From positions 62,001-126,000 of the forward strand of contig NZ_QWFZ01000033.1 of the NCBI RefSeq assembly GCF_003576315.1: a stretch of 64,000 nucleotides of DNA. The letters are read 5' to 3'. Positions 1 to 64,000 of this stretch are shown piece by piece. The translations under genes were made by a program, and so were the position numbers. The notes below the pieces were generated by a model that saw only the letters and a program-made list of their open reading frames with translations, had not been told where the DNA came from and did no database searches. Position 1 is the stretch's first letter. Every line of letters begins with the position of its first letter. The DNA is from Henriciella mobilis (GTDB lineage: Bacteria; Pseudomonadota; Alphaproteobacteria; Caulobacterales; Hyphomonadaceae).

Positions 1-36
1 GTGGGGATTCGGGCCAACGGAATTATAAAGCTTCAT
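1..36 (-). CDS. Glutathione S-transferase-like protein, N-terminus only
   Basis: Only the first 12 codons lie in the window, reading MKLYNSVGPNPH on the minus strand from an ATG at position 36. This start resembles the thioredoxin-fold N-terminus of many alphaproteobacterial glutathione S-transferases, where the Ser/Asn-Pro region binds glutathione. A strong Shine-Dalgarno (GGGAGG) lies about 8 bases upstream of the ATG, which supports a real start. The rest of the gene is outside the window, so the family call is tentative. Confidence 0.45.
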   Translation of the reverse strand, partial: MKLYNSVGPNPH

Positions 37-213
37 GGTGAGACCTCCCTTTGTTTTCGAAAGAGTTAGGCACCGGGCGGGGCATCGCAAGCCGGGACGC
101 AGCGTCAATCAGCGCTGCTCGCGAGGGCCCAGCGTGCCAGTCTGGAATCCGGTCGCCTGCGGCGTTAGGCTAAGGTCGGAGACAATCGGTGGAAGAATGA
201 GGAAAGCAACGTC

Positions 214-405
214 ATGAAACAGGCAAGACACTGGATCGCAATCGGCTTGGTCATTCTTCTGGTGGTCTTCGCCGTCCAGAACATGGCGTCGATCCACGTC
301 AACTTTCTGGGATTCGAATTTGCGACCAGCCGCATCATCCTGATTGCCATCTGTGTGGCGATCGGCTTTGCACTCGGCAAGGCGATCCGGATCAGGCATC
401 ACTGA
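214..405 (+). CDS. LapA-domain (DUF1049-type) small membrane protein
   Basis: A 63-residue protein with two hydrophobic stretches, about residues 8-24 and 36-55, linked by the segment QNMASIHVNFLGF. The pattern 'VVFAVQN...V.VNFLGFEF' is typical of the LapA / DUF1049 family, small inner-membrane proteins linked to lipopolysaccharide assembly or envelope organisation. Its exact role here is not shown by the sequence. It stands alone between a divergent GST-like gene and a downstream S41 protease. The start has an AGGAAAG-like site upstream. Confidence 0.7.
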   Translation: MKQARHWIAIGLVILLVVFAVQNMASIHVNFLGFEFATSRIILIAICVAIGFALGKAIRIRHH

Positions 406-502
406 CTGGCCATGCACGGACCCCGAGGCGGTCTGCAGTTTCATCATCTGGAAAATCGACAAGCGGGAAGACGGACGCCATTCTCGCAAGGCTTGGTCAA
501 GG

Positions 503-1765
503 GTGCCGACTTTCAGGGAGTTCAGCATAAAACCGATTTTTCAAGTCTTCGCAGCCCTTGCGGTCTTCGCCCAAGGTTCCTTCTGCGCGCCTGTCTTCGC
601 TCAGGATACAAGCAGCGATCAGACTGCGGCCATCCTTCAGGACGTCAATGCTGTCTGCCATCTCGTGGCCACCCGATATGCCTACTACGAGACGCGCCGG
701 GACGCTTGGGAGGAGGCCTGCCTGCAGGCCCGGGCCGAGGCAGAGAGCCCGCTGGTGCTGGGACAGGCTGGCCACCTTGCGCTTCTTGAGCGGCTGATAG
801 ACCAGCTGTGGGACAATCATGTGTCTCTGAACACCAATTCGGCGGTTTCCCCGCGCCTCGTGCCGTCCGGCAGTGACCTCTGGATCGAATGGCGAAATGG
901 CGAGGCCGTGATCGGTGCTGTTCGGCCTGACTCTGGAGCAGCCCTGGCGGGATTGCAGGTCGGAGATGTCGTGCTGGCTATCAATGGAGACCCAGTGCCG
1001 GGCGCGGCCATGACGCGCATACAGGCTGGCCGCACGCAGGTGCCAGAAGCGCGTCTTGAATGGGCGCTCAACGCCGAGGCCGCCGGTTATCGCGGCGCTC
1101 CTCGGCAATTTACGATCCGGCGGCAGGACAGCGTGCAGGCGTTCGCCGTCGAACAGCCGGAACCCGCGCCGGCCGATCGTCTGGTTACCGCCCGGCGCCT
1201 GCCAGGCAATATCGGCTATATCCGGTTTGAGGATTCGCTTGACGATGACCTCACTGTGGAGGCCTTCGATGCAGCGCTGGAAGCCTTGCGCGGTGCCGAT
1301 GGCTGGATCATCGATCTGCGGAATACGCCCGGCGGCGGTAATACCGATGTTGCTGAACCCATTCTCGGCCGGTTCATTTCGGGCGTGAAGCCTTACCAGA
1401 AATCCGGTCCTCGCTGGCAGGGTGAGCCGGTCCGCTATGCTGCCTCACGCGGACCTTGGAGGGTGCGGGGCAAGCTGGCCGTGCTTGCTGGCCGCTGGAC
1501 GGGCAGCATGGGGGAGGGCATGGCGGTCGGCTTTGACGGGCTTCGCCGGGGCCGCGTATTTGGATCGCCCATGGCCGGGCTGGCTGGCGGAGTAAGCGGG
1601 TTCGAGCTTCCAGGCAGCGGCATGAGCCTGCGAATACCGACCTATAATCTCATGCACATCTCCGGCATCGACCGCCATCACTGGCGCCCTTCAGAAGCCG
1701 TTGTCGCCGACAACGGGAACGGCCACGACATCGCACTTGAAGCGGCCATGAACTGGCTGGACTGA
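503..1765 (+). CDS. Exported S41-family (C-terminal processing) serine peptidase
   Basis: About 420 residues. A signal peptide ends near 'APVFAQ-DTSS'. A PDZ-like segment follows (IEWRNGEAVIGAVRPDSGAA, GLQVGDVVLAINGDPVPG), then an S41 fold with GWIIDLRNTPGGGNT and a catalytic-Ser motif TGSMGEG. S41 enzymes cut C-terminal tails of exported proteins, so it is likely periplasmic or lipoprotein-free secreted. The start is uncertain. A longer frame opens at 344 but overlaps the preceding gene. GTG 503 is the nearest canonical start, yet an AGGGAG at 515-520 sits 6 bases before an ATA codon at 527 that would give an ideal signal peptide (see findings). No partner gene is adjacent. Confidence 0.8.
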   Translation: MPTFREFSIKPIFQVFAALAVFAQGSFCAPVFAQDTSSDQTAAILQDVNAVCHLVATRYAYYETRRDAWEEACLQARAEAESPLVLGQAGHLALLERLIDQLWDNHVSLNTNSAVSPRLVPSGSDLWIEWRNGEAVIGAVRPDSGAALAGLQVGDVVLAINGDPVPGAAMTRIQAGRTQVPEARLEWALNAEAAGYRGAPRQFTIRRQDSVQAFAVEQPEPAPADRLVTARRLPGNIGYIRFEDSLDDDLTVEAFDAALEALRGADGWIIDLRNTPGGGNTDVAEPILGRFISGVKPYQKSGPRWQGEPVRYAASRGPWRVRGKLAVLAGRWTGSMGEGMAVGFDGLRRGRVFGSPMAGLAGGVSGFELPGSGMSLRIPTYNLMHISGIDRHHWRPSEAVVADNGNGHDIALEAAMNWLD

Positions 1766-1767
1766 AC

Positions 1768-3189
1768 CTAGCCTTCGCTGTCCGGTTCTGGCTTGCGAAG
1801 GGTGAATTCGCCCATGTTGCGGAAATTGAGATCGCGCTGCGGGAAGGGTATTTCGATGCCGTACTTGGTCAGTGCGGTGTGCAGCGCCCAGTAATAGTCG
1901 GCCTTCACGCGGGACGGTTTCTTCACGGCCTCTTCGGTCAGCCAGATCACGAGTTCGAAGTCGAGCGCTGAGTCGCCGAAGCCGGTGAGCCAGACCTGCG
2001 GCTCACGGCCCGGCGTGTCGTCATATGTCCACGGAACGGCCTCAGCCGCTTCGAGGGCCGCCTTCTTGACCTCCTCCTTGTCCGAGGCATAGGCCACGCC
2101 GAATTCGACATGCATCCGCCGGCGCGCATCGCGCAGGGTCCAGTTGATGACCTGCGCCTTGATGAACTCCTCATTTGGGACGAGGATGTCGACATTGTCA
2201 TTGGTGGTGACCAGCGTGGAACGGATGTTGATCTCCTTCACCAGGCCCGTCACGCCTGACTGAAGCTCAATGAAATCTCCAACTTTTACAGAGCGTTCGA
2301 AAAGAATGATCACGCCCGATATGAAGTTCGAGAAGATCGACTGAAGGCCAAAGCCGATACCGACGCCGAGGGCGCCGCCGAAGACGGTCAGCGCGGTCAG
2401 GTTCACCCCGAGGGTCGACAGGGCGATCAGGATGGCCACCGTCATGAAGGCGACTTTCAGCACCTGGCCGAGCAGGCCCGCCATGGACGGGTTGAGCGCC
2501 TTGTTCGAGCGCAGCTGGGATTGTGCCGCGTCACCGGCGATCCGGCCGAGCCAGAGCGCGACAATCGCGATGATGACGCTGGTGATGACGCGCAGCAGCG
2601 TGATCTTGACGCCGGCGACGGTGAAGGCGGCCGCGTTCAGCGCCTCGGTCGCCGGGCCGAGCAGGCGGAGAATATAGAGGGCAGCCACGGTCCAGGCGAG
2701 AACCGCGATGGCGCCCTGCCAGAAGCCTTCCTTCATGTTCGACGTGACAAACCGCACGACAATCCAGGCATTCATCAGGCTGGCAGCGATACGCAGGCCG
2801 GCATTGGATAGGTCGGTCGCTTCAAAGCTGGCCGTGGCGCTCCAGAGAAAGATGACGATGAAGGCGGGCCAGACGATGCGGGCGAGCGAAATCGCGAGCC
2901 TCGCGAGGACGTCGTGATGTTCGCGTCCTTCGGCGAACTTGCGCAGGCGGCCAGCCGGGTAGCGAGAGCACAGCCAGCCGAGCGCGACCGCCGCGACAAA
3001 GGCACAAAGCTGCCAGAGCGAGCCCCAGGAGATGAAGTTCTCGCTGAACGCGCTGTAGCTGTCGATGGCGCTCTGGCGGATACTGTCCCAGTCGAAGTGG
3101 GATTCCACGACGTCGCCGCCATTCTCGGAGGGTGTTTGCTGCACGCCCCGAAAAAGCGCCAGTGAAAATATCGAGTTTGCTATAGCCAT
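1768..3189 (-). CDS. MscS-family mechanosensitive ion channel
   Basis: 473 residues. Several N-terminal transmembrane helices lead into the classic MscS pore and beta domain. The Gly/Ala-rich TM3-like helix (GGALGVGIGFGLQSIFSNF) is followed by ISGVIILFERSVKVGDFIEL and VKEINIRSTLVTTNDNVDILVPNEEFI. It should open under hypo-osmotic membrane tension and release solutes. It is longer than the small MscS prototype (~286 aa) because of extra N-terminal helices. It overlaps the upstream zntB-like gene by 10 bp on the same strand, so the two are probably cotranscribed. It ends 3 bp from the convergent S41 gene. Confidence 0.88.
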   Translation of the reverse strand: MAIANSIFSLALFRGVQQTPSENGGDVVESHFDWDSIRQSAIDSYSAFSENFISWGSLWQLCAFVAAVALGWLCSRYPAGRLRKFAEGREHHDVLARLAISLARIVWPAFIVIFLWSATASFEATDLSNAGLRIAASLMNAWIVVRFVTSNMKEGFWQGAIAVLAWTVAALYILRLLGPATEALNAAAFTVAGVKITLLRVITSVIIAIVALWLGRIAGDAAQSQLRSNKALNPSMAGLLGQVLKVAFMTVAILIALSTLGVNLTALTVFGGALGVGIGFGLQSIFSNFISGVIILFERSVKVGDFIELQSGVTGLVKEINIRSTLVTTNDNVDILVPNEEFIKAQVINWTLRDARRRMHVEFGVAYASDKEEVKKAALEAAEAVPWTYDDTPGREPQVWLTGFGDSALDFELVIWLTEEAVKKPSRVKADYYWALHTALTKYGIEIPFPQRDLNFRNMGEFTLRKPEPDSEG

Positions 3190-4208
3190 TTCAGTTTCCT
3201 GAAGATCCAGAATTGCAGACCCAGCAGGGTCACGAGCATGCCGACCGTTATCCAGAAGGCATAGCTTGAATTGACGCCGGGCATGCCGCCGACATTGATG
3301 CCCAACAGGCCGGTGATGAAGCCGAGCGGAAGGAAGATCGCTGCCACGATGGACAGCATGTACATGGTCTGGTTCATCTTCGCGGCGGCGCGGTTATTGA
3401 GGTCGTCCTGCAGCACCAGCGCGCTTTCCTTCGACACGTCGAGGTCTTCAAGATAGCGCTTCAGCCGCTCGCCCGTCTCACGGATGTCGGCAAGGTTCTC
3501 TTCCGATAGCCAGGCCGGCGGTGTCTTCTGGATGAGGACCAGCGCTTCGTGCTGCGGGGACATGTACCGTTTCAGGGCGAGGCAGTTACGCCGGATGTCG
3601 GCGATCCGGGTGAGCATGGCGTCGGTATCGCGCTCGTCCTCATCCAGCGCTTCCATTGCATCGATATGATCGTTCATGTCGACAATGGCCCGGTTCATCT
3701 TCGCGACCATTTCCTCGAGCAGGGCCGTGAACAGGTCGCCGATCGTGCTGGCGCCCTTGCCGGCCAGTAGTTCGGCGAGGATGTCGCGCGGGGTTTGCAG
3801 CGGGCGGCGGCGCAAGGTGATCAGGCGCGTGCCATCACACCAGATCTGCATTGCGATCATGTCTTCAGGCTCGGCGCCCGGATTGAAATTGATGCCGCGC
3901 AGGACGGTGATCAGCGCATCGTCTTCAAGGAAGGCCCGCGGCCGGGTCTCGTTGGACAGCAGCAGGTCGGCTGTCGCCTCATTCAGGTCGAGGCGTTCTT
4001 CGAGCCAGTCGTCGAGGCCTCCATATACCCGGTCGAGGTGCAGCCACAGCGGCTTGCCGGCGATCTCGCCATCCCAGTCCCGCGCCACCTCCCAGTCCAA
4101 AAGGGCGCAGCCGCCCTCGCCATCGAGCGTGCAGCCGAATAGCAGCGGGCCATCCTGGGGAATATTCCTGGCTTGTGTCGCGGTGACCGCGCTCGCATCG
4201 TTCATCAC
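3180..4208 (-). CDS. zntB: CorA/ZntB-family divalent cation transporter
   Basis: 342 residues with a large cytoplasmic alpha/beta N-domain and a long helical stalk. Two C-terminal TM helices follow, with the signature loop at LLGINVGGMPGVNSSYAFW. CorA proteins use GMN at the pore mouth. Here it reads GIN with GGMPG, which is typical of the ZntB branch that moves Zn2+. The N-terminal order (LLFGCTLDGEGG..., WLHLDR, ETRPR) also fits ZntB-like proteins. It is the first gene of a two-gene unit with mscS. The metal preference cannot be proven from sequence. Confidence 0.82.
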   Translation of the reverse strand: MMNDASAVTATQARNIPQDGPLLFGCTLDGEGGCALLDWEVARDWDGEIAGKPLWLHLDRVYGGLDDWLEERLDLNEATADLLLSNETRPRAFLEDDALITVLRGINFNPGAEPEDMIAMQIWCDGTRLITLRRRPLQTPRDILAELLAGKGASTIGDLFTALLEEMVAKMNRAIVDMNDHIDAMEALDEDERDTDAMLTRIADIRRNCLALKRYMSPQHEALVLIQKTPPAWLSEENLADIRETGERLKRYLEDLDVSKESALVLQDDLNNRAAAKMNQTMYMLSIVAAIFLPLGFITGLLGINVGGMPGVNSSYAFWITVGMLVTLLGLQFWIFRKLKWL

Positions 4209-4372
4209 AGTGAAACTATAGGCAAACCGGGGGCTGGCAAGTCACAGCCGCGCAGACGATCGGCGTCCTCGCAATTGGCAGTTGTGTCCGGGCACCTCTT
4301 TGCATGACGCCCATTTTCCATTATGGCGCGCGCTTTGGTTCTTGAACGCACGGTGTTTCGGCAGGAGGGCAG

Positions 4373-5299
4373 ATGGCTATCCGGCATTTTATCGATCTAT
4401 GGCAGCTTGAGAGTTCTGAGCTGCGCGCCATCCTGGATGAGGCTCATGCCATGAAGTCGGCCCGTGCGGGCTGGCCGAAAGGCAAGGTCGACGACGGCGC
4501 GCCGCTGGACGGGCACATCCTGGCGATGATCTTCGAGAAATCCTCGACGCGCACGCGCACGAGTTTCGATGTCGGAATCCGCCAGCTGGGCGGCTCTTCC
4601 ATCGTGATGAATTCAGGTGACATGCAGCTCGGCCGCGGCGAGAGCATCGGCGATACCGCGCGCGTCCTCTCGCGTTATGTCGACCTCGTCATGATCCGGG
4701 CGAATGATCATTCCGATGTGGAAGACTTTGCCGAGTCGGCCTCTGTCCCGGTGATCAACGGGCTGACGGACCGCTCCCATCCCTGTCAGATCATGGCGGA
4801 CCTCTTGACGCTTGAAGAGCATGGCCTCGACCTGAAGGGCGCGCGGCTGGCCTGGGTCGGGGATGGCAACAATGTCTGCTCTTCCTTCATCCACGCGTCT
4901 GCCAAGTTCGGCTTCACGCTCGCGGTGGGCACGCCGGACCGCTATGCACCGGAAGAGGATGATGTCGAGCTTGCCCGCGAGCTTCAGGGCCGTGTCGAAC
5001 TCTACGACACCGCCGAGGACGCCGTCGCCGGCGCCGATGTTGTTATCGCCGACACCTTCGTCTCCATGGGTGACACCGACGCCGATGAGCGCCTGGAAGA
5101 GCTGGAACCCTTCGCCGTCACCGAGGAGCTGATGGATCTCGCCCAGCCCGGCGCGAAATTCCTGCACTGCCTGCCGGCCCACCGGGGCGAGGAAGTCGAC
5201 AGCGAAGTCATCGACGGGCCCAACTCCCTGGTCTTCGACGAAGCCGAAAACCGTCTCCACGCCCAGAAGGCGATCATGCGCTGGTGCCTGGACAAGTAG
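4373..5299 (+). CDS. argF: Ornithine carbamoyltransferase
   Basis: 308 residues, the usual size for anabolic OTCase. It joins carbamoyl phosphate and ornithine to citrulline in arginine synthesis. Visible motifs are the carbamoyl-phosphate site STRTR at residues 58-62, HPCQ at 136-139, and the ornithine-binding/catalytic HCLP at 265-268 followed by AHRGEEV. The SMG loop reads [10 protein letters not shown] good ribosome site (AGGAGG) precedes the ATG by about 6 bases. No argD is adjacent in the window, so the gene appears to stand alone here. Confidence 0.95.
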
Positions 5300-5447
5300 T
5301 TGGTCGGGTGACCAGCCGGGCCTCTCGCTAGGGCAGGCTTTCCAAGGGACGGGTGTCCTGACAGTGTAAACCTGCATGTCAGACTGAGCGGCGCGAATAA
5401 AGACGCCGCCGGGACGATGCTGTGAGGAAACACCGGAGGAAGACCCC

Positions 5448-6548
5448 ATGAAAGCTGCCGTGATGCGGGCGCCGAACCAGCCCCTGTCGATCGAGGATGT
5501 GACCATTTCAAAGCCCGGCCCGCGCGAGGTGCTGGTGCGCCTGAAAGCGGTCGGCGTCTGCCATTCGGACGTGCACTTCTGGGATGGCGCCTTCCCGGCG
5601 GAACTGCCGGTCATCCTCGGCCATGAGAGCGCCGGTGTTGTCGAGCAGGTCGGCTCCATGGTGAGCGCCGTGAAGCCCGGCGACCATGTCGTCTCGATCC
5701 TCTCGCCGTTCTGCGGGTCCTGCGAGTTCTGCCTGTCCGGCCACATGTCGGTGTGCCACACGGTGAACCGGGACTTTTTCAACCGGGAAGAGGGCGCCGA
5801 GCCGCGGCTCAGCGCTGGCGGAAAGCCGGTGAACCAGTTCCTGAACCTGTCGTCCTTTGCCGAGCAGATCCTCGTCCACGAGAACACGCTCTGCGCCATC
5901 GATCCGGAAATGCCGATGGACCGGGCCGCGCTGATCGGCTGCGGTGTGATCACCGGCGTGGGCTCGGTGTTCCATGCCGCGCAGGTCGAGCCCGGCTCGA
6001 CCGTGGCCGTGGTGGGCTGCGGCGGTGTGGGGCTGTCGACCATCAATGGCGCGGCGATTGCGGGTGCCTCGCGTATCATTGCGGTAGACCTCGCCGACGA
6101 GAAACTCGCCATGGCGAAGAAGTTTGGCGCGACCGATTTCGTCAATCCAAAGAATGGCGACCCTGTCCTGCAGGTGAAGGAATTGACGGGCGGCGGCGTG
6201 CACTATTCCTTCGAGTGTATCGGCCTCAAACAGACGGCTGAGCAGGCCTATATGATGCTGCGTCCGCGCGGTGTTTCGACGATCATCGGGATGATCCCGC
6301 CGGGCGTGAACATCGAGGTGCCGGGCATCGAGCTGCTGGTCACCGAGAAGCGCCTGCAAGGGGCCGTCATGGGCTCGAACCGGTTCCGGATCGACTTCCC
6401 CCGCCTGATCGAACTCTACAAGCAGGACCGGCTGCACCTCGACGATCTCGTCTCCGACCGGATCGGCCTGGAGGGCATCACCGGCGCGCTGCAGAACCTC
6501 AAGGACAACAAGGGCACCGTCGCCCGGCAGGTCGTCGTCTTCGACTAG
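5448..6548 (+). CDS. Zinc-dependent (class III-like) alcohol dehydrogenase
   Basis: 366 residues of the medium-chain dehydrogenase family. Catalytic zinc ligands are visible at C38 (GVCHSD) and H59 (GHES). The structural zinc set C89, C92, C95, C103 lies in CGSCEFCLSGHMSVC. A Rossmann motif is at VAVVGCGGVGLS. It should oxidise alcohols or adducts with NAD(P). The substrate is not readable. The start is supported by CGGAGGAAG just upstream. Its stop codon overlaps the stop of the convergent enoyl-CoA hydratase within the palindrome CTAG. Confidence 0.88.
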   Translation: MKAAVMRAPNQPLSIEDVTISKPGPREVLVRLKAVGVCHSDVHFWDGAFPAELPVILGHESAGVVEQVGSMVSAVKPGDHVVSILSPFCGSCEFCLSGHMSVCHTVNRDFFNREEGAEPRLSAGGKPVNQFLNLSSFAEQILVHENTLCAIDPEMPMDRAALIGCGVITGVGSVFHAAQVEPGSTVAVVGCGGVGLSTINGAAIAGASRIIAVDLADEKLAMAKKFGATDFVNPKNGDPVLQVKELTGGGVHYSFECIGLKQTAEQAYMMLRPRGVSTIIGMIPPGVNIEVPGIELLVTEKRLQGAVMGSNRFRIDFPRLIELYKQDRLHLDDLVSDRIGLEGITGALQNLKDNKGTVARQVVVFD

Positions 6549-7282
6549 CCGGCGCGGCCGCGAATGTTCCGGCGAACGAAGGAAGACTGCGAGCGCTCTT
6601 CCAGCTCCATCAGCAGCGCCGGGTCGGCCATCTCCAGAGCGGCGTCGAGGGTGCGTTTGGTCACGCGAAGCGCATCCGGCGCCGCCTGCAGCATGTCGGC
6701 GGCGAGCTGGTCGCCATAGGCGATGAGCTCATCAGGCTCGACGACCGCGGAAACGATGCCGTTTTCCAGGGCCTGCTCGGCCGACATGGGCCGCGAGGTG
6801 AACAGGAATTCGCGCGCTTTCGAAATGCCCATTGTGCGCTGAAGGCGCCAGCTGACGCCAAGCTCAGACCCTGACAGGCCGATCTTGATGAAGGCCGGGA
6901 CGAAGCTCGCCTTGGTCGAGGCAATGATGATGTCGCTGGCGAGGGCCAGCGCCAGACCGCCGCCCGCCGCCGCGCCGTTGACGAGTGAGATGATCGGCTG
7001 TGGGCAGGCGCGCATGGCCTTGATCGTGTCGCGAAGCCGCCAGTCGCCCTTCGGGCCGTCACGCAGGGCGTCCGGTGTGCCGATGGCTTTCAGGTCTGCC
7101 CCGGCATTGAAGGCGCGGCCTTCGCCGGTGACGATTATGACACGAACGTCCTGATTGCGCCGCAGCCCCTCGAAGAAGTCCAACAATTCGACCGACATGG
7201 GTTCATTGATGGCGTTCATGCGGTCCGGCCGGTTGAACGTCAGCGTCCAGACGCCATCGGCCTTCTTGATGTCGATTGTCAT
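6545..7282 (-). CDS. Enoyl-CoA hydratase/isomerase (crotonase) family protein
   Basis: 245 residues from the ATG at 7282. I chose that start over an upstream ATG at 7300 because the sequence AGGGAGA lies about 8 bases before it. Crotonase features are NAGADLKAIG (oxyanion-hole strand), GAAAGGGLALALASDIIIAS (second oxyanion glycines), and the LENGIVSAVVEPDEL region. The family hydrates or isomerises acyl-CoA thioesters in beta-oxidation or related routes. One of the usual catalytic Glu positions falls in GLSGSELGVSWRLQR, so hydratase activity is plausible but unproven. Confidence 0.85.
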   Translation of the reverse strand: MTIDIKKADGVWTLTFNRPDRMNAINEPMSVELLDFFEGLRRNQDVRVIIVTGEGRAFNAGADLKAIGTPDALRDGPKGDWRLRDTIKAMRACPQPIISLVNGAAAGGGLALALASDIIIASTKASFVPAFIKIGLSGSELGVSWRLQRTMGISKAREFLFTSRPMSAEQALENGIVSAVVEPDELIAYGDQLAADMLQAAPDALRVTKRTLDAALEMADPALLMELEERSQSSFVRRNIRGRAG

Positions 7283-7484
7283 CGCTCTTGTCTCCCTCAA
7301 ACCTTTTCCTGAGCATCCTTCCCCAGCGGCGCGTCAAGGCATTTCAACGCCCGGATTTTCGCTCGCCGGCGGGCGCGGCCACTTTTTGGTCAGGCCATGC
7401 CATTCCACCTCCAGGCTCCTGAATTTGCTGGCATGATCAGCAAACGTCGCGCTAACGTCCTGCAGGTGTCGAAGGGGGAAAGAC

Positions 7485-9065
7485 ATGACGGGGAGCTTGT
7501 CGAGACGCGATGTCATCTGGAATTTTTCCAGGGTGATGGGGCTGGCGGGGGCCTATGCCGCAATGGAAGCCCTCGGCTTTGTGGGAGATGCCGGCGCTTA
7601 TTCCGGACCTCCGGCAGCGCCGTCATCGCTTGGCGCCGGACGAAGGGTCGTCATTCTCGGGGCCGGCATTGCCGGGCTTGTATCAGCCTGGGAACTGAAA
7701 AAGGCTGGCTACAGCGTCACCGTGCTCGAGGCCCGCAACCGGCCGGGCGGGCGCGTCTGGACCGTAAGGCGGGACTCGATCCTGGAACATGATCATCTGC
7801 CCGCCCAGCGCTGCCAGTTCAGTCCCGGGCATTATTTCAATGCGGGGGCCGCCCGCATCCCGGCCGTACACACAGGCATCCTGTCCTATTGCCGGGAATT
7901 CGGCGTTGCGCTCGAGCCGCATGTGAATGAAAGCGGCAGTTCGAAGTTTGTAAGCTCGAGCGTTCGCAACGGACAGCCGCTCCCCCACAGGCAGGTGGTC
8001 AACGATATCCGGGGCGGTGTCAGCGAGTTGCTGGCCAAGGCCGTCGGGCGCGGCGCGCTTGATGGAGAGATGACGGCCGAGGACAAGGACCGTCTGCTGT
8101 CTTTCCTCAACATCTATGGTGCGCTGGGCAATGGCGGCACATATGAGGGCTCGAACCGCAGCGGCTACGACCTCGAACCCACCATCCTCAATGCGCCCAG
8201 CAAGGTGCGCGCGCCCATTCCCCTGTCCGAGCTGATCGGCGATCCGACGATTGCCTTCAATCTGATGTTCGGCCAGACCATGTTCCAGCAGGCGACAATG
8301 ATGCAGCCGGTCGGGGGCATGGACACGATCCCCTACGCCTTTGCTGCCCGGATGCGCCGGGACATCCGCTACGGTGTGCAGGTCAGCCACCTGACCCGGT
8401 CGGAAGAGGGCGTGCGCGTGCTCTTCGACCAGAAGGACGGAACGGGCGGCGCGATTGAAGCCGATTACTGTATCTGCACGCTGCCGTTTTCCGTGCTCAG
8501 GCACATCAACACGACATTGTCGGCGCCGGTCAAAGCGGGGATCGCGTCCTTCGATTATGACGCCGCTGGCAAGGTGGCCTGGCAGTCAAAGCGATTCTGG
8601 GAGACGGACGACCACATCTATGGCGGGCTGTCCTATGTGGACACGGACTCCAACCTCGCCTGGTATCCAAGCCAGGACTTCCATGCGCCGGAGGGGGTTC
8701 TGGTGGGCACGTATAATTTCGTCGGCCAGGCTGAGACATTTGCGGGCATGTCACTCCAGGACCAGTTCGCTGCGTCCCGGGCCTCGGTCGAGAAAATCCA
8801 CCCGGGCAAGTCCGTGCAGTTGCAGCGGCCTGTCGCCGTCAATTGGGGACGTGTGCCGTATACGATGGGGGCCTGGGCGCATGAGGCATTCGGCGGCCCG
8901 CCCGTCGATCATGACACGCCTGAGGTCCGCGCGGTTCAGGCCGGCGACGGACCCATTGTCTTCGCCGGCCAGCATCTGAGCCCGATAGGGGCCTGGATGG
9001 AAGCGGCCGTGCGCACGGCGCATAATGCCGTCGGTCAGATCCACGAAAGAACAAGAGCAAACTGA
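7485..9065 (+). CDS. Tat-exported flavin amine oxidase
   Basis: 526 residues. The N-terminus has a twin-arginine signal (S-R-R-D-V-I at residues 6-11) and a hydrophobic stretch, so export in folded form with FAD is expected. The FAD Rossmann motif GAGIAG is at 59-64 and the second FAD motif ARNRPGGR at 83-90. The C-terminal GDGPIVFAGQHLSPIGAWMEAAVRTA is the flavin-closing motif of monoamine/L-amino-acid oxidases. It would convert amines or amino acids to imines with release of H2O2. The RidA lipoprotein gene begins 10 bp downstream, suggesting a shared periplasmic task. GGGGGAA precedes the start. Confidence 0.87.
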   Translation: MTGSLSRRDVIWNFSRVMGLAGAYAAMEALGFVGDAGAYSGPPAAPSSLGAGRRVVILGAGIAGLVSAWELKKAGYSVTVLEARNRPGGRVWTVRRDSILEHDHLPAQRCQFSPGHYFNAGAARIPAVHTGILSYCREFGVALEPHVNESGSSKFVSSSVRNGQPLPHRQVVNDIRGGVSELLAKAVGRGALDGEMTAEDKDRLLSFLNIYGALGNGGTYEGSNRSGYDLEPTILNAPSKVRAPIPLSELIGDPTIAFNLMFGQTMFQQATMMQPVGGMDTIPYAFAARMRRDIRYGVQVSHLTRSEEGVRVLFDQKDGTGGAIEADYCICTLPFSVLRHINTTLSAPVKAGIASFDYDAAGKVAWQSKRFWETDDHIYGGLSYVDTDSNLAWYPSQDFHAPEGVLVGTYNFVGQAETFAGMSLQDQFAASRASVEKIHPGKSVQLQRPVAVNWGRVPYTMGAWAHEAFGGPPVDHDTPEVRAVQAGDGPIVFAGQHLSPIGAWMEAAVRTAHNAVGQIHERTRAN

Positions 9066-9074
9066 GAGGAAACC

Positions 9075-9623
9075 ATGTCCATCAAACGCGCCCATATCGC
9101 TGGCGGCCTGATCACGGGCGCCATGATGCTTGCCGGTTGCGGCGGAGCTGAGCCCGAATTGCAGGCGGCCGAGCCCGGAACGCCCGGCGTCATCAACCGC
9201 ATCGCCATTCCCGGCTCGGATTTCCCCATCTCCATGGCGGTCCAGATATCGTCAGATGCAGAGATCCTCTATGTCAGCGGGATTGTTCCCCAGGTCGTCG
9301 ATACGGAAGCTGACCCGAACAGCCGCGAAGCCTATGGCGATACCAAGCGGCAAACGGAGACCGTGCTGCAGGCGATGAAAGAACGGATGGAGGCGGCGGG
9401 CTGGTCGCTTGGCGATGTGGTGATGATGCGCGTCTACCTCGTGGGCGATGAGGCGACCGGCGGACGGCTGGATTTCGCGGGCTTCATGGAGGGCTATTCG
9501 CAATTCTTCGGCACACCGGAGCAGCCGAACAAGCCGGCACGCGCCGTGGTCGAAGTGGCCGGGTTGATCCGCCCGGGCTGGCGCGTGGAGATCGAGGCGC
9601 AGGCGGCCAGGATCCCCGACTAG
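9075..9623 (+). CDS. RidA/YjgF-family imine deaminase as a lipoprotein
   Basis: 182 residues. A lipobox L-A-G-C with Cys22 shows lipidation, so unlike most RidA proteins it is exported. The YjgF/RidA fold spans about residues 45-178. The Arg that binds the substrate carboxylate in RidA is present (R156 in KPARAVVEVAGL), as is the Glu of VEIEA. RidA hydrolyses reactive enamines/imines made by PLP or flavin enzymes. Placement 10 bp after a Tat-exported amine oxidase suggests it clears imines made by that oxidase. GAGAGGAAA precedes the start. Confidence 0.85.
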   Translation: MSIKRAHIAGGLITGAMMLAGCGGAEPELQAAEPGTPGVINRIAIPGSDFPISMAVQISSDAEILYVSGIVPQVVDTEADPNSREAYGDTKRQTETVLQAMKERMEAAGWSLGDVVMMRVYLVGDEATGGRLDFAGFMEGYSQFFGTPEQPNKPARAVVEVAGLIRPGWRVEIEAQAARIPD

Positions 9624-9642
9624 GCTGCCGCGGCCCGGCGCT

Positions 9643-10392
9643 TCAGAACTGGCGTGAAAGCCAAAGCCGGACATCATTGTCCGGCGCATCGCCTGACGTT
9701 CCGAAGAGGTTCCCGGCCGTCCAGGTCCAGCTGCTGCTGCCGAGCGGACCGGAGAGCGTTGGCCCGATCTGGCTGTCCTGTCCGCCGGTGCCGAAATCCT
9801 CGCTTGTGCCAAGATCGAAAAAGCCGAGCAGGGCAATGCTGTAGCCGTCGCCGAGCCTGGTGGACGCGCTGGAGCGGCCCTCGAAGACAATAGCGTCGTC
9901 GGCATTGCCGCCAAAGGCGCGCTTTGCGATGAGCTGCGCGCGCAATTGAAGACCATTGTCGAAATTCCAGCGGTTCAGCCAGTGAATGGCAATCCTCTCG
10001 GAGTCGGGCCCATTGGAAATCCGCCCGTCAAAGCGAACGCCGCTTTGCCAGAACCTGGCAGTCTCGGGGGTCAGTTCGAAAAGCAGTTCGGCATTGATGT
10101 TATCGAAGCGCAAGTCGCTGCCGGGCTTGTCTTCCCAGCGGGCATTCAGCTTCAGGCTGGAACGCGCATTAAGGGCGAAACCGTAGTCGAACCGATGGGC
10201 ATAGCTGTCGCCGGAGCCGTTCTCGCCGGGTGTCCAGCCGAAGCGGTAGCTCACCACTTTGCGGTCGTCAGTTACGACTGGCGAGGAGACCGATGAGGTG
10301 TTCTGGGCGGCGGCCCCTGTGGCACCCGCAATGAGCATTGCGACGACCGGAGCTAACCTTTTACCTGTTCGATCAATGAGAACGCAGTTCAT
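9643..10392 (-). CDS. Putative outer-membrane beta-barrel protein, unknown function
   Basis: 249 residues with a signal peptide ending near ATGAAAQNTSS. The mature part alternates polar and hydrophobic residues in strand-like blocks (KVVSYRFGWTP, HRFDYGFALNARSSLKLNARWED) and finishes with a terminal Phe (LWLSRQF), a common signature for BAM-inserted outer-membrane proteins. No known family was recognised by eye. It is convergent with the RidA gene, with a 19-bp gap, and monocistronic as far as seen. Alternative: a periplasmic beta-rich protein. Confidence 0.6.
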   Translation of the reverse strand: MNCVLIDRTGKRLAPVVAMLIAGATGAAAQNTSSVSSPVVTDDRKVVSYRFGWTPGENGSGDSYAHRFDYGFALNARSSLKLNARWEDKPGSDLRFDNINAELLFELTPETARFWQSGVRFDGRISNGPDSERIAIHWLNRWNFDNGLQLRAQLIAKRAFGGNADDAIVFEGRSSASTRLGDGYSIALLGFFDLGTSEDFGTGGQDSQIGPTLSGPLGSSSWTWTAGNLFGTSGDAPDNDVRLWLSRQF

Positions 10393-10463
10393 GGAAAACG
10401 CCCAACGGAAACACCTTGCCGGGGCTAGTGCTGTGACAGTTTTGTGTCAATCATTTCGGCGCC

Positions 10464-11321
10464 TTAGCGCAGGGCAGAGACCATGGCGCGCGTTGCGGCC
10501 TGTTTCATCTCCGGGCGCTTGGCGATGAGCCGCGAGAGGCGATGGCGTTCCTCTCGGGTCTTTCCAAGATCGTAGAGCCAGGCGGCCTGCTTCATTGCGC
10601 GCAGCTGCTCGGCCGAAGGGGGCTCGGCACCGGTCTCATCCTTGTCCCAGCGCCCGAAATGAAACGAGCGCGTGACCTTGTCATCAGTGTTGGCAATCAG
10701 GAAAACGAAGCCGGCGGGCGCCGACACATTCTTGATGACCGCGTCAGGAATCAGGTCTAGCCAGTTCTGGTGCTGCTGCCAGCGCCAGGTGTTCGGGCTG
10801 TTCTTCGTGCGCACCTTCAGGCCGATGATCTTCAGCCGCCGCTGGACGGCATTCCAGTCAGTGCCGTCCTCGTTCGCCATCCGGTGGAGGATCTTGACCA
10901 GCGCGCCCATCGTGCCGCCATAAGCGATCATGTCGACGAGCGCGGTCGGCCGGTCTGCGGCCGCGATTCGGGCGGGCGACAGGCCGTTTTCTTCGAGGGC
11001 TTCCCTGAGCCCCGAGAACTTGTGCGCCGGGATTGCCGCAATCCCCCCTTCGCCTTCCCAGCGCATGGAAAACGGCACAAGCGACAGCGATGGCACGCCT
11101 TCGAGGCCACTGAAACAGCCGCAGAGATAGTCATAGAAGTTTTCCGGCGAGCGGCCGATGAAGGCGAGATCGGCGCCGTCGCTCATCGCCAGGATGCGGG
11201 CTGCAGACACGCGAAGCGTTTCCAGGTCTTCGGGGTGTGGGCGCCGGAAGCGCTCGGCCTGGTCGATCCAGCTGCCGAGCTGTTCGCGTTTCTCGAAGCT
11301 CCAGCGAAACGGTCGAGCCAC
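10464..11321 (-). CDS. Unknown cytoplasmic protein with a phosphoribosyltransferase-like loop
   Basis: 285 residues, no signal peptide or membrane segment. The middle holds ADLAFIGRSPENFYDYL and, later, PTALVDMIAYGGTMGALVKIL. The latter resembles the acidic-then-Gly-Thr PRPP loop of type I phosphoribosyltransferases (DDxxxxGGT), but the match is partial and I do not claim the activity. The C-terminal third is basic and helical (KTREERHRLSRLIAKRPEMKQ). It lies just downstream, on the same strand, of the cytochrome c lipoprotein gene and may share its transcript. Confidence 0.65.
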   Translation of the reverse strand: MARPFRWSFEKREQLGSWIDQAERFRRPHPEDLETLRVSAARILAMSDGADLAFIGRSPENFYDYLCGCFSGLEGVPSLSLVPFSMRWEGEGGIAAIPAHKFSGLREALEENGLSPARIAAADRPTALVDMIAYGGTMGALVKILHRMANEDGTDWNAVQRRLKIIGLKVRTKNSPNTWRWQQHQNWLDLIPDAVIKNVSAPAGFVFLIANTDDKVTRSFHFGRWDKDETGAEPPSAEQLRAMKQAAWLYDLGKTREERHRLSRLIAKRPEMKQAATRAMVSALR

Positions 11322-11345
11322 GCACTACCCCTTCTGTCAGGCCGG

Positions 11346-11672
11346 TCAGCCCTCGGTCTGAAGGCTTTCCAGGAACGCGATCAGGGCATCGACCTCGTCC
11401 GGGTCGAAGCTGAACTCGGGCATGTCGGCATGGCCAACGACGATGCCTTCTGCGAGCGCTTCCTGCAGGCTGTCGATCGGGTAGCGGTCTGACAGGGTGC
11501 GGAAGGGCGGCGCGTCTGCATGCGAGCTGTCGGAGGTCGCATCCAGGGCATGGCAGGCCGCGCAATTGGTTTGCGCGATCTCGCGGCCCTGTTCAACGAG
11601 CGGCGAGCTGGCACTCTGCGGACCCGAACAGGCGGCAAGGGCGACGAAGACGAACGGTATGGCGACTCTCAT
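11346..11672 (-). CDS. Lipoprotein c-type cytochrome
   Basis: About 108 residues from the ATG at 11672. A TTG at 11690 or GTG at 11678 are in-frame alternatives, none with a clear ribosome site. The N-terminus has a lipobox (ALAAC), then one heme-binding motif C-A-A-C-H and a Met in the segment HADMPEFSF that can serve as the distal ligand. The spacing is that of a small class I mono-heme cytochrome. It should be anchored in the periplasmic leaflet and move electrons. The cytochrome maturation genes at 36.6-40.0 kb would be needed to mature it. Confidence 0.82.
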   Translation of the reverse strand: MRVAIPFVFVALAACSGPQSASSPLVEQGREIAQTNCAACHALDATSDSSHADAPPFRTLSDRYPIDSLQEALAEGIVVGHADMPEFSFDPDEVDALIAFLESLQTEG

Positions 11673-11702
11673 GGCCACAGGGTGCCGCAATTGCAGGATT
11701 GA

Positions 11703-13013
11703 TCAAGCCTCACTGTCGGAGGCCTGCACTTCTTCAAGGCCGAGCGCCACGACGGCGGCGCCCGCGCTCATGACGGCCAGGACGCCGATGACGGTCGCCA
11801 CACCGGCCACCTCGGCCAGAAGGCTGAACACGGTCCCGAGGGCCAGCAGCACGCCGATGATCGTGTTCGACAGGGCCGTATAGGCGGCTCTTGTGTCTTG
11901 GTTTGCCATATCGACGAGATGGGTGGAGCGGCCAAGCCGGACGCCCTGATACGCAATCATCAGCGCGAAGACGACCAGTGGCAGGGCCCAGACGGCCTGG
12001 AGCTGTCCGGTAAAATGCAGGGTCAGTGTCGCCACGAGCGCGAGCGTTGCCGCGAGCGCCGAGAAGATCAGCACCTTGCGGCTCGACCGGTCGGCCAGGC
12101 GTCCCCAGACATATGAGCTCAGCAGTGCTGCCCCCGAAGAGGCGATGACCAGAAGGCCAAGCCCACCAAAGGCCGAGGTCGCCGTTTCCGACGCCGACAG
12201 GGCCACCATGAAGGGCGGGGCAAGCGCGGTCGAGATGAGCAGGCCGCGAGTCGCAATGAAGCGGCGTAGCTGCGCATCTTCCTTGAGCAGCGAGAGGTTC
12301 TTCCAGGCAGCTTTCAGGGGATTGCGTCCGCCCTCTGTCGAGCCGGGCTCTTCCTGAAGCGTGGAGAAGAGCAGCGCTGCCATCAGCCACAGGCCGCCTG
12401 CGACCAGAATGGCCGATGGCACGAGTGACGAGCGATCGAAGAGCCCCGACGCCAGGGCAAGGCCGAACAGGATGACGAAGAGCGAAGAAATCGACGCGGC
12501 TGTCCCGGTGGCTGTGCCACGGCGTGACTTGGACACGGTCTTGCCGAGGACGTCCTTGTAGGTGACCGAGCAGACGCTTCGCGCCAGGGCGAGAATGGCG
12601 AGTGCGGTAATGACTGCAGCGCCCGCAGCCGCGCCTTCTAGCGTCAGCGCGGCAATTGCGATCGATATGGCGGCAAGGCCCTGGACGACGCTGCCGGCGG
12701 CCCAGGCCCATTTGCGCTGTGCCAGCCGGCGCAGGCTGGCGGCGGTAAACAGTTGCGGCAGCAGCGCCCCGGACTCGCGGACGGGGACGAGCAGGCCGAT
12801 GAAAGCGGCCGGCGCGCCAAGATGTGTCAGGAGCCAGGCGAGCACGAGTTTCGGATCGATCAGGCCGTCGGCCGTCTTGGTCGCACCGAGCGAGACGATA
12901 TGCGTGAGGAAGTTGCGGGGCTGGTGGTTGCAGGCGCTTTCCGGGATGTCGAGGCAGACGCGACCGTCATCCTCGGCGGTCAGCGCCCGGTAGACCTTGT
13001 CCAGTGTGTTCAT
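11703..13013 (-). CDS. MFS-type transporter
   Basis: 436 residues from ATG 13013. The open frame extends further upstream, but that part lacks hydrophobic character and would run into the region of the divergent VTT gene. The protein is strongly hydrophobic with about 12 predicted helices. Its central motifs include FGKT-like GKTVSKSRRGTATGTAAS after TM4-5 and YVWGRLADRSSRKVLI, the MFS loop 2-3 pattern G-x-L-a-D-r-x-x-R-k. The substrate is unknown. The N-terminal 60 residues are cytosolic and atypically long, starting MNTLDKVYRALTAEDDGRVC. Confidence 0.75.
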   Translation of the reverse strand: MNTLDKVYRALTAEDDGRVCLDIPESACNHQPRNFLTHIVSLGATKTADGLIDPKLVLAWLLTHLGAPAAFIGLLVPVRESGALLPQLFTAASLRRLAQRKWAWAAGSVVQGLAAISIAIAALTLEGAAAGAAVITALAILALARSVCSVTYKDVLGKTVSKSRRGTATGTAASISSLFVILFGLALASGLFDRSSLVPSAILVAGGLWLMAALLFSTLQEEPGSTEGGRNPLKAAWKNLSLLKEDAQLRRFIATRGLLISTALAPPFMVALSASETATSAFGGLGLLVIASSGAALLSSYVWGRLADRSSRKVLIFSALAATLALVATLTLHFTGQLQAVWALPLVVFALMIAYQGVRLGRSTHLVDMANQDTRAAYTALSNTIIGVLLALGTVFSLLAEVAGVATVIGVLAVMSAGAAVVALGLEEVQASDSEA

Positions 13014-13171
13014 TGACAATCCGGAGTCTCTTTCACTTCCTGCCTCGCCGGGCGGAGGTAGCGCGGCTTTATCAATTAGCAAACCGGCCAGACGCTGGAG
13101 GAGTGGAAAATGTTCACGAATTGGCAGCTTCCTGCGGAACGGCTTGATGGTCTTGTCCGTTTGAAAGTCTG

Positions 13172-13771
13172 ATGTCGCATACCGCTTCCCGTCAAAGGTC
13201 TTCGCTGCGCGAAAAGGTGTCAGCCTGGGGCAAAGGCCCGTGGTCGTTGCCACTCGCCGTCCTGATCGGTTTTTTCGAAAACACGATCATCGTTGTCCCG
13301 ATGGAGCCGCTGTTCCTTCCGCTCATGGCCCTGCGCCGCAGGACGGCCTGGCTCGTCGCAGCGGCACTCCTGCTGGGCAATGTTCTGGGCGGCCTGATGA
13401 TGTACTGGCTGGGCGCGACCTTTGCGGAAGAGGCGATCCAGCCGCTTGTGTCCATGTTTGACGCCGGGAGCGCCTATCAGGAGACAATGGATGGGCTGAA
13501 ATCGAACGGGTTCACGACGCTATTCATGATCGGCGTCACGCCGTTTCCCTTTCAGGTAGGCGTGGCGGCGGCAGGGGCAGCCGGATACAACCTGTTGCTG
13601 TTCACAATTGCGGTGACACTTTCGCGGTCGATCCGCTATTTCGCGCTCGCGGTGCTAGTGATGCTGGTGGGTGAGCGTGCCGAGGAAATCCTGAAGGCGC
13701 ATGAGCTGGAGCTCGCAGCCGTCGGTATCCTCCTGTTTGCCGGGTTTGTGGTTTACTTCTTCCTGTTCTGA
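13172..13771 (+). CDS. VTT-domain (YqaA/DedA-like) membrane protein
   Basis: 199 residues with about five hydrophobic segments. The stretch AAALLLGNVLGGLMMYWLGATFAEEAI, and later GFTTLFMIGVTPFPFQVGVAAAGAAGYNLLLF, match the VTT ('SNARE-associated') family to which YqaA and DedA proteins belong. DedA relatives act as lipid scramblases/flippases or affect membrane potential. Which applies here is not known. It is divergent from the MFS gene, with about 160 bp between the two starts, and is followed by a serine hydrolase gene. Confidence 0.78.
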   Translation: MSHTASRQRSSLREKVSAWGKGPWSLPLAVLIGFFENTIIVVPMEPLFLPLMALRRRTAWLVAAALLLGNVLGGLMMYWLGATFAEEAIQPLVSMFDAGSAYQETMDGLKSNGFTTLFMIGVTPFPFQVGVAAAGAAGYNLLLFTIAVTLSRSIRYFALAVLVMLVGERAEEILKAHELELAAVGILLFAGFVVYFFLF

Positions 13772-13860
13772 CCGCCGGCTTCCCTAGGGCGAGGCTTGCC
13801 CAGTGCGATATTCCCGGCGCAATTTGCTTCTGAATCAGAAACTCAGGAGGAAATCTGCCG

Positions 13861-15063
13861 ATGGCTGGAACGGTGAAGGGGTCTTGCGATCCGAAGTTTG
13901 CGGAGCTGAAGGACGAGTTCGAGCGGAACTTCGAAGAGCGCGGTGAGGCAGGGGCTTCGGTCTGCGTCAGCGTGAATGGCGAGACGGTCGTCGATCTGTG
14001 GGGTGGTGTCGCCGATACGACCAGCGCCGAGCCCTGGCAGGAAGACACGGTTTCCATCGTTTTCTCCTGCACCAAGGCGGCGGTCGCATTGTGTGCCCAC
14101 ATCCTCGTCGACCGCGGCGAGCTGGAGTTGTCCGCGCCCGTTTCGAAATACTGGCCGGAGTTCGCAAAGAACGGGAAGGAAAACACCACCGTCCAGATGA
14201 TGCTGAACCATGAGAGTGCCATTCCGGCCCTGCGCGAGCCGGTTCGCGAGGGCGGCTTTCTCGACTGGGACTACATGATCAAGCGGATGGAAGACGAGGC
14301 TCCTTTCTGGGAACCGGGCACGCGCAACGGCTATCACATGGTGAATTTCGGCTGGACGGTCGGAGAGCTGGTCCGGCGCGTATCGGGCAAGTCGCTCGGG
14401 ACGTTTTTCGCCGACGAGGTCGCCGGGCCCACGGGCGCAAAGTTCTGGATCGGCCTGCCGGATGGGGTTTCACCGCATATCGCGCCGATCATTCCCTATG
14501 CGCCAAAGCCCGACGATCCCCTGTCAGACTTCACAAAGCTGCTGCTATCGGCGCCCGATTCCATTCAGGCGCTCTCCTTCCTCAACAATGGCGGCTGGTC
14601 GCCTAATGACCCGGCCGCTCACAAGGCCGAGATCGGAGGCGCCGGCGGGCTGTCGAATGCGCGCGGACAGGTCGCGATGTACACGCCGCTCGCCTGCAAT
14701 GACGGATCGCTCGTCTCGTCCGAGCGGCTTCAGGCGATGAGCATGGTTTCGACGGCGACCCAGCAGGATGCGACACTTCTTGTTCCCACCCGGTTTGCAT
14801 CCGGCTTCATGAAGTCGATGGACAACCGGGGGCAGCCGCCCGGGCGCCGGGAATCCGCCGTGATCGGTCACCGTGCTTTCGGGCATGTCGGAGCAGGCGG
14901 CCATATCGGTTTCGCTGACCCCGAATGCGGCATGGCGTTCAGCTATACGATGACGCAGATGGGACAGGGCCTGCTGATGAATGACCGCGGCCAGTCCCTG
15001 ATCGATGCGGCCTACCGGGCATTGGGCTACAAGACCAATGCGCCGGGCGCCTGGTTCCGCTAG
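13861..15063 (+). CDS. Beta-lactamase-fold serine hydrolase (esterase EstB-like)
   Basis: 400 residues of the class C beta-lactamase / family VIII esterase fold. The catalytic S-x-x-K motif is S69-C-T-K72. The Tyr motif is probably in GTRNGYHMVNFGWTVGELV, the YxN equivalent, and the C-terminal HVGAGGHIGFADPECGMAFSYTMTQMG has the usual GG motif. No signal peptide is visible, so it is likely a cytoplasmic esterase rather than a beta-lactamase. Ribosome site CAGGAGG lies about 9 bases before the ATG. Confidence 0.87.
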   Translation: MAGTVKGSCDPKFAELKDEFERNFEERGEAGASVCVSVNGETVVDLWGGVADTTSAEPWQEDTVSIVFSCTKAAVALCAHILVDRGELELSAPVSKYWPEFAKNGKENTTVQMMLNHESAIPALREPVREGGFLDWDYMIKRMEDEAPFWEPGTRNGYHMVNFGWTVGELVRRVSGKSLGTFFADEVAGPTGAKFWIGLPDGVSPHIAPIIPYAPKPDDPLSDFTKLLLSAPDSIQALSFLNNGGWSPNDPAAHKAEIGGAGGLSNARGQVAMYTPLACNDGSLVSSERLQAMSMVSTATQQDATLLVPTRFASGFMKSMDNRGQPPGRRESAVIGHRAFGHVGAGGHIGFADPECGMAFSYTMTQMGQGLLMNDRGQSLIDAAYRALGYKTNAPGAWFR

Positions 15064-15071
15064 GCTGAAGC

Positions 15072-17054
15072 CTACTGGTTGACGACCGTGCGCAGGGGCG
15101 GGCGGTTCATCGTGTCGAACTCGATCTGCAGGACCATGTGAGCATCGCCTGATGAGAGCGGCTTGCTGTAGTAGTAGCCCTGGATCAGCTGGCCGCCGAG
15201 GTCGCAGACCAGATCGAACTGCTCCTGCGTTTCGACGCCTTCGACGATGCAGGCAATGTTCAGGTTCTCACAGAGGCTGAGCATTGAGCGCAGGACATTC
15301 TTGCTGCGCTCATTGGCGTGCAGGTCGCGTACGAAACTGCGGTCGATCTTCAGGATATCGATTGGCAGCCGGTGCACATAGGCAAGGCTGGAGAAGCCCG
15401 TGCCGAAGTCGTCGATGGCGACATGCGCCCCGGAACTGCGGATCAGGTTCAGGACTTCCATCGCGCTTTCGAAGTCGTTCATCACGGCAGATTCGGTGAT
15501 CTCGAAGATCAGGCGATGCGTCGGGAAGCCAAGCTGGTCCGCGATCGAAAGCAGCCGCATGACCGGTGCTTCGGACGTCAGGCTTGTGGCGGACAGGTTG
15601 AAGCTGAGGGTCAGCTCGCCTGGCCAGTGGCGAGCTTCATCCACAGCCTTGCGGAACAGCACTTCGGTCAGCCGCCCGATCATGCCGATATTTTCGGCCG
15701 CCTTGATGAACAGGTCCGGGCGAATCCGGCCAAGCGTCGGGCAGGACCAGCGGGCAAGCGCCTCAAGTCCTTTGGTGTGACCGCAGCCAAGATCCAGGAC
15801 AGGCTGGAATTCCACGCGCATTTCCTTGTCGAGGTCGGCATGCCGCAGGGCCTGTTCCAGGGCGCTGTTGGCGAAGATCAGGCGTTCGTGCTCATGCGAG
15901 AAGAAGACCGGTTCGGATTTCGCATTCTGCTTGGCGTAGTACAGGGCATAGTCGGCGCGATCGAACAGCAGGCTTCGGCTGTTGGCTGCAGTCGGGAAGC
16001 GGGCCATGCCGACCGTCGCACTCAGATTGGCGGCCCCTTCGTCGAAGGTAAAGGGCGTATCGAACGAAGCGCAGGCCATCCGGGCGATGGCCAGGACATT
16101 GTCATCGGTGCCGGGGTTGCGGATCAGCAGGCCGAACTCGTCACCACCGAGGCGGGCAACCGTGACGGGTTGGCCCTTGAACAGTTTCTGAAGACGCGCT
16201 GCGGTATCGACCAGCACCTGGTCGCCGGCCGGATGGCCAAAGACGTCATTGATCGGCTTGAAGCCGTCCAGGTCCATCAGCGCCACGACAAATTGCTGGC
16301 CCGTGCGCTCATGCTTCTCCACGCACGCGTCGATCTCGGCAAGGAACTGGCGGCGATTGGCCAGCCCGGTCAGGCTGTCCGTATTGGCCAGGCGCTCATT
16401 CTCTTCATTCAGCGCCAGCAGCCGGTTGTGCTGCTCACGCTGCACACGCCGCTGCGTGACCATGCGCGCGAAGTCCCGCTCGCTGTGAAGGACCAGCGAG
16501 CACAGGGCGACCGCAACCAGGCCCAGATTAAGGGCCACAGCAAGCATGACGGTGCTCTGGAGCGAGATCAGGAAACTGCAAGTGATGACGGTCACAGTCG
16601 TGGTGACCAGTATGGACGCCTGTTTTAGGTGCATCAGGCAGAAGGCGCAGGTCAGCAAGGTCACGCCGATGAAGAAGACGATCTGGGCGTGCTGGAGGTC
16701 ATTGCCGAACTGGTAAAAGGAGAGACCCCAGGCGCAAATGACCAGTCCGGTCGGAAATGACAGCCAGAGCGTCTGACGCAGGCCGCGCAGAACTTCTTCA
16801 TCTGTCAGGCTGCGATGCCGGACCCTGAGAAAATTTATCGTGCGCAAGGCCGCGAACAGCAGCACCATCACGGGCATGATCACCGACTGCAGGACGGGTG
16901 CGACATCCATATGGGTGAATGCGACCGCCAGTGTGTTGATCGACAGGATACCGTACATCAGCGGCAATTGCCGGCTCAGCGCTCTGAAGCGCGCGCGGTT
17001 CAGGTCGGTTTCGTTTTCGTCGATCTTCAGAAAGGAACGTAGTTCTTGCAGCAC
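15072..17054 (-). CDS. Membrane-bound GGDEF-EAL cyclic-di-GMP enzyme
   Basis: 660 residues. Residues about 30-190 form some six TM helices, followed by a linker coiled coil (QRRVQREQHNRLLALNEENE). The GGDEF domain has intact GGDEF at 303-307. The EAL domain begins near 415 with EAL at 431-433, plus ITES, DDFGTG and KIDRSFV motifs, so both cyclase and phosphodiesterase residues look intact. The RxxD inhibitory site that should sit five residues before GGDEF is absent (GQPV instead), so product inhibition is probably lost. It is divergent from hslO. Confidence 0.9.
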   Translation of the reverse strand: MLQELRSFLKIDENETDLNRARFRALSRQLPLMYGILSINTLAVAFTHMDVAPVLQSVIMPVMVLLFAALRTINFLRVRHRSLTDEEVLRGLRQTLWLSFPTGLVICAWGLSFYQFGNDLQHAQIVFFIGVTLLTCAFCLMHLKQASILVTTTVTVITCSFLISLQSTVMLAVALNLGLVAVALCSLVLHSERDFARMVTQRRVQREQHNRLLALNEENERLANTDSLTGLANRRQFLAEIDACVEKHERTGQQFVVALMDLDGFKPINDVFGHPAGDQVLVDTAARLQKLFKGQPVTVARLGGDEFGLLIRNPGTDDNVLAIARMACASFDTPFTFDEGAANLSATVGMARFPTAANSRSLLFDRADYALYYAKQNAKSEPVFFSHEHERLIFANSALEQALRHADLDKEMRVEFQPVLDLGCGHTKGLEALARWSCPTLGRIRPDLFIKAAENIGMIGRLTEVLFRKAVDEARHWPGELTLSFNLSATSLTSEAPVMRLLSIADQLGFPTHRLIFEITESAVMNDFESAMEVLNLIRSSGAHVAIDDFGTGFSSLAYVHRLPIDILKIDRSFVRDLHANERSKNVLRSMLSLCENLNIACIVEGVETQEQFDLVCDLGGQLIQGYYYSKPLSSGDAHMVLQIEFDTMNRPPLRTVVNQ

Positions 17055-17086
17055 ACTTCAGCCCTTAGGGTTGCCCTCAGCGTGTG

Positions 17087-17108
17087 CTTTAAACCAGTCA
17101 TTTTAAAG
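17087..17108. promoter_or_regulatory. Perfect 7-bp inverted repeat between divergent genes
   Basis: CTTTAAA and TTTAAAG are exact inverted arms separated by 8 bases. They lie 33 bp upstream of the GGDEF-EAL start and 150 bp upstream of hslO. In this GC-rich genome an AT-rich dyad is conspicuous. The spacing does not fit the CtrA TTAA-N7-TTAA pattern, so the factor is unknown. It could also be part of a promoter for the GGDEF-EAL gene. Confidence 0.3.
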
Positions 17109-17258
17109 TCGCCTTACAGCGATAGGCCGCATTTCATGAACCGTAGTAAACATTGCAGAAAGATATGCCGGGCGGCAGATCATGTGTTGCCCTGAACTTG
17201 TCGAGCCGGACTCAAGCCGCCACATCAGCGCCCAAACCGAAACCAAGGGGAAAGCATT

Positions 17259-18179
17259 GTGAGTGCCCTCTCTTCCCATCCTGAAGACTTCGTTGCCGGA
17301 TTCTCTTCGGAGACCTTGCCCGTGGCCGGACGCATCTTGCGCATGGGCAGACGCACCCTGTCGCCCATCCTGCAGCGACATGCCTATCCGGACCATCTCG
17401 GCGAAATCCTCGGCGAGGCCTTGATCCTTGCCTCGCTTGTCGGTTCCGGCATGAAATTCGAAGGCCGGGTCATGACCCAGGCCGAGGGCGATGGCCCGGT
17501 CTCCATGCTTGTCGGCGAGTACCACAAGAATGGCAACGTCCGCGCCTATTCACGTTTCGAGCAGGAACGCTGGGCCTATCTCGAAAAGGTCAACAAGGGC
17601 GAAAAGCCTCACATGCCGCAACTGTTCGGCCCGATGGGCCGGCTTGGGCTCATCATTGTGCACGACCGGCCCAGCGCCCAGCCATACCAGGGTATTGTTC
17701 CTCTGGAGAAAGGCTCGCTGCAGGCCTGCGCCGAGGAGTATTTCCATCGGTCCGAGCAGGTGGAGACCTGCCTTGCCATGTCCGTCAAGCGCGACAAGGC
17801 CGGACAGTGGCATGGCGGCGGGATGATGATGCAGAGGATCGCGGGAGACGAAGCGCGCGGCGACACCGAGCAGGGATGGCTTGAGGCGCAGGCGCTTTTC
17901 AACACGCTGACCCCGGAAGAGCTGACCTCCGAGGAGCTGGCGGCGCCCGATCTTCTGTACCGCCTGTTCCATGAAGGCGGCGTGCGCATGGAGGCCCCGC
18001 AAATCCTGAAGGATGAGTGCACCTGCAATGAGGAGCGCTTGTTGGGGACCCTGTCCGGCATGGCGGACGAGGCCTTGCACGACATGGTCGAGCCGGACGG
18101 AACGCTGAAGGTTGATTGCCAGTTCTGCGCCCGTCACTACGACATACCGATCGAGGCTGTCACAGGCGCCACGAACTAG
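17259..18179 (+). CDS. hslO: Redox-regulated holdase chaperone Hsp33
   Basis: 306 residues. Hsp33 is a cytoplasmic chaperone switched on by oxidation of four zinc-bound cysteines. The set is present as C254-x-C256 (DECTCNEE) and C287-x-x-C290 (DCQFCARHY) near the C-terminus. The N-terminal fold has the usual LGEALILASLVGSGMKFEGRVMTQAEGDGPVSMLV pattern. The start is a GTG with the strong site AAGGGGAAAG about 6 bases upstream. It is monocistronic and divergent from the GGDEF-EAL gene. Confidence 0.93.
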   Translation: MSALSSHPEDFVAGFSSETLPVAGRILRMGRRTLSPILQRHAYPDHLGEILGEALILASLVGSGMKFEGRVMTQAEGDGPVSMLVGEYHKNGNVRAYSRFEQERWAYLEKVNKGEKPHMPQLFGPMGRLGLIIVHDRPSAQPYQGIVPLEKGSLQACAEEYFHRSEQVETCLAMSVKRDKAGQWHGGGMMMQRIAGDEARGDTEQGWLEAQALFNTLTPEELTSEELAAPDLLYRLFHEGGVRMEAPQILKDECTCNEERLLGTLSGMADEALHDMVEPDGTLKVDCQFCARHYDIPIEAVTGATN

Positions 18180-18290
18180 CGACAACCCCAACCGGATCGA
18201 AGAACAGGCGGACCCGGCGTCACGTCTCGTCACTTGCGTTGCGCGCTCCTAAGGTGGATGAAACACCGGAATATCAGGAGGAAGACTCGC

Positions 18291-19310
18291 ATGGCTCGGA
18301 CAAACAGGATCTGGAAACTTCGCAAGCGCCCGGTCGGCGATGTCAGTGAGGGCGACCTTGAACTTGTTGAAGAGCCGGTGCCCGCGCTGAATGATGGGGA
18401 GGTGCTGCTTCGCACCGTCTACCTGTCTCTCGACCCGACCAACCGGATCTGGATGTCGGACCGCGACCAGTACATGCCGCCAGTCGAGATTGGCGACCCG
18501 ATGCGTGGGGGCGGGATCGCCATTATCGAGGAAAGCCGGTTCGACGGCCTTGAGCCGGGCGATATCGTCAATACCGGGCTCGGCCAGTGGGCGCTCTATC
18601 TGGTCAAGCCGGGCAATGAGGTAAACAAGCTGCCTCAGATACCGGGCCTGCCGCTGACGGCCTTCATGGGTCCACTCGGCATGACGGGGATGACGGCCTA
18701 TTTCGGCCTGATGGACATCGGCAAGCCCCAGCCGGGTGAGACCGTCGTCGTATCGGCAGCGGCCGGCGCAGTCGGCTCGATGGTCGGTCAGATCGCCAAG
18801 ATACAGGGCTGCCGCGCCGTCGGCATCGCTGGCTCGGACGAAAAGTGCAAATGGCTGACAGACGTCGCCGGGTTCGATGCGGCCATCAACTACAAGAAAG
18901 AGGATGTCGGCGCGGCCCTCGACAAGCATTGTCCGGACGGGATCGACGTCAATTTCGAGAATGTCGGCGGAGAGATCATGGACACGATCCTGACGCGCCT
19001 GAACGACTTTGCCCGGATGCCGCTTTGCGGCCTGATTTCTTCCTACAATGCGACGGATCCAGTACCTGGCCCCTACAATTTCTCGATGCTGCTGATGCGT
19101 CACGTGACGCTGAAGGGCTTTATCGTGACCGACTATATCGACCGTTTTCCGGAAGGCATGCAGGCGATGGGCCAGTGGCTTATGGAGGGCAAGATCAAGT
19201 TTGAAACCGATTTCGTTGAGGGGCTGGAGAATGCTCCGGCGGCGCTTGATCGGCTTTTCACCGGCAAGAACCTCGGCAAGCTAGCGGTCAAGGTATCGGA
19301 GCCTGGATGA
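18291..19310 (+). CDS. NADP-dependent MDR-type oxidoreductase (zinc-less)
   Basis: 339 residues from ATG 18291, chosen because AGGAGGAAG lies 8 bases upstream. An in-frame ATG at 18234 lacks such a site. The sequence matches the leukotriene B4 dehydrogenase / CurA-like branch. It begins NRIWKLRKRPVGD, has LDPTNRIWMSDRDQYMPPVEIG, GMTGMTAYFGLMDIG, and an NADP Rossmann motif AAAGAVGSMVGQIAK, with no zinc cysteines. Such enzymes reduce alpha,beta-unsaturated ketones or quinones. The next gene starts on its stop codon (ATGA). Confidence 0.88.
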   Translation: MARTNRIWKLRKRPVGDVSEGDLELVEEPVPALNDGEVLLRTVYLSLDPTNRIWMSDRDQYMPPVEIGDPMRGGGIAIIEESRFDGLEPGDIVNTGLGQWALYLVKPGNEVNKLPQIPGLPLTAFMGPLGMTGMTAYFGLMDIGKPQPGETVVVSAAAGAVGSMVGQIAKIQGCRAVGIAGSDEKCKWLTDVAGFDAAINYKKEDVGAALDKHCPDGIDVNFENVGGEIMDTILTRLNDFARMPLCGLISSYNATDPVPGPYNFSMLLMRHVTLKGFIVTDYIDRFPEGMQAMGQWLMEGKIKFETDFVEGLENAPAALDRLFTGKNLGKLAVKVSEPG

Positions 19311-19633
19311 AGCCGCTCCTGCGCATCGCCTGGCTTGCGGTTTTCCTGATCGGATTTTCGGTTCTCGTCAGCCTGCAGTTCATGTGGTTGCCCGTTGGCA
19401 GTGATGTGCTTGGATTTGTGAGGCTCTGGCTGCCCATCGCGGGCGGACTGATCTTCGTGCTTGGATACATGTTGCCGCGCGAGCCGGCTGTCTGGGCCGC
19501 GCCGCTGCTCGCCTATCTGGTGCCTGCGGCGTGGTTCAGGCGAGCAGAATTCGTCGATCCGCTCGCAATCCTGTTGCTGATTGCCGCGTCGGCCGCGTCA
19601 GCCTTTGTCTTCCGGCGGTATCTCTCCACCTGA
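19307..19633 (+). CDS. Small three-helix membrane protein, unknown
   Basis: 108 residues, with TM segments at about residues 5-25, 40-60 and 80-103. Its ATG overlaps the stop of the oxidoreductase gene by 4 bp, which suggests translational coupling. Its last 36 bp overlap the end of the convergent acyltransferase gene. I do not recognise a family. The hydrophobic middle (LWLPIAGGLIFVLGYMLPREP) supports real membrane insertion. Confidence 0.65.
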   Translation: MKPLLRIAWLAVFLIGFSVLVSLQFMWLPVGSDVLGFVRLWLPIAGGLIFVLGYMLPREPAVWAAPLLAYLVPAAWFRRAEFVDPLAILLLIAASAASAFVFRRYLST

Positions 19634-20299
19634 CGGTTCCTCTCCAGGAGCCTCGCCGACTGAAAAGCGGCCGGCATGCCTGCCTTCAGCGCCGGCATAG
19701 TGCGCCTGGATGCGTGGAAGGTCGGCCTCGTAGTCGCCGGTTGGCTGGATGATGCCGTCGATCCGGATTGTCCGCGACCCATAATCCAGAACCGAGACGA
19801 TCAGGGGCACGCCAGCTGCCATCGCAATTCGGTAGTAGCCGCTCTTCCACTCCCCGGCCCGCGCGCGCGTGCCTTCCGGGGCGATGGCGAGGATCATCCG
19901 GTCGGCGTCTGCGAAAGCCGCAGCCATCTGTTCGACCACGTCACTGGCGGACGTCCGGTCCACAGGCACACAGCCGAGCCATCTGACCAGCCCGCCCAGC
20001 GCATGGTCCGTGAGGGACTTCTTGCCCATCCATTTCAGCTTGATCTGGTAGAGGCCTGCCGCCGCGAGCATCCAGAATCCGTCCCAGTTCGACGTGTGGG
20101 GCGCGGCGATCATGACGGCCTTAGGCGCGTCCGGCCAGTCGCCGCGAACCTTCCATCCGCCTACCGCAAGCACCAGCCGGCAGACCTGCCGCCAGACCGG
20201 CGCGAAGATGGATTTCGACGCCGCCGGACGCGCCCGCTGTCTCAAAGAATCGCACGCTTGAAAACCATCGGCGCAGACTGCGCTCATATACCGGGGCAC
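19598..20299 (-). CDS. PlsC-family 1-acylglycerol-3-phosphate acyltransferase-like protein
   Basis: 233 residues. The acyltransferase H-x4-D motif is HTSNWD, and the substrate motif is PEGTR (IAPEGTRARAGEWKSGYYRIA). This short form with a HTSNWDGFWML block is common in proteobacteria and is related to PlsC. The acceptor lipid may differ from lysophosphatidic acid. The start could also be the ATG at 20287. The extreme C-terminus (GEAPGEEPSGGEIPPEDKG) is low complexity and overlaps the convergent small membrane gene. Confidence 0.82.
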   Translation of the reverse strand: MPRYMSAVCADGFQACDSLRQRARPAASKSIFAPVWRQVCRLVLAVGGWKVRGDWPDAPKAVMIAAPHTSNWDGFWMLAAAGLYQIKLKWMGKKSLTDHALGGLVRWLGCVPVDRTSASDVVEQMAAAFADADRMILAIAPEGTRARAGEWKSGYYRIAMAAGVPLIVSVLDYGSRTIRIDGIIQPTGDYEADLPRIQAHYAGAEGRHAGRFSVGEAPGEEPSGGEIPPEDKG

Positions 20300-20353
20300 G
20301 CCAGCAACCAGGCCGGGAATGGCCTGTTGATTCTCCCTTCCGGAGAATTCCGC

Positions 20354-20503
20354 CTACTTCTTCTTCACCGCACCCTGCAGGGTGAAACTGAAGGCGAGCG
20401 AAAGGATCAGCGGCACCCAGATCGGGAGCGTTCCCAGCCCGGGCGCTTCAAGCGCCGCAGCCAGATGATCATCGACACACCACCAAAGCAGGAACAGAAA
20501 CAT
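20354..20503 (-). CDS. 49-residue membrane protein upstream of the GTA cluster
   Basis: Short gene from ATG 20503 with an excellent ribosome site (GGAGG) about 9 bases upstream. The product begins MFLFLLWWCVDD and has a second hydrophobic segment (LPIWVPLILSLAFSFTL) ending in KKK. That is one or two TM helices with a positive, probably cytoplasmic, tail. No family was recognised. It is divergent from the terminase gene, so the 93 bp between the starts must hold promoters for both. Confidence 0.55.
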   Translation of the reverse strand: MFLFLLWWCVDDHLAAALEAPGLGTLPIWVPLILSLAFSFTLQGAVKKK

Positions 20504-20596
20504 GCTCTTCGCCCTCCAGTCTTGCAGGCATGATAACCGGCCGTGCGAAGCGGGCAATCCGTCCCACCCTCCGGTGCCACCAGCTATTGCCCGTTC

Positions 20597-21847
20597 ATGA
20601 CCGATCTTCAGCCGCGCGCCCGCCCTGGGCTGCCTTTCCTGCTCAGCGCGCGCGGCGTGCAGTGCGATCCGCCGGGAGACTGGCGGACCTGGCTGTTCAT
20701 GGGCGGGCGCGGCTCCGGCAAGACGCGGGCCGGTGCAGAATGGGTGCGCCGCCTCGCCCTGTTCGGTGGGGCGCGGCGGATTGCGCTCGTCGGGCCGACC
20801 TTCAGCGATGTACGCGAAGTGATGATCGAGGGCGTGTCGGGCCTGCGGGCGATCGTGCGTCCGGGCGAATTGCCGCCGTATTACCAGGCCTCCCGGCACC
20901 GCCTGATCTGGCCGAACGGGGCTGCGGCCTACGCTTTTTCTGCGGAGGATCCGGATGGGCTTCGCGGCCCTCAATTCGATGCCGCCTGGTGTGACGAGGC
21001 GGCGGCCTGGCGCAATGGACGCGATGTCTGGGACATGCTGCAGATGACGCTCCGGCTTGGCACCAATCCACGCGCCATGGTCACGACGACACCAAAACCC
21101 GTGCAGCTCATCCGCCAGCTGGTGAAGGATCCGTCTGTGGCTATCACGCGGTCGTCGACGCGCGCCAATGCCCAGCACCTGTCGCCAGCTTTCCTGAGCC
21201 ATGTCGAGCGAACCTATGCCAACACCAAGCTTGGACGCCAGGAGCTGGATGGCGAATTGCTGGATGCGCCGGAAAGCGTGCTCTGGACGCGTGCCCTTAT
21301 CGACCGGGTGACGCTGGGAACGGTCCCGGGCCCGTTGTCCGACGTCATCATTGCCGTCGATCCGCCAGCAGGGACCGGCCTCCAGGCCGATGCCTGCGGT
21401 ATTGTTGCGGTTGGCCTCAGGCGTATGCCGGGTGCGCCGGATACCGCTTTCGTCCTTGGAGATGCGACAGTCCGGAGCCTGCCGCCGCATGAGTGGGCCT
21501 CCCGTGTGGTTTCCGCCGCCAGCCGGACGGGCGCCAGCCGTATCATCGCCGAAGCCAATCAGGGCGGGGAGATGATCCGCAGCATCCTCTACAATGCGGG
21601 CTGCCACCATCCTGTGACACTGCGCCATGCCCGGCTGTCGAAGCATGCTCGCGCCATGCCCGTCGGGGCGCTCTACGAGCAGGGCCGGGTTTTCCACATC
21701 GGTGGCTTTCCCGAACTCGAAGAAGAGATGATGGCCTTCGGCACTGCCGCGATGAAAGGTTCGCCCGACAGGGTCGATGCGCTGGTCTGGGCCGTCACCG
21801 CGCTGCTACTCGATGACCAGGGCGAGCCGAGCATTCAACGCCTGTGA
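20597..21847 (+). CDS. GTA large terminase (gp2)
   Basis: 416 residues from ATG 20597. An upstream in-frame start at 20543 would add a segment unlike the family. The Walker A motif is GGRGSGKTRAGAEW, followed by VGPTFSDVREVMIEG and a Walker B-type stretch FDAAWCDEAAAW. The nuclease half carries IIAVDPPAGTG and later an acidic DRVDALVWAVTALLL. It powers DNA entry into the procapsid and makes the headful cut. It is first in the cluster. No clear Shine-Dalgarno precedes it. Confidence 0.93.
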   Translation: MTDLQPRARPGLPFLLSARGVQCDPPGDWRTWLFMGGRGSGKTRAGAEWVRRLALFGGARRIALVGPTFSDVREVMIEGVSGLRAIVRPGELPPYYQASRHRLIWPNGAAAYAFSAEDPDGLRGPQFDAAWCDEAAAWRNGRDVWDMLQMTLRLGTNPRAMVTTTPKPVQLIRQLVKDPSVAITRSSTRANAQHLSPAFLSHVERTYANTKLGRQELDGELLDAPESVLWTRALIDRVTLGTVPGPLSDVIIAVDPPAGTGLQADACGIVAVGLRRMPGAPDTAFVLGDATVRSLPPHEWASRVVSAASRTGASRIIAEANQGGEMIRSILYNAGCHHPVTLRHARLSKHARAMPVGALYEQGRVFHIGGFPELEEEMMAFGTAAMKGSPDRVDALVWAVTALLLDDQGEPSIQRL

Positions 21848-21866
21848 GCCTCCCGATGGAGGAGCG

Positions 21867-21998
21867 ATGAACAATCCTCCCGCCAGATATCCCGCAATGA
21901 CGGGCAGGTTCCGGAAAGCGTCAGACCGCAGAGGCGGCCCGTCTAGTCTCACCATCATCGAGACACACCGGGAAGGACGGCATCGCTGTCTGCCCTGA
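21867..21998 (+). CDS. Possible 43-residue ORF between terminase and portal
   Basis: A short frame whose ATG has a very good ribosome site (GGAGGAG, 4-5 bases upstream). It fills the otherwise empty 168-bp gap between gp2 and gp3. The product is basic and polar (begins MNNPPARYPAMTG) with no recognisable domain. A real small protein would be unusual at this spot in RcGTA-type clusters. It may instead be a spacer whose SD is fortuitous. Confidence 0.25.
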   Translation: MNNPPARYPAMTGRFRKASDRRGGPSSLTIIETHREGRHRCLP

Positions 21999-22015
21999 AG
22001 CCGGAGACATCGTGC

Positions 22016-23128
22016 ATGAAGTGGCCATGGCAAAGCGCGGAAACCCGCTCATCCTCATCGCTTGTCGCCCTTGCAAACCTGCCGACGGGGCAGTGGGGCC
22101 GCATGGATGCGGGGGCGCTGATGCGCGACGGCTATATCGGAAACGCCGTCGCCTATCGCTGCGTGCGAATGATTGCCGAGGCGGCTGCCTCCATTCCGCT
22201 AGCCTGCAATGATGATGACGCCGCGCAGCTGCTCGCCCATCCTTCGCCCGACGAAGCCGGACATGTGTTTCTGGAGCGCCTCTATGGAGACCTGCAGATC
22301 ACCGGCAATGCCTGGGCCGAGGCTGTTACGCTGGCGGGTGATGCCCAACCGAAAGGCATCTTTCCGCTTCGTGCCGATACGGTCCGCGCCGAAACGAGCG
22401 CGCAGGGCGCCCTGACAGGCTGGGCGGTCCGCCAGCGCCGCGGGCAACGTATCATCCAGCATGAAGCTGATGGCTGGAGCCCGGTGCTTCACCTGAAGCT
22501 CTACCATCCGTCCGATGGCATTTACGGCCTCTCGCCGCTGGCCGCCGCGCGCAAGGCGCTCGACCTGCACAATGGCGCCGCTGCCTGGGCCAAGGCCCTC
22601 ATCGACAATGCGGCTCGCCCGTCTGGCGCGCTGGTCTATGGCCGTGATGGCGGGTCCCTGACCCCGGATCAGTTCGACCGTCTGAAAGCTGAACTGGAAG
22701 CGACCCATACCGGTAGCGCGAATGCGGGCCGTCCGCTCCTGCTCGATGGCGGGCTGGACTGGAAGCCGATGTCGCTGACGCCGGCCGACATGGATTTTGC
22801 CGGGACGCGCCACGCAGCCGCCCGCGAGATTGCGCTGGCCTTCGGTGTGCCGCCGATGCTGCTCGGTATCCCCGGCGACAACACCTACGCGACCTACCGC
22901 GAAGCCAACATCGCCTTCTGGCGCCTGACGGTCCTGCCGCTGGTGCAGAAGGTGGCGAGTGCGCTCTCCATCTGGCTGTCGGCCCGGTTCGAGGACGTCG
23001 TGATCACGCCAGACCTCGATGAGGTTCCAGCCTTCGCGGCTGAACGCGAGGCGCTCTGGTCCCGCTTGGAAGCTGCGAGTTTCCTGACCGATGCCGAGAA
23101 ACGCAAGCTGGCGGGGGTGGATGAATGA
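22016..23128 (+). CDS. GTA HK97-family portal protein (gp3)
   Basis: 370 residues. Portal features are the N-terminal NAVAYRCVRMIAEAAASIPL block, GNAWAEAVTL, PVLHLKLYHPSDGIYGLSPLAAARKAL, the helical IDNAARPSGALVY and the C-terminal AREIALAFGVPPMLLGIPGDNTYATYREA. That last block is diagnostic for HK97-type portals. It forms the dodecameric ring for DNA passage at one capsid vertex. The stop overlaps the ATG of gp3.5 by 4 bp. Confidence 0.92.
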   Translation: MKWPWQSAETRSSSSLVALANLPTGQWGRMDAGALMRDGYIGNAVAYRCVRMIAEAAASIPLACNDDDAAQLLAHPSPDEAGHVFLERLYGDLQITGNAWAEAVTLAGDAQPKGIFPLRADTVRAETSAQGALTGWAVRQRRGQRIIQHEADGWSPVLHLKLYHPSDGIYGLSPLAAARKALDLHNGAAAWAKALIDNAARPSGALVYGRDGGSLTPDQFDRLKAELEATHTGSANAGRPLLLDGGLDWKPMSLTPADMDFAGTRHAAAREIALAFGVPPMLLGIPGDNTYATYREANIAFWRLTVLPLVQKVASALSIWLSARFEDVVITPDLDEVPAFAAEREALWSRLEAASFLTDAEKRKLAGVDE

Positions 23129-23352
23129 TCGAGAAGAAGCTGACGGCTGGCTTCCTGCTGGCCATCGCGATCCAGACGGGCGGCGCGCTGGTCTGGGCCG
23201 GGGCGGCGGCGGAGCGGATATCCACGCTTGAGCATCGCGTTGAGCTGTCCCGGCCGGTCGCCGAGCGCCTGGCCCGCGTGGAGACAGAACTCGGCGCGGT
23301 GAAAGACCAGCTCGACCGGATAGAGACACGGCTGGAGCGCGCCGATGATTAG
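23125..23352 (+). CDS. GTA gp3.5-like small membrane/coiled-coil protein
   Basis: 75 residues with an N-terminal hydrophobic helix (LTAGFLLAIAIQTGGALVWAG) and a charged heptad-like C-terminal half (ERLARVETELGAVKDQLDRIETRLERAD). A small gene of this type lies between portal and protease in many GTA clusters (gp3.5). Its function is unknown. The 4-bp overlap upstream and 8-bp overlap downstream show it is part of the operon. Confidence 0.7.
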   Translation: MIEKKLTAGFLLAIAIQTGGALVWAGAAAERISTLEHRVELSRPVAERLARVETELGAVKDQLDRIETRLERADD

Positions 23353-23755
23353 CGCGCCGGTGCTTATCGAAGGCTATGCGGCCGTGTTCGGGGCCGTGGA
23401 CCTGTCGGGCGACGTGGTCCGGGCCGGCGCCTTTGCGCGCAGCCTGAAGTCCGGTCCTGTGCCGATGCTGTTGCAGCACCGGCAGGGGGCCATCGCGGGC
23501 CGTTGGACACGGGTCATCGAGGATGGACGCGGGCTTTTCGTCCGAGGTCTGATCGAGCGGCCAGGTGCGCAGACTCTGGCCAGGGCTGGTCTCGACGGCC
23601 TGTCCATTGGCTTTCGGGCCCGGCTCTGGACGCCGCGGGTAGGGGGCGGCCGTGACCTGAAGGAGGTGGACCTCGTCGAGGTCTCGCTGGTCGCCGAGCC
23701 AATGCAGCCGCTTGCCAGATTCAAACAGTTTGGAGCGGCCGCGCGGGCGGCGTGA
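23345..23755 (+). CDS. GTA prohead protease (gp4)
   Basis: 136 residues, HK97 U35-type prohead protease. It begins IEGYAAVFGAVDLSGDVVRAGAF. The likely catalytic His is H45 (MLLQHRQG) and the catalytic Ser is S87 (LDGLSIGF). It removes the scaffold-like N-terminus of the capsid protein. It is shorter than typical gp4 and ends in an Ala/Arg tail, AARAA. The DNA of this tail is repeated 282 bp downstream, next to the capsid gene (see direct repeat features). Confidence 0.87.
   Translation: MISAPVLIEGYAAVFGAVDLSGDVVRAGAFARSLKSGPVPMLLQHRQGAIAGRWTRVIEDGRGLFVRGLIERPGAQTLARAGLDGLSIGFRARLWTPRVGGGRDLKEVDLVEVSLVAEPMQPLARFKQFGAAARAA
23737..23751. repeat. 15-bp direct repeat, copy 1 (inside gp4 end)
   Basis: The sequence GGCCGCGCGGGCGGC covers the last codons of gp4. 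An identical copy lies at 24019-24033. In both copies the repeat is followed by a TGA one base later, in the reading frame that yields AARAA-stop. This is what a target-site or recombination duplication at the gene end would leave. Confidence 0.8.
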
Positions 23756-23765
23756 ATGCGGAGAA

Positions 23766-23978
23766 TTAGAAGCCACCTCCGAAATTTGTCGGATCTGAAT
23801 TGGGGCGATTTTCGCCCTTCGGCAGAGCCTCTCCGTAAGAGCCGAGTACAACCCAGGCGATCGCCAAGATGAGCGTCAAGGCGCCACCAATCGACGCCGA
23901 GAGATAACCACCTTTGGCGAATGAAATCGCCGAAACGATGAAGCTGAATATCAGCATTGGGACGATGAAGCGCTTCAT
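23766..23978 (-). CDS. Inserted 70-residue membrane protein on the opposite strand
   Basis: Starts at ATG 23978 on the minus strand and ends just after gp4. The product has a hydrophobic N-terminal helix (RFIVPMLIFSFIVSAISFA), a second helix (SASIGGALTLILAIAWVVLG) and a polar tail (SYGEALPKGENRPNSDPTNF). It is the only reverse-strand gene within the GTA cluster. Its DNA is about 50% GC by hand count, against mid-60s on both sides. It is bounded by 15-bp direct repeats. No good ribosome site is visible and the family is not recognised, so it could be a cargo (moron-like) gene or a decaying insertion. Confidence 0.5.
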   Translation of the reverse strand: MKRFIVPMLIFSFIVSAISFAKGGYLSASIGGALTLILAIAWVVLGSYGEALPKGENRPNSDPTNFGGGF

Positions 23979-24018
23979 TCGCGAAGAGTAGATCAGTTCA
24001 AACTGAATTGGAAATATT

Positions 24019-24033
24019 GGCCGCGCGGGCGGC
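24019..24033. repeat. 15-bp direct repeat, copy 2 (upstream of capsid gene)
   Basis: Exact copy of 23737-23751, followed by CTGAGAAAGGAG and the capsid ATG at 24050. If the 282 bp from one copy to the next were removed, gp4 would still end in AARAA-stop and sit 12 bp from the capsid ATG, the close spacing expected of a GTA operon. Confidence 0.8.
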
Positions 24034-24049
24034 CTGAGAAAGGAGAAAA

Positions 24050-25228
24050 ATGACCAAGGAAACCAAGATGGCCGGGACGGACGTGAAGTCGCTGGCCGCC
24101 GACATGATGGCCGCATTCGAGGCCTATAAACAGGTCAATGATGCCCGGCTTTCGGAGATTGAATCGAAGGGGGCGGCCGATACGCTTCTTGATGAGAAGC
24201 TGAAGAAGATCGACCGCCGCCTCGACCAGCTGAGCCTGAAGGCCGCCCGTCCGGTGGACGGCGCTCCGGCTAGCGAGGCTGAGGGAGAGCGTTCGCAGGC
24301 CTGGTCTCGCTACCTGCGAACCGGCGACGAGAGCGGCCTGTCGCGGCTTGATGTGAAGGCCCTCACGGCCGGGACCGATGACCAGGGCGGCTACACGGCC
24401 CCGCCGGAACTCGACCGGCTGATTGAGGCGCGGCTGATGCAGGCTTCGCCGATGCGCCAGATTGCGAGCGTGCGCCAGACCTCAGCGGGCGTCTATCGCA
24501 AGCCTGTCAGCCTTGGCGTCGGTGCGGCATGGGCGGGCGAGGAAGACGCACGCACGCAGTCCACGACGGCCGGCTTGAGCCTGCTCGAATTCCCGGCCGG
24601 CGAACTATACTCCATGCCGGCGGCGACACAGACCCTGCTTGAGGATTCCTACGCAGACGTCGATGAATGGCTGGCCGACGAGGTCGAGGCGGCCTTCTCC
24701 ATCCAGGAGAGCGCGGCCTTTGTGAACGGCGATGGCGACGGCAAGCCGAAGGGCTTTCTCGATTACACCATTGTCGCCGAGGCCTCGCATGCCTGGGGCC
24801 AGATCGGCTCGGTCGCGGGGGACTTCACCGCCGCCGATGCCGGTGACCAGATCATCGACCTGATCCAGACGCCGAAGTCGCAGTTCCGGTCGAATGGCCG
24901 CTTCGCGATGAACCGGCGCACGGTGGCGGCCGTCCGCAAGCTGAAGGACGCGGACGGGCGCTATCTTTGGCGGCCTGGCATGAATGGCGAGGCGCAGACC
25001 ATCTTCGGCTATCCGGTCACGGAGCTGGAAGACATGCCGGATATCGGAACGGGCAATGCTGCCATCGCCTTCGGTGACTTCCGCCGCGGCTATCTCATCG
25101 CCGACCGGCAGGGCGCCCGCGTGCTTCGCGATCCATATTCGGCCAAGCCCTACGTCCTTTTCTACACGACGAAGCGCGTGGGCGGCGGCGTCCAGAACTT
25201 CGATGCCATCAAGGTGATGGTGTTCTGA
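24050..25228 (+). CDS. GTA HK97-family major capsid protein (gp5)
   Basis: 392 residues. The N-terminal ~100 residues are charged and helical (delta/scaffold region). The mature HK97 fold probably begins around LTAGTDDQGGYTAPPELDRL. Typical capsid blocks follow: QTLLEDSYADVDEWLADEVEAAFS, FAMNRRTVAAVRKLKDADGRYLWRP and IAFGDFRRGYLIADRQG. It has a strong site (AAAGGAG) 8 bases before the ATG. The downstream hairpin may make this the most abundant product of the cluster. Confidence 0.94.
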   Translation: MTKETKMAGTDVKSLAADMMAAFEAYKQVNDARLSEIESKGAADTLLDEKLKKIDRRLDQLSLKAARPVDGAPASEAEGERSQAWSRYLRTGDESGLSRLDVKALTAGTDDQGGYTAPPELDRLIEARLMQASPMRQIASVRQTSAGVYRKPVSLGVGAAWAGEEDARTQSTTAGLSLLEFPAGELYSMPAATQTLLEDSYADVDEWLADEVEAAFSIQESAAFVNGDGDGKPKGFLDYTIVAEASHAWGQIGSVAGDFTAADAGDQIIDLIQTPKSQFRSNGRFAMNRRTVAAVRKLKDADGRYLWRPGMNGEAQTIFGYPVTELEDMPDIGTGNAAIAFGDFRRGYLIADRQGARVLRDPYSAKPYVLFYTTKRVGGGVQNFDAIKVMVF

Positions 25229-25246
25229 GCCTGATCCTGGCCGGGG

Positions 25247-25271
25247 CGGGCGATGCGCTCGCCCGGCTTTT
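25247..25271 (+). terminator. Terminator-like hairpin after the capsid gene
   Basis: CGGGCGA and TCGCCCG form a perfect 7-bp stem around a 5-base loop, with TTTT at 25268-25271 two bases later. It lies 18 bp after the capsid stop, inside the operon. With a T-tract this short, it is more likely a partial terminator or a 3'-end stabiliser that raises capsid mRNA over downstream tail genes. Confidence 0.5.
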
Positions 25272-25303
25272 CCGTTCAAAACGAAACCATAAGGAACAAT
25301 GCC

Positions 25304-25507
25304 ATGTTTGAATCCATCGCCGTATCGCTGCTGCGCCAGGCCGCTCTGCTGACCAAGCCGCAGCAGGACGAGTTCACCACGCGGATCGCCGAAGCCATCG
25401 CCACGCTCGTCAGCTCGACCGGGACACAGATTGATGACGAGCTTCTGCGGTCGATCGGCCTGCCGCTCGGCGGCGCCGTGATCGAGAAGCTGCAGGCGCT
25501 GGTCTAG
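25304..25507 (+). CDS. 67-residue GTA accessory protein, unknown
   Basis: From ATG 25304 with AAGGAAC about 8 bases upstream. The product is helical and amphipathic: MFESIAVSLLRQAALLTKP, then DEFTTRIAEAIATLVSS and a C-terminal IEKLQALV. It lies alone between two hairpins, separated from both capsid and gp6, so it may be translated with the capsid mRNA. I do not recognise it among the numbered RcGTA genes. It is not the missing gp7, which usually follows gp6 and is beta-rich. Confidence 0.55.
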   Translation: MFESIAVSLLRQAALLTKPQQDEFTTRIAEAIATLVSSTGTQIDDELLRSIGLPLGGAVIEKLQALV

Positions 25508-25515
25508 ACCACTAT

Positions 25516-25538
25516 CCGGCGGGCGTACGGCCCGCCGG
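25516..25538. terminator. 9-bp GC-rich hairpin upstream of gp6
   Basis: CCGGCGGGC and GCCCGCCGG are perfect arms around the loop GTACG. No T-run follows, so classic intrinsic termination is not supported. As a very stable stem just before gp6 it may block exonucleases or mark an mRNA processing point. Confidence 0.4.
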
Positions 25539-25569
25539 TCCATCCCTCCAACACAATCAGGTATCGACC

Positions 25570-26115
25570 ATGACACTGACGGTGCTCACACCGCCAGGCG
25601 AGGAGGCTTTGCCGCTCGCCGAGGCAAAAGCCTTTCTCAGGATCGGCCATGACGGCGAGGATACGCTGGTCGCTGATCTTGCTGCCGGCGCCCGGGCGCG
25701 GCTGGAAGAAGCCGCCGGCCTTGCACTGGTAACACGGACGCTGCGGCGGACCTGTTACGCATGGCCGACGTCGGTGATGCGGCGCGGGATTGCCCTGCGC
25801 CCCGGCCCGGTGGTCTCGCTGACTGGTGTTCGAACCGTTGATGCAGGTGAGGCCGCCACCGACCGCTCCGACCGGTTCCAGCTGGCCGCCGGACGTCTTT
25901 GCCTGAGACCCGGAGCCGCGCTCCCCACACTGTCGTCAGGTTCGCGGGTCGAGATCGATTTCACGGCCGGCTTCGGCGCGGCATCAGAGATACCCGATGA
26001 CCTCGTCCATGCGCTCAAGCTGATCCTGCTGGATGCCTATCGCCGCAATGGCGAGGTGGGCCTGCCGCAAGAGGCGAAGGCGATCATCGCCGCGCGCCGG
26101 GAGGTGCTGATATGA
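25570..26115 (+). CDS. GTA head-tail connector (gp6)
   Basis: 181 residues. The opening LPLAEAKAFLRIGHDGEDTLVADLAAGARARLEEAAGL is the typical four-helix start of gp6-like head-tail connectors. A beta region with PLRPGPVVSLTGV-like text follows, and the C-terminus is FTAGFGAASEIPDDLVHALKLILLDAYRRNGE. It binds below the portal. The ATGA overlap with the next gene leaves no room for gp7. Confidence 0.85.
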   Translation: MTLTVLTPPGEEALPLAEAKAFLRIGHDGEDTLVADLAAGARARLEEAAGLALVTRTLRRTCYAWPTSVMRRGIALRPGPVVSLTGVRTVDAGEAATDRSDRFQLAAGRLCLRPGAALPTLSSGSRVEIDFTAGFGAASEIPDDLVHALKLILLDAYRRNGEVGLPQEAKAIIAARREVLI

Positions 26116-26543
26116 GCGCTGACGGCATGATCTGGTCGGCCGAGGCCGCCCTGGAGCGCGCGGTTCTGATCGCCCTTCGCGCCGATACCGACGTTCAGGC
26201 AATCTTCGGCAATCCGGCCCGGATCTTCGATGATGAAACGCCGGAGCCGGCCTTTCCCTATGCCGAACTCGAGCGCCATGAGGTCGAGGGGCGCGGTTCG
26301 GCCGGCGCCTCGGGCCATGCCCATACGCTGAGCTTCGCCATTCATTCGCGAGATGGCGGGCGGGCGGCAGCCAAGGAGGCCTTAGGCGCCTTGCGCGCAG
26401 CTTGCGAGCGCATGTCGCTGACGCTGTCTGGCCAGCGGGTTGTCCTCATCCAACCGGTCTATTCCGACGTCCTGCGCGCGCCGGACCTTCGCAGTTTTCG
26501 CGGGCTCCTCAGGGTCCGCATCATCACAGAGGAGGCAGCCTGA
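26112..26543 (+). CDS. GTA tail terminator/completion protein (gp8, DUF3168)
   Basis: 143 residues of the DUF3168 family. A helix (AEAALERAVLIALRAD) is followed by VQAIFGNPARIFDDETPEPAFPYAELERHEVEGRGSAG and HTLSFAIHSRDGGRAAAKEALGALRAAC. It caps the tail tube during joining to the head. It overlaps gp6 by 4 bp, and the start of gp9 sits on its stop codon. Confidence 0.82.
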   Translation: MSADGMIWSAEAALERAVLIALRADTDVQAIFGNPARIFDDETPEPAFPYAELERHEVEGRGSAGASGHAHTLSFAIHSRDGGRAAAKEALGALRAACERMSLTLSGQRVVLIQPVYSDVLRAPDLRSFRGLLRVRIITEEAA

Positions 26544-26962
26544 TGGCAGGCCAGAGAGGACGCGATGTCCTGATCAAGATTTCCGATGGCGGTGATCCGG
26601 AGACGTTCGTCACGCTCGCCGGTATCCGGTCCAGCCAGTTCGATCTCAACCAGCAGCCTGTCGATGCCACCAGTGCGGACAGCCCGTTCGGATGGAGGGA
26701 ATTGCTGGCGGGCGCTGGGTTGAAGAGCATGCGGGTGCGCGGGCAGGGCCTGTTCAAGGATACGGCCAGCGATGAACGCATGCGCAGCGTCTTCTTTGCG
26801 GGCACGATTGCACGCTGGCAGCTCATCGTCCCCGGGCTCGGCAGCTTCACCGGTCCGTTCCAGATCGCCCAGATGAACTGGGGCGGGACCCATGACGGCG
26901 AAGCGACCTTCTCGGTTGACCTGCAAAGTGCCGGCGAACCTGTCTTCGGAGCAGCCTCATGA
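26543..26962 (+). CDS. GTA major tail protein (gp9)
   Basis: 139 residues from ATG 26543, preceded by GAGGAGG. This start gives the normal family N-terminus, MAGQRGRDVLIKI; a longer frame is open upstream but overlaps gp8. Motifs are LAGIRSSQFDLNQQPVDAT and the C-terminal MNWGGTHDGEATFSVDLQSAG, as in the TP901-1-like tail tube proteins of GTAs. It polymerises into the tail tube. Confidence 0.87.
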   Translation: MAGQRGRDVLIKISDGGDPETFVTLAGIRSSQFDLNQQPVDATSADSPFGWRELLAGAGLKSMRVRGQGLFKDTASDERMRSVFFAGTIARWQLIVPGLGSFTGPFQIAQMNWGGTHDGEATFSVDLQSAGEPVFGAAS

Positions 26963-27249
26963 ACGGGGCACGCGGCGAAGCAGCGATCGAGATCGATGGT
27001 AGGCAGCACCGCCTTTGTCTGACGCTGGGCGCTCTGGCGGAACTGGAAACGGCATTTGGCTGCCGGACCCTCTCTGAACTTCAGACCCGACTTCGAAGGC
27101 TCTCTGCGAGCGAGCTTTCAACCGTGCTCGCCATCCTGTTGCGAGCAGGTGGTGAAGCTGAGGCCGCCGCAAATCTGACCGGCGCTGCCCTCAGCCCGCT
27201 GGCTGCGGCGACGGCGATTGCGGAGGCCTTCCATGCTGCCCTGGGCTGA
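26959..27249 (+). CDS. GTA gp10 family protein
   Basis: 96 residues. The opening MNGARGEAAIEIDGR and LCLTLGALAELETAFGC are typical of the GTA gp10 family (gene transfer agent family protein). It is probably a tail assembly factor that works with gp10.1 as the chaperone pair for the tape measure. It overlaps gp9 by 4 bp and gp10.1 by 17 bp. Confidence 0.8.
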   Translation: MNGARGEAAIEIDGRQHRLCLTLGALAELETAFGCRTLSELQTRLRRLSASELSTVLAILLRAGGEAEAAANLTGAALSPLAAATAIAEAFHAALG

Positions 27250-27427
27250 CATGTTCCGCCAGGCTGTCGCGATGGGGCTTTCGCCCCAGGATTTCTGGGC
27301 CTGCTCGGTCCGCGAGTGGCGCTGGCTTTCAGGCGGCCATGAGAGCGGCCTTGTCCGGCAGCACCTGAATGAGCTGATCCGGCAATTTCCTGACAAAGAG
27401 GAGGTCCCTTCCAATGGAACCGTATGA
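27233..27427 (+). CDS. GTA tail assembly chaperone (gp10.1, DUF2376 type)
   Basis: 64 residues from ATG 27233, which has GGAGG 6 bases upstream. The signature is PWADMFRQAVAMGLSPQDFW followed by CSVREWRWLSGG, the short phage tail assembly chaperone of GTAs. In tailed phages gp10/gp10.1-like pairs hold the tape measure. Here there is a plain overlap of frames and no obvious slippery heptamer. Confidence 0.75.
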   Translation: MLPWADMFRQAVAMGLSPQDFWACSVREWRWLSGGHESGLVRQHLNELIRQFPDKEEVPSNGTV

Positions 27428-27791
27428 AGACCAGCTTCAGCGCGCGGGCGACGCCCTGCAGGCGCTGGCCGACGGCCCGGGCAAGGCGGCTGCCGAAACG
27501 CTCGAGGCGGCGTTTGGCGATGCCAGCCTGCGGATCGAACAGGCGCTTGCCCGGGCCGCCCGCAGCGGCGAGCTCGATTTCTCGAACATGGCCCGCTCGG
27601 TCCTGGCCGACCTTGCCCGGATTGCGGCCGAAGCGGCGCTCGCGTCGGCCGGGCTCAACCAGGCGGGTCGATCGATGACGGTGAACCTGTCGATGCAGGA
27701 CGCGTCGCAGGCTCATGCGATCTCCGGATCGGGAAGTGAGCTGTCGAAAACGATCGCGCAGGCGGTCGCGCGGGGAGGGCGGTTCCTGTGA
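27414..27791 (+). CDS. Short GTA tail tape measure protein (gp11)
   Basis: 125 residues, mostly helical (DALQALADGPGKAAAETLEAAF, ARSVLADLARIAAEAALASAG), ending with an Ala-rich AQAVARGGRFL. Position and the C-terminal pattern identify gp11. It is clearly shorter than the ~219 residues known for RcGTA, implying a shorter tail if it sets tail length as in phages. GAGGAGG precedes it. It overlaps gp10.1 by 14 bp and gp12 by 4 bp. Confidence 0.72.
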   Translation: MEPYEDQLQRAGDALQALADGPGKAAAETLEAAFGDASLRIEQALARAARSGELDFSNMARSVLADLARIAAEAALASAGLNQAGRSMTVNLSMQDASQAHAISGSGSELSKTIAQAVARGGRFL

Positions 27792-28408
27792 GCGGTTCGG
27801 CATTTGATGATGTGCGGTTTCCCCTGCCGGTCGGCCCCGGTGCGAGTGGGGGGGCGGCGTGGCGAACGGATGTCGTCACACTCGCCAGCGGCACGGAAGT
27901 GCGCAATGCGAGATGGGCCGGTTCGAGGCGGCGTTGGGATATTGCCAGCGCGGTGTGTTCAACGAGCGACCTTGCCGTGCTCACGGCCTTCTTCGAAGCG
28001 CGCATGGGCCGGCTCCGCGGCTTCCGGTTCCGCGATCCGGCAGATCATTCGAGCGCCATGCCGGGGCAGGCGCCAGGCCCGCAGGACCAGTCCATTGGTA
28101 TGGGCGACGGAGCGACGGACACCTTTCAGCTGGGCAAGGCGTATGGCGGACTGGTCAAGGCTGTCACCAAGCCTGTCGAAGGCACTATCAGTATCGCCGT
28201 CAATGGTGTCCCGCAGGCCACCGGCTGGAGTGTTGACTGTCTTACCGGCGAGATCGCGTTTGATACGCCGCCCGCCAATGGCGCCGCATTGACCGCCGGT
28301 TTCGAGTTCGATTGGCCGGTCCGGTTCGATACCGACCGCCTCGACATCACCCATGAGCTGATCGGCGCAGGGCGCGCCGTCAGTGTTCCGATCATCGAAA
28401 TCCGCTGA
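27788..28408 (+). CDS. GTA distal tail protein (gp12, DUF2460)
   Basis: 206 residues of the DUF2460 family. Signature blocks are FDDVRFPLPVGPGASGGAAW, RRRWDIASAVCSTSDLAVLTAFFEARMGRLRGFRFRDPADHSS and FEFDWPVRFDTDRLDITHELIGAGRAVSVPIIEIR. It forms the distal tail ring that links tube and baseplate. It overlaps gp11 by 4 bp. Confidence 0.9.
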   Translation: MSGSAFDDVRFPLPVGPGASGGAAWRTDVVTLASGTEVRNARWAGSRRRWDIASAVCSTSDLAVLTAFFEARMGRLRGFRFRDPADHSSAMPGQAPGPQDQSIGMGDGATDTFQLGKAYGGLVKAVTKPVEGTISIAVNGVPQATGWSVDCLTGEIAFDTPPANGAALTAGFEFDWPVRFDTDRLDITHELIGAGRAVSVPIIEIR

Positions 28409-28416
28409 GGTAGACC

Positions 28417-29058
28417 ATGCGACTGATCGATGAGGCCTTCCGGGGCCGCCTTGCGCAATCTGTCCTGACGACGTGCTTGTGCTGGAAGCTGTCCAGAGCC
28501 GACGGTCTGACTGTCTGCCTGACCGAACATGATGAGCCTGTCGTCTGGAGCGACGAGACCTATCAGCCGGGCGCGGCTATTGAAGGCGGGCGGTTTGACC
28601 TCGCGGGCGGCCTGAAACCCGGGCGGGCCTCAGGAGCGGGCGCGCTGGCGGCCGACGCCATCTCTGAGGCCGATCTGGCGGCAGGCCTGTGGAATCGGGC
28701 TCGCGTCCACGTCTACCGCGTCGACTGGCAGGCCCCGGCTCTCGGGGCGCTCGTCTGGACCGGCTATCTCAGCGAAATCACTCATCGCGAGACCGGTTTC
28801 GAAGCGGAGCTGGTGTCGCTCAAGGCTGACCTCGAACGCCCCGTCGGGCGAACCTATTCGCGCCTCTGCGATGCCCGGTTGGGAGACGCGCGTTGCGGAC
28901 TGGCCGGGGTGGAGGGGCAAAGCTGCGACAAGCAGTTTGAGACCTGCCGGGACGTGTTCTCGAACGTCTCGAACTTCCGGGGATTCCCGCACATGCCGGG
29001 GCCGGACGCGCTACTCGCCGGGCCGGGGGCGAATGGCAATGACGGCGGCAAGCGATGA
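28417..29058 (+). CDS. GTA tail hub protein (gp13, DUF2163) with internal shortening
   Basis: 213 residues. Residues 1-160 are the DUF2163 domain (TCLCWKLSRADG, FDLAGGLKPGRASGAGALAADAISEADL, SLKADLERPVGRTYSRLCDARLGDARCG). Right after residue 161 the sequence jumps to CDKQFETCRDVFSNVSNFRGFPHMPG, the C-terminal block of the family. The stretch normally between these (about 80-90 residues of beta-rich sequence) is missing, so the protein is some 80 residues shorter than usual. The frame is intact, so this looks like a clean in-frame deletion. Confidence 0.85.
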   Translation: MRLIDEAFRGRLAQSVLTTCLCWKLSRADGLTVCLTEHDEPVVWSDETYQPGAAIEGGRFDLAGGLKPGRASGAGALAADAISEADLAAGLWNRARVHVYRVDWQAPALGALVWTGYLSEITHRETGFEAELVSLKADLERPVGRTYSRLCDARLGDARCGLAGVEGQSCDKQFETCRDVFSNVSNFRGFPHMPGPDALLAGPGANGNDGGKR

Positions 29059-29486
29059 GGCGGGCCGATATCGTCGATACGGCGCGCGAATGGCTTGGTA
29101 CGCCCTATCAGCATCAGGCCAGCCGGAAGGGCGTGGGGACTGACTGCCTCGGACTCCTCCGTGGCGTCTGGAGAGCGCTCTGCGGAGCCGAACCGCTTCC
29201 AGTGCCGCCTTATGCGCCCGATTGGGCAGAGCTGAAGGGCGAAGACGCCTTGCTGGAGGCGGCGCGCGAAGTCCTCGTTGAAGTCCCGGCCGGCAAGGCT
29301 GCGGAGGGCGATGTCCTGCTGTTCCGGATGGTGCAGGGCGCGCCTGCCAAGCATTGCGCCATCGTCTCTGCGCCGGGCCGGATCATTCACGCCTATTGGG
29401 GCCGCTCGGTCTGTCAGACCCGGCTTGTGCCCTGGTGGGAGCGGCGGATCGCGGCCGCATTTTCGTTTCCCGGACTGGAGGACTGA
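29055..29486 (+). CDS. GTA NlpC/P60 cell-wall peptidase (gp14)
   Basis: 143 residues. The catalytic Cys is C31 in GVGTDCLGLLRGVWRAL, and the His is H100 in PAKHCAIVSAPGRIIHAYWGR. It probably cleaves peptidoglycan peptide bonds during DNA entry. It overlaps gp13 by 4 bp. Confidence 0.9.
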   Translation: MRRADIVDTAREWLGTPYQHQASRKGVGTDCLGLLRGVWRALCGAEPLPVPPYAPDWAELKGEDALLEAAREVLVEVPAGKAAEGDVLLFRMVQGAPAKHCAIVSAPGRIIHAYWGRSVCQTRLVPWWERRIAAAFSFPGLED

Positions 29487-29492
29487 CGAAGC

Positions 29493-32400
29493 ATGGGACA
29501 GATCATCCTTTCGCAGGTTGGCGCGACACTCGGCGCCAGCCTGCTTCCGAACGGCGTCGGCCTGGGCGCGCTTGGCGTATCGGGCGCCGCCATGGGTTCC
29601 ATTGCCGGGTCGATTGCCGGGCGGGCGATTGATTCCGCGCTCGCCCCCACGCTGGAGGGACCGCGTATCGAGGCCTTTCACGTCATGAATGCGCGGGAAG
29701 GTGCGGGCATGGCGAATGTGTATGGGCGCATGCGCGTTGGTGGCCAGCTCATCTGGGCGAGCCGCTTCAAGGAGCGCCGCCGCGAGCGCTCGGCTGGCAA
29801 GGGCGGGCCGAAGATTTCCGACTACAGCTATTCCGTGAGCCTCGCCGTGGCCGTCTGCGAAGGCCCTGTCACGCGGCTCGACCGAGTCTGGGCGAACGGT
29901 GAAATCCTCAGGCTGGCGGACTATAATTGGCGGTTCTATGCTGGCGGCGAAACGCAAGAACCCGATCCCCTCATTGAAGCGGTCGAGGGCACAGGCGAGG
30001 CGCCCGCATTCCGGGGAACGGCCTATATCGTTTTCGAGGACCTGCCGCTCGATGCCTTCGGAAACCGGCTGCCGCAATTCAGCTTCGAGGTCGTACGGGC
30101 TGCTTCCGCCAACGAGGGGCTGCGCGCCCTTGCGCGCGGCGTGAACATTATCCCGTCGACCGGCGAATTCGTTTACGGCACCGATATTGTCCGTGAACGT
30201 TACTTTCCGGGTACGGAGCGTGCGCTCAACATGAACAATGATGCCGGTGAGGCGGATTTTCGCCGGTCGCTCGACCAGCTCCTCAGCGACCTGCCGAGCC
30301 TTGATGCGGCGACCCTGACGGTCGGCTGGTTTGGCGATGACCTGCGGGCCGGGAACTGCCGGGTCCGGCCCGGCGTCGAGACACGCGAGCGATCCACGGT
30401 CCCGTATCAATGGTCTGTTGCTGGCCAGAACCGGGCCGGTGCCTACCTCGTCAGCCAATCCGGCACGAGTGCCAATTATGGCGGAACGCCGTCTGACACT
30501 GCTGTCCTGCAGGCCATCGCGGCCTTGCAGGCCGAGGGCGTTGAAGTCACGCTGTCGCCCTTCCTGCTCATGGATGTGCCGCCGGGCAATGGGCTGAGCG
30601 ACCCTTATGGCGACGCCGAACAGGCCGCCTTTCCCTGGCGCGGCCGGATCACCGAAGCGGCGGACAAGACGGCTGCCGTACGAACGGCTATCGATGCCTT
30701 CCTGGGAACGGACAATGATTTCGGATACCGGCATTTCATCCTGCATCATGCGCGGCTGGCGGCGCTAGCAGGCGGGGTCGAGGCGATCCTGATCGGCAGC
30801 GAAATGTGCGGCCTGACGCGGCTGCGCGACGAAACAGGCGCCTTTCCCTTCGTCGAGGGGCTCATCCAGCTGGCGAGTGACGTGCGTGCCATTGTCGGGC
30901 CGGATGTGAAAGTCTCCTACGCCGCCGACTGGACCGAGTACGGCGCCTATGTGCCGGGCGACGGCTCCGGCGATGTGCTCTTCCCGCTGGATGCGCTCTG
31001 GGCATCGTCAGACATCGATTTTGTCGGTGTCGACTGGTATCCGCCCGCCGGCGACTGGCGCGAGGGGGACAGCCATCTCGACCGGGTCGCGGGTTATTCG
31101 GCGGCTGATGACCCGTCCTATCTTGCCGGCCAGATGGCAGGCGGCGAAGCCTATGACTGGTATTATGCCAGCGAAGCTGACCGCGACGCACAAGTCCGTA
31201 CGCCGATCTCCGATACCGCGCATGGCGAGCACTGGATCTTCCGCCAGAAGGACCTCGCTGGCTGGTGGACTGCAGCGCACCATGAGCGGCCCGGTGGCGT
31301 CAGATCAGTCAGCCCGACCGGCTGGTCGCCGGGGATGAAACCTGTCCGCCTGATCGAGATCGGCTTTCCAGCCGTCGACAAGGGCGGGAATGCGCCCAAT
31401 CTGTTCTACGATCCGAAGAGCTCAGAAAGCGCCTTGCCGCCTTATTCTTCGGGAGAGCGAGACGATGTCTTCCAGCGGCGCGCTCTGGAGGCCGCGCTCG
31501 CCTTCTGGCAGGCACAGCCTTTCATTGAGCAGGTGTTTGTCTGGGCGTGGGATGCTCGTCCGTGGCCGGACTTTCCGGTTCGCGAGTCCGTCTGGCGCGA
31601 CGGACCGAATTGGGCTTATGGCCACTGGCTCAATGGCCGGACAAGCCTGATCGGCCTTGCCGAGATCGTGGCCGACTTTTGTGCCCGTGCGGGCATCAGC
31701 GTCGATGCCAGCCAGCTGGGCGGGCTCGTTGAAGGCGTCGTAACGACCGGACCGGTCTCGCTGCGCCGTATCCTCGAACCGTTTCGGGTGACGGACGGGC
31801 TCGGCATGTTCGAGCGGGCTGATGGCCTGGTGTGCGTGGACGGGGCGAGCATCAGCCAGGTCAATGTGAGCGCGGACCGGCTCGTCGAGCCCGGCCTCAC
31901 GCGAACCCGGCCACTTCTCGACAAGCGGCCGGGCCGCCTGCAGCTCAGCTATATCAGCGCCGACGGGCTCTATGCGCCAAGGGTGAGCGATGCGCGGTCC
32001 GATCTCGGCGATGCGGCTTTTTCCATTGAGGCAGAGTTGCCACTTGTCTTGTCCGATGCCGTTGCAACGCGGCTGGCTGCCCAGATGCTCGATGACCTGC
32101 AGGCGGCTGATACGGCCCATATCGCCTTGCTGGTCGAAGCCCTGGCGCTCGAGCCAGGCGATGCGGTGCAGCTGGACGGACTGCCGGGCGACTGGGTCGC
32201 CTCGGATATCACCGATGACGGACTGGTGCGCCACGTCTCGCTCGTCAGGGCCCCCTCAAGCGCACCGGTCCGCAGCCGGGCGCTACCCGGCGAGCCACGC
32301 CCGGCACCGCATACCGCCCAGCCGGAGCTTGTCCTGATCGACGGCCCGGCGCTATCGGGGGCGATGCCGTCAGGCCCAGTTATCGCCGTTGGCGCCGATC

Positions 32401-33170
32401 CGTGGCCAGGTCCTGTTATTATCCGTGCTGGCGCGACGGCGAACAGTCTCATCCCGCGCGCCGCCGCGTCCGGTCCCGCCAGCATCGCTACGCTGGCCGA
32501 TCGGCTGGCCGAAGGCCCGGCGGGCCTCTGGGACCATGCGGGGACGCTGACGCTGAACATCAGTGACTCCGATCTCATGAGCCGAGACAGGCTCGACGTT
32601 CTGGCCGGGAGCAATCGCATCCTCGTGCAGAGTGGCGCAGGCTGGGAGCTGATCGGATATGAGTCAGCGAGTCTCATGACTGATGGCGTCTGGCAGTTGT
32701 CCGGCCTGCTCCGCGGCCTGGAGGGCTCGGCCATTTCACCTGCGGATGCGGGTGCTGTGTGCGTGATCGTCGACCGCGAGCTGGCGACAGCGGACATGCT
32801 GCCAGGAGAGATCGGGCGCGAGCTGGTCTGGCGTGCAGGTCAAGGTGAGACGATTGCCTTCACCTATGAAGACCGGGGCGGACTTCCCTGGAGTGTCGCT
32901 CACCTGCGGGCGACGCCGACGCCGGGCGGGGCCTTGCTGAGCTGGATTCCCCGCGGCATCGACATCCCCGTCTGCTGGGACCGTCCGGACCCGTCGCGTC
33001 AGCGGCGGTACCGGGTGGAAGCCCTGTTGTCAGGCGTCGTCGGGCATAGTCAGGAGGTCGATCTGGCCTCAGCCGCAGTGCCTGAAGGCCATGATAGCGC
33101 GCGCGTCGCTGAAATCGGAACTGACGGTCGTATCGGTCACTGGGTTTCAATCCCGCTCGGGGCATCCTAA
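29493..33170 (+). CDS. GTA host-specificity / baseplate megatron protein (gp15)
   Basis: 1225 residues. The N-terminus has a small Gly/Ala-rich segment (LGVSGAAMGSIAGSIAGRAID) and then AFHVMNAREGAGMANVYGRMRVGGQ. The centre is the GTA TIM-barrel-like domain (GVEAILIGSEMCGLTRLRDE, VSYAADWTEYG, DFVGVDWYPPAGDWR, FIEQVFVWAWDARPWPDFP). The C-terminal half is the tail tip domain that meets the recipient cell. It is slightly shorter than RcGTA gp15 (about 1300). It is the last GTA gene. Confidence 0.92.
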   Translation: MGQIILSQVGATLGASLLPNGVGLGALGVSGAAMGSIAGSIAGRAIDSALAPTLEGPRIEAFHVMNAREGAGMANVYGRMRVGGQLIWASRFKERRRERSAGKGGPKISDYSYSVSLAVAVCEGPVTRLDRVWANGEILRLADYNWRFYAGGETQEPDPLIEAVEGTGEAPAFRGTAYIVFEDLPLDAFGNRLPQFSFEVVRAASANEGLRALARGVNIIPSTGEFVYGTDIVRERYFPGTERALNMNNDAGEADFRRSLDQLLSDLPSLDAATLTVGWFGDDLRAGNCRVRPGVETRERSTVPYQWSVAGQNRAGAYLVSQSGTSANYGGTPSDTAVLQAIAALQAEGVEVTLSPFLLMDVPPGNGLSDPYGDAEQAAFPWRGRITEAADKTAAVRTAIDAFLGTDNDFGYRHFILHHARLAALAGGVEAILIGSEMCGLTRLRDETGAFPFVEGLIQLASDVRAIVGPDVKVSYAADWTEYGAYVPGDGSGDVLFPLDALWASSDIDFVGVDWYPPAGDWREGDSHLDRVAGYSAADDPSYLAGQMAGGEAYDWYYASEADRDAQVRTPISDTAHGEHWIFRQKDLAGWWTAAHHERPGGVRSVSPTGWSPGMKPVRLIEIGFPAVDKGGNAPNLFYDPKSSESALPPYSSGERDDVFQRRALEAALAFWQAQPFIEQVFVWAWDARPWPDFPVRESVWRDGPNWAYGHWLNGRTSLIGLAEIVADFCARAGISVDASQLGGLVEGVVTTGPVSLRRILEPFRVTDGLGMFERADGLVCVDGASISQVNVSADRLVEPGLTRTRPLLDKRPGRLQLSYISADGLYAPRVSDARSDLGDAAFSIEAELPLVLSDAVATRLAAQMLDDLQAADTAHIALLVEALALEPGDAVQLDGLPGDWVASDITDDGLVRHVSLVRAPSSAPVRSRALPGEPRPAPHTAQPELVLIDGPALSGAMPSGPVIAVGADPWPGPVIIRAGATANSLIPRAAASGPASIATLADRLAEGPAGLWDHAGTLTLNISDSDLMSRDRLDVLAGSNRILVQSGAGWELIGYESASLMTDGVWQLSGLLRGLEGSAISPADAGAVCVIVDRELATADMLPGEIGRELVWRAGQGETIAFTYEDRGGLPWSVAHLRATPTPGGALLSWIPRGIDIPVCWDRPDPSRQRRYRVEALLSGVVGHSQEVDLASAAVPEGHDSARVAEIGTDGRIGHWVSIPLGAS

Positions 33171-33215
33171 TTATGCAGCGATCCATCAACCCGAATCGAA
33201 CGTGGTTATCCAGAC

Positions 33216-34085
33216 GTGTCGCGCGACCTCTACAAAATCCTGGGCGTGTCCAAATCGGCAAGTGCCGACGAAATTCGCAAAGCCTACCGGCAGAAGGCGA
33301 AGACCCTTCACCCTGACCTGCACCCGGATGACAAGGCCAAGGCCGACCAGTTCAAGGAAGTCTCCGCGGCGTTCGAGATTCTCGGCGATGAGGAAAAGCG
33401 CAAGAAATACGACCGCGGCGAGATCGACTCCGACGGCAACCCCACCGGGTTTGCAGGCGGGGGGCAGGGTGGCTTTGGCCGGAATTACGGGGCCTATAGC
33501 GATTTTGCGCGCTCAGGCGGGTCGGCGCAGGGTGATCCGTTCGAGGATATCCTCGCCGGCATGTTCGGCCAGCAGCGCCGCCGGCCTGGTCCGCGCAAGG
33601 GCGCCGACCTTCGCTACCGGGTGGAGATATCCTTCGAGGACGCAGTGATGGGCGCCAAGCGCCAGATGACGATGGGCGATGGCAAGGCGCTCAACGTCTC
33701 CATTCCGCCCGGTATCGAGACGGGCCAGACCCTTCGTCTGAAAAGCCAGGGTCAACCTTCGTCGACGGGCGGGCCGCCCGGTGATGCGCTACTCGAAGTC
33801 CAGGTCCGGCCCAGCACGATCTGGAAGCGCGACGGCGATGACCTTCGCATGACCGTGCCGGTTCCGCTGAAAACGGCGGTGGCGGGCGGATCGGTCGACG
33901 TCCAGACGCCGGCGGGCACGGTCACGCTGAAAGTTCCGGAAGGGTCGAATACCGGAACCGTCCTGCGCCTGCGCAACAAGGGTGTCCAGTTCAAAGACAA
34001 GCCGGGCCACCTTTATGTGCGCCTGGAGATCATGCTTGAGGACCCGAAGGATCCCGGCCTCAAGGAGTGGGCCGCTGGGCGTTGA
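33216..34085 (+). CDS. CbpA-type DnaJ co-chaperone
   Basis: 289 residues beginning with a J domain (DLYKILGVSKSASADEIRKAYRQKA, HPD at LHPDLHPDD). A Gly/Phe-rich linker and two C-terminal substrate-binding domains follow (GADLRYRVEISFEDAVMGAKRQ, KVPEGSNTGTVLRLRNKGV). There is no Cys zinc-finger domain, so it is the CbpA type rather than full DnaJ. The start is GTG 33216, without a strong Shine-Dalgarno. It follows gp15 by 45 bp, but DnaJ genes are not part of GTAs; the neighbourhood is probably incidental. Confidence 0.87.
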   Translation: MSRDLYKILGVSKSASADEIRKAYRQKAKTLHPDLHPDDKAKADQFKEVSAAFEILGDEEKRKKYDRGEIDSDGNPTGFAGGGQGGFGRNYGAYSDFARSGGSAQGDPFEDILAGMFGQQRRRPGPRKGADLRYRVEISFEDAVMGAKRQMTMGDGKALNVSIPPGIETGQTLRLKSQGQPSSTGGPPGDALLEVQVRPSTIWKRDGDDLRMTVPVPLKTAVAGGSVDVQTPAGTVTLKVPEGSNTGTVLRLRNKGVQFKDKPGHLYVRLEIMLEDPKDPGLKEWAAGR

Positions 34086-34162
34086 AGAGACGCCCCAACC
34101 TGACTAAAACCCACGACAATCATTCACGGGCTGTTCAGGGCTGTTCAGCCATAAGGCGTGTC

Positions 34163-34474
34163 ATGAAACGCATCATTCTCGCTCTCGCGCTCGGCGCTGT
34201 GACCCTTGCCCAGCCGGTATCGGCTCAGGGGCAATGGGGCAACTCGTTCACCGCCGACCAGGCGCGTGACGCCCGCGAGAAGGGTGAGATCAAGCCCCTC
34301 AACGTTCTGCTACAGCCGATTCGTCAGCAATATGGCGGCAATATGCGTCGTTTCGATGGGCTCTATGAGCGGGGCGGCAAGAAGGTCTATATCATAGACT
34401 GGGTTACGGGCCGCGGCGAACTGGTGACGTTCACGATCGACGCAAGGTCTGGACGCGTGATCAGCAAAAGCTAG
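34163..34474 (+). CDS. Secreted PepSY-like protein
   Basis: 103 residues from ATG 34163. The signal peptide ends near VSAQGQWG. The rest resembles a short PepSY-type domain (KPLNVLLQPIRQQYGG, RRFDGLYERGGKKVYIIDWVTGRGELVTFTIDARSGRVI), with the usual final D-A-x-x-G-x-V. Such proteins often sit just upstream of PhoP/PhoQ-like systems and may sense periplasmic conditions or inhibit peptidases. It is 9 bp before the response regulator. Confidence 0.75.
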   Translation: MKRIILALALGAVTLAQPVSAQGQWGNSFTADQARDAREKGEIKPLNVLLQPIRQQYGGNMRRFDGLYERGGKKVYIIDWVTGRGELVTFTIDARSGRVISKS

Positions 34475-34483
34475 GTTGGGCTA

Positions 34484-35170
34484 ATGAGAATTCTGGTTGT
34501 TGAAGACGATGCAGATCTGCGCCGGCAACTCGCCGATGCGCTGACACAGGCGGGCTATGCGGTCGATCTGGCCGCTGATGGCGAGGATGGCCACTTCCTC
34601 GGTGACACCGAACCCTACGACGCTGTGATCCTCGATCTTGGCCTGCCCAAGATGGATGGCGTGACGATCCTCGAACGCTGGCGCGATGACGGCAAGGACT
34701 TCCCCGTGATGATCCTGACCGCGCGCGACCGCTGGAGTGAAAAGGTGGCGGGCTTCGATGCCGGTGCGGACGATTACCTGACCAAGCCGTTCTACACCGA
34801 AGAATTGCTGGCTCGCCTGCGCGCCCTTCTGCGCCGGGCGGCTGGGCATTCGGCGGCTGCGCTGGAAGCTGGCGGCCTTCGGGTCGACACACGGGCCGCG
34901 CGCGCGACGGTCAATGGCCGGCCGGTCAAGCTGACCGCTCACGAGTACCGCGTGCTCTCCTATCTGATCCACCATCAGGGCCGCGTGGTGCCGCGCACCG
35001 AACTGGTCGAGCATATCTATGACCAGGACTTTGATCGCGATTCCAACACCATCGAGGTCTTCATCGGACGCCTGCGCAAGAAGATCGGTCAGGACCGGAT
35101 CCAGACCGAACGCGGGCTTGGTTACAGGCTTGTCGTGCCCGAGGGCGAAGCGGCTGGCCTTGCCGGGTAG
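34484..35170 (+). CDS. OmpR/PhoP-family response regulator
   Basis: 228 residues. The receiver domain has the acidic pocket EDD at 7-9, phospho-accepting Asp51 (VILDLGLPKMDG), and the Thr/Lys switch LTARDRW and DYLTKPF. The C-terminal winged helix has LTAHEYRVLSYLIHHQGRVVPRTELVEHIYDQDFDRDSNTIEVFIGRLRKKI. It pairs with the sensor kinase 27 bp downstream and is linked by overlap, through the kinase, to ccmI. Confidence 0.93.
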   Translation: MRILVVEDDADLRRQLADALTQAGYAVDLAADGEDGHFLGDTEPYDAVILDLGLPKMDGVTILERWRDDGKDFPVMILTARDRWSEKVAGFDAGADDYLTKPFYTEELLARLRALLRRAAGHSAAALEAGGLRVDTRAARATVNGRPVKLTAHEYRVLSYLIHHQGRVVPRTELVEHIYDQDFDRDSNTIEVFIGRLRKKIGQDRIQTERGLGYRLVVPEGEAAGLAG

Positions 35171-35197
35171 GGGCGCTGTGGCGCACGCTCGGATCTG

Positions 35198-36598
35198 ATG
35201 AGCGAATCCAGACCTCTACGGCCAAAGCCTCGAATGTCTCTCGCGCGGCGCATGCTCATTGGTGCGATCGCCTGGAGCCTCGTTGCCGTTATCGGCGGCA
35301 TCGTTGCCATGACCGTCTCCTACCGCGCGCAAACGATCAGCCTGCTGGAGCAGGAACTCGACAGCGTACTCATCACCCTGCCGCGGGCCCTGGAAGTGCT
35401 GCCGGATGGTCGCGTGACAGACATTGAGGAAAAACTGCCCAGCGACGTGCGCTTCGACCTGCCGCTGTCGGGTCGCTACTGGGCCATTGCCGCGGCACAG
35501 GAAGATGGAGCGATACGCGACGATATTCGCTCCCAGAGCCTCTGGGATGGCCCCCTGCCGCTTGCCATGGGACATGCGCAGGCAGCGCTCGCGAACCCCG
35601 GCCTGACGGTCTATGAAAATGCCCGGGGGCCGGCAGACGAACGCTTGCGGGTTGCCGCGCGTGCGATCACCGTCCCCAACCGCGACAGCCCGATCCTCAT
35701 CATGGCCGCGGCCGACCGTGAGGCGACTGATGAGGGCGCGAACCAGCTGCGCTTCCTGCTCCTGATCAGCATGACTTTCCTTGCGGCCGGCACGCTGATT
35801 GCGCTCTGGGTTGGCCTGCGGCTGGCGCTGCTGCCTTTTGACCGCGTCCAGCTGCACATCTCCCAGGTGCGCGAAGGCACGCGGGCCAAGCTGGACGGCG
35901 ACTATCCGGTCGAAGTTCTGCCGCTCACCCAGGAGCTCAACAAGCTGCTCGACAACAACCGGGCCATCGTCGAGCGCGCGCAGACGCATGTCGGCAATCT
36001 CGCGCACGCGCTGAAGACGCCGCTGGCCGTGCTGCGCAATGAAGCGACAGGCAGCACCCCGCTCGACGATGTTGTGCGCCGTCAGACCGAATCGATGCGC
36101 GCCAATGTCGAGCATTACCTGAAGCGGGCCCAGGCGGCTGCCCGCGCCGAAGCGCTGGGCGTTCGCACCGAGATTGCCCCGGTCGTGGACGGGCTGGTGC
36201 GGCTGCTCAACCGGCTCTTCAATGAAAGCGGCGTGACCGTGTCGTCGACCATTGCCGGCGATGTGTTCGTCCGCGTAGAGCAGCAGGACCTTGAAGAGAT
36301 GCTGGGCAACATCATGGAGAATGCCTGCAAGTGGACAAAATCGCGCGTTGAAGTCTCCGCTGAGCCGGGTGACAACGGCCATATGCTGATCCATGTCGAC
36401 GATAATGGCGAAGGGCTGACGCCGGAGGAAATGACCTCCGCGGTCAAGCGCGGCGTCCGCCTTGATGAGACTGCGCCCGGCACGGGTCTTGGCCTGTCCA
36501 TCGTGGCCGATATCGCCGAGATGAATGGCGGCCGGCTGACACTATCTGACAGCCCGCTGGGCGGACTTCGGGCGACGATAGCCCTGCGCCGCTCATGA
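35198..36598 (+). CDS. PhoQ-like membrane sensor histidine kinase
   Basis: 466 residues. TM1 is about 17-40, a periplasmic domain about 45-185, TM2 about 186-208, then a HAMP-like region. The H-box is NLAHALKTPLAVL with His270. That HALKTPL form, rather than HELRTPL, is typical of the PhoQ type. N box ENACKWTKS, G1 DDNGEGLTPEE and G2 GTGLGLSIVADIAEM are present. The ligand is not readable. Its stop overlaps the ATG of the ccmI-like gene (ATGA). Confidence 0.92.
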   Translation: MSESRPLRPKPRMSLARRMLIGAIAWSLVAVIGGIVAMTVSYRAQTISLLEQELDSVLITLPRALEVLPDGRVTDIEEKLPSDVRFDLPLSGRYWAIAAAQEDGAIRDDIRSQSLWDGPLPLAMGHAQAALANPGLTVYENARGPADERLRVAARAITVPNRDSPILIMAAADREATDEGANQLRFLLLISMTFLAAGTLIALWVGLRLALLPFDRVQLHISQVREGTRAKLDGDYPVEVLPLTQELNKLLDNNRAIVERAQTHVGNLAHALKTPLAVLRNEATGSTPLDDVVRRQTESMRANVEHYLKRAQAAARAEALGVRTEIAPVVDGLVRLLNRLFNESGVTVSSTIAGDVFVRVEQQDLEEMLGNIMENACKWTKSRVEVSAEPGDNGHMLIHVDDNGEGLTPEEMTSAVKRGVRLDETAPGTGLGLSIVADIAEMNGGRLTLSDSPLGGLRATIALRRS

Positions 36599-37191
36599 CC
36601 CGAACCTCTCTCATCGCGCTGGCCGTAGCCGGACTGCTGGCAGGCGGGCTCTACCTCATGAACGGACGGCCTTTGCTGGCCGAGCAGCCCTATGCCGAGC
36701 GCGAAGCGGAAATCGCCAAGCGTGATGCCGCAGACCTCAATCCTTCGGAAATGCTGGCGCGGCTGCAGATGGCCGCCCGCCAGCAGCCTGATGCGCCGGA
36801 GCCGCAATATTTCATTGGTGTCCTGCTGCGCTCTCAGGGGCGCAGTGACGAGGCCTTGCGGGCTTTCCAGTCCGCCCTGCGCCGCGACGACACGCATGTC
36901 CCGTCACTGATCGCCCTGGCTGACATCATCATGATCCGCGATGGCGGCATTGTTACCGAACCGGCCGCCCAGCTATACGATCGCGCCTGGCGCCTCGATC
37001 CGAGCCAGCACCGGGCGGGCCTGCTCTCGGCTTTGCCGGCTTATGAGGCTGGCGATATCGAGGCGGCCGAGGCCCACTGGCAGGAGGTGCGCGAGGACAT
37101 GGAGCCTGGCGATCCCCTGTTTACGATGCTGGAGGTCTTCAAGTCGCAGATAGACGAGGCGCGTGAGGCCCCCGCGGAGCCGGGCGAATAG
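36595..37191 (+). CDS. ccmI: CcmI/CycH-like TPR protein of cytochrome c maturation
   Basis: 198 residues, with an N-terminal membrane anchor (SLIALAVAGLLAGGLYLM) followed by TPR-like repeats (PQYFIGVLLRSQGRSDEALRAFQSALRRDD, PAAQLYDRAWRLDPSQHRA). CcmI/CycH proteins hold apocytochrome c C-termini. The call relies on being followed by ccmE, ccmF and ccmH. It is shorter than full-length CcmI, matching the single-TM form. It overlaps the kinase gene by 4 bp. Confidence 0.72.
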   Translation: MTRTSLIALAVAGLLAGGLYLMNGRPLLAEQPYAEREAEIAKRDAADLNPSEMLARLQMAARQQPDAPEPQYFIGVLLRSQGRSDEALRAFQSALRRDDTHVPSLIALADIIMIRDGGIVTEPAAQLYDRAWRLDPSQHRAGLLSALPAYEAGDIEAAEAHWQEVREDMEPGDPLFTMLEVFKSQIDEAREAPAEPGE

Positions 37192-37257
37192 GGAAGCTAT
37201 CTTAGCTGATTAGGTCGCAGTGCGTTTTGATATCTCGTCCTGTATAGGAGGCCGGTC

Positions 37258-37683
37258 ATGAGAGCGAGAACCAAGAGACTCTGGGGCGTTGGCGTTGCCG
37301 CGGCCCTCCTGATCGGGGCGGTTGCGCTGGCGACAGTGGCCCTGCGCCAGCATGCGGACCTGTTCTACACGCCGGGGCTGATCGCCGAGAAAGGCCTGCC
37401 GGATGTGGGCAAGCGCGTTCGTGTTGGCGGCTGGGTCCAGGAAGGCTCGCTTGTCTATGGCGAGGGCGCCGATATGACATTCCTCATCGAGGATGCCAGC
37501 GCCAAGACCGTGACGGTCAGCTATACCGGCATCGTCCCCGATCTCTTTAGGGAAGGCGAAGGTGTCGTCGCGACCGGCCGGTTCGACGAACAGGGCGCGT
37601 TCACCGCCGAGAGCATCCTGGCCAAGCATGACGAGAATTACGAGCCACGTGAGCTGAAGAAGGCAGGACAGGCGACTTCATGA
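37258..37683 (+). CDS. ccmE: Heme chaperone CcmE
   Basis: 141 residues. One N-terminal TM helix, then an OB-fold with the diagnostic heme-binding HxxxY motif: H124 and Y128 in KHDENYEP. The conserved F-Y-x-P block is LFYTPGLIAEKG. It carries heme covalently in the periplasm to CcmF. The start has AGGAGG about 8 bases upstream. It overlaps ccmF by 4 bp. Confidence 0.95.
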   Translation: MRARTKRLWGVGVAAALLIGAVALATVALRQHADLFYTPGLIAEKGLPDVGKRVRVGGWVQEGSLVYGEGADMTFLIEDASAKTVTVSYTGIVPDLFREGEGVVATGRFDEQGAFTAESILAKHDENYEPRELKKAGQATS

Positions 37684-39581
37684 TCGAAGCCGGCCACTTC
37701 GCGGCATTCCTCGCGCTTGCATTCTGCGGTTTCCAGGCCGGGTTCGGCCTCGCGGGAGACCGGGCACGGTCCGGCCTGTTCGCGTCGCTCGGTTTTGCCG
37801 CGATGGGGTTTGCGTTCCTGACGCTGATCGTCGCCTTCGCGCGGTCGGACTTTTCGGTCCAGCTGGTCGCGGCCAACTCGCATACGCTGAAGCCCTTCGT
37901 CTACAAGATTGCCGGCACCTGGGGGAACCATGAAGGCTCGATGGCGCTCTGGTGCCTGGTCGGGCTTGGATTTGGCGCAGCCGCCGACTGGCTCATGAAG
38001 TCGGACCGGCGCGCCTTCGAGGCGCGGGCGCTCGGCGTGCAGGGCCTGCTCAGTCTTGGCGCGCTGGCCTATCTCCTGTTTGCCTCATCGCCCTTCACCC
38101 GGCTCGACCCGGCACCCTTGCAGGGGCAGGGGCTCAATCCGTTGCTTCAGGATCCGGCGCTCGCGATCCATCCGCCGATGCTCTATCTCGGCTATGTCGG
38201 CTATTCTTTCGTGTTCGCGCTGGCGGCGGCCGGCCTGATTGAGGGACGGATCGACAGGCAATGGGCCAGGATGGCGCGCGGCTGGGCCCTCGCAGCATTC
38301 GTCCCGCTCACCCTCGGCATCGCGCTCGGCAGCTACTGGGCGTACTACGAGCTGGGCTGGGGCGGCTGGTGGTTCTGGGACCCGGTCGAGAATGCGAGCC
38401 TGATGCCCTGGCTGATCGGGGCGGCGCTCATGCATTCCCTGATCGTAACGGAGAAGCGAGGCAGCTTCAGTGCGTGGACGGCTCTGCTGGCGGTGCTCGC
38501 CTTCTGTTTCTCGATGCTTGGAGCCTTCCTGGTTCGTTCGGGCGTGCTGACCTCGGTACACTCCTTTGCTGTCGATCCCCTGCGCGGGTCCATCCTGCTT
38601 TTTGGCTTGCTGGCCTTTGGCGGGTTTGCGCTGGTGCTTTTCGCCCTGCGGGCCCCGAAACTGTCGGGTGGTCCGGCCTGGCTGGCGGCCAGCCGCGAAG
38701 GGGCGATGATGGGCAACAACCTTGTCCTGACCGTCGCCACCGCAACGGTCATGCTGGGCACGCTCTTCCCGCTGATTGCCGAAGCCGCGGGCCAGACCAT
38801 TTCCGTGGGCGAGCCCTATTTCAACCTGACTTTCACCCCCATCATGGCGCTGGCGCTGATTGCCTTGCCTGTGGTGCAGGCCTGGGCGTGGGGCAAGGCG
38901 GATCTCTCTTCGCTCTGGAAATGGGCGGCCGGGTTTGCTGGTCTTGTCGCAGTCTTCTGGCTGGCCGGCATCGGGCCGATGGACATACCGCTGCTGGCTG
39001 GCGTCGGCCTCGCAATCGGGGTCTGGCTGCTTTTCGGTGCAGGCCAGGAAGCCTGGCGCCGGGCAAAGACACTGGAACGCCTGCCGAAACTGCCGCTTCG
39101 CGTCTGGGGCATGACGCTCGCCCATGCCGGTCTCGGCATTTTCATCGTCGGCGCCGTCCTGCAGACCTCGGGACGCACGCAGACGACGCTCGCCCTTCAG
39201 GAGGGCGAAACACAGTCCATCGCCGGCTGGCAGGTGCGCCTTGATGACGTCTCAAGCGTCGAGGGGCCGAACTGGTATGCCGAACGTGCCACGCTGACAG
39301 CAGAGCGCGGCGGCTCGGAAACCCTGCTGCAGCCGCAGAAACGCTACTATCCAGCTGCCCGCATGCCCACAACGGAAACCGCCATTCACAAGACCGGAAT
39401 GGGCGACCTCTACGTCGCGCTGGGTGACGGGCGTCGGAACCGGGCAGGCGAGACCCGCTGGACGTTCGAAGTCTTCTTCAACCCGCTTATCGACTTCATC
39501 TATCTCGGTGTTACCCTGATCGCGATTGGTGCCGGGCTCAGCATGTTCGGCAAGCGGACGAAAGCCAGGCCAGAGTCCTAG
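37680..39581 (+). CDS. ccmF: Heme lyase subunit CcmF
   Basis: 633 residues with about 14-15 TM helices. The HxxG-type block WGNHEGSMALW and the tryptophan-rich WWD motif (ELGWGGWWFWDPVENASLMPW) are intact, as in CcmF proteins that ligate heme to apocytochromes. A periplasmic C-terminal beta domain (LQEGETQSIAGWQVRLDDVSS) follows. It starts on the ccmE stop (ATGA), and ccmH follows directly. Confidence 0.95.
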   Translation: MIEAGHFAAFLALAFCGFQAGFGLAGDRARSGLFASLGFAAMGFAFLTLIVAFARSDFSVQLVAANSHTLKPFVYKIAGTWGNHEGSMALWCLVGLGFGAAADWLMKSDRRAFEARALGVQGLLSLGALAYLLFASSPFTRLDPAPLQGQGLNPLLQDPALAIHPPMLYLGYVGYSFVFALAAAGLIEGRIDRQWARMARGWALAAFVPLTLGIALGSYWAYYELGWGGWWFWDPVENASLMPWLIGAALMHSLIVTEKRGSFSAWTALLAVLAFCFSMLGAFLVRSGVLTSVHSFAVDPLRGSILLFGLLAFGGFALVLFALRAPKLSGGPAWLAASREGAMMGNNLVLTVATATVMLGTLFPLIAEAAGQTISVGEPYFNLTFTPIMALALIALPVVQAWAWGKADLSSLWKWAAGFAGLVAVFWLAGIGPMDIPLLAGVGLAIGVWLLFGAGQEAWRRAKTLERLPKLPLRVWGMTLAHAGLGIFIVGAVLQTSGRTQTTLALQEGETQSIAGWQVRLDDVSSVEGPNWYAERATLTAERGGSETLLQPQKRYYPAARMPTTETAIHKTGMGDLYVALGDGRRNRAGETRWTFEVFFNPLIDFIYLGVTLIAIGAGLSMFGKRTKARPES

Positions 39582-39998
39582 ATGAAGACGGTACTTGCCT
39601 CCCTCCTGTTTCTTCTCGCCGCCGAAGGCCCGGCGCATCTCGACGATCCCGAACAGGAAGCCCGCGCGCAGGACCTGATGCGTGAAATCCGCTGCGTCGC
39701 CTGCGAGAATGAGCCGATCTCCAATTCGGGCTCCGACATTGCCGCAGACATGCGAGAGCGGGTGCGGGCCATGGTCTCCGAGGGCAAGTCGAACGAGGAA
39801 ATAAGGGCCTGGTTTTCCGAGCGCTATGGCGAATTTGTCCTGTTCCGGCCAAGCGCGGATGGGCCGGGCGGCTGGCTGCTCTGGGGAACGCCATTCGTGC
39901 TGCTGATTGCCGGCGGGGCTTTGGCATTCGCCATAAGGCGCCGGCGTGACCGCAGCCGTGACACCATCGAGCCCGTGGCCCCTGAAGAGGCCGGCTGA
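39582..39998 (+). CDS. ccmH: Apocytochrome reductase subunit CcmH/CycL
   Basis: 138 residues with a signal peptide and the redox motif C38-V-A-C41 (IRCVACENEPISNSGSDIAADMR), plus a C-terminal TM helix (LLWGTPFVLLIAGGALAFAI). It keeps the heme-binding cysteines of cytochromes c reduced. In most alphaproteobacteria ccmG lies between ccmF and ccmH; here ccmH starts at the base after the ccmF stop, so CcmG must be encoded elsewhere. Confidence 0.93.
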   Translation: MKTVLASLLFLLAAEGPAHLDDPEQEARAQDLMREIRCVACENEPISNSGSDIAADMRERVRAMVSEGKSNEEIRAWFSERYGEFVLFRPSADGPGGWLLWGTPFVLLIAGGALAFAIRRRRDRSRDTIEPVAPEEAG

Positions 39999-40079
39999 CG
40001 CAGGTGTGATCGAAAAACTCATGGCCGTCCGCGATGGGTATACCTATCTCGGACGCCTGTAGCTGGAAGGTGAAACGCC

Positions 40080-41327
40080 ATGCATTCGGAAACGGTTCGC
40101 TTCGAGGGCGCAGACGGACAGACGCTGGTTGGACGGATAGACCACCCTGTCGGCGATGTTCGCGGCTGGGCCATCTTCGCGCATTGCTTTACCTGTTCGA
40201 AGCAGTCGCGCGCCGCGCTTCGCGTTTCCAAGGGTCTTGCCGAACGGGGCATTGGCGTGCTGCGTTTCGATTTCACCGGGCTCGGCGAGTCCGATGGCGA
40301 CTTCGAGACGACCAACTTCTCCAGCAATGTTGCCGACCTTGTCGCCGCTGCCGGCTGGATGGCGTCCAAGGGCTGTGGACCGAGCCTGCTCGTCGGCCAT
40401 TCGCTTGGCGGTGCGGCGGTGATCGTTGCGGCCTCGCAGATCGATTCGATCAAGGCGGCCGCGACCATCAATGCACCGTCGGATGCCGAGCATGTGATCC
40501 ACAATTTCGCCGACAGCCTCGCCGATATCGAGGCAAAAGGTCAGGCAGAAGTCTCGCTGGGCAACCGGCCCTTCACGATCACGCGGCAATTCGTTGAGGA
40601 TGTCCGCGCCTCGCACGTGACCAATGCGCTCCGCTCGCTGCGGCTCCCGCTGCTCTTTCTGCATGCGCCGACCGACAATGTGGTCGGGATCGACAACGCG
40701 ACCGGCCTGTTCATGGCGGCGCGGCATCCCAAGAGCTTTGTCAGCCTCGATGATGCCGATCACTTCCTCTCCAATCCGGATGACGCGGCCTTTGCCGCCA
40801 GTGTTATCGCCGCCTGGGCCAACCGGTATATCGACGGGCCTGCCAATGACGGCGACCTGATTGACCAGACCCATGACGTGATTGTCCGTGAAACAGGCGA
40901 GGCCGGGCCATACCAGAACGAGGTCTTCATCAATGGGCGGCGCTATCTTGCCGACGAACCGGAAGATGTCGGCGGCTCGGATACCGGTCCCGACCCCTAT
41001 GAATGGGTAACGACGGGGCTCGGTGCGTGCACCTCCATGACACTTCGCATGTATGCCGCGCACAAGAAGTGGCCGCTCGAACGCGTCACCGTGCGGCTCA
41101 ATCATGAGAAGAGCCACCGCGAGGACTGCAAGACCTGCGGGCCGAAGGACAAGATCGATGTCTTCACCCGAGATATCGAGATCGAAGGCGCGCTTGATGA
41201 GGAGCAGGTCGCCCGGCTGAAGGAGATCGCGAACCGTTGCCCTGTCCACCGGACCCTGGAGGGTGAGCTGGAAGTCCGGACCCAGATCAGCCTGTCGTCC
41301 GGCAAAAAATCCAATGAAAACGCCTGA
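40080..41327 (+). CDS. Alpha/beta hydrolase-OsmC fusion protein
   Basis: 415 residues. The first ~255 residues form an alpha/beta hydrolase (nucleophile elbow GHSLGGAAV; HDADHFLS-like end at LDDADHFLSNPDDAAF). The last ~150 form an OsmC domain (GADPYEW-like GPDPYEWVTTGLGACTSMTLRMYA, with the redox Cys; second Cys in NRCPVHRTLEG). OsmC domains reduce organic peroxides. The two-domain form is known in many proteobacteria and may handle esters of peroxidised lipids, but its substrate is unknown. Confidence 0.88.
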   Translation: MHSETVRFEGADGQTLVGRIDHPVGDVRGWAIFAHCFTCSKQSRAALRVSKGLAERGIGVLRFDFTGLGESDGDFETTNFSSNVADLVAAAGWMASKGCGPSLLVGHSLGGAAVIVAASQIDSIKAAATINAPSDAEHVIHNFADSLADIEAKGQAEVSLGNRPFTITRQFVEDVRASHVTNALRSLRLPLLFLHAPTDNVVGIDNATGLFMAARHPKSFVSLDDADHFLSNPDDAAFAASVIAAWANRYIDGPANDGDLIDQTHDVIVRETGEAGPYQNEVFINGRRYLADEPEDVGGSDTGPDPYEWVTTGLGACTSMTLRMYAAHKKWPLERVTVRLNHEKSHREDCKTCGPKDKIDVFTRDIEIEGALDEEQVARLKEIANRCPVHRTLEGELEVRTQISLSSGKKSNENA

Positions 41328-41437
41328 CTGCCTTACTCATGTCTAAATGATCTTTAATTCAGGAATGGTCTGGCGCTGTCCTAGCATCGCCCCCACTATC
41401 GATGGGGCGACACACGATCAGGAGGTGAGTGATCAAG

Positions 41438-42976
41438 ATGAAGTGGTTTGGTATTTCTAAGCAGGCTCTGGCCGCGGCTGTTGCCGGTGCCGGTCTGACG
41501 GGCGCTCTCGTCTACGTCCCGCAGAATTTTCAGCAGGCTGACGCGAAGCAACCGATCACTATTGAGGCGCCCCAGGGCGCCCCGCTCAGTTTTGCGGACC
41601 TCGTCGAAAAAGTCAGCCCTGCAGTGGTCAGCGTGAACGTTGTCTCCGAGCAGGAAGTCTCCGGCATGGGCAATATGGAGCAGTTCTTCGACCGCTTCCG
41701 CGGCCTGCCAGGCTTTGACGACTACATGCAGGAGCGCGAGCAGGAAGAGGGCGAAGACAGCCCGCCTCGCACCCGTGAAGCGCGCTCGCTCGGTTCGGGC
41801 TTCTTCATTTCCGATCAGGGCTACATCGTCACCAATAATCACGTCGTCCAGGACGCCACCGAAATCGAGGTTGTGCTGGAGGATGGCCGTGAGCTTGAAG
41901 CTTCGCTGGTCGGGACCGATCCGCAAACCGACCTCGCCGTCATCAAGGTCACAGAGCCGGGCAAGTATCCTTATGTCGAGTTCGAAACCGACGCAGAACT
42001 GCGCCGGGGTGACTGGGTCGTTGCGCTTGGCAACCCGTTCGGTCTTGGCGGCACGGCAACGGCCGGCATCCTTTCAGCCGATGGGCGTGAGCTTGGCGGC
42101 GACAGTCCCTATACCGATTTCCTCCAGATCGATGCGGCCATCAACCGGGGTAATTCCGGCGGCCCGACCTTCGACCTGCATGGCCGCGTTGTCGGCGTGA
42201 ATACGGCGATCTTCTCGCCCACCGGCGGCTCTGTCGGCATCGGGTTCGCCATTCCGGCCGAACTCGCTGTCGAGGTCACCAGCGCCCTGATCAAGGACGG
42301 CAAGGTGTCGCGCGGCTGGCTCGGCGTCACGATCCAGGATGTGACGGACGATATGGCCGAAGCCCAGGGCCTCGCCGAAGTGCGCGGCGCCATCATCGCC
42401 GACGTCAATGACGAGAGCCCGGCTCGCAAGGCTGGCTTGAAGCGCGGCGATGTCATCCTCTCGGTCAATGGCCGGGATACCACCGATGCGACGTCCGTGA
42501 CGCGTATGGTCGGCAAGCTGCTGGCCGGTTCGAAGAATGAGTTCACCGTTCTTCGGGACGGCAAACGCCAGAAGATCAGTGTCACGGTCGGAGAGCGCCC
42601 GGTCGATCCGAACGCTCTTGTGCCGTCGAGCCGCGACAGCTCAGGCTCTTCCAGCGGCGATGCCGAAGAAGGCCCGCTCGGCGTCAGCCTGCGGCCGCTC
42701 GATTCCACGGCGCGTCAGGCCCTCGGCCTCGACGAGGACGAAGCCGGCCTGATCATCGGCGATATCGACAATGACAGCCCTCTCTACGAGGCGGGCCTGC
42801 GCCCGGGCATGGCGATCCTGTCGGCATCCTACATTCCGCTGAAGTCCGTGAAGGACCTCGAAAAGGCAATCGACGAAGCCAAGGCGAAGGGCCGCGACAA
42901 GATCCTGCTCGCCGTGCGGAACGGCCAGCGGACCCAGTTCGTTACGCCCGAGATCACCAGTTCGTCGGAAGACTGA
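41438..42976 (+). CDS. Periplasmic Do/DegQ-family serine protease
   Basis: 512 residues from ATG 41438. GTG 41429 is an alternative; AGGAGG is at 41420-41425. An N-terminal signal/anchor is followed by the trypsin-like domain with His135 (NNHVV), Asp165 (DPQTDLAV) and Ser240 (RGNSGGPTF). Two PDZ domains follow (GWLGVTIQDVTDDM..., and LGVSLRPLDSTARQALGLDEDEAGL). It degrades or refolds damaged envelope proteins. The two-component pair directly downstream is likely part of the same stress circuit, as commonly seen in Caulobacterales. Confidence 0.93.
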   Translation: MKWFGISKQALAAAVAGAGLTGALVYVPQNFQQADAKQPITIEAPQGAPLSFADLVEKVSPAVVSVNVVSEQEVSGMGNMEQFFDRFRGLPGFDDYMQEREQEEGEDSPPRTREARSLGSGFFISDQGYIVTNNHVVQDATEIEVVLEDGRELEASLVGTDPQTDLAVIKVTEPGKYPYVEFETDAELRRGDWVVALGNPFGLGGTATAGILSADGRELGGDSPYTDFLQIDAAINRGNSGGPTFDLHGRVVGVNTAIFSPTGGSVGIGFAIPAELAVEVTSALIKDGKVSRGWLGVTIQDVTDDMAEAQGLAEVRGAIIADVNDESPARKAGLKRGDVILSVNGRDTTDATSVTRMVGKLLAGSKNEFTVLRDGKRQKISVTVGERPVDPNALVPSSRDSSGSSSGDAEEGPLGVSLRPLDSTARQALGLDEDEAGLIIGDIDNDSPLYEAGLRPGMAILSASYIPLKSVKDLEKAIDEAKAKGRDKILLAVRNGQRTQFVTPEITSSSED

Positions 42977-42992
42977 GAGTAGAGGAGTGCCC

Positions 42993-43670
42993 ATGATGCG
43001 GGTCTTGGTAATCGAGGATGATCGCGAGCATGCGACATTCATCAACAAGGTTCTGTCCGAAGCCGGTCACGATGTTGAGACGGCCTATGACGGAGCCAAT
43101 GGGCTTGCCATGGCCCGCGACCGGGAATTCGATGCCCTGGTCGTCGACCGGATGCTGCCGGAGAAAGACGGGCTGAAGCTCGTCGAGGAGTATCGGAACG
43201 GGGGCGGACAGACGCCGGCCCTTTTCCTCTCCGCCCTGTCGGACGTCGACAATCGCGTCGAAGGCCTGAAAGTGGGCGCCGACGACTACCTGGCAAAGCC
43301 TTTCGCACCGGCTGAACTCGCCGCACGCGTCGAGGCCCTCGGCCGGCGTCAGTCCAAGGAAGAGCCGCCTGTCACCAAGCTGAAGGTTGGCGATCTCGAG
43401 ATGGACCTGCTGGCCCGGAAGGTCTGGCGGCAGGGCCAGAAGATCGACCTGCAGCCGCGTGAATTCCGCCTCCTGGAATTCCTGATGCGGCATGCCGGCC
43501 AGGTCGTCACCCGCACCATGTTGCTTGAGAAGGTCTGGGATTATCATTTCGACCCCCAGACCAACGTCATCGACGTGCACATTTCCCGCCTGCGCGCTAA
43601 AATCGATAAAGATTTTGATGAAGCCCTCCTTCAAACGGTGCGCGGCGCGGGTTACTGCCTACAGGCATGA
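42993..43670 (+). CDS. OmpR-family response regulator
   Basis: 225 residues. The receiver has Asp52 (VVDRMLPEKDG) and Lys in DDYLAKPF. The winged helix has LQPREFRLLEFLMRHAGQVVTRTMLLEKVWDYHFDPQTNVIDVHISRLRAKI. The start could be 42987 (GTG), 42993 or 42996; AGAGGAG precedes them. It lies 16 bp after the protease gene and overlaps its kinase gene by 4 bp. Confidence 0.93.
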   Translation: MMRVLVIEDDREHATFINKVLSEAGHDVETAYDGANGLAMARDREFDALVVDRMLPEKDGLKLVEEYRNGGGQTPALFLSALSDVDNRVEGLKVGADDYLAKPFAPAELAARVEALGRRQSKEEPPVTKLKVGDLEMDLLARKVWRQGQKIDLQPREFRLLEFLMRHAGQVVTRTMLLEKVWDYHFDPQTNVIDVHISRLRAKIDKDFDEALLQTVRGAGYCLQA

Positions 43671-45070
43671 AATCTGGCCCCTTCGCGTTTGTCCGGACAT
43701 CCACCTTCCGGCTGGCGCTCGTCTACTCAGTCCTTTTCGGACTGTTCTCATTCCTGCTGCTTGCCTACCTCTATCAGGCGACGGTCGGATCATTGCGAGC
43801 CGAAGCAGACGAGCGTCTCGACGCGGAAATGCGGGCCTTGGGCCTGGCCTACAATGCCGGTGGACTTGAACGGCTTGAACAATCTGTCATCGAGAGGGCG
43901 CTCGTACCGGGCGCCCCTTTTCGTTACCAGCTAGAGACCCCCGACGGTGAACGCATCATCGGGGACTTTCCCTACCTGCCGGTCTCACCGCCTGAACCGG
44001 TCGGTGAAGTCCGCATGGTCAGCCTCTCCATCGAAATGCCGCGCGGCAATGGCGAAACCGTCGTCACCGAAGCTGAGGGCCGGATTGTCCGGCTGGCGAA
44101 TGGCAATGTCCTGCTGGTCGCCATCGAAACCGGGGAGCGCGGCCGGATTGTCCGACGAATTACATCCGCCGTCACCACGGCAGCGCCCATCGGGGTATTG
44201 CTGGCACTGGTCGGCGGCATCTTCATTTCGCGATATGCCGCCCGCCGCGCCGAGCAGCTGACGCGCACGACCGAGGAAATCGTCGCGGGCAACCTCTCCA
44301 TCCGCGCGCCGGTGCAGGGCTCTGGCGACGAATTCGACCGGCTGGCGACGCACCTCAACACCATGCTGGAGAAGCTGGAGCGCCTGATGGCAGCGAGCCG
44401 GCACTCCGGGGATGCGATTGCGCACGACCTGCGCTCACCGCTTTCGCGGCTCCGGAACCGGCTGGAAGAGGCCTTGCTGAGCCCCATGGACCAGGAGTCG
44501 GCACGCGAGACACTGGCCAGCACGGTGGAAGAGGTCGACCGCGTGCTGCTGACCTTCAATGCGATCCTGCGGCTGTCGCGCCTCGATGCGGGGTCCGAAG
44601 GACGCATGGTCAAGATCGACCTGCACGATGTTCTTGAGGAACTCGCCGAACTCTATGAGCCGGCCTGCGAGGATGCCGGGCTGACCTTCCACAGCGACAT
44701 TTCCCAGCCGATCATCGTGCTCGGGGATCGTGAGCTGATCGCCCAGGCCGTTTCGAACCTGCTCGACAATGCGATGAAATACACGCCGGAAGGCGGCACG
44801 ATCCGGTTCACGGCCCGCCGAACGTCGGATTCGGTCGTGATTACCGTGTCAGACGACGGGCCGGGCATCCCGGAACACATGCGCGACAAGGCCAAGGAAC
44901 GCTTCTTCCGGCTTGATTCCGCACGCACCCAGTCTGGGTCCGGGCTGGGGCTTGCGCTGGCCGATGCTGTCGCCGAACTCCACAAGGGACATCTCGATCT
45001 CCTGTGGACACAAGGCCCGCCTGAGCCAAAAGGCCTGAAAGCGGTTTTAACCTTGCCGCGAGACAAGTAA
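43667..45070 (+). CDS. Membrane sensor histidine kinase
   Basis: 467 residues. TM1 is about 14-36, a periplasmic loop of ~125 residues, TM2 about 168-188, HAMP about 190-240, H-box with His253 (IAHDLRSPLSRL), N box NLLDNAMKYTPEGG, G1 SDDGPGIPEHM and F/G2 KERFFRLDSARTQSGSGLGLALADAVAEL. This is a complete, active-looking kinase paired with the preceding regulator. It is followed by glnE after 10 bp. Confidence 0.93.
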   Translation: MKSGPFAFVRTSTFRLALVYSVLFGLFSFLLLAYLYQATVGSLRAEADERLDAEMRALGLAYNAGGLERLEQSVIERALVPGAPFRYQLETPDGERIIGDFPYLPVSPPEPVGEVRMVSLSIEMPRGNGETVVTEAEGRIVRLANGNVLLVAIETGERGRIVRRITSAVTTAAPIGVLLALVGGIFISRYAARRAEQLTRTTEEIVAGNLSIRAPVQGSGDEFDRLATHLNTMLEKLERLMAASRHSGDAIAHDLRSPLSRLRNRLEEALLSPMDQESARETLASTVEEVDRVLLTFNAILRLSRLDAGSEGRMVKIDLHDVLEELAELYEPACEDAGLTFHSDISQPIIVLGDRELIAQAVSNLLDNAMKYTPEGGTIRFTARRTSDSVVITVSDDGPGIPEHMRDKAKERFFRLDSARTQSGSGLGLALADAVAELHKGHLDLLWTQGPPEPKGLKAVLTLPRDK

Positions 45071-45080
45071 GACAGTCTCG

Positions 45081-47810
45081 ATGCTGGATATCAGACCCCT
45101 GGCCGAGACAGGCCGCGATGCCTTTGAGGCCGGGACCGACCTCGCCCCCTATCTTGCCAGGCTCGTCCGGCGAGCGCCTCAAGCCTATTCCCTGCTGCAA
45201 CGCGAAGGCGCCACCGAGCTTGCCGCGCATGCGCTGAAACAGGCGAAGGATGCCGCAGCTCTGGAGGATCGCGAGGAAGCGATGACGGCGCTTCGCCAGG
45301 CCAAGCTCGCCAACCACATGGCTGTTGCGGCAATGGACCTGTCCCGGTCCCTTCCTGTCCACGACCTGACCGGGCACCTGACCGGCTTTGCCGATGCGGC
45401 CGTTCAGTCGGCGCTGACGATTGCGCTTCGCCAGCGTTCGCTGACACAGGACGGCATCTTCGTGATTGCGCTCGGCAAGATGGGTGCATTCGAGCTGAAC
45501 TACTCATCCGATATCGACATGGCGGTCTTCTTTGATCCAGCCGTGTTCTATGAGGGCAGCATCGAGGCCGGAGATCTCGCGAGCAAGGTGGTGCGCGATG
45601 CAATGCGGATCCTCGAGGAAGATACTGGCGATGGCTATGTCTTCCGCACCGACCTGCGCCTGCGTCCTGATCCCGGATCGACACCGCCGGCCGTGTCCAC
45701 GCAGATGGCTGAAATCTACTATGAAAGCGTCGGCCAGAACTGGGAGCGCATGGTCTGGATCAAGGCGCGCGCCTGCGCCGGCGACATCCGGGCGGCCGAC
45801 CGCTTCATCGGGATGCTGGAGCCCTTCGTCTGGCGCCGCCATATGGACTACTGGGCGATTGCGGATGTGCAGGCCATCAAGCGGATGATCAATTCGCGAA
45901 CCAGCGCCAGCGATCTTGCGGACACATCGCCGGACCTGAAGCTCGGCCCGGGCGGCATCCGCGAGATTGAGTTCTTCGTCCAGACGCAGCAGATCATCAT
46001 GGGCGGGCGCAACAGCTTCCTGCGCCACCGCAAGACGCTGAAAAGCCTTGATGCGCTCGTCGCCGCCGATGCTGTCGATGCGTCTGTCGGGAAGGAGCTG
46101 ACCGAAGCTTATGAGGTGCTACGCAATATCGAGCACCGCATCCAGATGCTGGAAGACCAGCAGACCCACCGTCTGCCATCCGATGAGAACACCCGCCTGC
46201 GCGTCGCAAAACTCTGCGGCCATGATGATCTGGCCGCCTTCGACCGCGCCGTCGCCGAGGTCCGGAAGACGGTGCACGGCCACTACCGTGACCTCTTTGC
46301 CGAGGAAGAGCGCAAGCATGAGAATGCCGTGCAGGGCAATCTCGTCTTTACCGGCGTCGATGACGATCCCGGAACGGTGGAGACGCTGAAGGCCTACGGT
46401 TTTTCCGATCCCTCGCGCATCATTGCGACCATATCCAACTGGCACCGCGGCAAGACGCCGGCGACGCGTACCGCCCGGGGGCGCGGCCTGCTGACGGCTC
46501 TGTTGCCAGACCTGCTGGCGGCGATGAGCCGGACCGGCGAGCCGGACATGGCCTTCACGCGGTTCACCCGTTTCTTCGAGGGCCTTCGGTCCGGCATCCA
46601 GACCCTGTCCATGCTGGCCAATGAGACAAGCCTCCTGGAAGACCTCGTGACCACGCTCGCCATCGCGCCGCGCCTGTCGCAGACCCTGGCGCGACAGCCT
46701 GGTCTGCTTGAAGCGCTGGTCACGCCGAGCGGTCAGGAATATCCACCCGCCCTCTCGCGCGGGGCCGATTTCGAAAGCCAGATGGATGAGGTTCGCCGCT
46801 GGCAGAATGAGCGCGCCTTCCTCATCGGTCACCGCCTGCTGCATTCGCGCCTGCCGGCCCAGCAGGCTGCGCTTGCCTGGAGTGACCTTGCCGACCATTG
46901 CGTCCAGCTGATGTCCGAGGCCGCCGCGATCGAGACCGCCCGGCGTTATGGTCCGCAGCCCGGCAACTGGATGATCGGCGCGCTTGGCAAGCTTGGCGGA
47001 CGCGAGCTCACGGCCGGGTCCGATCTCGATCTCATCATCATCTTCGAGGATGATGGCGATGCCGCCAGCGAGGCCGGGCACTGGTTTACCAAATTCGCCC
47101 AGCGCCTGATCACCGCGATTTCCGCCGAGACCGCCGAAGGCAGCCTCTACGAGGTCGACATGCGGCTTCGGCCTTCGGGCAGGGCAGGCCCCGTCGCGAC
47201 GTCCCTTCGGGCTTTCGACCGCTACCAGCATCATGATGCCTGGACATGGGAGCTGATGGCTCTTACGCGCCTTCGCCCTGTGGCGGGGCATGACGCGCTC
47301 GGCGAGCGGGCGCTCGAAATCGCCCATGATGCCATCGTGAATGGCAAGCCGGATGATGAGCGGCGCGCGGATATCCTAGACATGCGCCGCCGCCTCTGGA
47401 AAGAGCGACCGCCGCGCGGGGAGTGGGACCTGAAGCTCGCCGATGGCGGCCTGGTCGATCTTGAGTTCATTCTGCAGCAGGAGATGCTGCTGTGCCATAG
47501 TGCCGATTGCGTCTTGCCGACCGTCATCGATGCAGCGGAGACGCTCGGAGAGGCAGGGCGGCTGACCGCTGACGAGGTGAAGACGATCACGTCGAGCTTC
47601 TCCTTCCTTCAGTCCATTCAACAGATCCAGCGCCTTGCTGTCGGAGCCGAGCTGACGGCGGACCAGTTTTCCGAGGGCCTGAAAGCCCGTCTTGCCCTCG
47701 CTGCAGGGTGCGAGCGTTTCAGCGAGGTCGAGAGCCGCTACAGGTCTGTCCGCAAGCAGATCTCAGACCTCAGGTGTGAAAAAATCGGCACGCTCGCGAC
47801 GGACTCCTGA
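45081..47810 (+). CDS. glnE: Glutamine synthetase adenylyltransferase / adenylyl-removing enzyme
   Basis: 909 residues, slightly shorter than E. coli GlnE (~946). Two nucleotidyltransferase domains are seen. The N-terminal one has SSDIDMAVFF (adenylyl removal). The C-terminal one has GSDLDLIIIF (adenylylation), inside GKLGGRELTAGSD. Linkers RLRPDPGSTPPAVS and [12 protein letters not shown] match the family. It tunes glutamine synthetase according to nitrogen status with PII. It lies 10 bp after the kinase gene and may share its transcript. Confidence 0.95.
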   Translation: MLDIRPLAETGRDAFEAGTDLAPYLARLVRRAPQAYSLLQREGATELAAHALKQAKDAAALEDREEAMTALRQAKLANHMAVAAMDLSRSLPVHDLTGHLTGFADAAVQSALTIALRQRSLTQDGIFVIALGKMGAFELNYSSDIDMAVFFDPAVFYEGSIEAGDLASKVVRDAMRILEEDTGDGYVFRTDLRLRPDPGSTPPAVSTQMAEIYYESVGQNWERMVWIKARACAGDIRAADRFIGMLEPFVWRRHMDYWAIADVQAIKRMINSRTSASDLADTSPDLKLGPGGIREIEFFVQTQQIIMGGRNSFLRHRKTLKSLDALVAADAVDASVGKELTEAYEVLRNIEHRIQMLEDQQTHRLPSDENTRLRVAKLCGHDDLAAFDRAVAEVRKTVHGHYRDLFAEEERKHENAVQGNLVFTGVDDDPGTVETLKAYGFSDPSRIIATISNWHRGKTPATRTARGRGLLTALLPDLLAAMSRTGEPDMAFTRFTRFFEGLRSGIQTLSMLANETSLLEDLVTTLAIAPRLSQTLARQPGLLEALVTPSGQEYPPALSRGADFESQMDEVRRWQNERAFLIGHRLLHSRLPAQQAALAWSDLADHCVQLMSEAAAIETARRYGPQPGNWMIGALGKLGGRELTAGSDLDLIIIFEDDGDAASEAGHWFTKFAQRLITAISAETAEGSLYEVDMRLRPSGRAGPVATSLRAFDRYQHHDAWTWELMALTRLRPVAGHDALGERALEIAHDAIVNGKPDDERRADILDMRRRLWKERPPRGEWDLKLADGGLVDLEFILQQEMLLCHSADCVLPTVIDAAETLGEAGRLTADEVKTITSSFSFLQSIQQIQRLAVGAELTADQFSEGLKARLALAAGCERFSEVESRYRSVRKQISDLRCEKIGTLATDS

Positions 47811-47859
47811 GGCTTCCTCGTTCCACGCTGTGGGGCATGAAAAGAGGAAGACCCGAGAC

Positions 47860-48342
47860 ATGAAGACACTTGCAATTATCGCATTGATGGCTGGCACAGC
47901 GACCGTCGGTGCAGCCGGCCTTGCTGCGGCCCAGCCGCATCATGGCGGCATGGCAAACATGATGGAACGGTTCGATACCAATGGTGACGGCCAGATCACG
48001 AAAGAAGAAGCAGAGGCGGCCAAGGCGGCGCGCTTTGCCGAGGCCGATACCAATGGTGATGGCGGTCTGAGCATGGCCGAGATGCAGGCCTTCCACGCAG
48101 CCGAGAAGGCGCGCCGGATGGAAACCATGCGCCAGCGCATGTTCGAAAAGGCTGACGCCGACGGAAATGGCGTCATCAGCGCCGATGAATTCGAAGCGCG
48201 CGGCGCGCCGATGTTCGACCGCATGGACGCCGATGGCGACGGTGTGATCACCGCTGACGAGATGCAGGCGATGCGGGACCGGCGATGCGATGGCGCTATG
48301 GGCGATTGCCCGCGCCGCGGTGGTGGCCCTGGCCCTCGATAA
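47860..48342 (+). CDS. Secreted EF-hand calcium-binding protein
   Basis: 160 residues from ATG 47860 (AGAGGAAG upstream). The signal peptide ends near AAAQPHHGG. Four EF-hand loops are visible: DTNGDGQITKEE, DTNGDGGLSMAE, DADGNGVISADE, DADGDGVITADE. The tail is Cys/Arg/Gly-rich (RRCDGAMGDCPRRGGG). It should bind Ca2+ or another divalent ion in the periplasm. The adjacent ECF sigma and ZraP-like genes suggest it is an effector of that stress regulon. Confidence 0.88.
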   Translation: MKTLAIIALMAGTATVGAAGLAAAQPHHGGMANMMERFDTNGDGQITKEEAEAAKAARFAEADTNGDGGLSMAEMQAFHAAEKARRMETMRQRMFEKADADGNGVISADEFEARGAPMFDRMDADGDGVITADEMQAMRDRRCDGAMGDCPRRGGGPGPR

Positions 48343-48387
48343 CTTGATCTGGCGGCGGCCGGAGCAGCGTTTGCGAATTTCCTCCCT

Positions 48388-48416
48388 CGCAACCTGCGCC
48401 GGCCGCGCTAGTCTGA
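48388..48416 (+). promoter_or_regulatory. Possible ECF-type autoregulatory promoter
   Basis: CGCAACC at 48388-48394 (an AAC-type -35) is followed 16 bp later by GTCTGA at 48411-48416, a pattern typical of ECF promoters. The sigma gene's GTG start at 48421 lies only 4 bp beyond, so a transcript would have almost no leader. No ribosome site is visible before that GTG, which fits. The match is by eye and unproven. Confidence 0.35.
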
Positions 48417-48420
48417 CTGG

Positions 48421-48972
48421 GTGTCAGCGATCAGCGAACGAGATGAGATCGCACGGGCGGCGGCTGGAGACCGGATGGCACAGTCGGCCCTCGTCAATCG
48501 TCACATGCCGGTCGTCTGGCGTGTGGCCTTTCGCATGCTTCGCGACCGGCAGGAGGCCGAGGATGTGACGCAGGAAACCTTCCTCAGGGCCTGGAAGATG
48601 CTGCCGGACTGGGAAGACCGGGCAAAATTCTCGACTTGGGCCTGCACCGTGGCGATCAATCTCTGCCGTGACCGCCTGAAGAAGAAGAAGCCGGTCCTGA
48701 TGGACGAACTGCCCGAGCAGGCGGACCTGGCCCTGCGGCCCGAGCAGGCGCTGACGCAGAAACAGGCAAGTGCCCGAATCAAGGCGCTGGTCGATGCTTT
48801 GCCGGAGCGCCAGAAAGAAGCGCTCACCCTTTGCGCCTTCGAAGGGATGGGCAATATCGAAGCGGCGGAGACTTTGGGGGTCAGCGTCGAGGCGCTGGAG
48901 AGCCTGCTGGCCCGGGCGAGACGGAAACTGAGGCTTGAGCTGGCCGGTGACAGCGGAACAGGAATGAGATGA
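48421..48972 (+). CDS. ECF-family RNA polymerase sigma factor
   Basis: 183 residues. Region 2 is LVNRHMPVVWRVAFRMLRDRQEAEDVTQETFLRAWKM..FSTWACTVAINLCRDRLKKKK. Region 4 is LPERQKEALTLCAFEGMGNIEAAETLGVSVEALESLLARARRKLR. The start is GTG 48421. It is followed with ATGA overlap by a membrane anti-sigma-like gene and a ZraP-like gene, so signal probably comes from the envelope. Confidence 0.93.
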   Translation: MSAISERDEIARAAAGDRMAQSALVNRHMPVVWRVAFRMLRDRQEAEDVTQETFLRAWKMLPDWEDRAKFSTWACTVAINLCRDRLKKKKPVLMDELPEQADLALRPEQALTQKQASARIKALVDALPERQKEALTLCAFEGMGNIEAAETLGVSVEALESLLARARRKLRLELAGDSGTGMR

Positions 48973-49433
48973 TGATGACAGATGACCGCCTCCATGCGCT
49001 GATTGCGGCCTATGGCGCCGATCCGGCTTTCTGGCCGGAAGACGAGCGGGCGGCCGCCGAAGCCCATCTTGCGGCGGATGCCGGCCGGTTTGCAGCGGCG
49101 CTGGAAGAAGCGCGCGCCCTGGATCTTGCCTTTGCGGAGGCCGATATCCCCGACGCCCCGTCGGGACTGGCAGCGCGTATCCTGGCCGAAGCGCCGCAAG
49201 CGGCGAGACCGGGCGCCAGCTGGGCTGGCCGCTTGGGCGATATCCTGTTTCCCAATGGGCTGCGCTGGCCGGCCGGCGCGACAGCGGCTGCCCTCGTGAT
49301 GGGATTGACGGCCGGTGTGTTCACGGCGCCTGCCACCGCCGATGATGGCTATCAGACGGCAAGCGAGGACCTCGTCTATGGCGCCCTCGGCTATGGCGGC
49401 TTCGATGCCTATGTCGAGGAGGTCAGCGGATGA
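48969..49433 (+). CDS. Putative membrane anti-sigma factor
   Basis: 154 residues with an acidic, Ala-rich cytoplasmic N-terminal region (DDRLHALIAAYGADPAFWPEDERAAAEAHLAAD) and one TM helix (WPAGATAAALVMGLTAGVF). The periplasmic tail follows (DDGYQTASEDLVYGALGYGG). Function is inferred from overlap with the ECF gene upstream and the metal/stress-sensor gene downstream; there is no ASD zinc motif (HxxxCxxC). The start could also be ATG 48972 or 48975. Confidence 0.65.
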   Translation: MMMTDDRLHALIAAYGADPAFWPEDERAAAEAHLAADAGRFAAALEEARALDLAFAEADIPDAPSGLAARILAEAPQAARPGASWAGRLGDILFPNGLRWPAGATAAALVMGLTAGVFTAPATADDGYQTASEDLVYGALGYGGFDAYVEEVSG

Positions 49434-49993
49434 GCCAGCAGCGAGCGCTCTCGACCCTAGGCATCGTGCTGGTGATCTCGCTCATCGCCAATGCCCTTCT
49501 GGTCGGTCTCTGGATCGGTAACACGGTCGGGCGTGGCAGCAATACGCCAGTTGAACGCGGGCCGCGCGGCGGCGGCGAGGATGCTGTCATCGCGCGCGCG
49601 CTCGAATCGGTTCTCCCGGACGGGGCCCGGCAGGACATGCGCGCGGCTTTCCGCAAAGGGCTACGCGAGGCGGCGCCCTATATGCGGGAGAAGCATCGTG
49701 CGCGCCAGCAATTGAAGGATGCGCTCGCGGCTGATCCGTTCGACCCGGCGGCCCTCCAGCAGGCGTTTGAAGATATCCGGGCGGCCGATGAGCAGCTGAC
49801 CCGGTCTTTCCACGCGGTCCTGTCCGAAGAACTGGCGACCCTGTCGCCAGACCAGCGCGCAGAGCTCGTCGCGTGGATGGACAGGATGGAAGCTCGGCGC
49901 CGCGCCTGGCACGGCCGGTTCGGCGAAGACGGCCATGGTCCGCGAGGCCACCATAACGGTCCGCCGCCGCCGCTGGATGACCAGCCGGACTAG
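49430..49993 (+). CDS. ZraP/CpxP-like periplasmic metal-stress protein
   Basis: 187 residues. An N-terminal TM/signal (LGIVLVISLIANALLVGLWIG) is followed by a helical hairpin domain (DMRAAFRKGLREAAPYMREKHRARQQLKDALAADPFDP). The C-terminal tail is His/Pro-rich (GHGPRGHHNGPPPP), suited to metal binding. It resembles the heavy-metal-resistance (Metal_resist) family that includes ZraP. It overlaps the anti-sigma-like gene by 4 bp. It may act as sensor or chaperone for this sigma factor. Confidence 0.8.
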   Translation: MSQQRALSTLGIVLVISLIANALLVGLWIGNTVGRGSNTPVERGPRGGGEDAVIARALESVLPDGARQDMRAAFRKGLREAAPYMREKHRARQQLKDALAADPFDPAALQQAFEDIRAADEQLTRSFHAVLSEELATLSPDQRAELVAWMDRMEARRRAWHGRFGEDGHGPRGHHNGPPPPLDDQPD

Positions 49994-50002
49994 AGGCTAA
50001 GT

Positions 50003-50401
50003 CTATCCGCGGGACTTGTGGGCCAGACGCGCCGCGTTGGCTTCCCAGTTCTGCCCGTCGAAATTGGTGATCTTCGCGTCCATCGCCTGCCAGTCATCGA
50101 GGCATCGCCAGGTGATGCCGTAACCGTCCGGATTGGAGCGCGGGACGTAGAAGCTTTTGATCCCGCAGACCCGGCAGAAGAGATGGCGGGCCGTGCCCGT
50201 ATTGAAGCGGTATTCGGTCAGCAGGTCTTCGCCTTGCAGCAGCCGGAAGCGGCTGGCCGGGACGATGATGTGGTCATTGCCGCTCATCGCGCAGATCGTG
50301 CAATTGCAGTCCTCGACCTCGACATGACCGGGCAGGTCGACCTCGAAGCGCACGCCGCCGCAATGGCAGCCGCCAGCATGGGTGGTCAGCGTATCGTTCA
50401 T
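50003..50401 (-). CDS. GFA-family (glutathione-dependent formaldehyde-activating type) protein
   Basis: 132 residues from ATG 50401, four bases after the amidase stop, so probably coupled to it. Zinc-binding cysteines lie in GCHCGGVRFEV and DCNCTICAMSG, and later in FCRVCGIKSFYVPRSNPDGYG. This is the CENP-V/GFA fold. The family name comes from Gfa, which accelerates formaldehyde-glutathione adduct formation, but most members have no proven function. Confidence 0.83.
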   Translation of the reverse strand: MNDTLTTHAGGCHCGGVRFEVDLPGHVEVEDCNCTICAMSGNDHIIVPASRFRLLQGEDLLTEYRFNTGTARHLFCRVCGIKSFYVPRSNPDGYGITWRCLDDWQAMDAKITNFDGQNWEANAARLAHKSRG

Positions 50402-50405
50402 GAAC

Positions 50406-51839
50406 TCAGTCGAACCAGACAGGCGGACGCCGGCCAATCCACGGCGTGGCCCGCTCGATCTGGCCTGCGATGGAATAGAGCAGGTCCTCACGGCCGAGAC
50501 GGGCGCCGAACATCATGCCAAGCGGCAGATTGTCGGCGGTCTGGTGAAGCGGCAGCGAGATGGCGGGCCAGCCCGTCTGGTTGAACACCGGGCACCAGGG
50601 CGCAAAGCTTGTCACGGCTTCGCCATAGGCGTCCATGTCCTCCGGATCGAGGCTGAGCACGCCGAGCTCGACTGGCGGGCGCGACAGGGTCGGGGCGAGG
50701 ACCAGATCGTAATTGCCATGGTCCATGAAGGTCTCGAACTCGAAGGCCGCCTGCAGGAAGGCATTGTTGGTGCGGACAAGTTCGGCCATCGGGATGGTCC
50801 GCCCGAATTCGATGAAACGCAGGGAGACCGGCTCGAAATCGTCCGCGCCGATCTTGCGCCCGAAGGCCTGCTCGCGCTCGTCGGCAATCGCCGCCATGGC
50901 GGAGGACACGATCATCATCATGCCCTTGCCGAGCGCTTCGCCGTTGAGGGTCGGGCCGGCTTCCTCGACCGTATGGCCGAGCGATTCCAGCAGTTTCGCC
51001 GTGGCGTCGAGGCCGGCGGTGGCTTCCTTGTCCGGGGTGATCCCGTTGGGCGCGGTTCGCCAGAGCGCGATGCGCAGCGGTCTCGGGTCACGCTGGGCGG
51101 CGGTGAGATAGCTGGTGCCCGACGGCGGGGCGATATAGCGTCCGCCCCGTTCCTGCCCCTGCGTCGCATCGAGCAGGGCGGCGCTGTCGCGAACGCTGCG
51201 GGAGACGCAGTGATTGGTCGACAGGCCGAACCAGTTCTCGCTGAGCGGCGGGCCCATGGGAACACGTCCGCGCGAGGGCTTCAGGCCGACCAGCCCGGTG
51301 CAGGCCGCCGGAATGCGGATCGAGCCGCCACCATCGCTGGCATGCGCCATGGGCAGGACGCCGGACGCCACCGTGGCGGACGCGCCGCCCGATGAGCCGC
51401 CCGAAGTGCGCTCGGTATTCCAGGGGTTGCGCGTCTTGCCATAGAGCGCGCTTTCGGTGGAGGTGGTCAGTCCGAATTCCGGACTGGTCGTCTGGGCGAA
51501 AATCACGAGACCGGCAGCCTTGTAGCGCTGGGTCAGCGTGGAATCGAAATCGGCGACGGTGTCCTTGAAGGCGCGCGACCCGCTGGTCAGCGGCAGCCCG
51601 TTGAGGCGGACGCCAAGATCCTTGGTCGCGAAGGGCACCCCGGCAAATGGCCCGTCGGGAAGCCCGGCCGCGATCTGCTCGCGCGCATGATCCTCGAAGA
51701 TTTGCGAGAAGCAGTTGAGCGGCTCTTGCGCCGCTTGGGCGCTTTCAAGGGCAGCATCGAGCAGTTCGCCCGGTGTGACTTCCTTCTTCCGGACCAGATC
51801 GGCCAGGGCCGTCGCATCCTGATCGGCGAATGCCTTCAT
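50406..51839 (-). CDS. Amidase-signature family hydrolase
   Basis: 477 residues. The Ser-Ser-Lys triad is readable: Lys73 (PFATKDLG), the cis-Ser in TSGGSSGGAS near residue 149, and the nucleophile Ser173 in SDGGGSIRIPAACTGLVGLKPSRG. It hydrolyses amides; substrate not readable. GatA is unlikely because there is no gatB/gatC nearby. A GGAGGAGA-like site precedes the ATG. Confidence 0.88.
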   Translation of the reverse strand: MKAFADQDATALADLVRKKEVTPGELLDAALESAQAAQEPLNCFSQIFEDHAREQIAAGLPDGPFAGVPFATKDLGVRLNGLPLTSGSRAFKDTVADFDSTLTQRYKAAGLVIFAQTTSPEFGLTTSTESALYGKTRNPWNTERTSGGSSGGASATVASGVLPMAHASDGGGSIRIPAACTGLVGLKPSRGRVPMGPPLSENWFGLSTNHCVSRSVRDSAALLDATQGQERGGRYIAPPSGTSYLTAAQRDPRPLRIALWRTAPNGITPDKEATAGLDATAKLLESLGHTVEEAGPTLNGEALGKGMMMIVSSAMAAIADEREQAFGRKIGADDFEPVSLRFIEFGRTIPMAELVRTNNAFLQAAFEFETFMDHGNYDLVLAPTLSRPPVELGVLSLDPEDMDAYGEAVTSFAPWCPVFNQTGWPAISLPLHQTADNLPLGMMFGARLGREDLLYSIAGQIERATPWIGRRPPVWFD

Positions 51840-51923
51840 TGCTGAGTCTCCTCCCTCACCCTCGGTTTTTGCAAATCTATCGACCGAAGCTCGTAAAGGG
51901 CAAGGCAGGGCGACGGATTTGCT

Positions 51924-52325
51924 TCAATGATCGTGTCCGGCTTCATCCAGCAGGTCGTGCATTTCCTCGTCCGACCAGCCGAAATGATGGCCGAGTTCGT
52001 GGATCACGACATGTTCGATCAGCTCGCTGAGAGTCACATCCGGACGTGTCTGCAGCTCCGCCAGGAGGGGGCGCCGGTAAAGGAAGATGCGCGCCGATTC
52101 CGGGCTTGGAAACGTCACGCTGTCATGGATCAGCGGAATGCCCTGATAGAGACCGGTCAGGTGCATCGGATTTGAGATGCCGAGATCCCTCAGCACATCG
52201 CGGTCGGCAAAGTCCTGAACGTGGATCACGATCCGGCCGGCAGCCTGCCGGAAAGACTCGGGCAGGCCGGCATAGGCGTCTTCCGCCATGGACTGGAATG
52301 TATCAAGGTCAGGAACGTCACGCAT
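51924..52325 (-). CDS. Minimal zincin-type metallopeptidase (DUF1025/PF06262-like)
   Basis: 133 residues. The zinc motif H109-E-L-G-H113 is followed by HFGWSDEEMHDL, supplying the third ligand. This matches the small 'minimal gluzincin/zincin' family found next to many bacterial genes. A role in protein processing is unproven. It is the last gene of a possible four-gene minus-strand run with the YbjN and EEP genes. Confidence 0.85.
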   Translation of the reverse strand: MRDVPDLDTFQSMAEDAYAGLPESFRQAAGRIVIHVQDFADRDVLRDLGISNPMHLTGLYQGIPLIHDSVTFPSPESARIFLYRRPLLAELQTRPDVTLSELIEHVVIHELGHHFGWSDEEMHDLLDEAGHDH

Positions 52326-52347
52326 CAGTCGGTCTTCCGCCCGGCTG

Positions 52348-52821
52348 TCAGTCGTTCACCCAGTGCTTCACATAGGTGTTCACGGCCTGCTCGAAGCGCT
52401 GGACGTCGCCGCCATCGATAACCGACTCACCGGACACGTCGATGACATAGTCGATGCCGACAAGGTTGCCGTCGCCATCCTCGGCCGGGAACACGAAGGC
52501 CCGTCCGATCGGGAAGCTGTCATTGTAGCGGTTCGTCTTGAGCAGCGTTTCTTCGTCGATGTCGCCGTCGATCTCGAAGGCCGTAAACATCACAACGATA
52601 CCGCACTCATCGAACTGGTCGCACTCATCAAGGCGCACATACATGGAGCGCTCGTTCAGCCGGGCATTGATCACATGGGCATCCTGGCCAACGCCGGTCG
52701 AACTGGCGATCTCGGCGCCATAGGCTTCGAGTACCGCTTCCACATCGCTGGGTGTGACCGGTCCGGCCTGCGCGGCGAGCGGCAGGCAGGCAGCTGCTGC
52801 CATCGCGTACAGAGCTTTCAT
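52348..52821 (-). CDS. Secreted YbjN-domain protein
   Basis: 157 residues with a signal peptide (AAAACLPLAAQAGPV). The core (SDVEAVLEAYGAE, CGIVVMFTAFEIDG, NRYNDSFPIGRAFVFPAEDG, IDYVIDVSG) matches the YbjN / bacterial sensory transduction regulator-like fold. Its role in the envelope is unknown. It lies 15 bp from the EEP gene and 22 bp from the zincin gene, likely one transcript. Confidence 0.78.
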   Translation of the reverse strand: MKALYAMAAAACLPLAAQAGPVTPSDVEAVLEAYGAEIASSTGVGQDAHVINARLNERSMYVRLDECDQFDECGIVVMFTAFEIDGDIDEETLLKTNRYNDSFPIGRAFVFPAEDGDGNLVGIDYVIDVSGESVIDGGDVQRFEQAVNTYVKHWVND

Positions 52822-52836
52822 GAAGGCATTCCTTGA

Positions 52837-53937
52837 TCAGTTTACACGGGGTCGCTTGGGCGGAGTCTCGCATGCACCGCGGCAGGGCGCAAGCGAGCTG
52901 GCGCCTTCTTCTCCGTCGCCGTCATCGAGCGTCAGCGCGCCCGGCTCCGGGACCCAGATGTCGAACTGGGTCAGGCGATGGTCCGAGCCCAGATTTTCGC
53001 CGACGCTGTGATTGTTGCAGACAAGACCCCCCCGGCAGAAGGCAAGGTCGATCGGGATGGTCAGGAAGCGGGCGAGGCCGGGCGTATCCATCATGTCGTC
53101 AATGTTCACCCGGCCCGGCCAGGTGCCGGCCCAGCGCTCATTGGCCAGGTGGAAGCCGAGATCATCCTGCATGCGCCGGCCGATCCGGCCCCAGGGCACC
53201 GAGTTGAAGTCACCCAGGACAACCAGCGGACCGTCAATGCCATCGAGCATTGTCCTCAGTGCCCGGTAGTGGCGCATCTGCGCTTCCGGCTCCTTGAAGG
53301 GCCAGGGGCGCGTGAAGTGGGCAACGACGACGGTGATCTCGCCATTCGGCGTCTCGACTCGGGCATGCAGCGTTGCCGGCTCATAGTCGCGCTTGCGGAC
53401 CTGATAGTCCTTGATCGGGTATTTCGAGAACAGGCGAAGCCGGGCCCAGCTGTAGCGCCGCGTCTGTGCTTTCGCCATATAGGGCCAGCGCTCCTGCAGC
53501 CGGGCTTCCCATGGCGCCAGCGTGTCGTCACGGGCCTCGACGAGGGCGATGATGTCGGGATCCTCGCGCTCGACCTTGTTGACGATGCGCTCGAAGACGA
53601 TGTTCTCGACATAGATATTGTGCTGGTAGACCTTCAGCTTCACCGCGCCATCCGGGACCGGGATGACGGGGTCATGCAGGATCGGCGCACCCGAGATGAG
53701 GCCGGCCAGGGCTAGCGGAATGAACCCGCCATGCTTCAGGCTGATGCGCGGCCACAGCATGAAGGCGACCAGCAGGACCGGCGCGGCCACCAGCACCCAG
53801 ATCGAGGGCAGCAGGAATTGTGCGACGGCGTCAAAAAACCAGTGCTGCCGGGCAAGATGAGAACCCAGAACACTCAGGCATGACAGGACGACGAGGCCGT
53901 CGACCAGCCATGGCAGTTTCTTGATCCATTTGGCCAG
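52837..53937 (-). CDS. Membrane-anchored endonuclease/exonuclease/phosphatase-family protein, likely CTG start
   Basis: Main frame is 319 residues from GTG 53796, but it continues upstream in frame, with no canonical start codon, right up to the mutase stop at 53941-53943. From a CTG at 53937 the product gains MAKWIKKLPWLVDGL and a second hydrophobic stretch, giving 366 residues, normal for this family. A GGAG lies 6 bases before the CTG. The EEP core has VYQHNIYVENIVF, DIIALVEARD, VVVAHFTRPW, LVVLGDFNSVPWG and LGSDHRLTQFDIWV. It would be an inner-membrane hydrolase. Confidence 0.82.
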   Translation of the reverse strand: MAKWIKKLPWLVDGLVVLSCLSVLGSHLARQHWFFDAVAQFLLPSIWVLVAAPVLLVAFMLWPRISLKHGGFIPLALAGLISGAPILHDPVIPVPDGAVKLKVYQHNIYVENIVFERIVNKVEREDPDIIALVEARDDTLAPWEARLQERWPYMAKAQTRRYSWARLRLFSKYPIKDYQVRKRDYEPATLHARVETPNGEITVVVAHFTRPWPFKEPEAQMRHYRALRTMLDGIDGPLVVLGDFNSVPWGRIGRRMQDDLGFHLANERWAGTWPGRVNIDDMMDTPGLARFLTIPIDLAFCRGGLVCNNHSVGENLGSDHRLTQFDIWVPEPGALTLDDGDGEEGASSLAPCRGACETPPKRPRVN

Positions 53938-53940
53938 GGC

Positions 53941-56094
53941 TTACTCCGCGGCTGTGTTGACCGGGTCGTCCTGCAGCGACTCCAGCATGGTACGCGCCGC
54001 ATCTGCAATGACCGTGCCGGGCGGGAAGATCGCCGACGCGCCTGCGGCCCGCAGGGCGTCATAGTCACCGGGCGGAATAACCCCGCCAGCAATAATCTGG
54101 GTACTGGCGGCGCCCTCATTGCCGAGGGCGCGGCGCAGCTCGGGGATCAGCGTCAGGTGGCCGGCCGCCAGCGAGGAGGCGGCGACAATATCGACGCCCG
54201 CCTCACGCGCATCGCGGGCTGCTTCCTCCGGGGTCTGGAAGAGCGGGCCGATCTCGACCTCCCAACCGAGGTCCATCAGCGCCGAGGCAACGACCTTCTG
54301 GCCGCGGTCGTGTCCGTCCTGGCCCATTTTTGCGATATAAATCCGGGGCTTGCGGCCCTTCTTCTTTGCAAAGTCTTCGGCGAGCGCCCGGGCTTCATTG
54401 GCCTTTTCGTCCTTGCCGATCGAGCCGCCATAGACGCCCTTGATCGAGCGGATGACGGCCTGGTGACGGCCCTGGCTGCGTTCGACGGCTTCCGAGATTT
54501 CGCCCACCGTTGCCTTGGCACGGGCGGCATCGACGGCGAGTTCCAGCAGGTTACCCTTGCCGCTTTCAGCGGCGGCAGCGATCGCGTCGAGCTTGGTGTC
54601 GACTTCCGCCTGGTCGCGGTCGGCCTTGAGGCGGGCGAGCTTGTCGAGCTGCATGCGGCGCACCGTGGCATTGTCGACCTTCAGCACCGGTACGTCCTCA
54701 TCCTGGTCGAGCAGGAACTTGTTGACGCCAACCACGGTCTGTTCGCCGCTGTCGATGCGGGCCTGCGTGCGGGCGGCCGCTTCCTCGATACGCAGCTTGG
54801 GGACGCCTTCCTCGATGGCCTTGCGCATGCCGCCGAGTTTCTCGACCTCGTCGATATGCTCCAGCGCCTTGGCGGCAAGATCGTGGGTCAGGCGCTCGAC
54901 ATAGTAGGAGCCGCCCCAGGGGTCGATGGTCTGGCAGGCGCCGCCTTCCTGCTGCAGGAAGAGCTGCGTGTTGCGCGAGATGCGCGCGGAGAAATCCGTT
55001 GGCAGGGCCAGCGCTTCGTCGAAGCTGTTGGTGTGCAGCGACTGGGTCTGCCCGCCGACCGCCGCTATGGCTTCAAGGCAGGTGCGGATGACATTGTTGT
55101 AGACGTCCTGCGCCGTCAGCGACCAGCCGGAGGTCTGCGAGTGGGTGCGCAGCGACAGTGATTTCGGGTTCTTCGGATTGAACTGCTGGACGAGCTTGGC
55201 CCAGAGTAGCCTTGCCGCACGCAGCTTCGCCACTTCCATGAAGGTGTTCATGCCGATGGCCCAGAAGAAGGACAGGCGCGGGGCGAACTTGTCGATATCG
55301 AGCCCGGCATCGAGCCCGGCGCGGATATATTCGATGCCGTCGGCGAGCGTGTAGGCCAGCTCCAGGTCAGCCGTCGCGCCGGCCTCCTGCATGTGATAGC
55401 CGGAGATGGAAATGGAGTTATATTTCGGCATCTTTTCAGAGGTGTAGGCGAAGATGTCCGAAATGATCCGCATGCTCGGCTTGGGCGGATAGATATAGGT
55501 GTTGCGGACCATGAACTCCTTCAGGATGTCGTTCTGGATGGTCCCGGCGAGCTGTTCGGGCTTCACGCCCTGTTCCTCTGCCGCCGCAATATAGAGCGCG
55601 AGGATAGGCAGCACCGCGCCGTTCATCGTCATCGACACCGACATCTGGTCGAGCGGGATGCCGGAGAAGAGCGTGCGCATGTCGTAGATCGAATCGATGG
55701 CCACACCGGCCATGCCGACATCGCCTGTCACGCGAACATGGTCAGAGTCATATCCCCTGTGGGTTGCAAGATCGAAGGCGACCGACAGGCCTTTCTGACC
55801 GGCGGCGAGGTTGCGGCGGTAGAAGGCGTTGGAGTCCTCGGCGGTCGAGAAGCCGGCATATTGCCGGACGGTCCAGGGCCGCTGGGTGTACATGGTCGGG
55901 TAGGGGCCGCGGCCGAAGGGGGCAAGGCCCGGATAGTCATCGAGATAGTCGAGACCGACCGTGTCGGCGGCGGAGTAGGCCGTCGCGAGATCGATGCCTT
56001 CCGGCGTCTCAAGCGTGCGCTTGCGGGATCCGGATGGCGCCTTCGCATGCGGCGTTCCGAGGTCGAGTTTGGTGAAATCGGGGAAGGTGGTCAT
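53941..56094 (-). CDS. Methylmalonyl-CoA mutase large subunit
   Basis: 717 residues. It begins [24 protein letters not shown], the typical mutase TIM-barrel start. The substrate-specific blocks follow: [42 protein letters not shown] and [15 protein letters not shown]. The C-terminal B12 domain has the D-x-H-x-x-G motif ([10 protein letters not shown]). It interconverts succinyl-CoA and methylmalonyl-CoA. The small subunit's stop overlaps its ATG, giving the alpha-beta pair in one transcript. Confidence 0.95.
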
Positions 56095-58031
56095 TTGGCA
56101 ACTCCCAGTTCGGCCTGTGCCAGCTCAAGGACCTCGACGGCGTCGCAGCCCATGAAGATGTTGGTGTCACTATAGGCAGCTTCGAACTTGCCGGCGATGA
56201 AGACGCGTTGGGCGCCGGCCTTTTTCAGCGCGCGAGCGGCGTCGGCGGCTTCGGTTTCGTAGCGCCTGTCGCTGCCGCAAATGACGGCGATGTGGCAGCC
56301 GGAGGCCTTGAACCCGGCGGCGATGTCGTCCGCGGCTTCCGGAAGCGACGGGGCCTCCTTGCCCTCGATCCCGCCAGCGGCGAAGAGGTTGCGCGCAAAG
56401 TCGACGCGGGCATTGTGTTCGGCAAGTGGACCCAGCGTCGCGATGAAGATGGACGGGCGCTTGCCGGTCTTGTGTTCATGGGTGGTGGCGCGGTCCCGCA
56501 GGGTTTCGAAGTCACGGGCGAGGTGAATGGCAGCCAGCGCTTCGGCCGTCGTGTCGGCGCCCGAGCGGTCGGGCAGGTCCTGCAGGAAGGATTTGAGCCC
56601 CTCATTCGAGACCCGCGTTGCGTCAGATTTCTGGTGCGCTTCGGCGACCGGGGCGTCGACACCATCGATCAGTGGATACTCGCTGACGCCGGTCACAGGC
56701 ACTTTGCGTTTCGCGATGGCCTTGAAGCGTTCGTCCCGTACAGCCTTGATCCGGCTCTGGAATTTGCCGGCCGAGAGGCTTTCGACGAGACCGCCTTCGC
56801 GCTCAATTTCCTGGAAGACGGCCCAGGCTGCTTCGGCGAGGTCTGTGGCGACTGTCTCCTCGAACCAGGCCCCGCCGGCCGGGTCGGCAACGCGGCCGAG
56901 GCCGGACTCCTCCATGGCGATGATCTGCGTGTTGCGGGCGGTGCGGCGGCCGAGTTCTTCCGGCACGCCGAGGGCTTCGTTGAAGGCCCGTACGGTGACG
57001 ATATCGGCGCCGCCGACGGAGCCTGCGAAACAGGCGGCCGTGTTTCGCAGCATGTTCACCCACGGGTCGTAGCGGGTCAGCATGCGGGCGGAACTGACCG
57101 ATTGCAGCAGCATGGGTTCGGAATCGAGACCCATGACCTCCAGCACCCGCGCCCAGAGGCGGCGGGCCGCGCGCAGCTTGGCGATTTCCAGCCCGTAATT
57201 GGCGCCGGTGGCGAGCGTGAACAGCGCCTGTTCGGGGAAGGCCTTGATGTCGTATCCTGCTGCCTCCAGCCGCCGCATCGTGTCGACAGCATGGGCGATC
57301 AGGCCGCCCAGTTCCTGCGCTTCCGAGCCGCCTGCCTCGTGGACTGCGCGCGCGTCGACCCGCAGCGTGGTTGCCTTCGGATAGCGAAGGGCCAGCACGT
57401 TGGCGAGTTCGGCGGTGCGCACGAAAGCCGCATCCATGCCGCCCTCGACGAACCCCTTGCGAAGGAGGAGGCCGATCGGGTCGATGTTGAAGGCGAACTT
57501 CAGCGCATCCGACGCGCCCTTGTCTTCGCCCCACAGGGCAAGGAGCGCGGCGACCGATGTGCCCGATCCCTTGCCGCGATGGTCGAGCGCGATGGTGGCA
57601 ATGTCGGCGCGCACGCCCTCGAGCGCGAGCGACAGCGTGTGGGCATCCTCGATGGCGCAGCCGTGCTCGCCCGTGCAATCGACCGACAGTTCTACAGAAG
57701 ACACGCCGCGTTCGAGGTCGCGCAGGATCTCGCTATTGGTTGTCTCCGGGTCGGGATGAGTAAAGGCCTGGCGGATGTCCCAGGGCAGGTAAGCGTCCGG
57801 TTCGGCCTTGGCGCCGCGCAGGTAGGGGGCGGCGCCGGGCGCGCCGAGCGGGTCGGTTGCGCTGGCAAAACCGTCTTCCCGATAGAGGGGCCGGATGGCG
57901 ATTCCATCGTCGCTCTTGCGCGTAATCCGCTCCAGGCCACCGCCTTTCAGCGACTTTTCGACAGCGGCCAGCCAGTCGGCTTCCGTTGCGGTTTCGAAGT
58001 CATTGCTGAGTGAGAGGAACCCGTCTGCCAT
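56091..58031 (-). CDS. Methylmalonyl-CoA mutase small (beta) subunit
   Basis: 646 residues from ATG 58031. The open frame extends further upstream, but the upstream part is unlike the family and overlaps the next gene's promoter. Homologous to the large subunit ([56 protein letters not shown]), but its degenerate B12-like C-terminal domain lacks the D-x-H-x-x-G motif, as in known beta subunits. First gene of the mutase unit. Confidence 0.93.
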
Positions 58032-58174
58032 ATCTGTACTCGTTCTTGTCTCTGACTGCCCCGGTATTGGCCGCTGGTTGACGTGCGGGTCAAGGCTTTC
58101 CACTAGGTCAAAGCACGCCCTTTCCCTAGCGGAAGTCCAAAGCCTCTTGACGCGCGCGCCGAATTGCGTGCAAA

Positions 58175-58189
58175 TGAGAACTATTCGCA
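58175..58189. promoter_or_regulatory. Fur-like 7-1-7 operator
   Basis: TGAGAAC-T-ATTCGCA is an imperfect 7-1-7 inverted repeat (right arm reads TGCGAAT on the other strand), close to the Fur half-site TGATAAT. It is embedded in the AT-rich stretch 58169-58193. It lies 17 bp before the start of the 83-residue gene and 144 bp upstream of the mutase start. Iron control of the small gene is inferred. Confidence 0.4.
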
Positions 58190-58205
58190 ATTTAGAGGGA
58201 AAGCG

Positions 58206-58457
58206 ATGACGATGGCATGGCAACAGCATCTGGCGAACGGCTCGGAGCGCGGGAAAGCGCAATCGGATCGCGGAGCGACGCAATCGGAGCCGGGCAGGGT
58301 TCGTATTCTGGACTGGGTTGAGAGCCAGACCTGCGTGACCCGCATCTGGCTCGACGAACTGATCGCGAAAGGCGACCCGGACGATCTGGTCAGCGAGCTT
58401 CACAAACAGGCGGCATGGCTGGAACTGATGCGGGACCGGCTGAAAAAGGCCTCGTAA
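58206..58457 (+). CDS. 83-residue protein of unknown function
   Basis: From ATG 58206, with GAGGGAAAG immediately upstream. A polar N-terminus (QQHLANGSERGKAQSD) is followed by a helical C-terminal half (VRILDWVESQTCVTRIWLDELIAKGD, then HKQAAWLELMRDRLKKA). No known family was recognised; it is not HemP. It is divergent from the mutase operon and close behind a Fur-like box. Confidence 0.55.
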   Translation: MTMAWQQHLANGSERGKAQSDRGATQSEPGRVRILDWVESQTCVTRIWLDELIAKGDPDDLVSELHKQAAWLELMRDRLKKAS

Positions 58458-58537
58458 TGTCCGGCGGAAAAGCATCTTCATAAGCGGGGGAAAGTCCGGT
58501 GCCCCTCCACCGGATGGTCCGCCGCCGAGACAGTCTT

Positions 58538-58592
58538 ATTTCCGTATGATTCCAGTACAATTCCAGTATGATTCCGGTCTGATTGCAGGCTG
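58538..58592. repeat. Five tandem 11-bp repeats (helically phased)
   Basis: Successive units read ATTTCCGTATG, ATTCCAGTACA, ATTCCAGTATG, ATTCCGGTCTG, ATTGCAGGCTG. The consensus is ATTCCRGTNTG. The 11-bp spacing is about one helical turn, so all units face one side of DNA, as for a cooperative binding protein. The array sits 120 bp before the start of the unknown HTH-like gene and 80 bp after the end of the preceding small gene. Confidence 0.75.
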
Positions 58593-58711
58593 ACCGTATC
58601 CGGCGAGATGTCTTGACGGTGCCTTTTCCCGCTATCGGCCCCGCTGGCGAAGGCCTCCGCGAAAATTCGTCCGCCCCCGGCCGGTGCCGTGGCAATCTTG
58701 CGCCCATCGAC

Positions 58712-59338
58712 ATGACCCAGGACGCCAGACCCCTCATGGCCGGAATGCCGCTTGGCCGCATGCTGAAGGTGCGGACGCTGGAGACGGCGCTGCGAACCGG
58801 CGAGACCTTTGAGTGTGCCGCCGCCCGCGCCCGGGTGTCGGCGTCGACGGCGAAGACCTGGGCCGCCTGGCTTGGCATCCGCAAGGGCGACCTTCTGGCC
58901 GAAACGCCGGAAGCGCGGCTTGAGCGCCATGGTGCCTGGGCGCTGGCGCTTGCCGGGCTCAACCGGCTGGACGAGGCCGCCGCCTGGGAGGATGAAGCCC
59001 GCAAGCTGGAGACCGCGCTCGCGCGGATCGGCAAGCGGGCGGACATGACCGCGGCGCCGGAGCCGGGCGAGGTCGCGGCCATCGCTCTCCTTGAGCGGGT
59101 AGAAAGCACATTGCCGGACGGCGCCGGCCCGATGGCCGCCTGGTGCGCCGTACACGACTATTTCAGTCTGCTGATGGAAGCAGGCGCCTGTCTGGCGCCG
59201 GATGGCCGCGCCTCATGGCCGTGCGGCGTGCCAGCCGACCTGCCCTTGACGCCGGACTGGCTGCCCTGTGATCCGTGGTCGGTCGAAGACGAGGCCGCCT
59301 GGGAGAGTGCGGTCGGGCAGGCCATCCAATGGCTGTGA
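58712..59338 (+). CDS. Unknown protein with a possible HTH segment
   Basis: 208 residues from ATG 58712, a weakly supported start with no Shine-Dalgarno; ATG 58736 is the alternative. The segment ETFECAAARARVSASTAKTW reads like a helix-turn-helix, and a coiled, Ala/Glu-rich region (LNRLDEAAAWEDEARKLETAL) follows. The last third has VPADLPLTPDWLPCDPWSVEDEAAW. No family was recognised. The 11-bp array upstream suggests specific regulation, perhaps by the protein itself. Confidence 0.5.
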   Translation: MTQDARPLMAGMPLGRMLKVRTLETALRTGETFECAAARARVSASTAKTWAAWLGIRKGDLLAETPEARLERHGAWALALAGLNRLDEAAAWEDEARKLETALARIGKRADMTAAPEPGEVAAIALLERVESTLPDGAGPMAAWCAVHDYFSLLMEAGACLAPDGRASWPCGVPADLPLTPDWLPCDPWSVEDEAAWESAVGQAIQWL

Positions 59339-59344
59339 GCGTCT

Positions 59345-60091
59345 TCAGGCATCCTGTCCGCAAGCGCGCCGGAAGCGGCGCACCGTTTCGGCCAAGCCAT
59401 GGATCAGCGCATCGGCGGTCAGGCCGTGCCCGATGGAGACCTCGGCAAGATCCGGGATGCGCAGGACGAGCGGGGCAAGGTTCTCGACGGTCAGGTCGTG
59501 GCCGGCATTGACGCCAAGCCCATGTGCCATGGCGGCCTCGGTCGTCTGGGCGAGCTTTTCCAGCTCCCGGGCAGCCGCTTCCGGATCGTCATGGCAGCTG
59601 CCATAGGGGCCGGTATAGAGTTCAACGCGGTCGCAGCCGGTTCCGGCGGCGGCATCCATCTGCGCCGGGTCCGCATCGGCGAAGAGCGAGATGCGCGCGC
59701 CCGTGGTGACTTTCAGGCGCGCCACGATCTTGTGCAGGCGCGCGCCGTCGGCCCGGAAATTCCAGCCATGGTCCGAGGTTGCCTGTCCGGGATCGTCCGG
59801 AACGAGCGTGACCTGTTCCGGCTGAATGTCCTCGACCAGTTCAAGGAAGTCTTCGGTCGGGTTGCCTTCGATGTTGAATTCGCGCTCGGGAAACTCATTG
59901 TCGATCAGCGCGCGCAGGGCGGGCAGGTCGCTGCGCCTGGTGTGGCGTTCGTCCGGACGCGGATGAACCGTCAGCCCGTTGGCGCCGGCTTCTAGCGCGA
60001 TCCGACCGAGGCCGGTCACGCTCGGCCAGGGCAGGTCCCGCCGGTTGCGCAGGAGGGCGACCGCATTGAGATTGACGGAAAGTTCGGTCAT
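59345..60091 (-). CDS. pdxJ: Pyridoxine 5'-phosphate synthase
   Basis: 248 residues, the family size. TIM barrel with [69 protein letters not shown] and the C-terminal [16 protein letters not shown]. It condenses 1-deoxyxylulose 5-phosphate with 3-amino-2-oxopropyl phosphate to pyridoxine phosphate. It is convergent with the preceding unknown gene, with 6 bp between the stops. No acpS partner follows. Confidence 0.95.
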
Positions 60092-60181
60092 CGCCGTGTC
60101 GAGGCCTTCATCATGCTCTGTTCGAGACGAGCCATGTAAGGGCGCCGGGCGGCGATGACCATAGGCAGATCGGCAAAGCGC

Positions 60182-60496
60182 CTATTCAGGCTGCACTTCG
60201 GCCGGCAGCGTCTCCGGCTGGGCCGTTACCGTATCGGTGAGAATGTCGCTTGCGATCGTCTCATCGGCGGCAAGGGTCTCATCAGCGGCGTCGACGATGG
60301 TTTCGACCGCGACGGCTTCGGCTTCGACCGAGGCTTCCAGTTCGGCAAGGTCGAGACCGGCGGCGTCTTCGACCTGTTCGGTCACCAGTGGCTCGGGAGC
60401 CGTGCGGGTGTTCGAATAGTAGGCGACGGCGGCGCCGCCACCAATGACAGCGACAGCCGCAACGGCTGCCACAATGTATTTATTACGTGCGCTCAT
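60182..60496 (-). CDS. Small membrane-anchored acidic low-complexity protein
   Basis: 104 residues. One N-terminal TM helix (YIVAAVAAVAVIGGGAAVAYY) is followed by a long acidic Ala/Glu/Thr-rich tail (EQVEDAAGLDLAELEASVEAE, DETLAADETIASDIL). The tail is probably disordered. No family was recognised. It is 90 bp upstream of pdxJ on the same strand, so the two may be cotranscribed. Confidence 0.6.
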   Translation of the reverse strand: MSARNKYIVAAVAAVAVIGGGAAVAYYSNTRTAPEPLVTEQVEDAAGLDLAELEASVEAEAVAVETIVDAADETLAADETIASDILTDTVTAQPETLPAEVQPE

Positions 60497-60775
60497 CTGC
60501 GCATTTCCATTCAGGGTAAGAGTTGGACCGGGGCCCGTAGCCTGGTCCGCGGGGCTCAGTGTCCGCGCGACGTCATATGGAGAGAGTCCGCGAAGGGCGG
60601 AAGAGGCGCGACCTGGCTAAATGAAATTTAATCCGCATGGGGAGCAATCAGGCCCGCCTTGAAGTCCGCCGCAGCTAGAAGCATATGAGGGGTTCGACGT
60701 CCGGCCCGTGTCAGAAACGACGAGCCCCCGCGCGACGGCGGCCGGACGACCAAATCCGAAACCCTTCTTTTTCCC

Positions 60776-61720
60776 ATGCTTGTTATCTCCCTTCTTGCCG
60801 GCCTCGCGCTTTTGCTGATTGGCGGCGACCTCTTTGTCCGCGGCGCGGTATCCGTTGCCCGAAAACTCGGCGTGTCGCCGCTGCTGATCGGGCTCACCCT
60901 GGTCGGCTTCGGCACCTCCACCCCTGAGCTTGTCACCAGCCTGCAGGCCGCCATGGCGGGCTCTCCGGGTGTGGCGACCGGCAATGTGGTCGGTTCGAAC
61001 ATTGCGAACATCCTGCTCATTCTCGGCCTTGCCGCGATGCTGAAGCCCGTGCTCGTCGACAGCGGCGCGCTGAAGCGTGACGGGGCGGTGCTCGCCATAT
61101 CGGCGCTGGTCTGCCTGGCGGTCGTGATGAGCGGTGTGCTCGACCGGTTGTCCGGCCTTGTCTTCATTGCAGGCCTCGTCGCCTATCTCGGCTTCGCGAT
61201 CTGGCAGGAGCGGCGCGCCCCGGCCGGGTCTGCGCCCGGTGTCGATACCGAAATCGCACCTGCCGAACCGCACGGCGTGCTTGCCCTGGTCCTCACCGTC
61301 GGTGGCCTCGCGCTCACCATTCTCGGCGCGTCGCTGCTGATCGACGGGGCGGTGGGCCTCGCCACCCGGTTCGGGATTTCCGAGACGATTATCGGCCTGT
61401 CGATTGTCGCGATCGGCACCTCGCTGCCCGAACTCGTCACCTCCGTTGTCGCAGCCCTGCGCGGGCAGAACGATGTCGCCTTCGGCAATATTGTCGGCTC
61501 GAACATCTATAACGTGTTCGGCATCCTGGGCGTGACGGCCCTTGTCCAGCCGATCCCCATCCCGCGTGAGATCATGGCGGTCGATATCTGGGTCATGCTG
61601 GCGGCGACCGGCGCACTGATCGTGCTCGCGCGGACCGGCCACCGGATCACCCGCGGCGAAGGCGCCCTGATGCTGGCCGGCTATGCCGGCTACACCGCCT
61701 GGCTGGCCAGTCAGGTGTAG
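60776..61720 (+). CDS. Calcium/sodium antiporter (YrbG/CaxA-like)
   Basis: 314 residues with two inverted repeats of the Na_Ca exchanger fold. The alpha-repeat signatures are GFGTSTPELVTSLQAAMAGSPGVATGNVVGSNIANILL and AIGTSLPELVTSVVAALRGQNDVAFGNIVGSNIYNVFG. Both carry the Glu of the transport site. A cytoplasmic loop is near WQERRAPAGSAPG. It exports Ca2+ by exchange with Na+ or H+. Confidence 0.92.
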   Translation: MLVISLLAGLALLLIGGDLFVRGAVSVARKLGVSPLLIGLTLVGFGTSTPELVTSLQAAMAGSPGVATGNVVGSNIANILLILGLAAMLKPVLVDSGALKRDGAVLAISALVCLAVVMSGVLDRLSGLVFIAGLVAYLGFAIWQERRAPAGSAPGVDTEIAPAEPHGVLALVLTVGGLALTILGASLLIDGAVGLATRFGISETIIGLSIVAIGTSLPELVTSVVAALRGQNDVAFGNIVGSNIYNVFGILGVTALVQPIPIPREIMAVDIWVMLAATGALIVLARTGHRITRGEGALMLAGYAGYTAWLASQV

Positions 61721-61805
61721 ACCGCCGGAAAAGGCGGGCCCGCCCAAGTCCCATCTTCTCAACCAAGGGTAAGTTGCGCTACAACTTCATTTCGGAGGCG
61801 CAACG

Positions 61806-64000
61806 ATGGGGCTGGGTAGGGTGCAGGAGTCGCGGTCAGGACGCGGTGACCACAACATGTTTACGGTGTTGGCGGCCCTCTCGGCGACGGGTGCCGCGAT
61901 GGTCGCCATGGTCATGTCCGGCAGCGCGGGGATCGTGGCCGCTGAGCGATTGACGCCGGCAGGGCTGGTCCTGACAGGTCTTCTCCCGTCCCTTCTACTG
62001 CTGGCTCAATTGTTGAGACTGGAAGCCGTCTGGATCCCGTACTCACAAGCGATGGCGACGCCGCTTCGGGCGCGAACACCTGAGCAGGTCAGACGCGTCA
62101 AGCACGGTTTCATAGAATTCTTCGTATATCTTTCGGCGAGCCTCGCCGGGCTCTGCGTCGTCGCCTACGCCTCTTCGGCCAGTGGCTGGGTCGGTCCCCT
62201 GCCGCTCCGGATCGCCGGCGAGGAGACGCGCCTCATTCACCTGATCGGCTTCCTTGCATGCTTCATCTCGGCCTTCGTGCCACTGCTGACAGGCTTCTAC
62301 AGGCAGGCCCGGCTCGAAGCGGCCCAGCGCCCTGGCGATGCGAAGGGACAGATGTTGCGTTCCGACGTTGTCAGCGAATTCAGCTTCTGGACGAGCTTTG
62401 TCCTGATCGCCGGACTTGTGCTGCTTGCCTGGGCGGCGGCGGGCGGGAAGTTCGAGATGAAGGAAGACTTTGGCGTCTTCATCACCTTTGTGGTGCTGAT
62501 GGTCTTCTTCGCCATCATCCTGTCGCCGCACCTGATGCGCGTCGTCAACAACTGGCGCGAACGGCGTGAGGAAGATGATGCCGCCCTCGGCAATCTCAGG
62601 GTCAATGGCGTCGCGGCTCTGACGCCTGGCGTACTGGTCAGCCGGCTTGATTCCATTCTCGTCCGTCTCGTTGCGCCCCTGTCGGGGGCAACCCAGCACG
62701 GGGCTGTCTGGTTCACGCCGCACTTGCTGGTGCTGATCGTCATCCTGCCGCTAAGCGCGCTCGGCTTTGTCCTCGCGCCGCCATGGGGACTGATCCCGAT
62801 CGGCATGGCCATGCTGATCGCGGTGGCGCTCGGCCGGCGCTGGGCCTGGGTTGAGGAGGACCGGGAAACCGCCTCGCGGCTGCGCACGACGCGCGGAAGC
62901 GAGATCCATGTCGGCTTCGATAACGACCTAAAGGACGAGGCGTTGCTGGGCTATGCCTCGCTGTTCATCCTTGTCCCGCTGGCGCTGCACCAGCTTCAGG
63001 GCTGGACGGAATCCTTTGCGTTTGATGAGCGCTATTCGACGCACAATGCCTTCTTCGACTGGCTGCGCTTCTTCGGCGCGGAACTGGCCAAGGCCGTGCC
63101 CTTCGTCGACTGGTGGGAGATCTACAATGTTGACATCCAGACGCCCTATGATGCCACGACCAGCGAAAATCCGCTCGCCAAGCACCTGACCTTCGCCGCC
63201 CGCGCCATGGTCGACCTCGTCATCATGGCGGCGCTCTTCCAGGCGATCGGACTGTGGCAACGCTCGCGGGCGGACAAGAAATTCTACAAGGTTGGGCATT
63301 TGGACGTGTTTGACCCATTCACCGAAGCGGCCTTCTTCGAGAACGGAATGCGATACGACCGCAAGGCAGGAGAGCTGGTTCCCAAATCGAGGTTCAGGCA
63401 GCTTGTCCAGCAGCATGTCGATGAGCGTAAAAAGCTGAGTTGGGATCAAAATCCCTACAATCCGCGTCGCCTGAGCGAACTGGTCCATTCCGAAAACCCG
63501 GATGTAAAGGCGGGTGCCCGCTGGATGGTCGGACAGTACGAGGTGCTGGTCGGTACGCCCATCGAACAGCTGCGGCAGCTCGCCCAGCTTCTTGCAGATA
63601 ATGCTGACACGAAACTGCGCCGTTCACTGGACGACAGGTCATTTGCCCGGCGGCAGAAGCTTGAACTCGAGCGGATTCTTCAGGAACTTCGCGATGATAT
63701 TGACGGCTTCAGCCAGGCTGACGTGCCTTATATCGTCGCCACGCTGGAAGCGATCCGCAGTGTCCCCGAATTCACCTATGCCCAGCTGCAGGCGGTGCAG
63801 CTGCTCCGCCAGCGCCCCTCGCCGCGCGCGACGCATGCGCTCTTCAAACTGATCATGCAGAAGCGGCATTTCGAGACGGAAGCCGGTCGCGAGATGTGGG
63901 ATCAGTTCAAAGCTGAACTCGGCTCCGATGCGCCGGTCTTCCTGGATCAATTCCAGAGCCGGATGGATGTTCTCCATGCCATGCGTGAGCACGGCAACTT
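61806..64000 (+). CDS. Large multi-pass membrane protein, truncated by window end
   Basis: Open from ATG 61806 (GGAGG 7 bases upstream) to the window edge, at least 731 codons. The first ~350 residues hold several TM helices (LTPAGLVLTGLLPSLLLLAQ; FFVYLSASLAGLCVVAYAS; LIHLIGFLACFISAFVPLLTG; FVLIAGLVLLAWAAAG; FITFVVLMVFFAIILSP). Another pair follows, then a soluble, helical C-terminal part with repeat-like LEAIRSVPEF and HALFKLIMQKRHFETEAG. The soluble part may be alpha-solenoid. No family was recognised. Confidence 0.7.
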   Translation, partial: MGLGRVQESRSGRGDHNMFTVLAALSATGAAMVAMVMSGSAGIVAAERLTPAGLVLTGLLPSLLLLAQLLRLEAVWIPYSQAMATPLRARTPEQVRRVKHGFIEFFVYLSASLAGLCVVAYASSASGWVGPLPLRIAGEETRLIHLIGFLACFISAFVPLLTGFYRQARLEAAQRPGDAKGQMLRSDVVSEFSFWTSFVLIAGLVLLAWAAAGGKFEMKEDFGVFITFVVLMVFFAIILSPHLMRVVNNWRERREEDDAALGNLRVNGVAALTPGVLVSRLDSILVRLVAPLSGATQHGAVWFTPHLLVLIVILPLSALGFVLAPPWGLIPIGMAMLIAVALGRRWAWVEEDRETASRLRTTRGSEIHVGFDNDLKDEALLGYASLFILVPLALHQLQGWTESFAFDERYSTHNAFFDWLRFFGAELAKAVPFVDWWEIYNVDIQTPYDATTSENPLAKHLTFAARAMVDLVIMAALFQAIGLWQRSRADKKFYKVGHLDVFDPFTEAAFFENGMRYDRKAGELVPKSRFRQLVQQHVDERKKLSWDQNPYNPRRLSELVHSENPDVKAGARWMVGQYEVLVGTPIEQLRQLAQLLADNADTKLRRSLDDRSFARRQKLELERILQELRDDIDGFSQADVPYIVATLEAIRSVPEFTYAQLQAVQLLRQRPSPRATHALFKLIMQKRHFETEAGREMWDQFKAELGSDAPVFLDQFQSRMDVLHAMREHGN

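Follow-up and report, generated by a model that had tools for sequence, protein, structure and literature searches.

A predicted small membrane-protein gene in reverse orientation at the gp4–gp5 junction of a Hyphomonadaceae GTA cluster: a candidate moron-like insertion

The gp4–gp5 junction and its direct repeats

GTAs are usually regarded as stripped, conserved particle-making clusters. What, then, is a short gene on the opposite strand doing between the protease and capsid genes of such a cluster, and how did it get there? The window, i.e., the whole 64 kb stretch of DNA that was analysed, holds a cluster in which Pfam identified terminase, portal, prohead protease (gp4) and HK97-type capsid (gp5). 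The genes gp2 to gp5 follow each other in order and with the expected domains, which corresponds to the RcGTA-like head-tail cluster of Alphaproteobacteria with its usual order of terminase, portal, S78 protease and HK97-type capsid; the difference is the extra reverse-strand gene at gp4–gp5. The numbering of the gp genes follows RcGTA by analogy, as does our label "gp5.5" for the small gene downstream of gp5. The features at the junction are:

23345..23755, + strand: GTA gp4, prohead protease (ORF; Pfam PF04586, E 1.3e-17), with the left repeat within its last codons
23737..23751, + strand: left copy of GGCCGCGCGGGCGGC at the gp4 end, read directly from the sequence
23766..23978, − strand: predicted gene of the 70-aa membrane protein P0001 (ORF), with the tail ...GENRPNSDPTNFGGGF
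23979..24018, − strand: leader of the reverse gene, without a clear Shine-Dalgarno by eye and without a sigma-70-type promoter match
23997..24018, + strand: stretch into which the right repeat may imperfectly extend, resembling the gp4 3′ end of relatives
24019..24033, + strand: right copy of GGCCGCGCGGGCGGC, which together with 24034–24049 equals the empty junction of relatives
24040..24045, + strand: gp5 Shine-Dalgarno AAGGAG, surviving the insertion and in the identical place in empty relatives
24050..25228, + strand: GTA gp5, major capsid protein (Pfam PF05065, E 9e-83)

The 15 bp direct repeat GGCCGCGCGGGCGGC is present at 23737–23751 and 24019–24033, as the initial annotation had described, and reading on from either copy gives AARAA-stop (GCC GCG CGG GCG GCG TGA for one copy, GCC GCG CGG GCG GCC TGA for the other). 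Such repeats are rare here: in the whole window, only two exact 15-mers were counted that recur in direct orientation at a spacing of 15–600 bp, and GGCCGCGCGGGCGGC is one of the two. The GC content of the DNA between the copies (23752–24018) is 50.2%, compared with 65.4% for the GTA cluster (20500–28400), in agreement with the contrast that had been estimated by hand. The P0001 gene and gp4 meet tail to tail, with 10 bp between their stops.

Empty and filled junctions in the genus

The initial annotation had proposed that taking out one repeat and the DNA between would restore a tight gp4–gp5 junction, and had suggested looking for empty sites in related genomes. Both ideas were borne out. 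The gap between gp4 and gp5 is 12–13 bp in eight same-genus relatives (G005, G012, G004, G018, G017, G020, G014 and G002), and the flanks joined after removal of 282 bp share 58–63 of 70 positions with these eight junctions, aligning without gaps to seven of them (G012 needs three gap positions). The right copy plus leader is identical to G004 in 30 of 30 bases. At the gp4 end, four of the eight carry exactly GGCCGCGCGGGCGGC and four carry variants with one or two differences; judging from these ends, GGCCGCGCGGGCGGC is native to the end of gp4 in the genus. The alignments show the P0001 segment to be an insertion relative to these eight empty relatives. An identical gene with its repeats in all relatives, at normal GC, had been named as one result that would speak against this; among 29 genus genomes, we found no DNA relative of the insert at the gp4–gp5 junction.

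The right-hand repeat possibly extends beyond 15 bp. Imperfect similarity to the gp4 end of some relatives continues for about 22 bp further upstream (23997–24018), with shuffle p values of 0.003–0.033 in seven of 12 relatives and 0.24–0.91 in the other five, and of 0.053 against the window genome's own gp4. Because of this possible upstream extension, a simple short target duplication is not demonstrated. The suggestion that the segment could be a small mobile cassette found no support, and neither did a transposon or MITE: the insert is single copy in its own genome, there are no terminal inverted repeats at its ends, and copies are lacking in relatives. In the DNA search of the 29 genus genomes, the best non-self match had an E of 0.009 over 27 bases, and the longest among the matches listed covered 44 bases.

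Junctions vary across the genus. Of the 20 genomes in the genus that carry a GTA-type gp5, 15 show a junction of 8–24 bp and five one of 105–294 bp. The four genomes nearest in gp5 (G009, G010, G021 and G043) hold different spacers of 105–130 bp at gp4–gp5, and those of G043 and G021 include a dispersed repeat that is present in several genus genomes, with at least 21 (G043) and at least 38 (G021) matches in those genomes, most of them, among the matches listed, to one part of about 30 bases. The gp4–gp5 spacers of L002, L003, L004 and L032, of 105–130 bp, are related in sequence. No 9-mer common to the insert and the spacers of G009, G021 and G043 was found; GCGAAGAGTAG (23981–23991) also occurs in the G010 spacer at a similar position, as a remnant or by chance.

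In the gp3 tree, the window genome groups with G009 and G010 (94/92, 89/92). Since these neighbours carry longer spacers, the immediate ancestor may have had no empty site, and if it had a spacer of the G009/G010 type, the G004-like right copy would need recombination. A recombinant gp4 was considered, as a quick tree put gp4 near G002/G004-type genomes, and was dropped: a careful gp4 tree gave the window genome no firm place and rejects neither grouping (p-AU 0.153 when the five near genomes are kept as one group, 0.062 when gp4 is placed with G002/G004). The G002/G004 grouping is rejected by gp3 (5.4e-5) and gp5 (2.6e-4).

A small family of predicted membrane proteins

The 70-residue reverse-strand ORF of the initial annotation is present and its product is predicted to be a membrane protein. 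Searches of the protein and DNA had been recommended; the DNA matches are given above. As a single query against 5.8 billion proteins, P0001 matched itself only; relatives came from a six-frame search of 105 family genomes, namely G105 (53% identity over 34 residues, E 9.3e-8) and G090 (44% over 54 residues, E 2.6e-7). An alignment of these three sequences brought in 10 further proteins, 108–125 aa long, with E values between 5.6e-27 and 2.5e-11. Nine members, P0005–P0013, are metagenomic. Scored with a profile built from the 11 long forms, P0001 reaches 29.8 bits and P0003 35.0, against 10.8 for the best of 4000 shuffles; ten of these long forms had been found with a profile that held P0001, and P0002 alone was found from P0001 by itself. 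The long forms measure 121–125 residues in ten cases and 108 in P0006. P0001 corresponds to their C-terminal half, as does P0003 (76 aa). A G-E/D-N-R-P tail follows the hydrophobic stretches in all 13 members of the P0001/P0002 family and is conserved across three genera. Shuffling the insert 2000 times never produced a 70-codon ORF starting at ATG with an equally hydrophobic stretch; the length alone was reached in 108 of the shuffles. On this sequence evidence, the P0001 gene is real and its product belongs to a small membrane-protein family. The short-form protein P0003 is MRY64_11640, a hypothetical protein of a Hyphomonadaceae bacterium; it shares 58% identity over 31 residues with P0001 and has the tail in common, and it differs in lying outside the GTA cluster of its own genome.

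We infer that P0001 spans the inner membrane by two helices and has its tail in the cytoplasm. The two helices are drawn from hydrophobicity and alignment, because the structural model of P0001 has one helix (residues 5–47) and a disordered tail (mean pLDDT 62.7). Four helices appear in the model of the long form (mean pLDDT 57.7), and both models are of low confidence. The dN/dS between G090 and IMG/VR contig L118 was 0.82 on 10 differences, and it gives no support since two of three opposite-strand frames had lower values. Matches to P0001 were absent from Pfam (E up to 0.001), PHROGs (0.1), NCBIfam and PADLOC (1), and no holin, lysis or anti-phage defence family matched at the thresholds used. 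Long forms had sub-threshold matches only, including a PHROG "moron" membrane family (E 0.25). A relation of the long form to cytochrome b561 (CybB) is a weak lead from profile comparisons: its N-terminal half resembles residues 89–123 of 5oc0 (E 2.3e-4), and residues 15–68 of P0010 and P0013 show weak likeness to NCBIfam NF008566 (E 3.5e-4, the best, and 4e-4), far under the curated cut-off (20.4 vs 170 bits). The b561-like half is absent from P0001.

Where do the family members sit? G090, which belongs to another genus, carries a gene of 125 residues in reverse between gp5.5 and gp6, separated from the gp5.5 stop by 1 bp; on IMG/VR contig L118, a family gene is reversed at this place too. 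Sequence comparison and gene order thus show a relative of P0001 inside a second GTA cluster. The other IMG/VR match, L117, is 100% identical and presumably the window genome itself. Between gp5 and gp5.5, L118 has another ORF (5183–5377, +), which runs in reverse relative to the GTA and is hydrophobic at one end. The 76-residue gene of G105 lies outside the GTA, beside a gene that we take to be like clpX, and the GTA of G105, found on a different contig, has ordinary junctions. The family is rare, with members in three of the 105 family genomes and in two of the 60 GTA clusters fetched. The wider searches, which were samples, gave three strong matches in 398 genomes of the order and one credible match, the window's own, in 385 of the class; a phage collection yielded no family match and a plasmid collection nothing convincing. 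Two of the three genome-anchored copies are in a GTA cluster, for which we estimate about 5e-5 under random placement with a 14 kb target, a figure based on these three copies. Weak matches were excluded from the counts: six in five other family genomes (E 0.0165–0.099), G403 (E 0.004, inside a 765-aa ORF), G573 (E 5.5e-4, two stops), four from the order search (E 0.0014–0.0096), one place on an E. coli plasmid (E 0.3) and two ORFs in the fetched GTA clusters (E 3.6 and 9.7).

Extra genes in Hyphomonadaceae clusters and readings of the insert

The initial annotation had assumed that GTA clusters rarely accept cargo, which did not hold for the family: 13 of the 60 Hyphomonadaceae clusters fetched contain extra candidate-gene ORFs (seven small inserts and six large), and five further clusters with gaps >1 kb were counted apart. 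Some of the small-insert ORFs may be short enough to have arisen by chance. The 60 clusters came from 67 family genomes with a gp5 match (G044, G067, G100, G108, G117, G118 and G119 were left out; the G044 junction was read from L034). The scan for small inserts covered gaps of 90–899 bp, excluding gp2–gp3 gaps, gp9–gp11 gaps <200 bp and 12 genomes with large rearranged inserts, of which six were looked at separately together with G009 and G020.

At gp5.5–gp6, other species of the G090 genus hold unrelated small reverse-strand hydrophobic ORFs. G055 has one of 71 aa (L137 7541–7756, −) and G058 a relative of it with 65 aa and 57% identity (L182 277–474, −); this predicted small membrane-protein family had no further match in the 105 family genomes. 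G068 has a reverse hydrophobic ORF of 41 aa with a Shine-Dalgarno-like leader, and G063 and G086 have ones of 32 aa, whose two differences make a dN/dS uninformative; the shortest of these ORFs may be chance. Stop-to-stop distances are 10 (G000), 1 (G090), −4 (G055, G068, G063, G086) and 6 bp (G058). A 183-aa ORF with a signal-peptide-like stretch and without Pfam match was also seen at gp5.5–gp6 of G058 (L182 537–1088, −). Elsewhere, G012 carries a reverse 170-aa lipoprotein-like ORF without Pfam match between gp3 and gp3.5, and gp4–gp5 of G048, G049 and G050 (genus g13; L162, L164, L168) has small membrane ORFs of 72, 134 and 137 aa on the forward strand. Forward-strand extra genes of other kinds are found in G093, G107 and G102, and clusters of other genera contain cellular genes, among them one for a peptidase M24 and several of AHSA1 type. 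Because forward-strand extra genes occur in other genera, reverse orientation is not a rule. Because gp5.5–gp6 holds unrelated small reverse hydrophobic ORFs, gp4–gp5 and gp5.5–gp6 look like accessory slots.

Phage morons, or lysogenic conversion genes, are a known concept of extra phage genes. The P0001 gene resembles them as an extra gene between conserved structural genes that is missing at the matching site in eight relatives, has a base composition unlike its surroundings, lies on the opposite strand and encodes a predicted small membrane protein. It differs in that its host element is a GTA and not a replicating prophage, in that no promoter or terminator was demonstrated, and in that its benefit to the host is putative. 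A promoter scan, which covers the sigma-70 type only, gave no match for the gene, neither of two minus-strand terminator-like sites lies behind the ORF, and Rfam gave no match.

In our judgement, which we hold with modest confidence, the locus probably carries a moron-like cargo gene for a predicted small inner-membrane protein, inserted in reverse at gp4–gp5 of a Hyphomonadaceae GTA; of the natures first suggested for the insert, this is the one that found support. The cargo gene would have entered the junction in reverse and come to lie between two copies of the gp4 end, which would have spared both the stop codon of gp4 and the ribosome-binding site of gp5; both signals are indeed retained, as the initial annotation had pointed out. 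The 70-residue hydrophobic product would be equivalent to the C-terminal half of the 125-residue family. The gene may be expressed alone from the minus strand while the GTA operon is silent, and its protein may act at the membrane to modulate the release or uptake of GTA particles, in the way that phage morons serve prophages. Counted against this reading are the G105 copy outside the GTA, the missing promoter match, the one-helix model and the forward-strand extra genes. A broader proposal, which we consider possible but less likely than not, is that Hyphomonadaceae GTA clusters have dedicated slots beside the capsid gene (gp4–gp5 and gp5.5–gp6) through which species would trade unrelated genes for small membrane or secreted proteins, often reversed, as a "conversion" repertoire governing GTA release, survival and receipt, comparable to prophage morons.

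The main rival, and a serious one, is a neutral insertion, in which a stray cellular gene or half of a gene would have come to rest in a tolerant intergenic site without any role in the GTA. The GTA junctions would simply gather DNA, of which the spacers in the four nearest genomes are an example. These four spacers, with the dispersed repeat in G043 and G021, fit well with it, as do the peptidase M24 and AHSA1-type genes in clusters of other genera, the half-length form of P0001 and the location of the G105 copy. We regard it as possible, well short of probable, in view of the tail conserved across three genera, the presence of two of the three genome copies within GTA clusters, each at another junction, and the recurrence of unrelated small reverse hydrophobic ORFs at gp5.5–gp6, including one ORF family found in two of 105 genomes and in both at this junction. 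Alternatively, a minus-strand promoter in the spacer could produce antisense RNA or interference over gp4 (or gp5.5) and damp the GTA operon, the ORF being secondary. Conservation at the protein level and the absence of a sigma-70-type promoter match or Rfam match make this unlikely, even though the stops lie tail to tail at −4 to 10 bp and the eight empty-site relatives lack such an element at gp4–gp5. Finally, there might have been no insertion, the 15-mers being ordinary Ala/Arg codons and the spacer old and native. GC-rich Ala/Arg ends of gp4 are indeed normal for the genus, and longer spacers are seen in four near relatives as well, yet this reading is disfavoured and, to us, very improbable, with junctions of 8–24 bp in 15 of 20 same-genus GTA loci, a right copy and leader equal to an empty junction (30/30 to G004), and an insert of 50.2% GC with no DNA relative at the junction in 29 genus genomes.

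A membrane-protein family reversed in two GTA clusters, with unrelated genes of like kind at similar sites, would imply that GTAs continue to acquire accessory genes, and the long-standing question of what keeps GTAs and who benefits would become testable by single-gene deletions, given a culturable host or relative. In the parts seen of PMC9836097, PMC10883770, PMC11409702 and PMC13236601, there is no mention of an extra reverse-strand gene at gp4–gp5, and among the titles and abstract openings of the GTA papers listed we found none describing reverse-strand membrane genes in GTA clusters. The part seen of PMC11409702 mentions that insertions vary among the phage relatives of RcGTA, which is a different matter.

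Extra genes of other kinds recur as well. In genus g13, an AHSA1-type gene lies reversed at gp7–gp8 in all three genomes scanned (G048, G049 and G050), which represent three species of this one genus:

L168 9298–9825, − strand: AHSA1-type gene, gp7–gp8
L162 10144–10632, − strand: AHSA1-type gene, gp7–gp8
L164 8385–8873, − strand: AHSA1-type gene, gp7–gp8

At gp5–gp6, G048 has an HTH_3 ORF and G050 a weakly HTH-like one, and ORFs that look similar to AHSA1-type genes were seen in G093 and G107.
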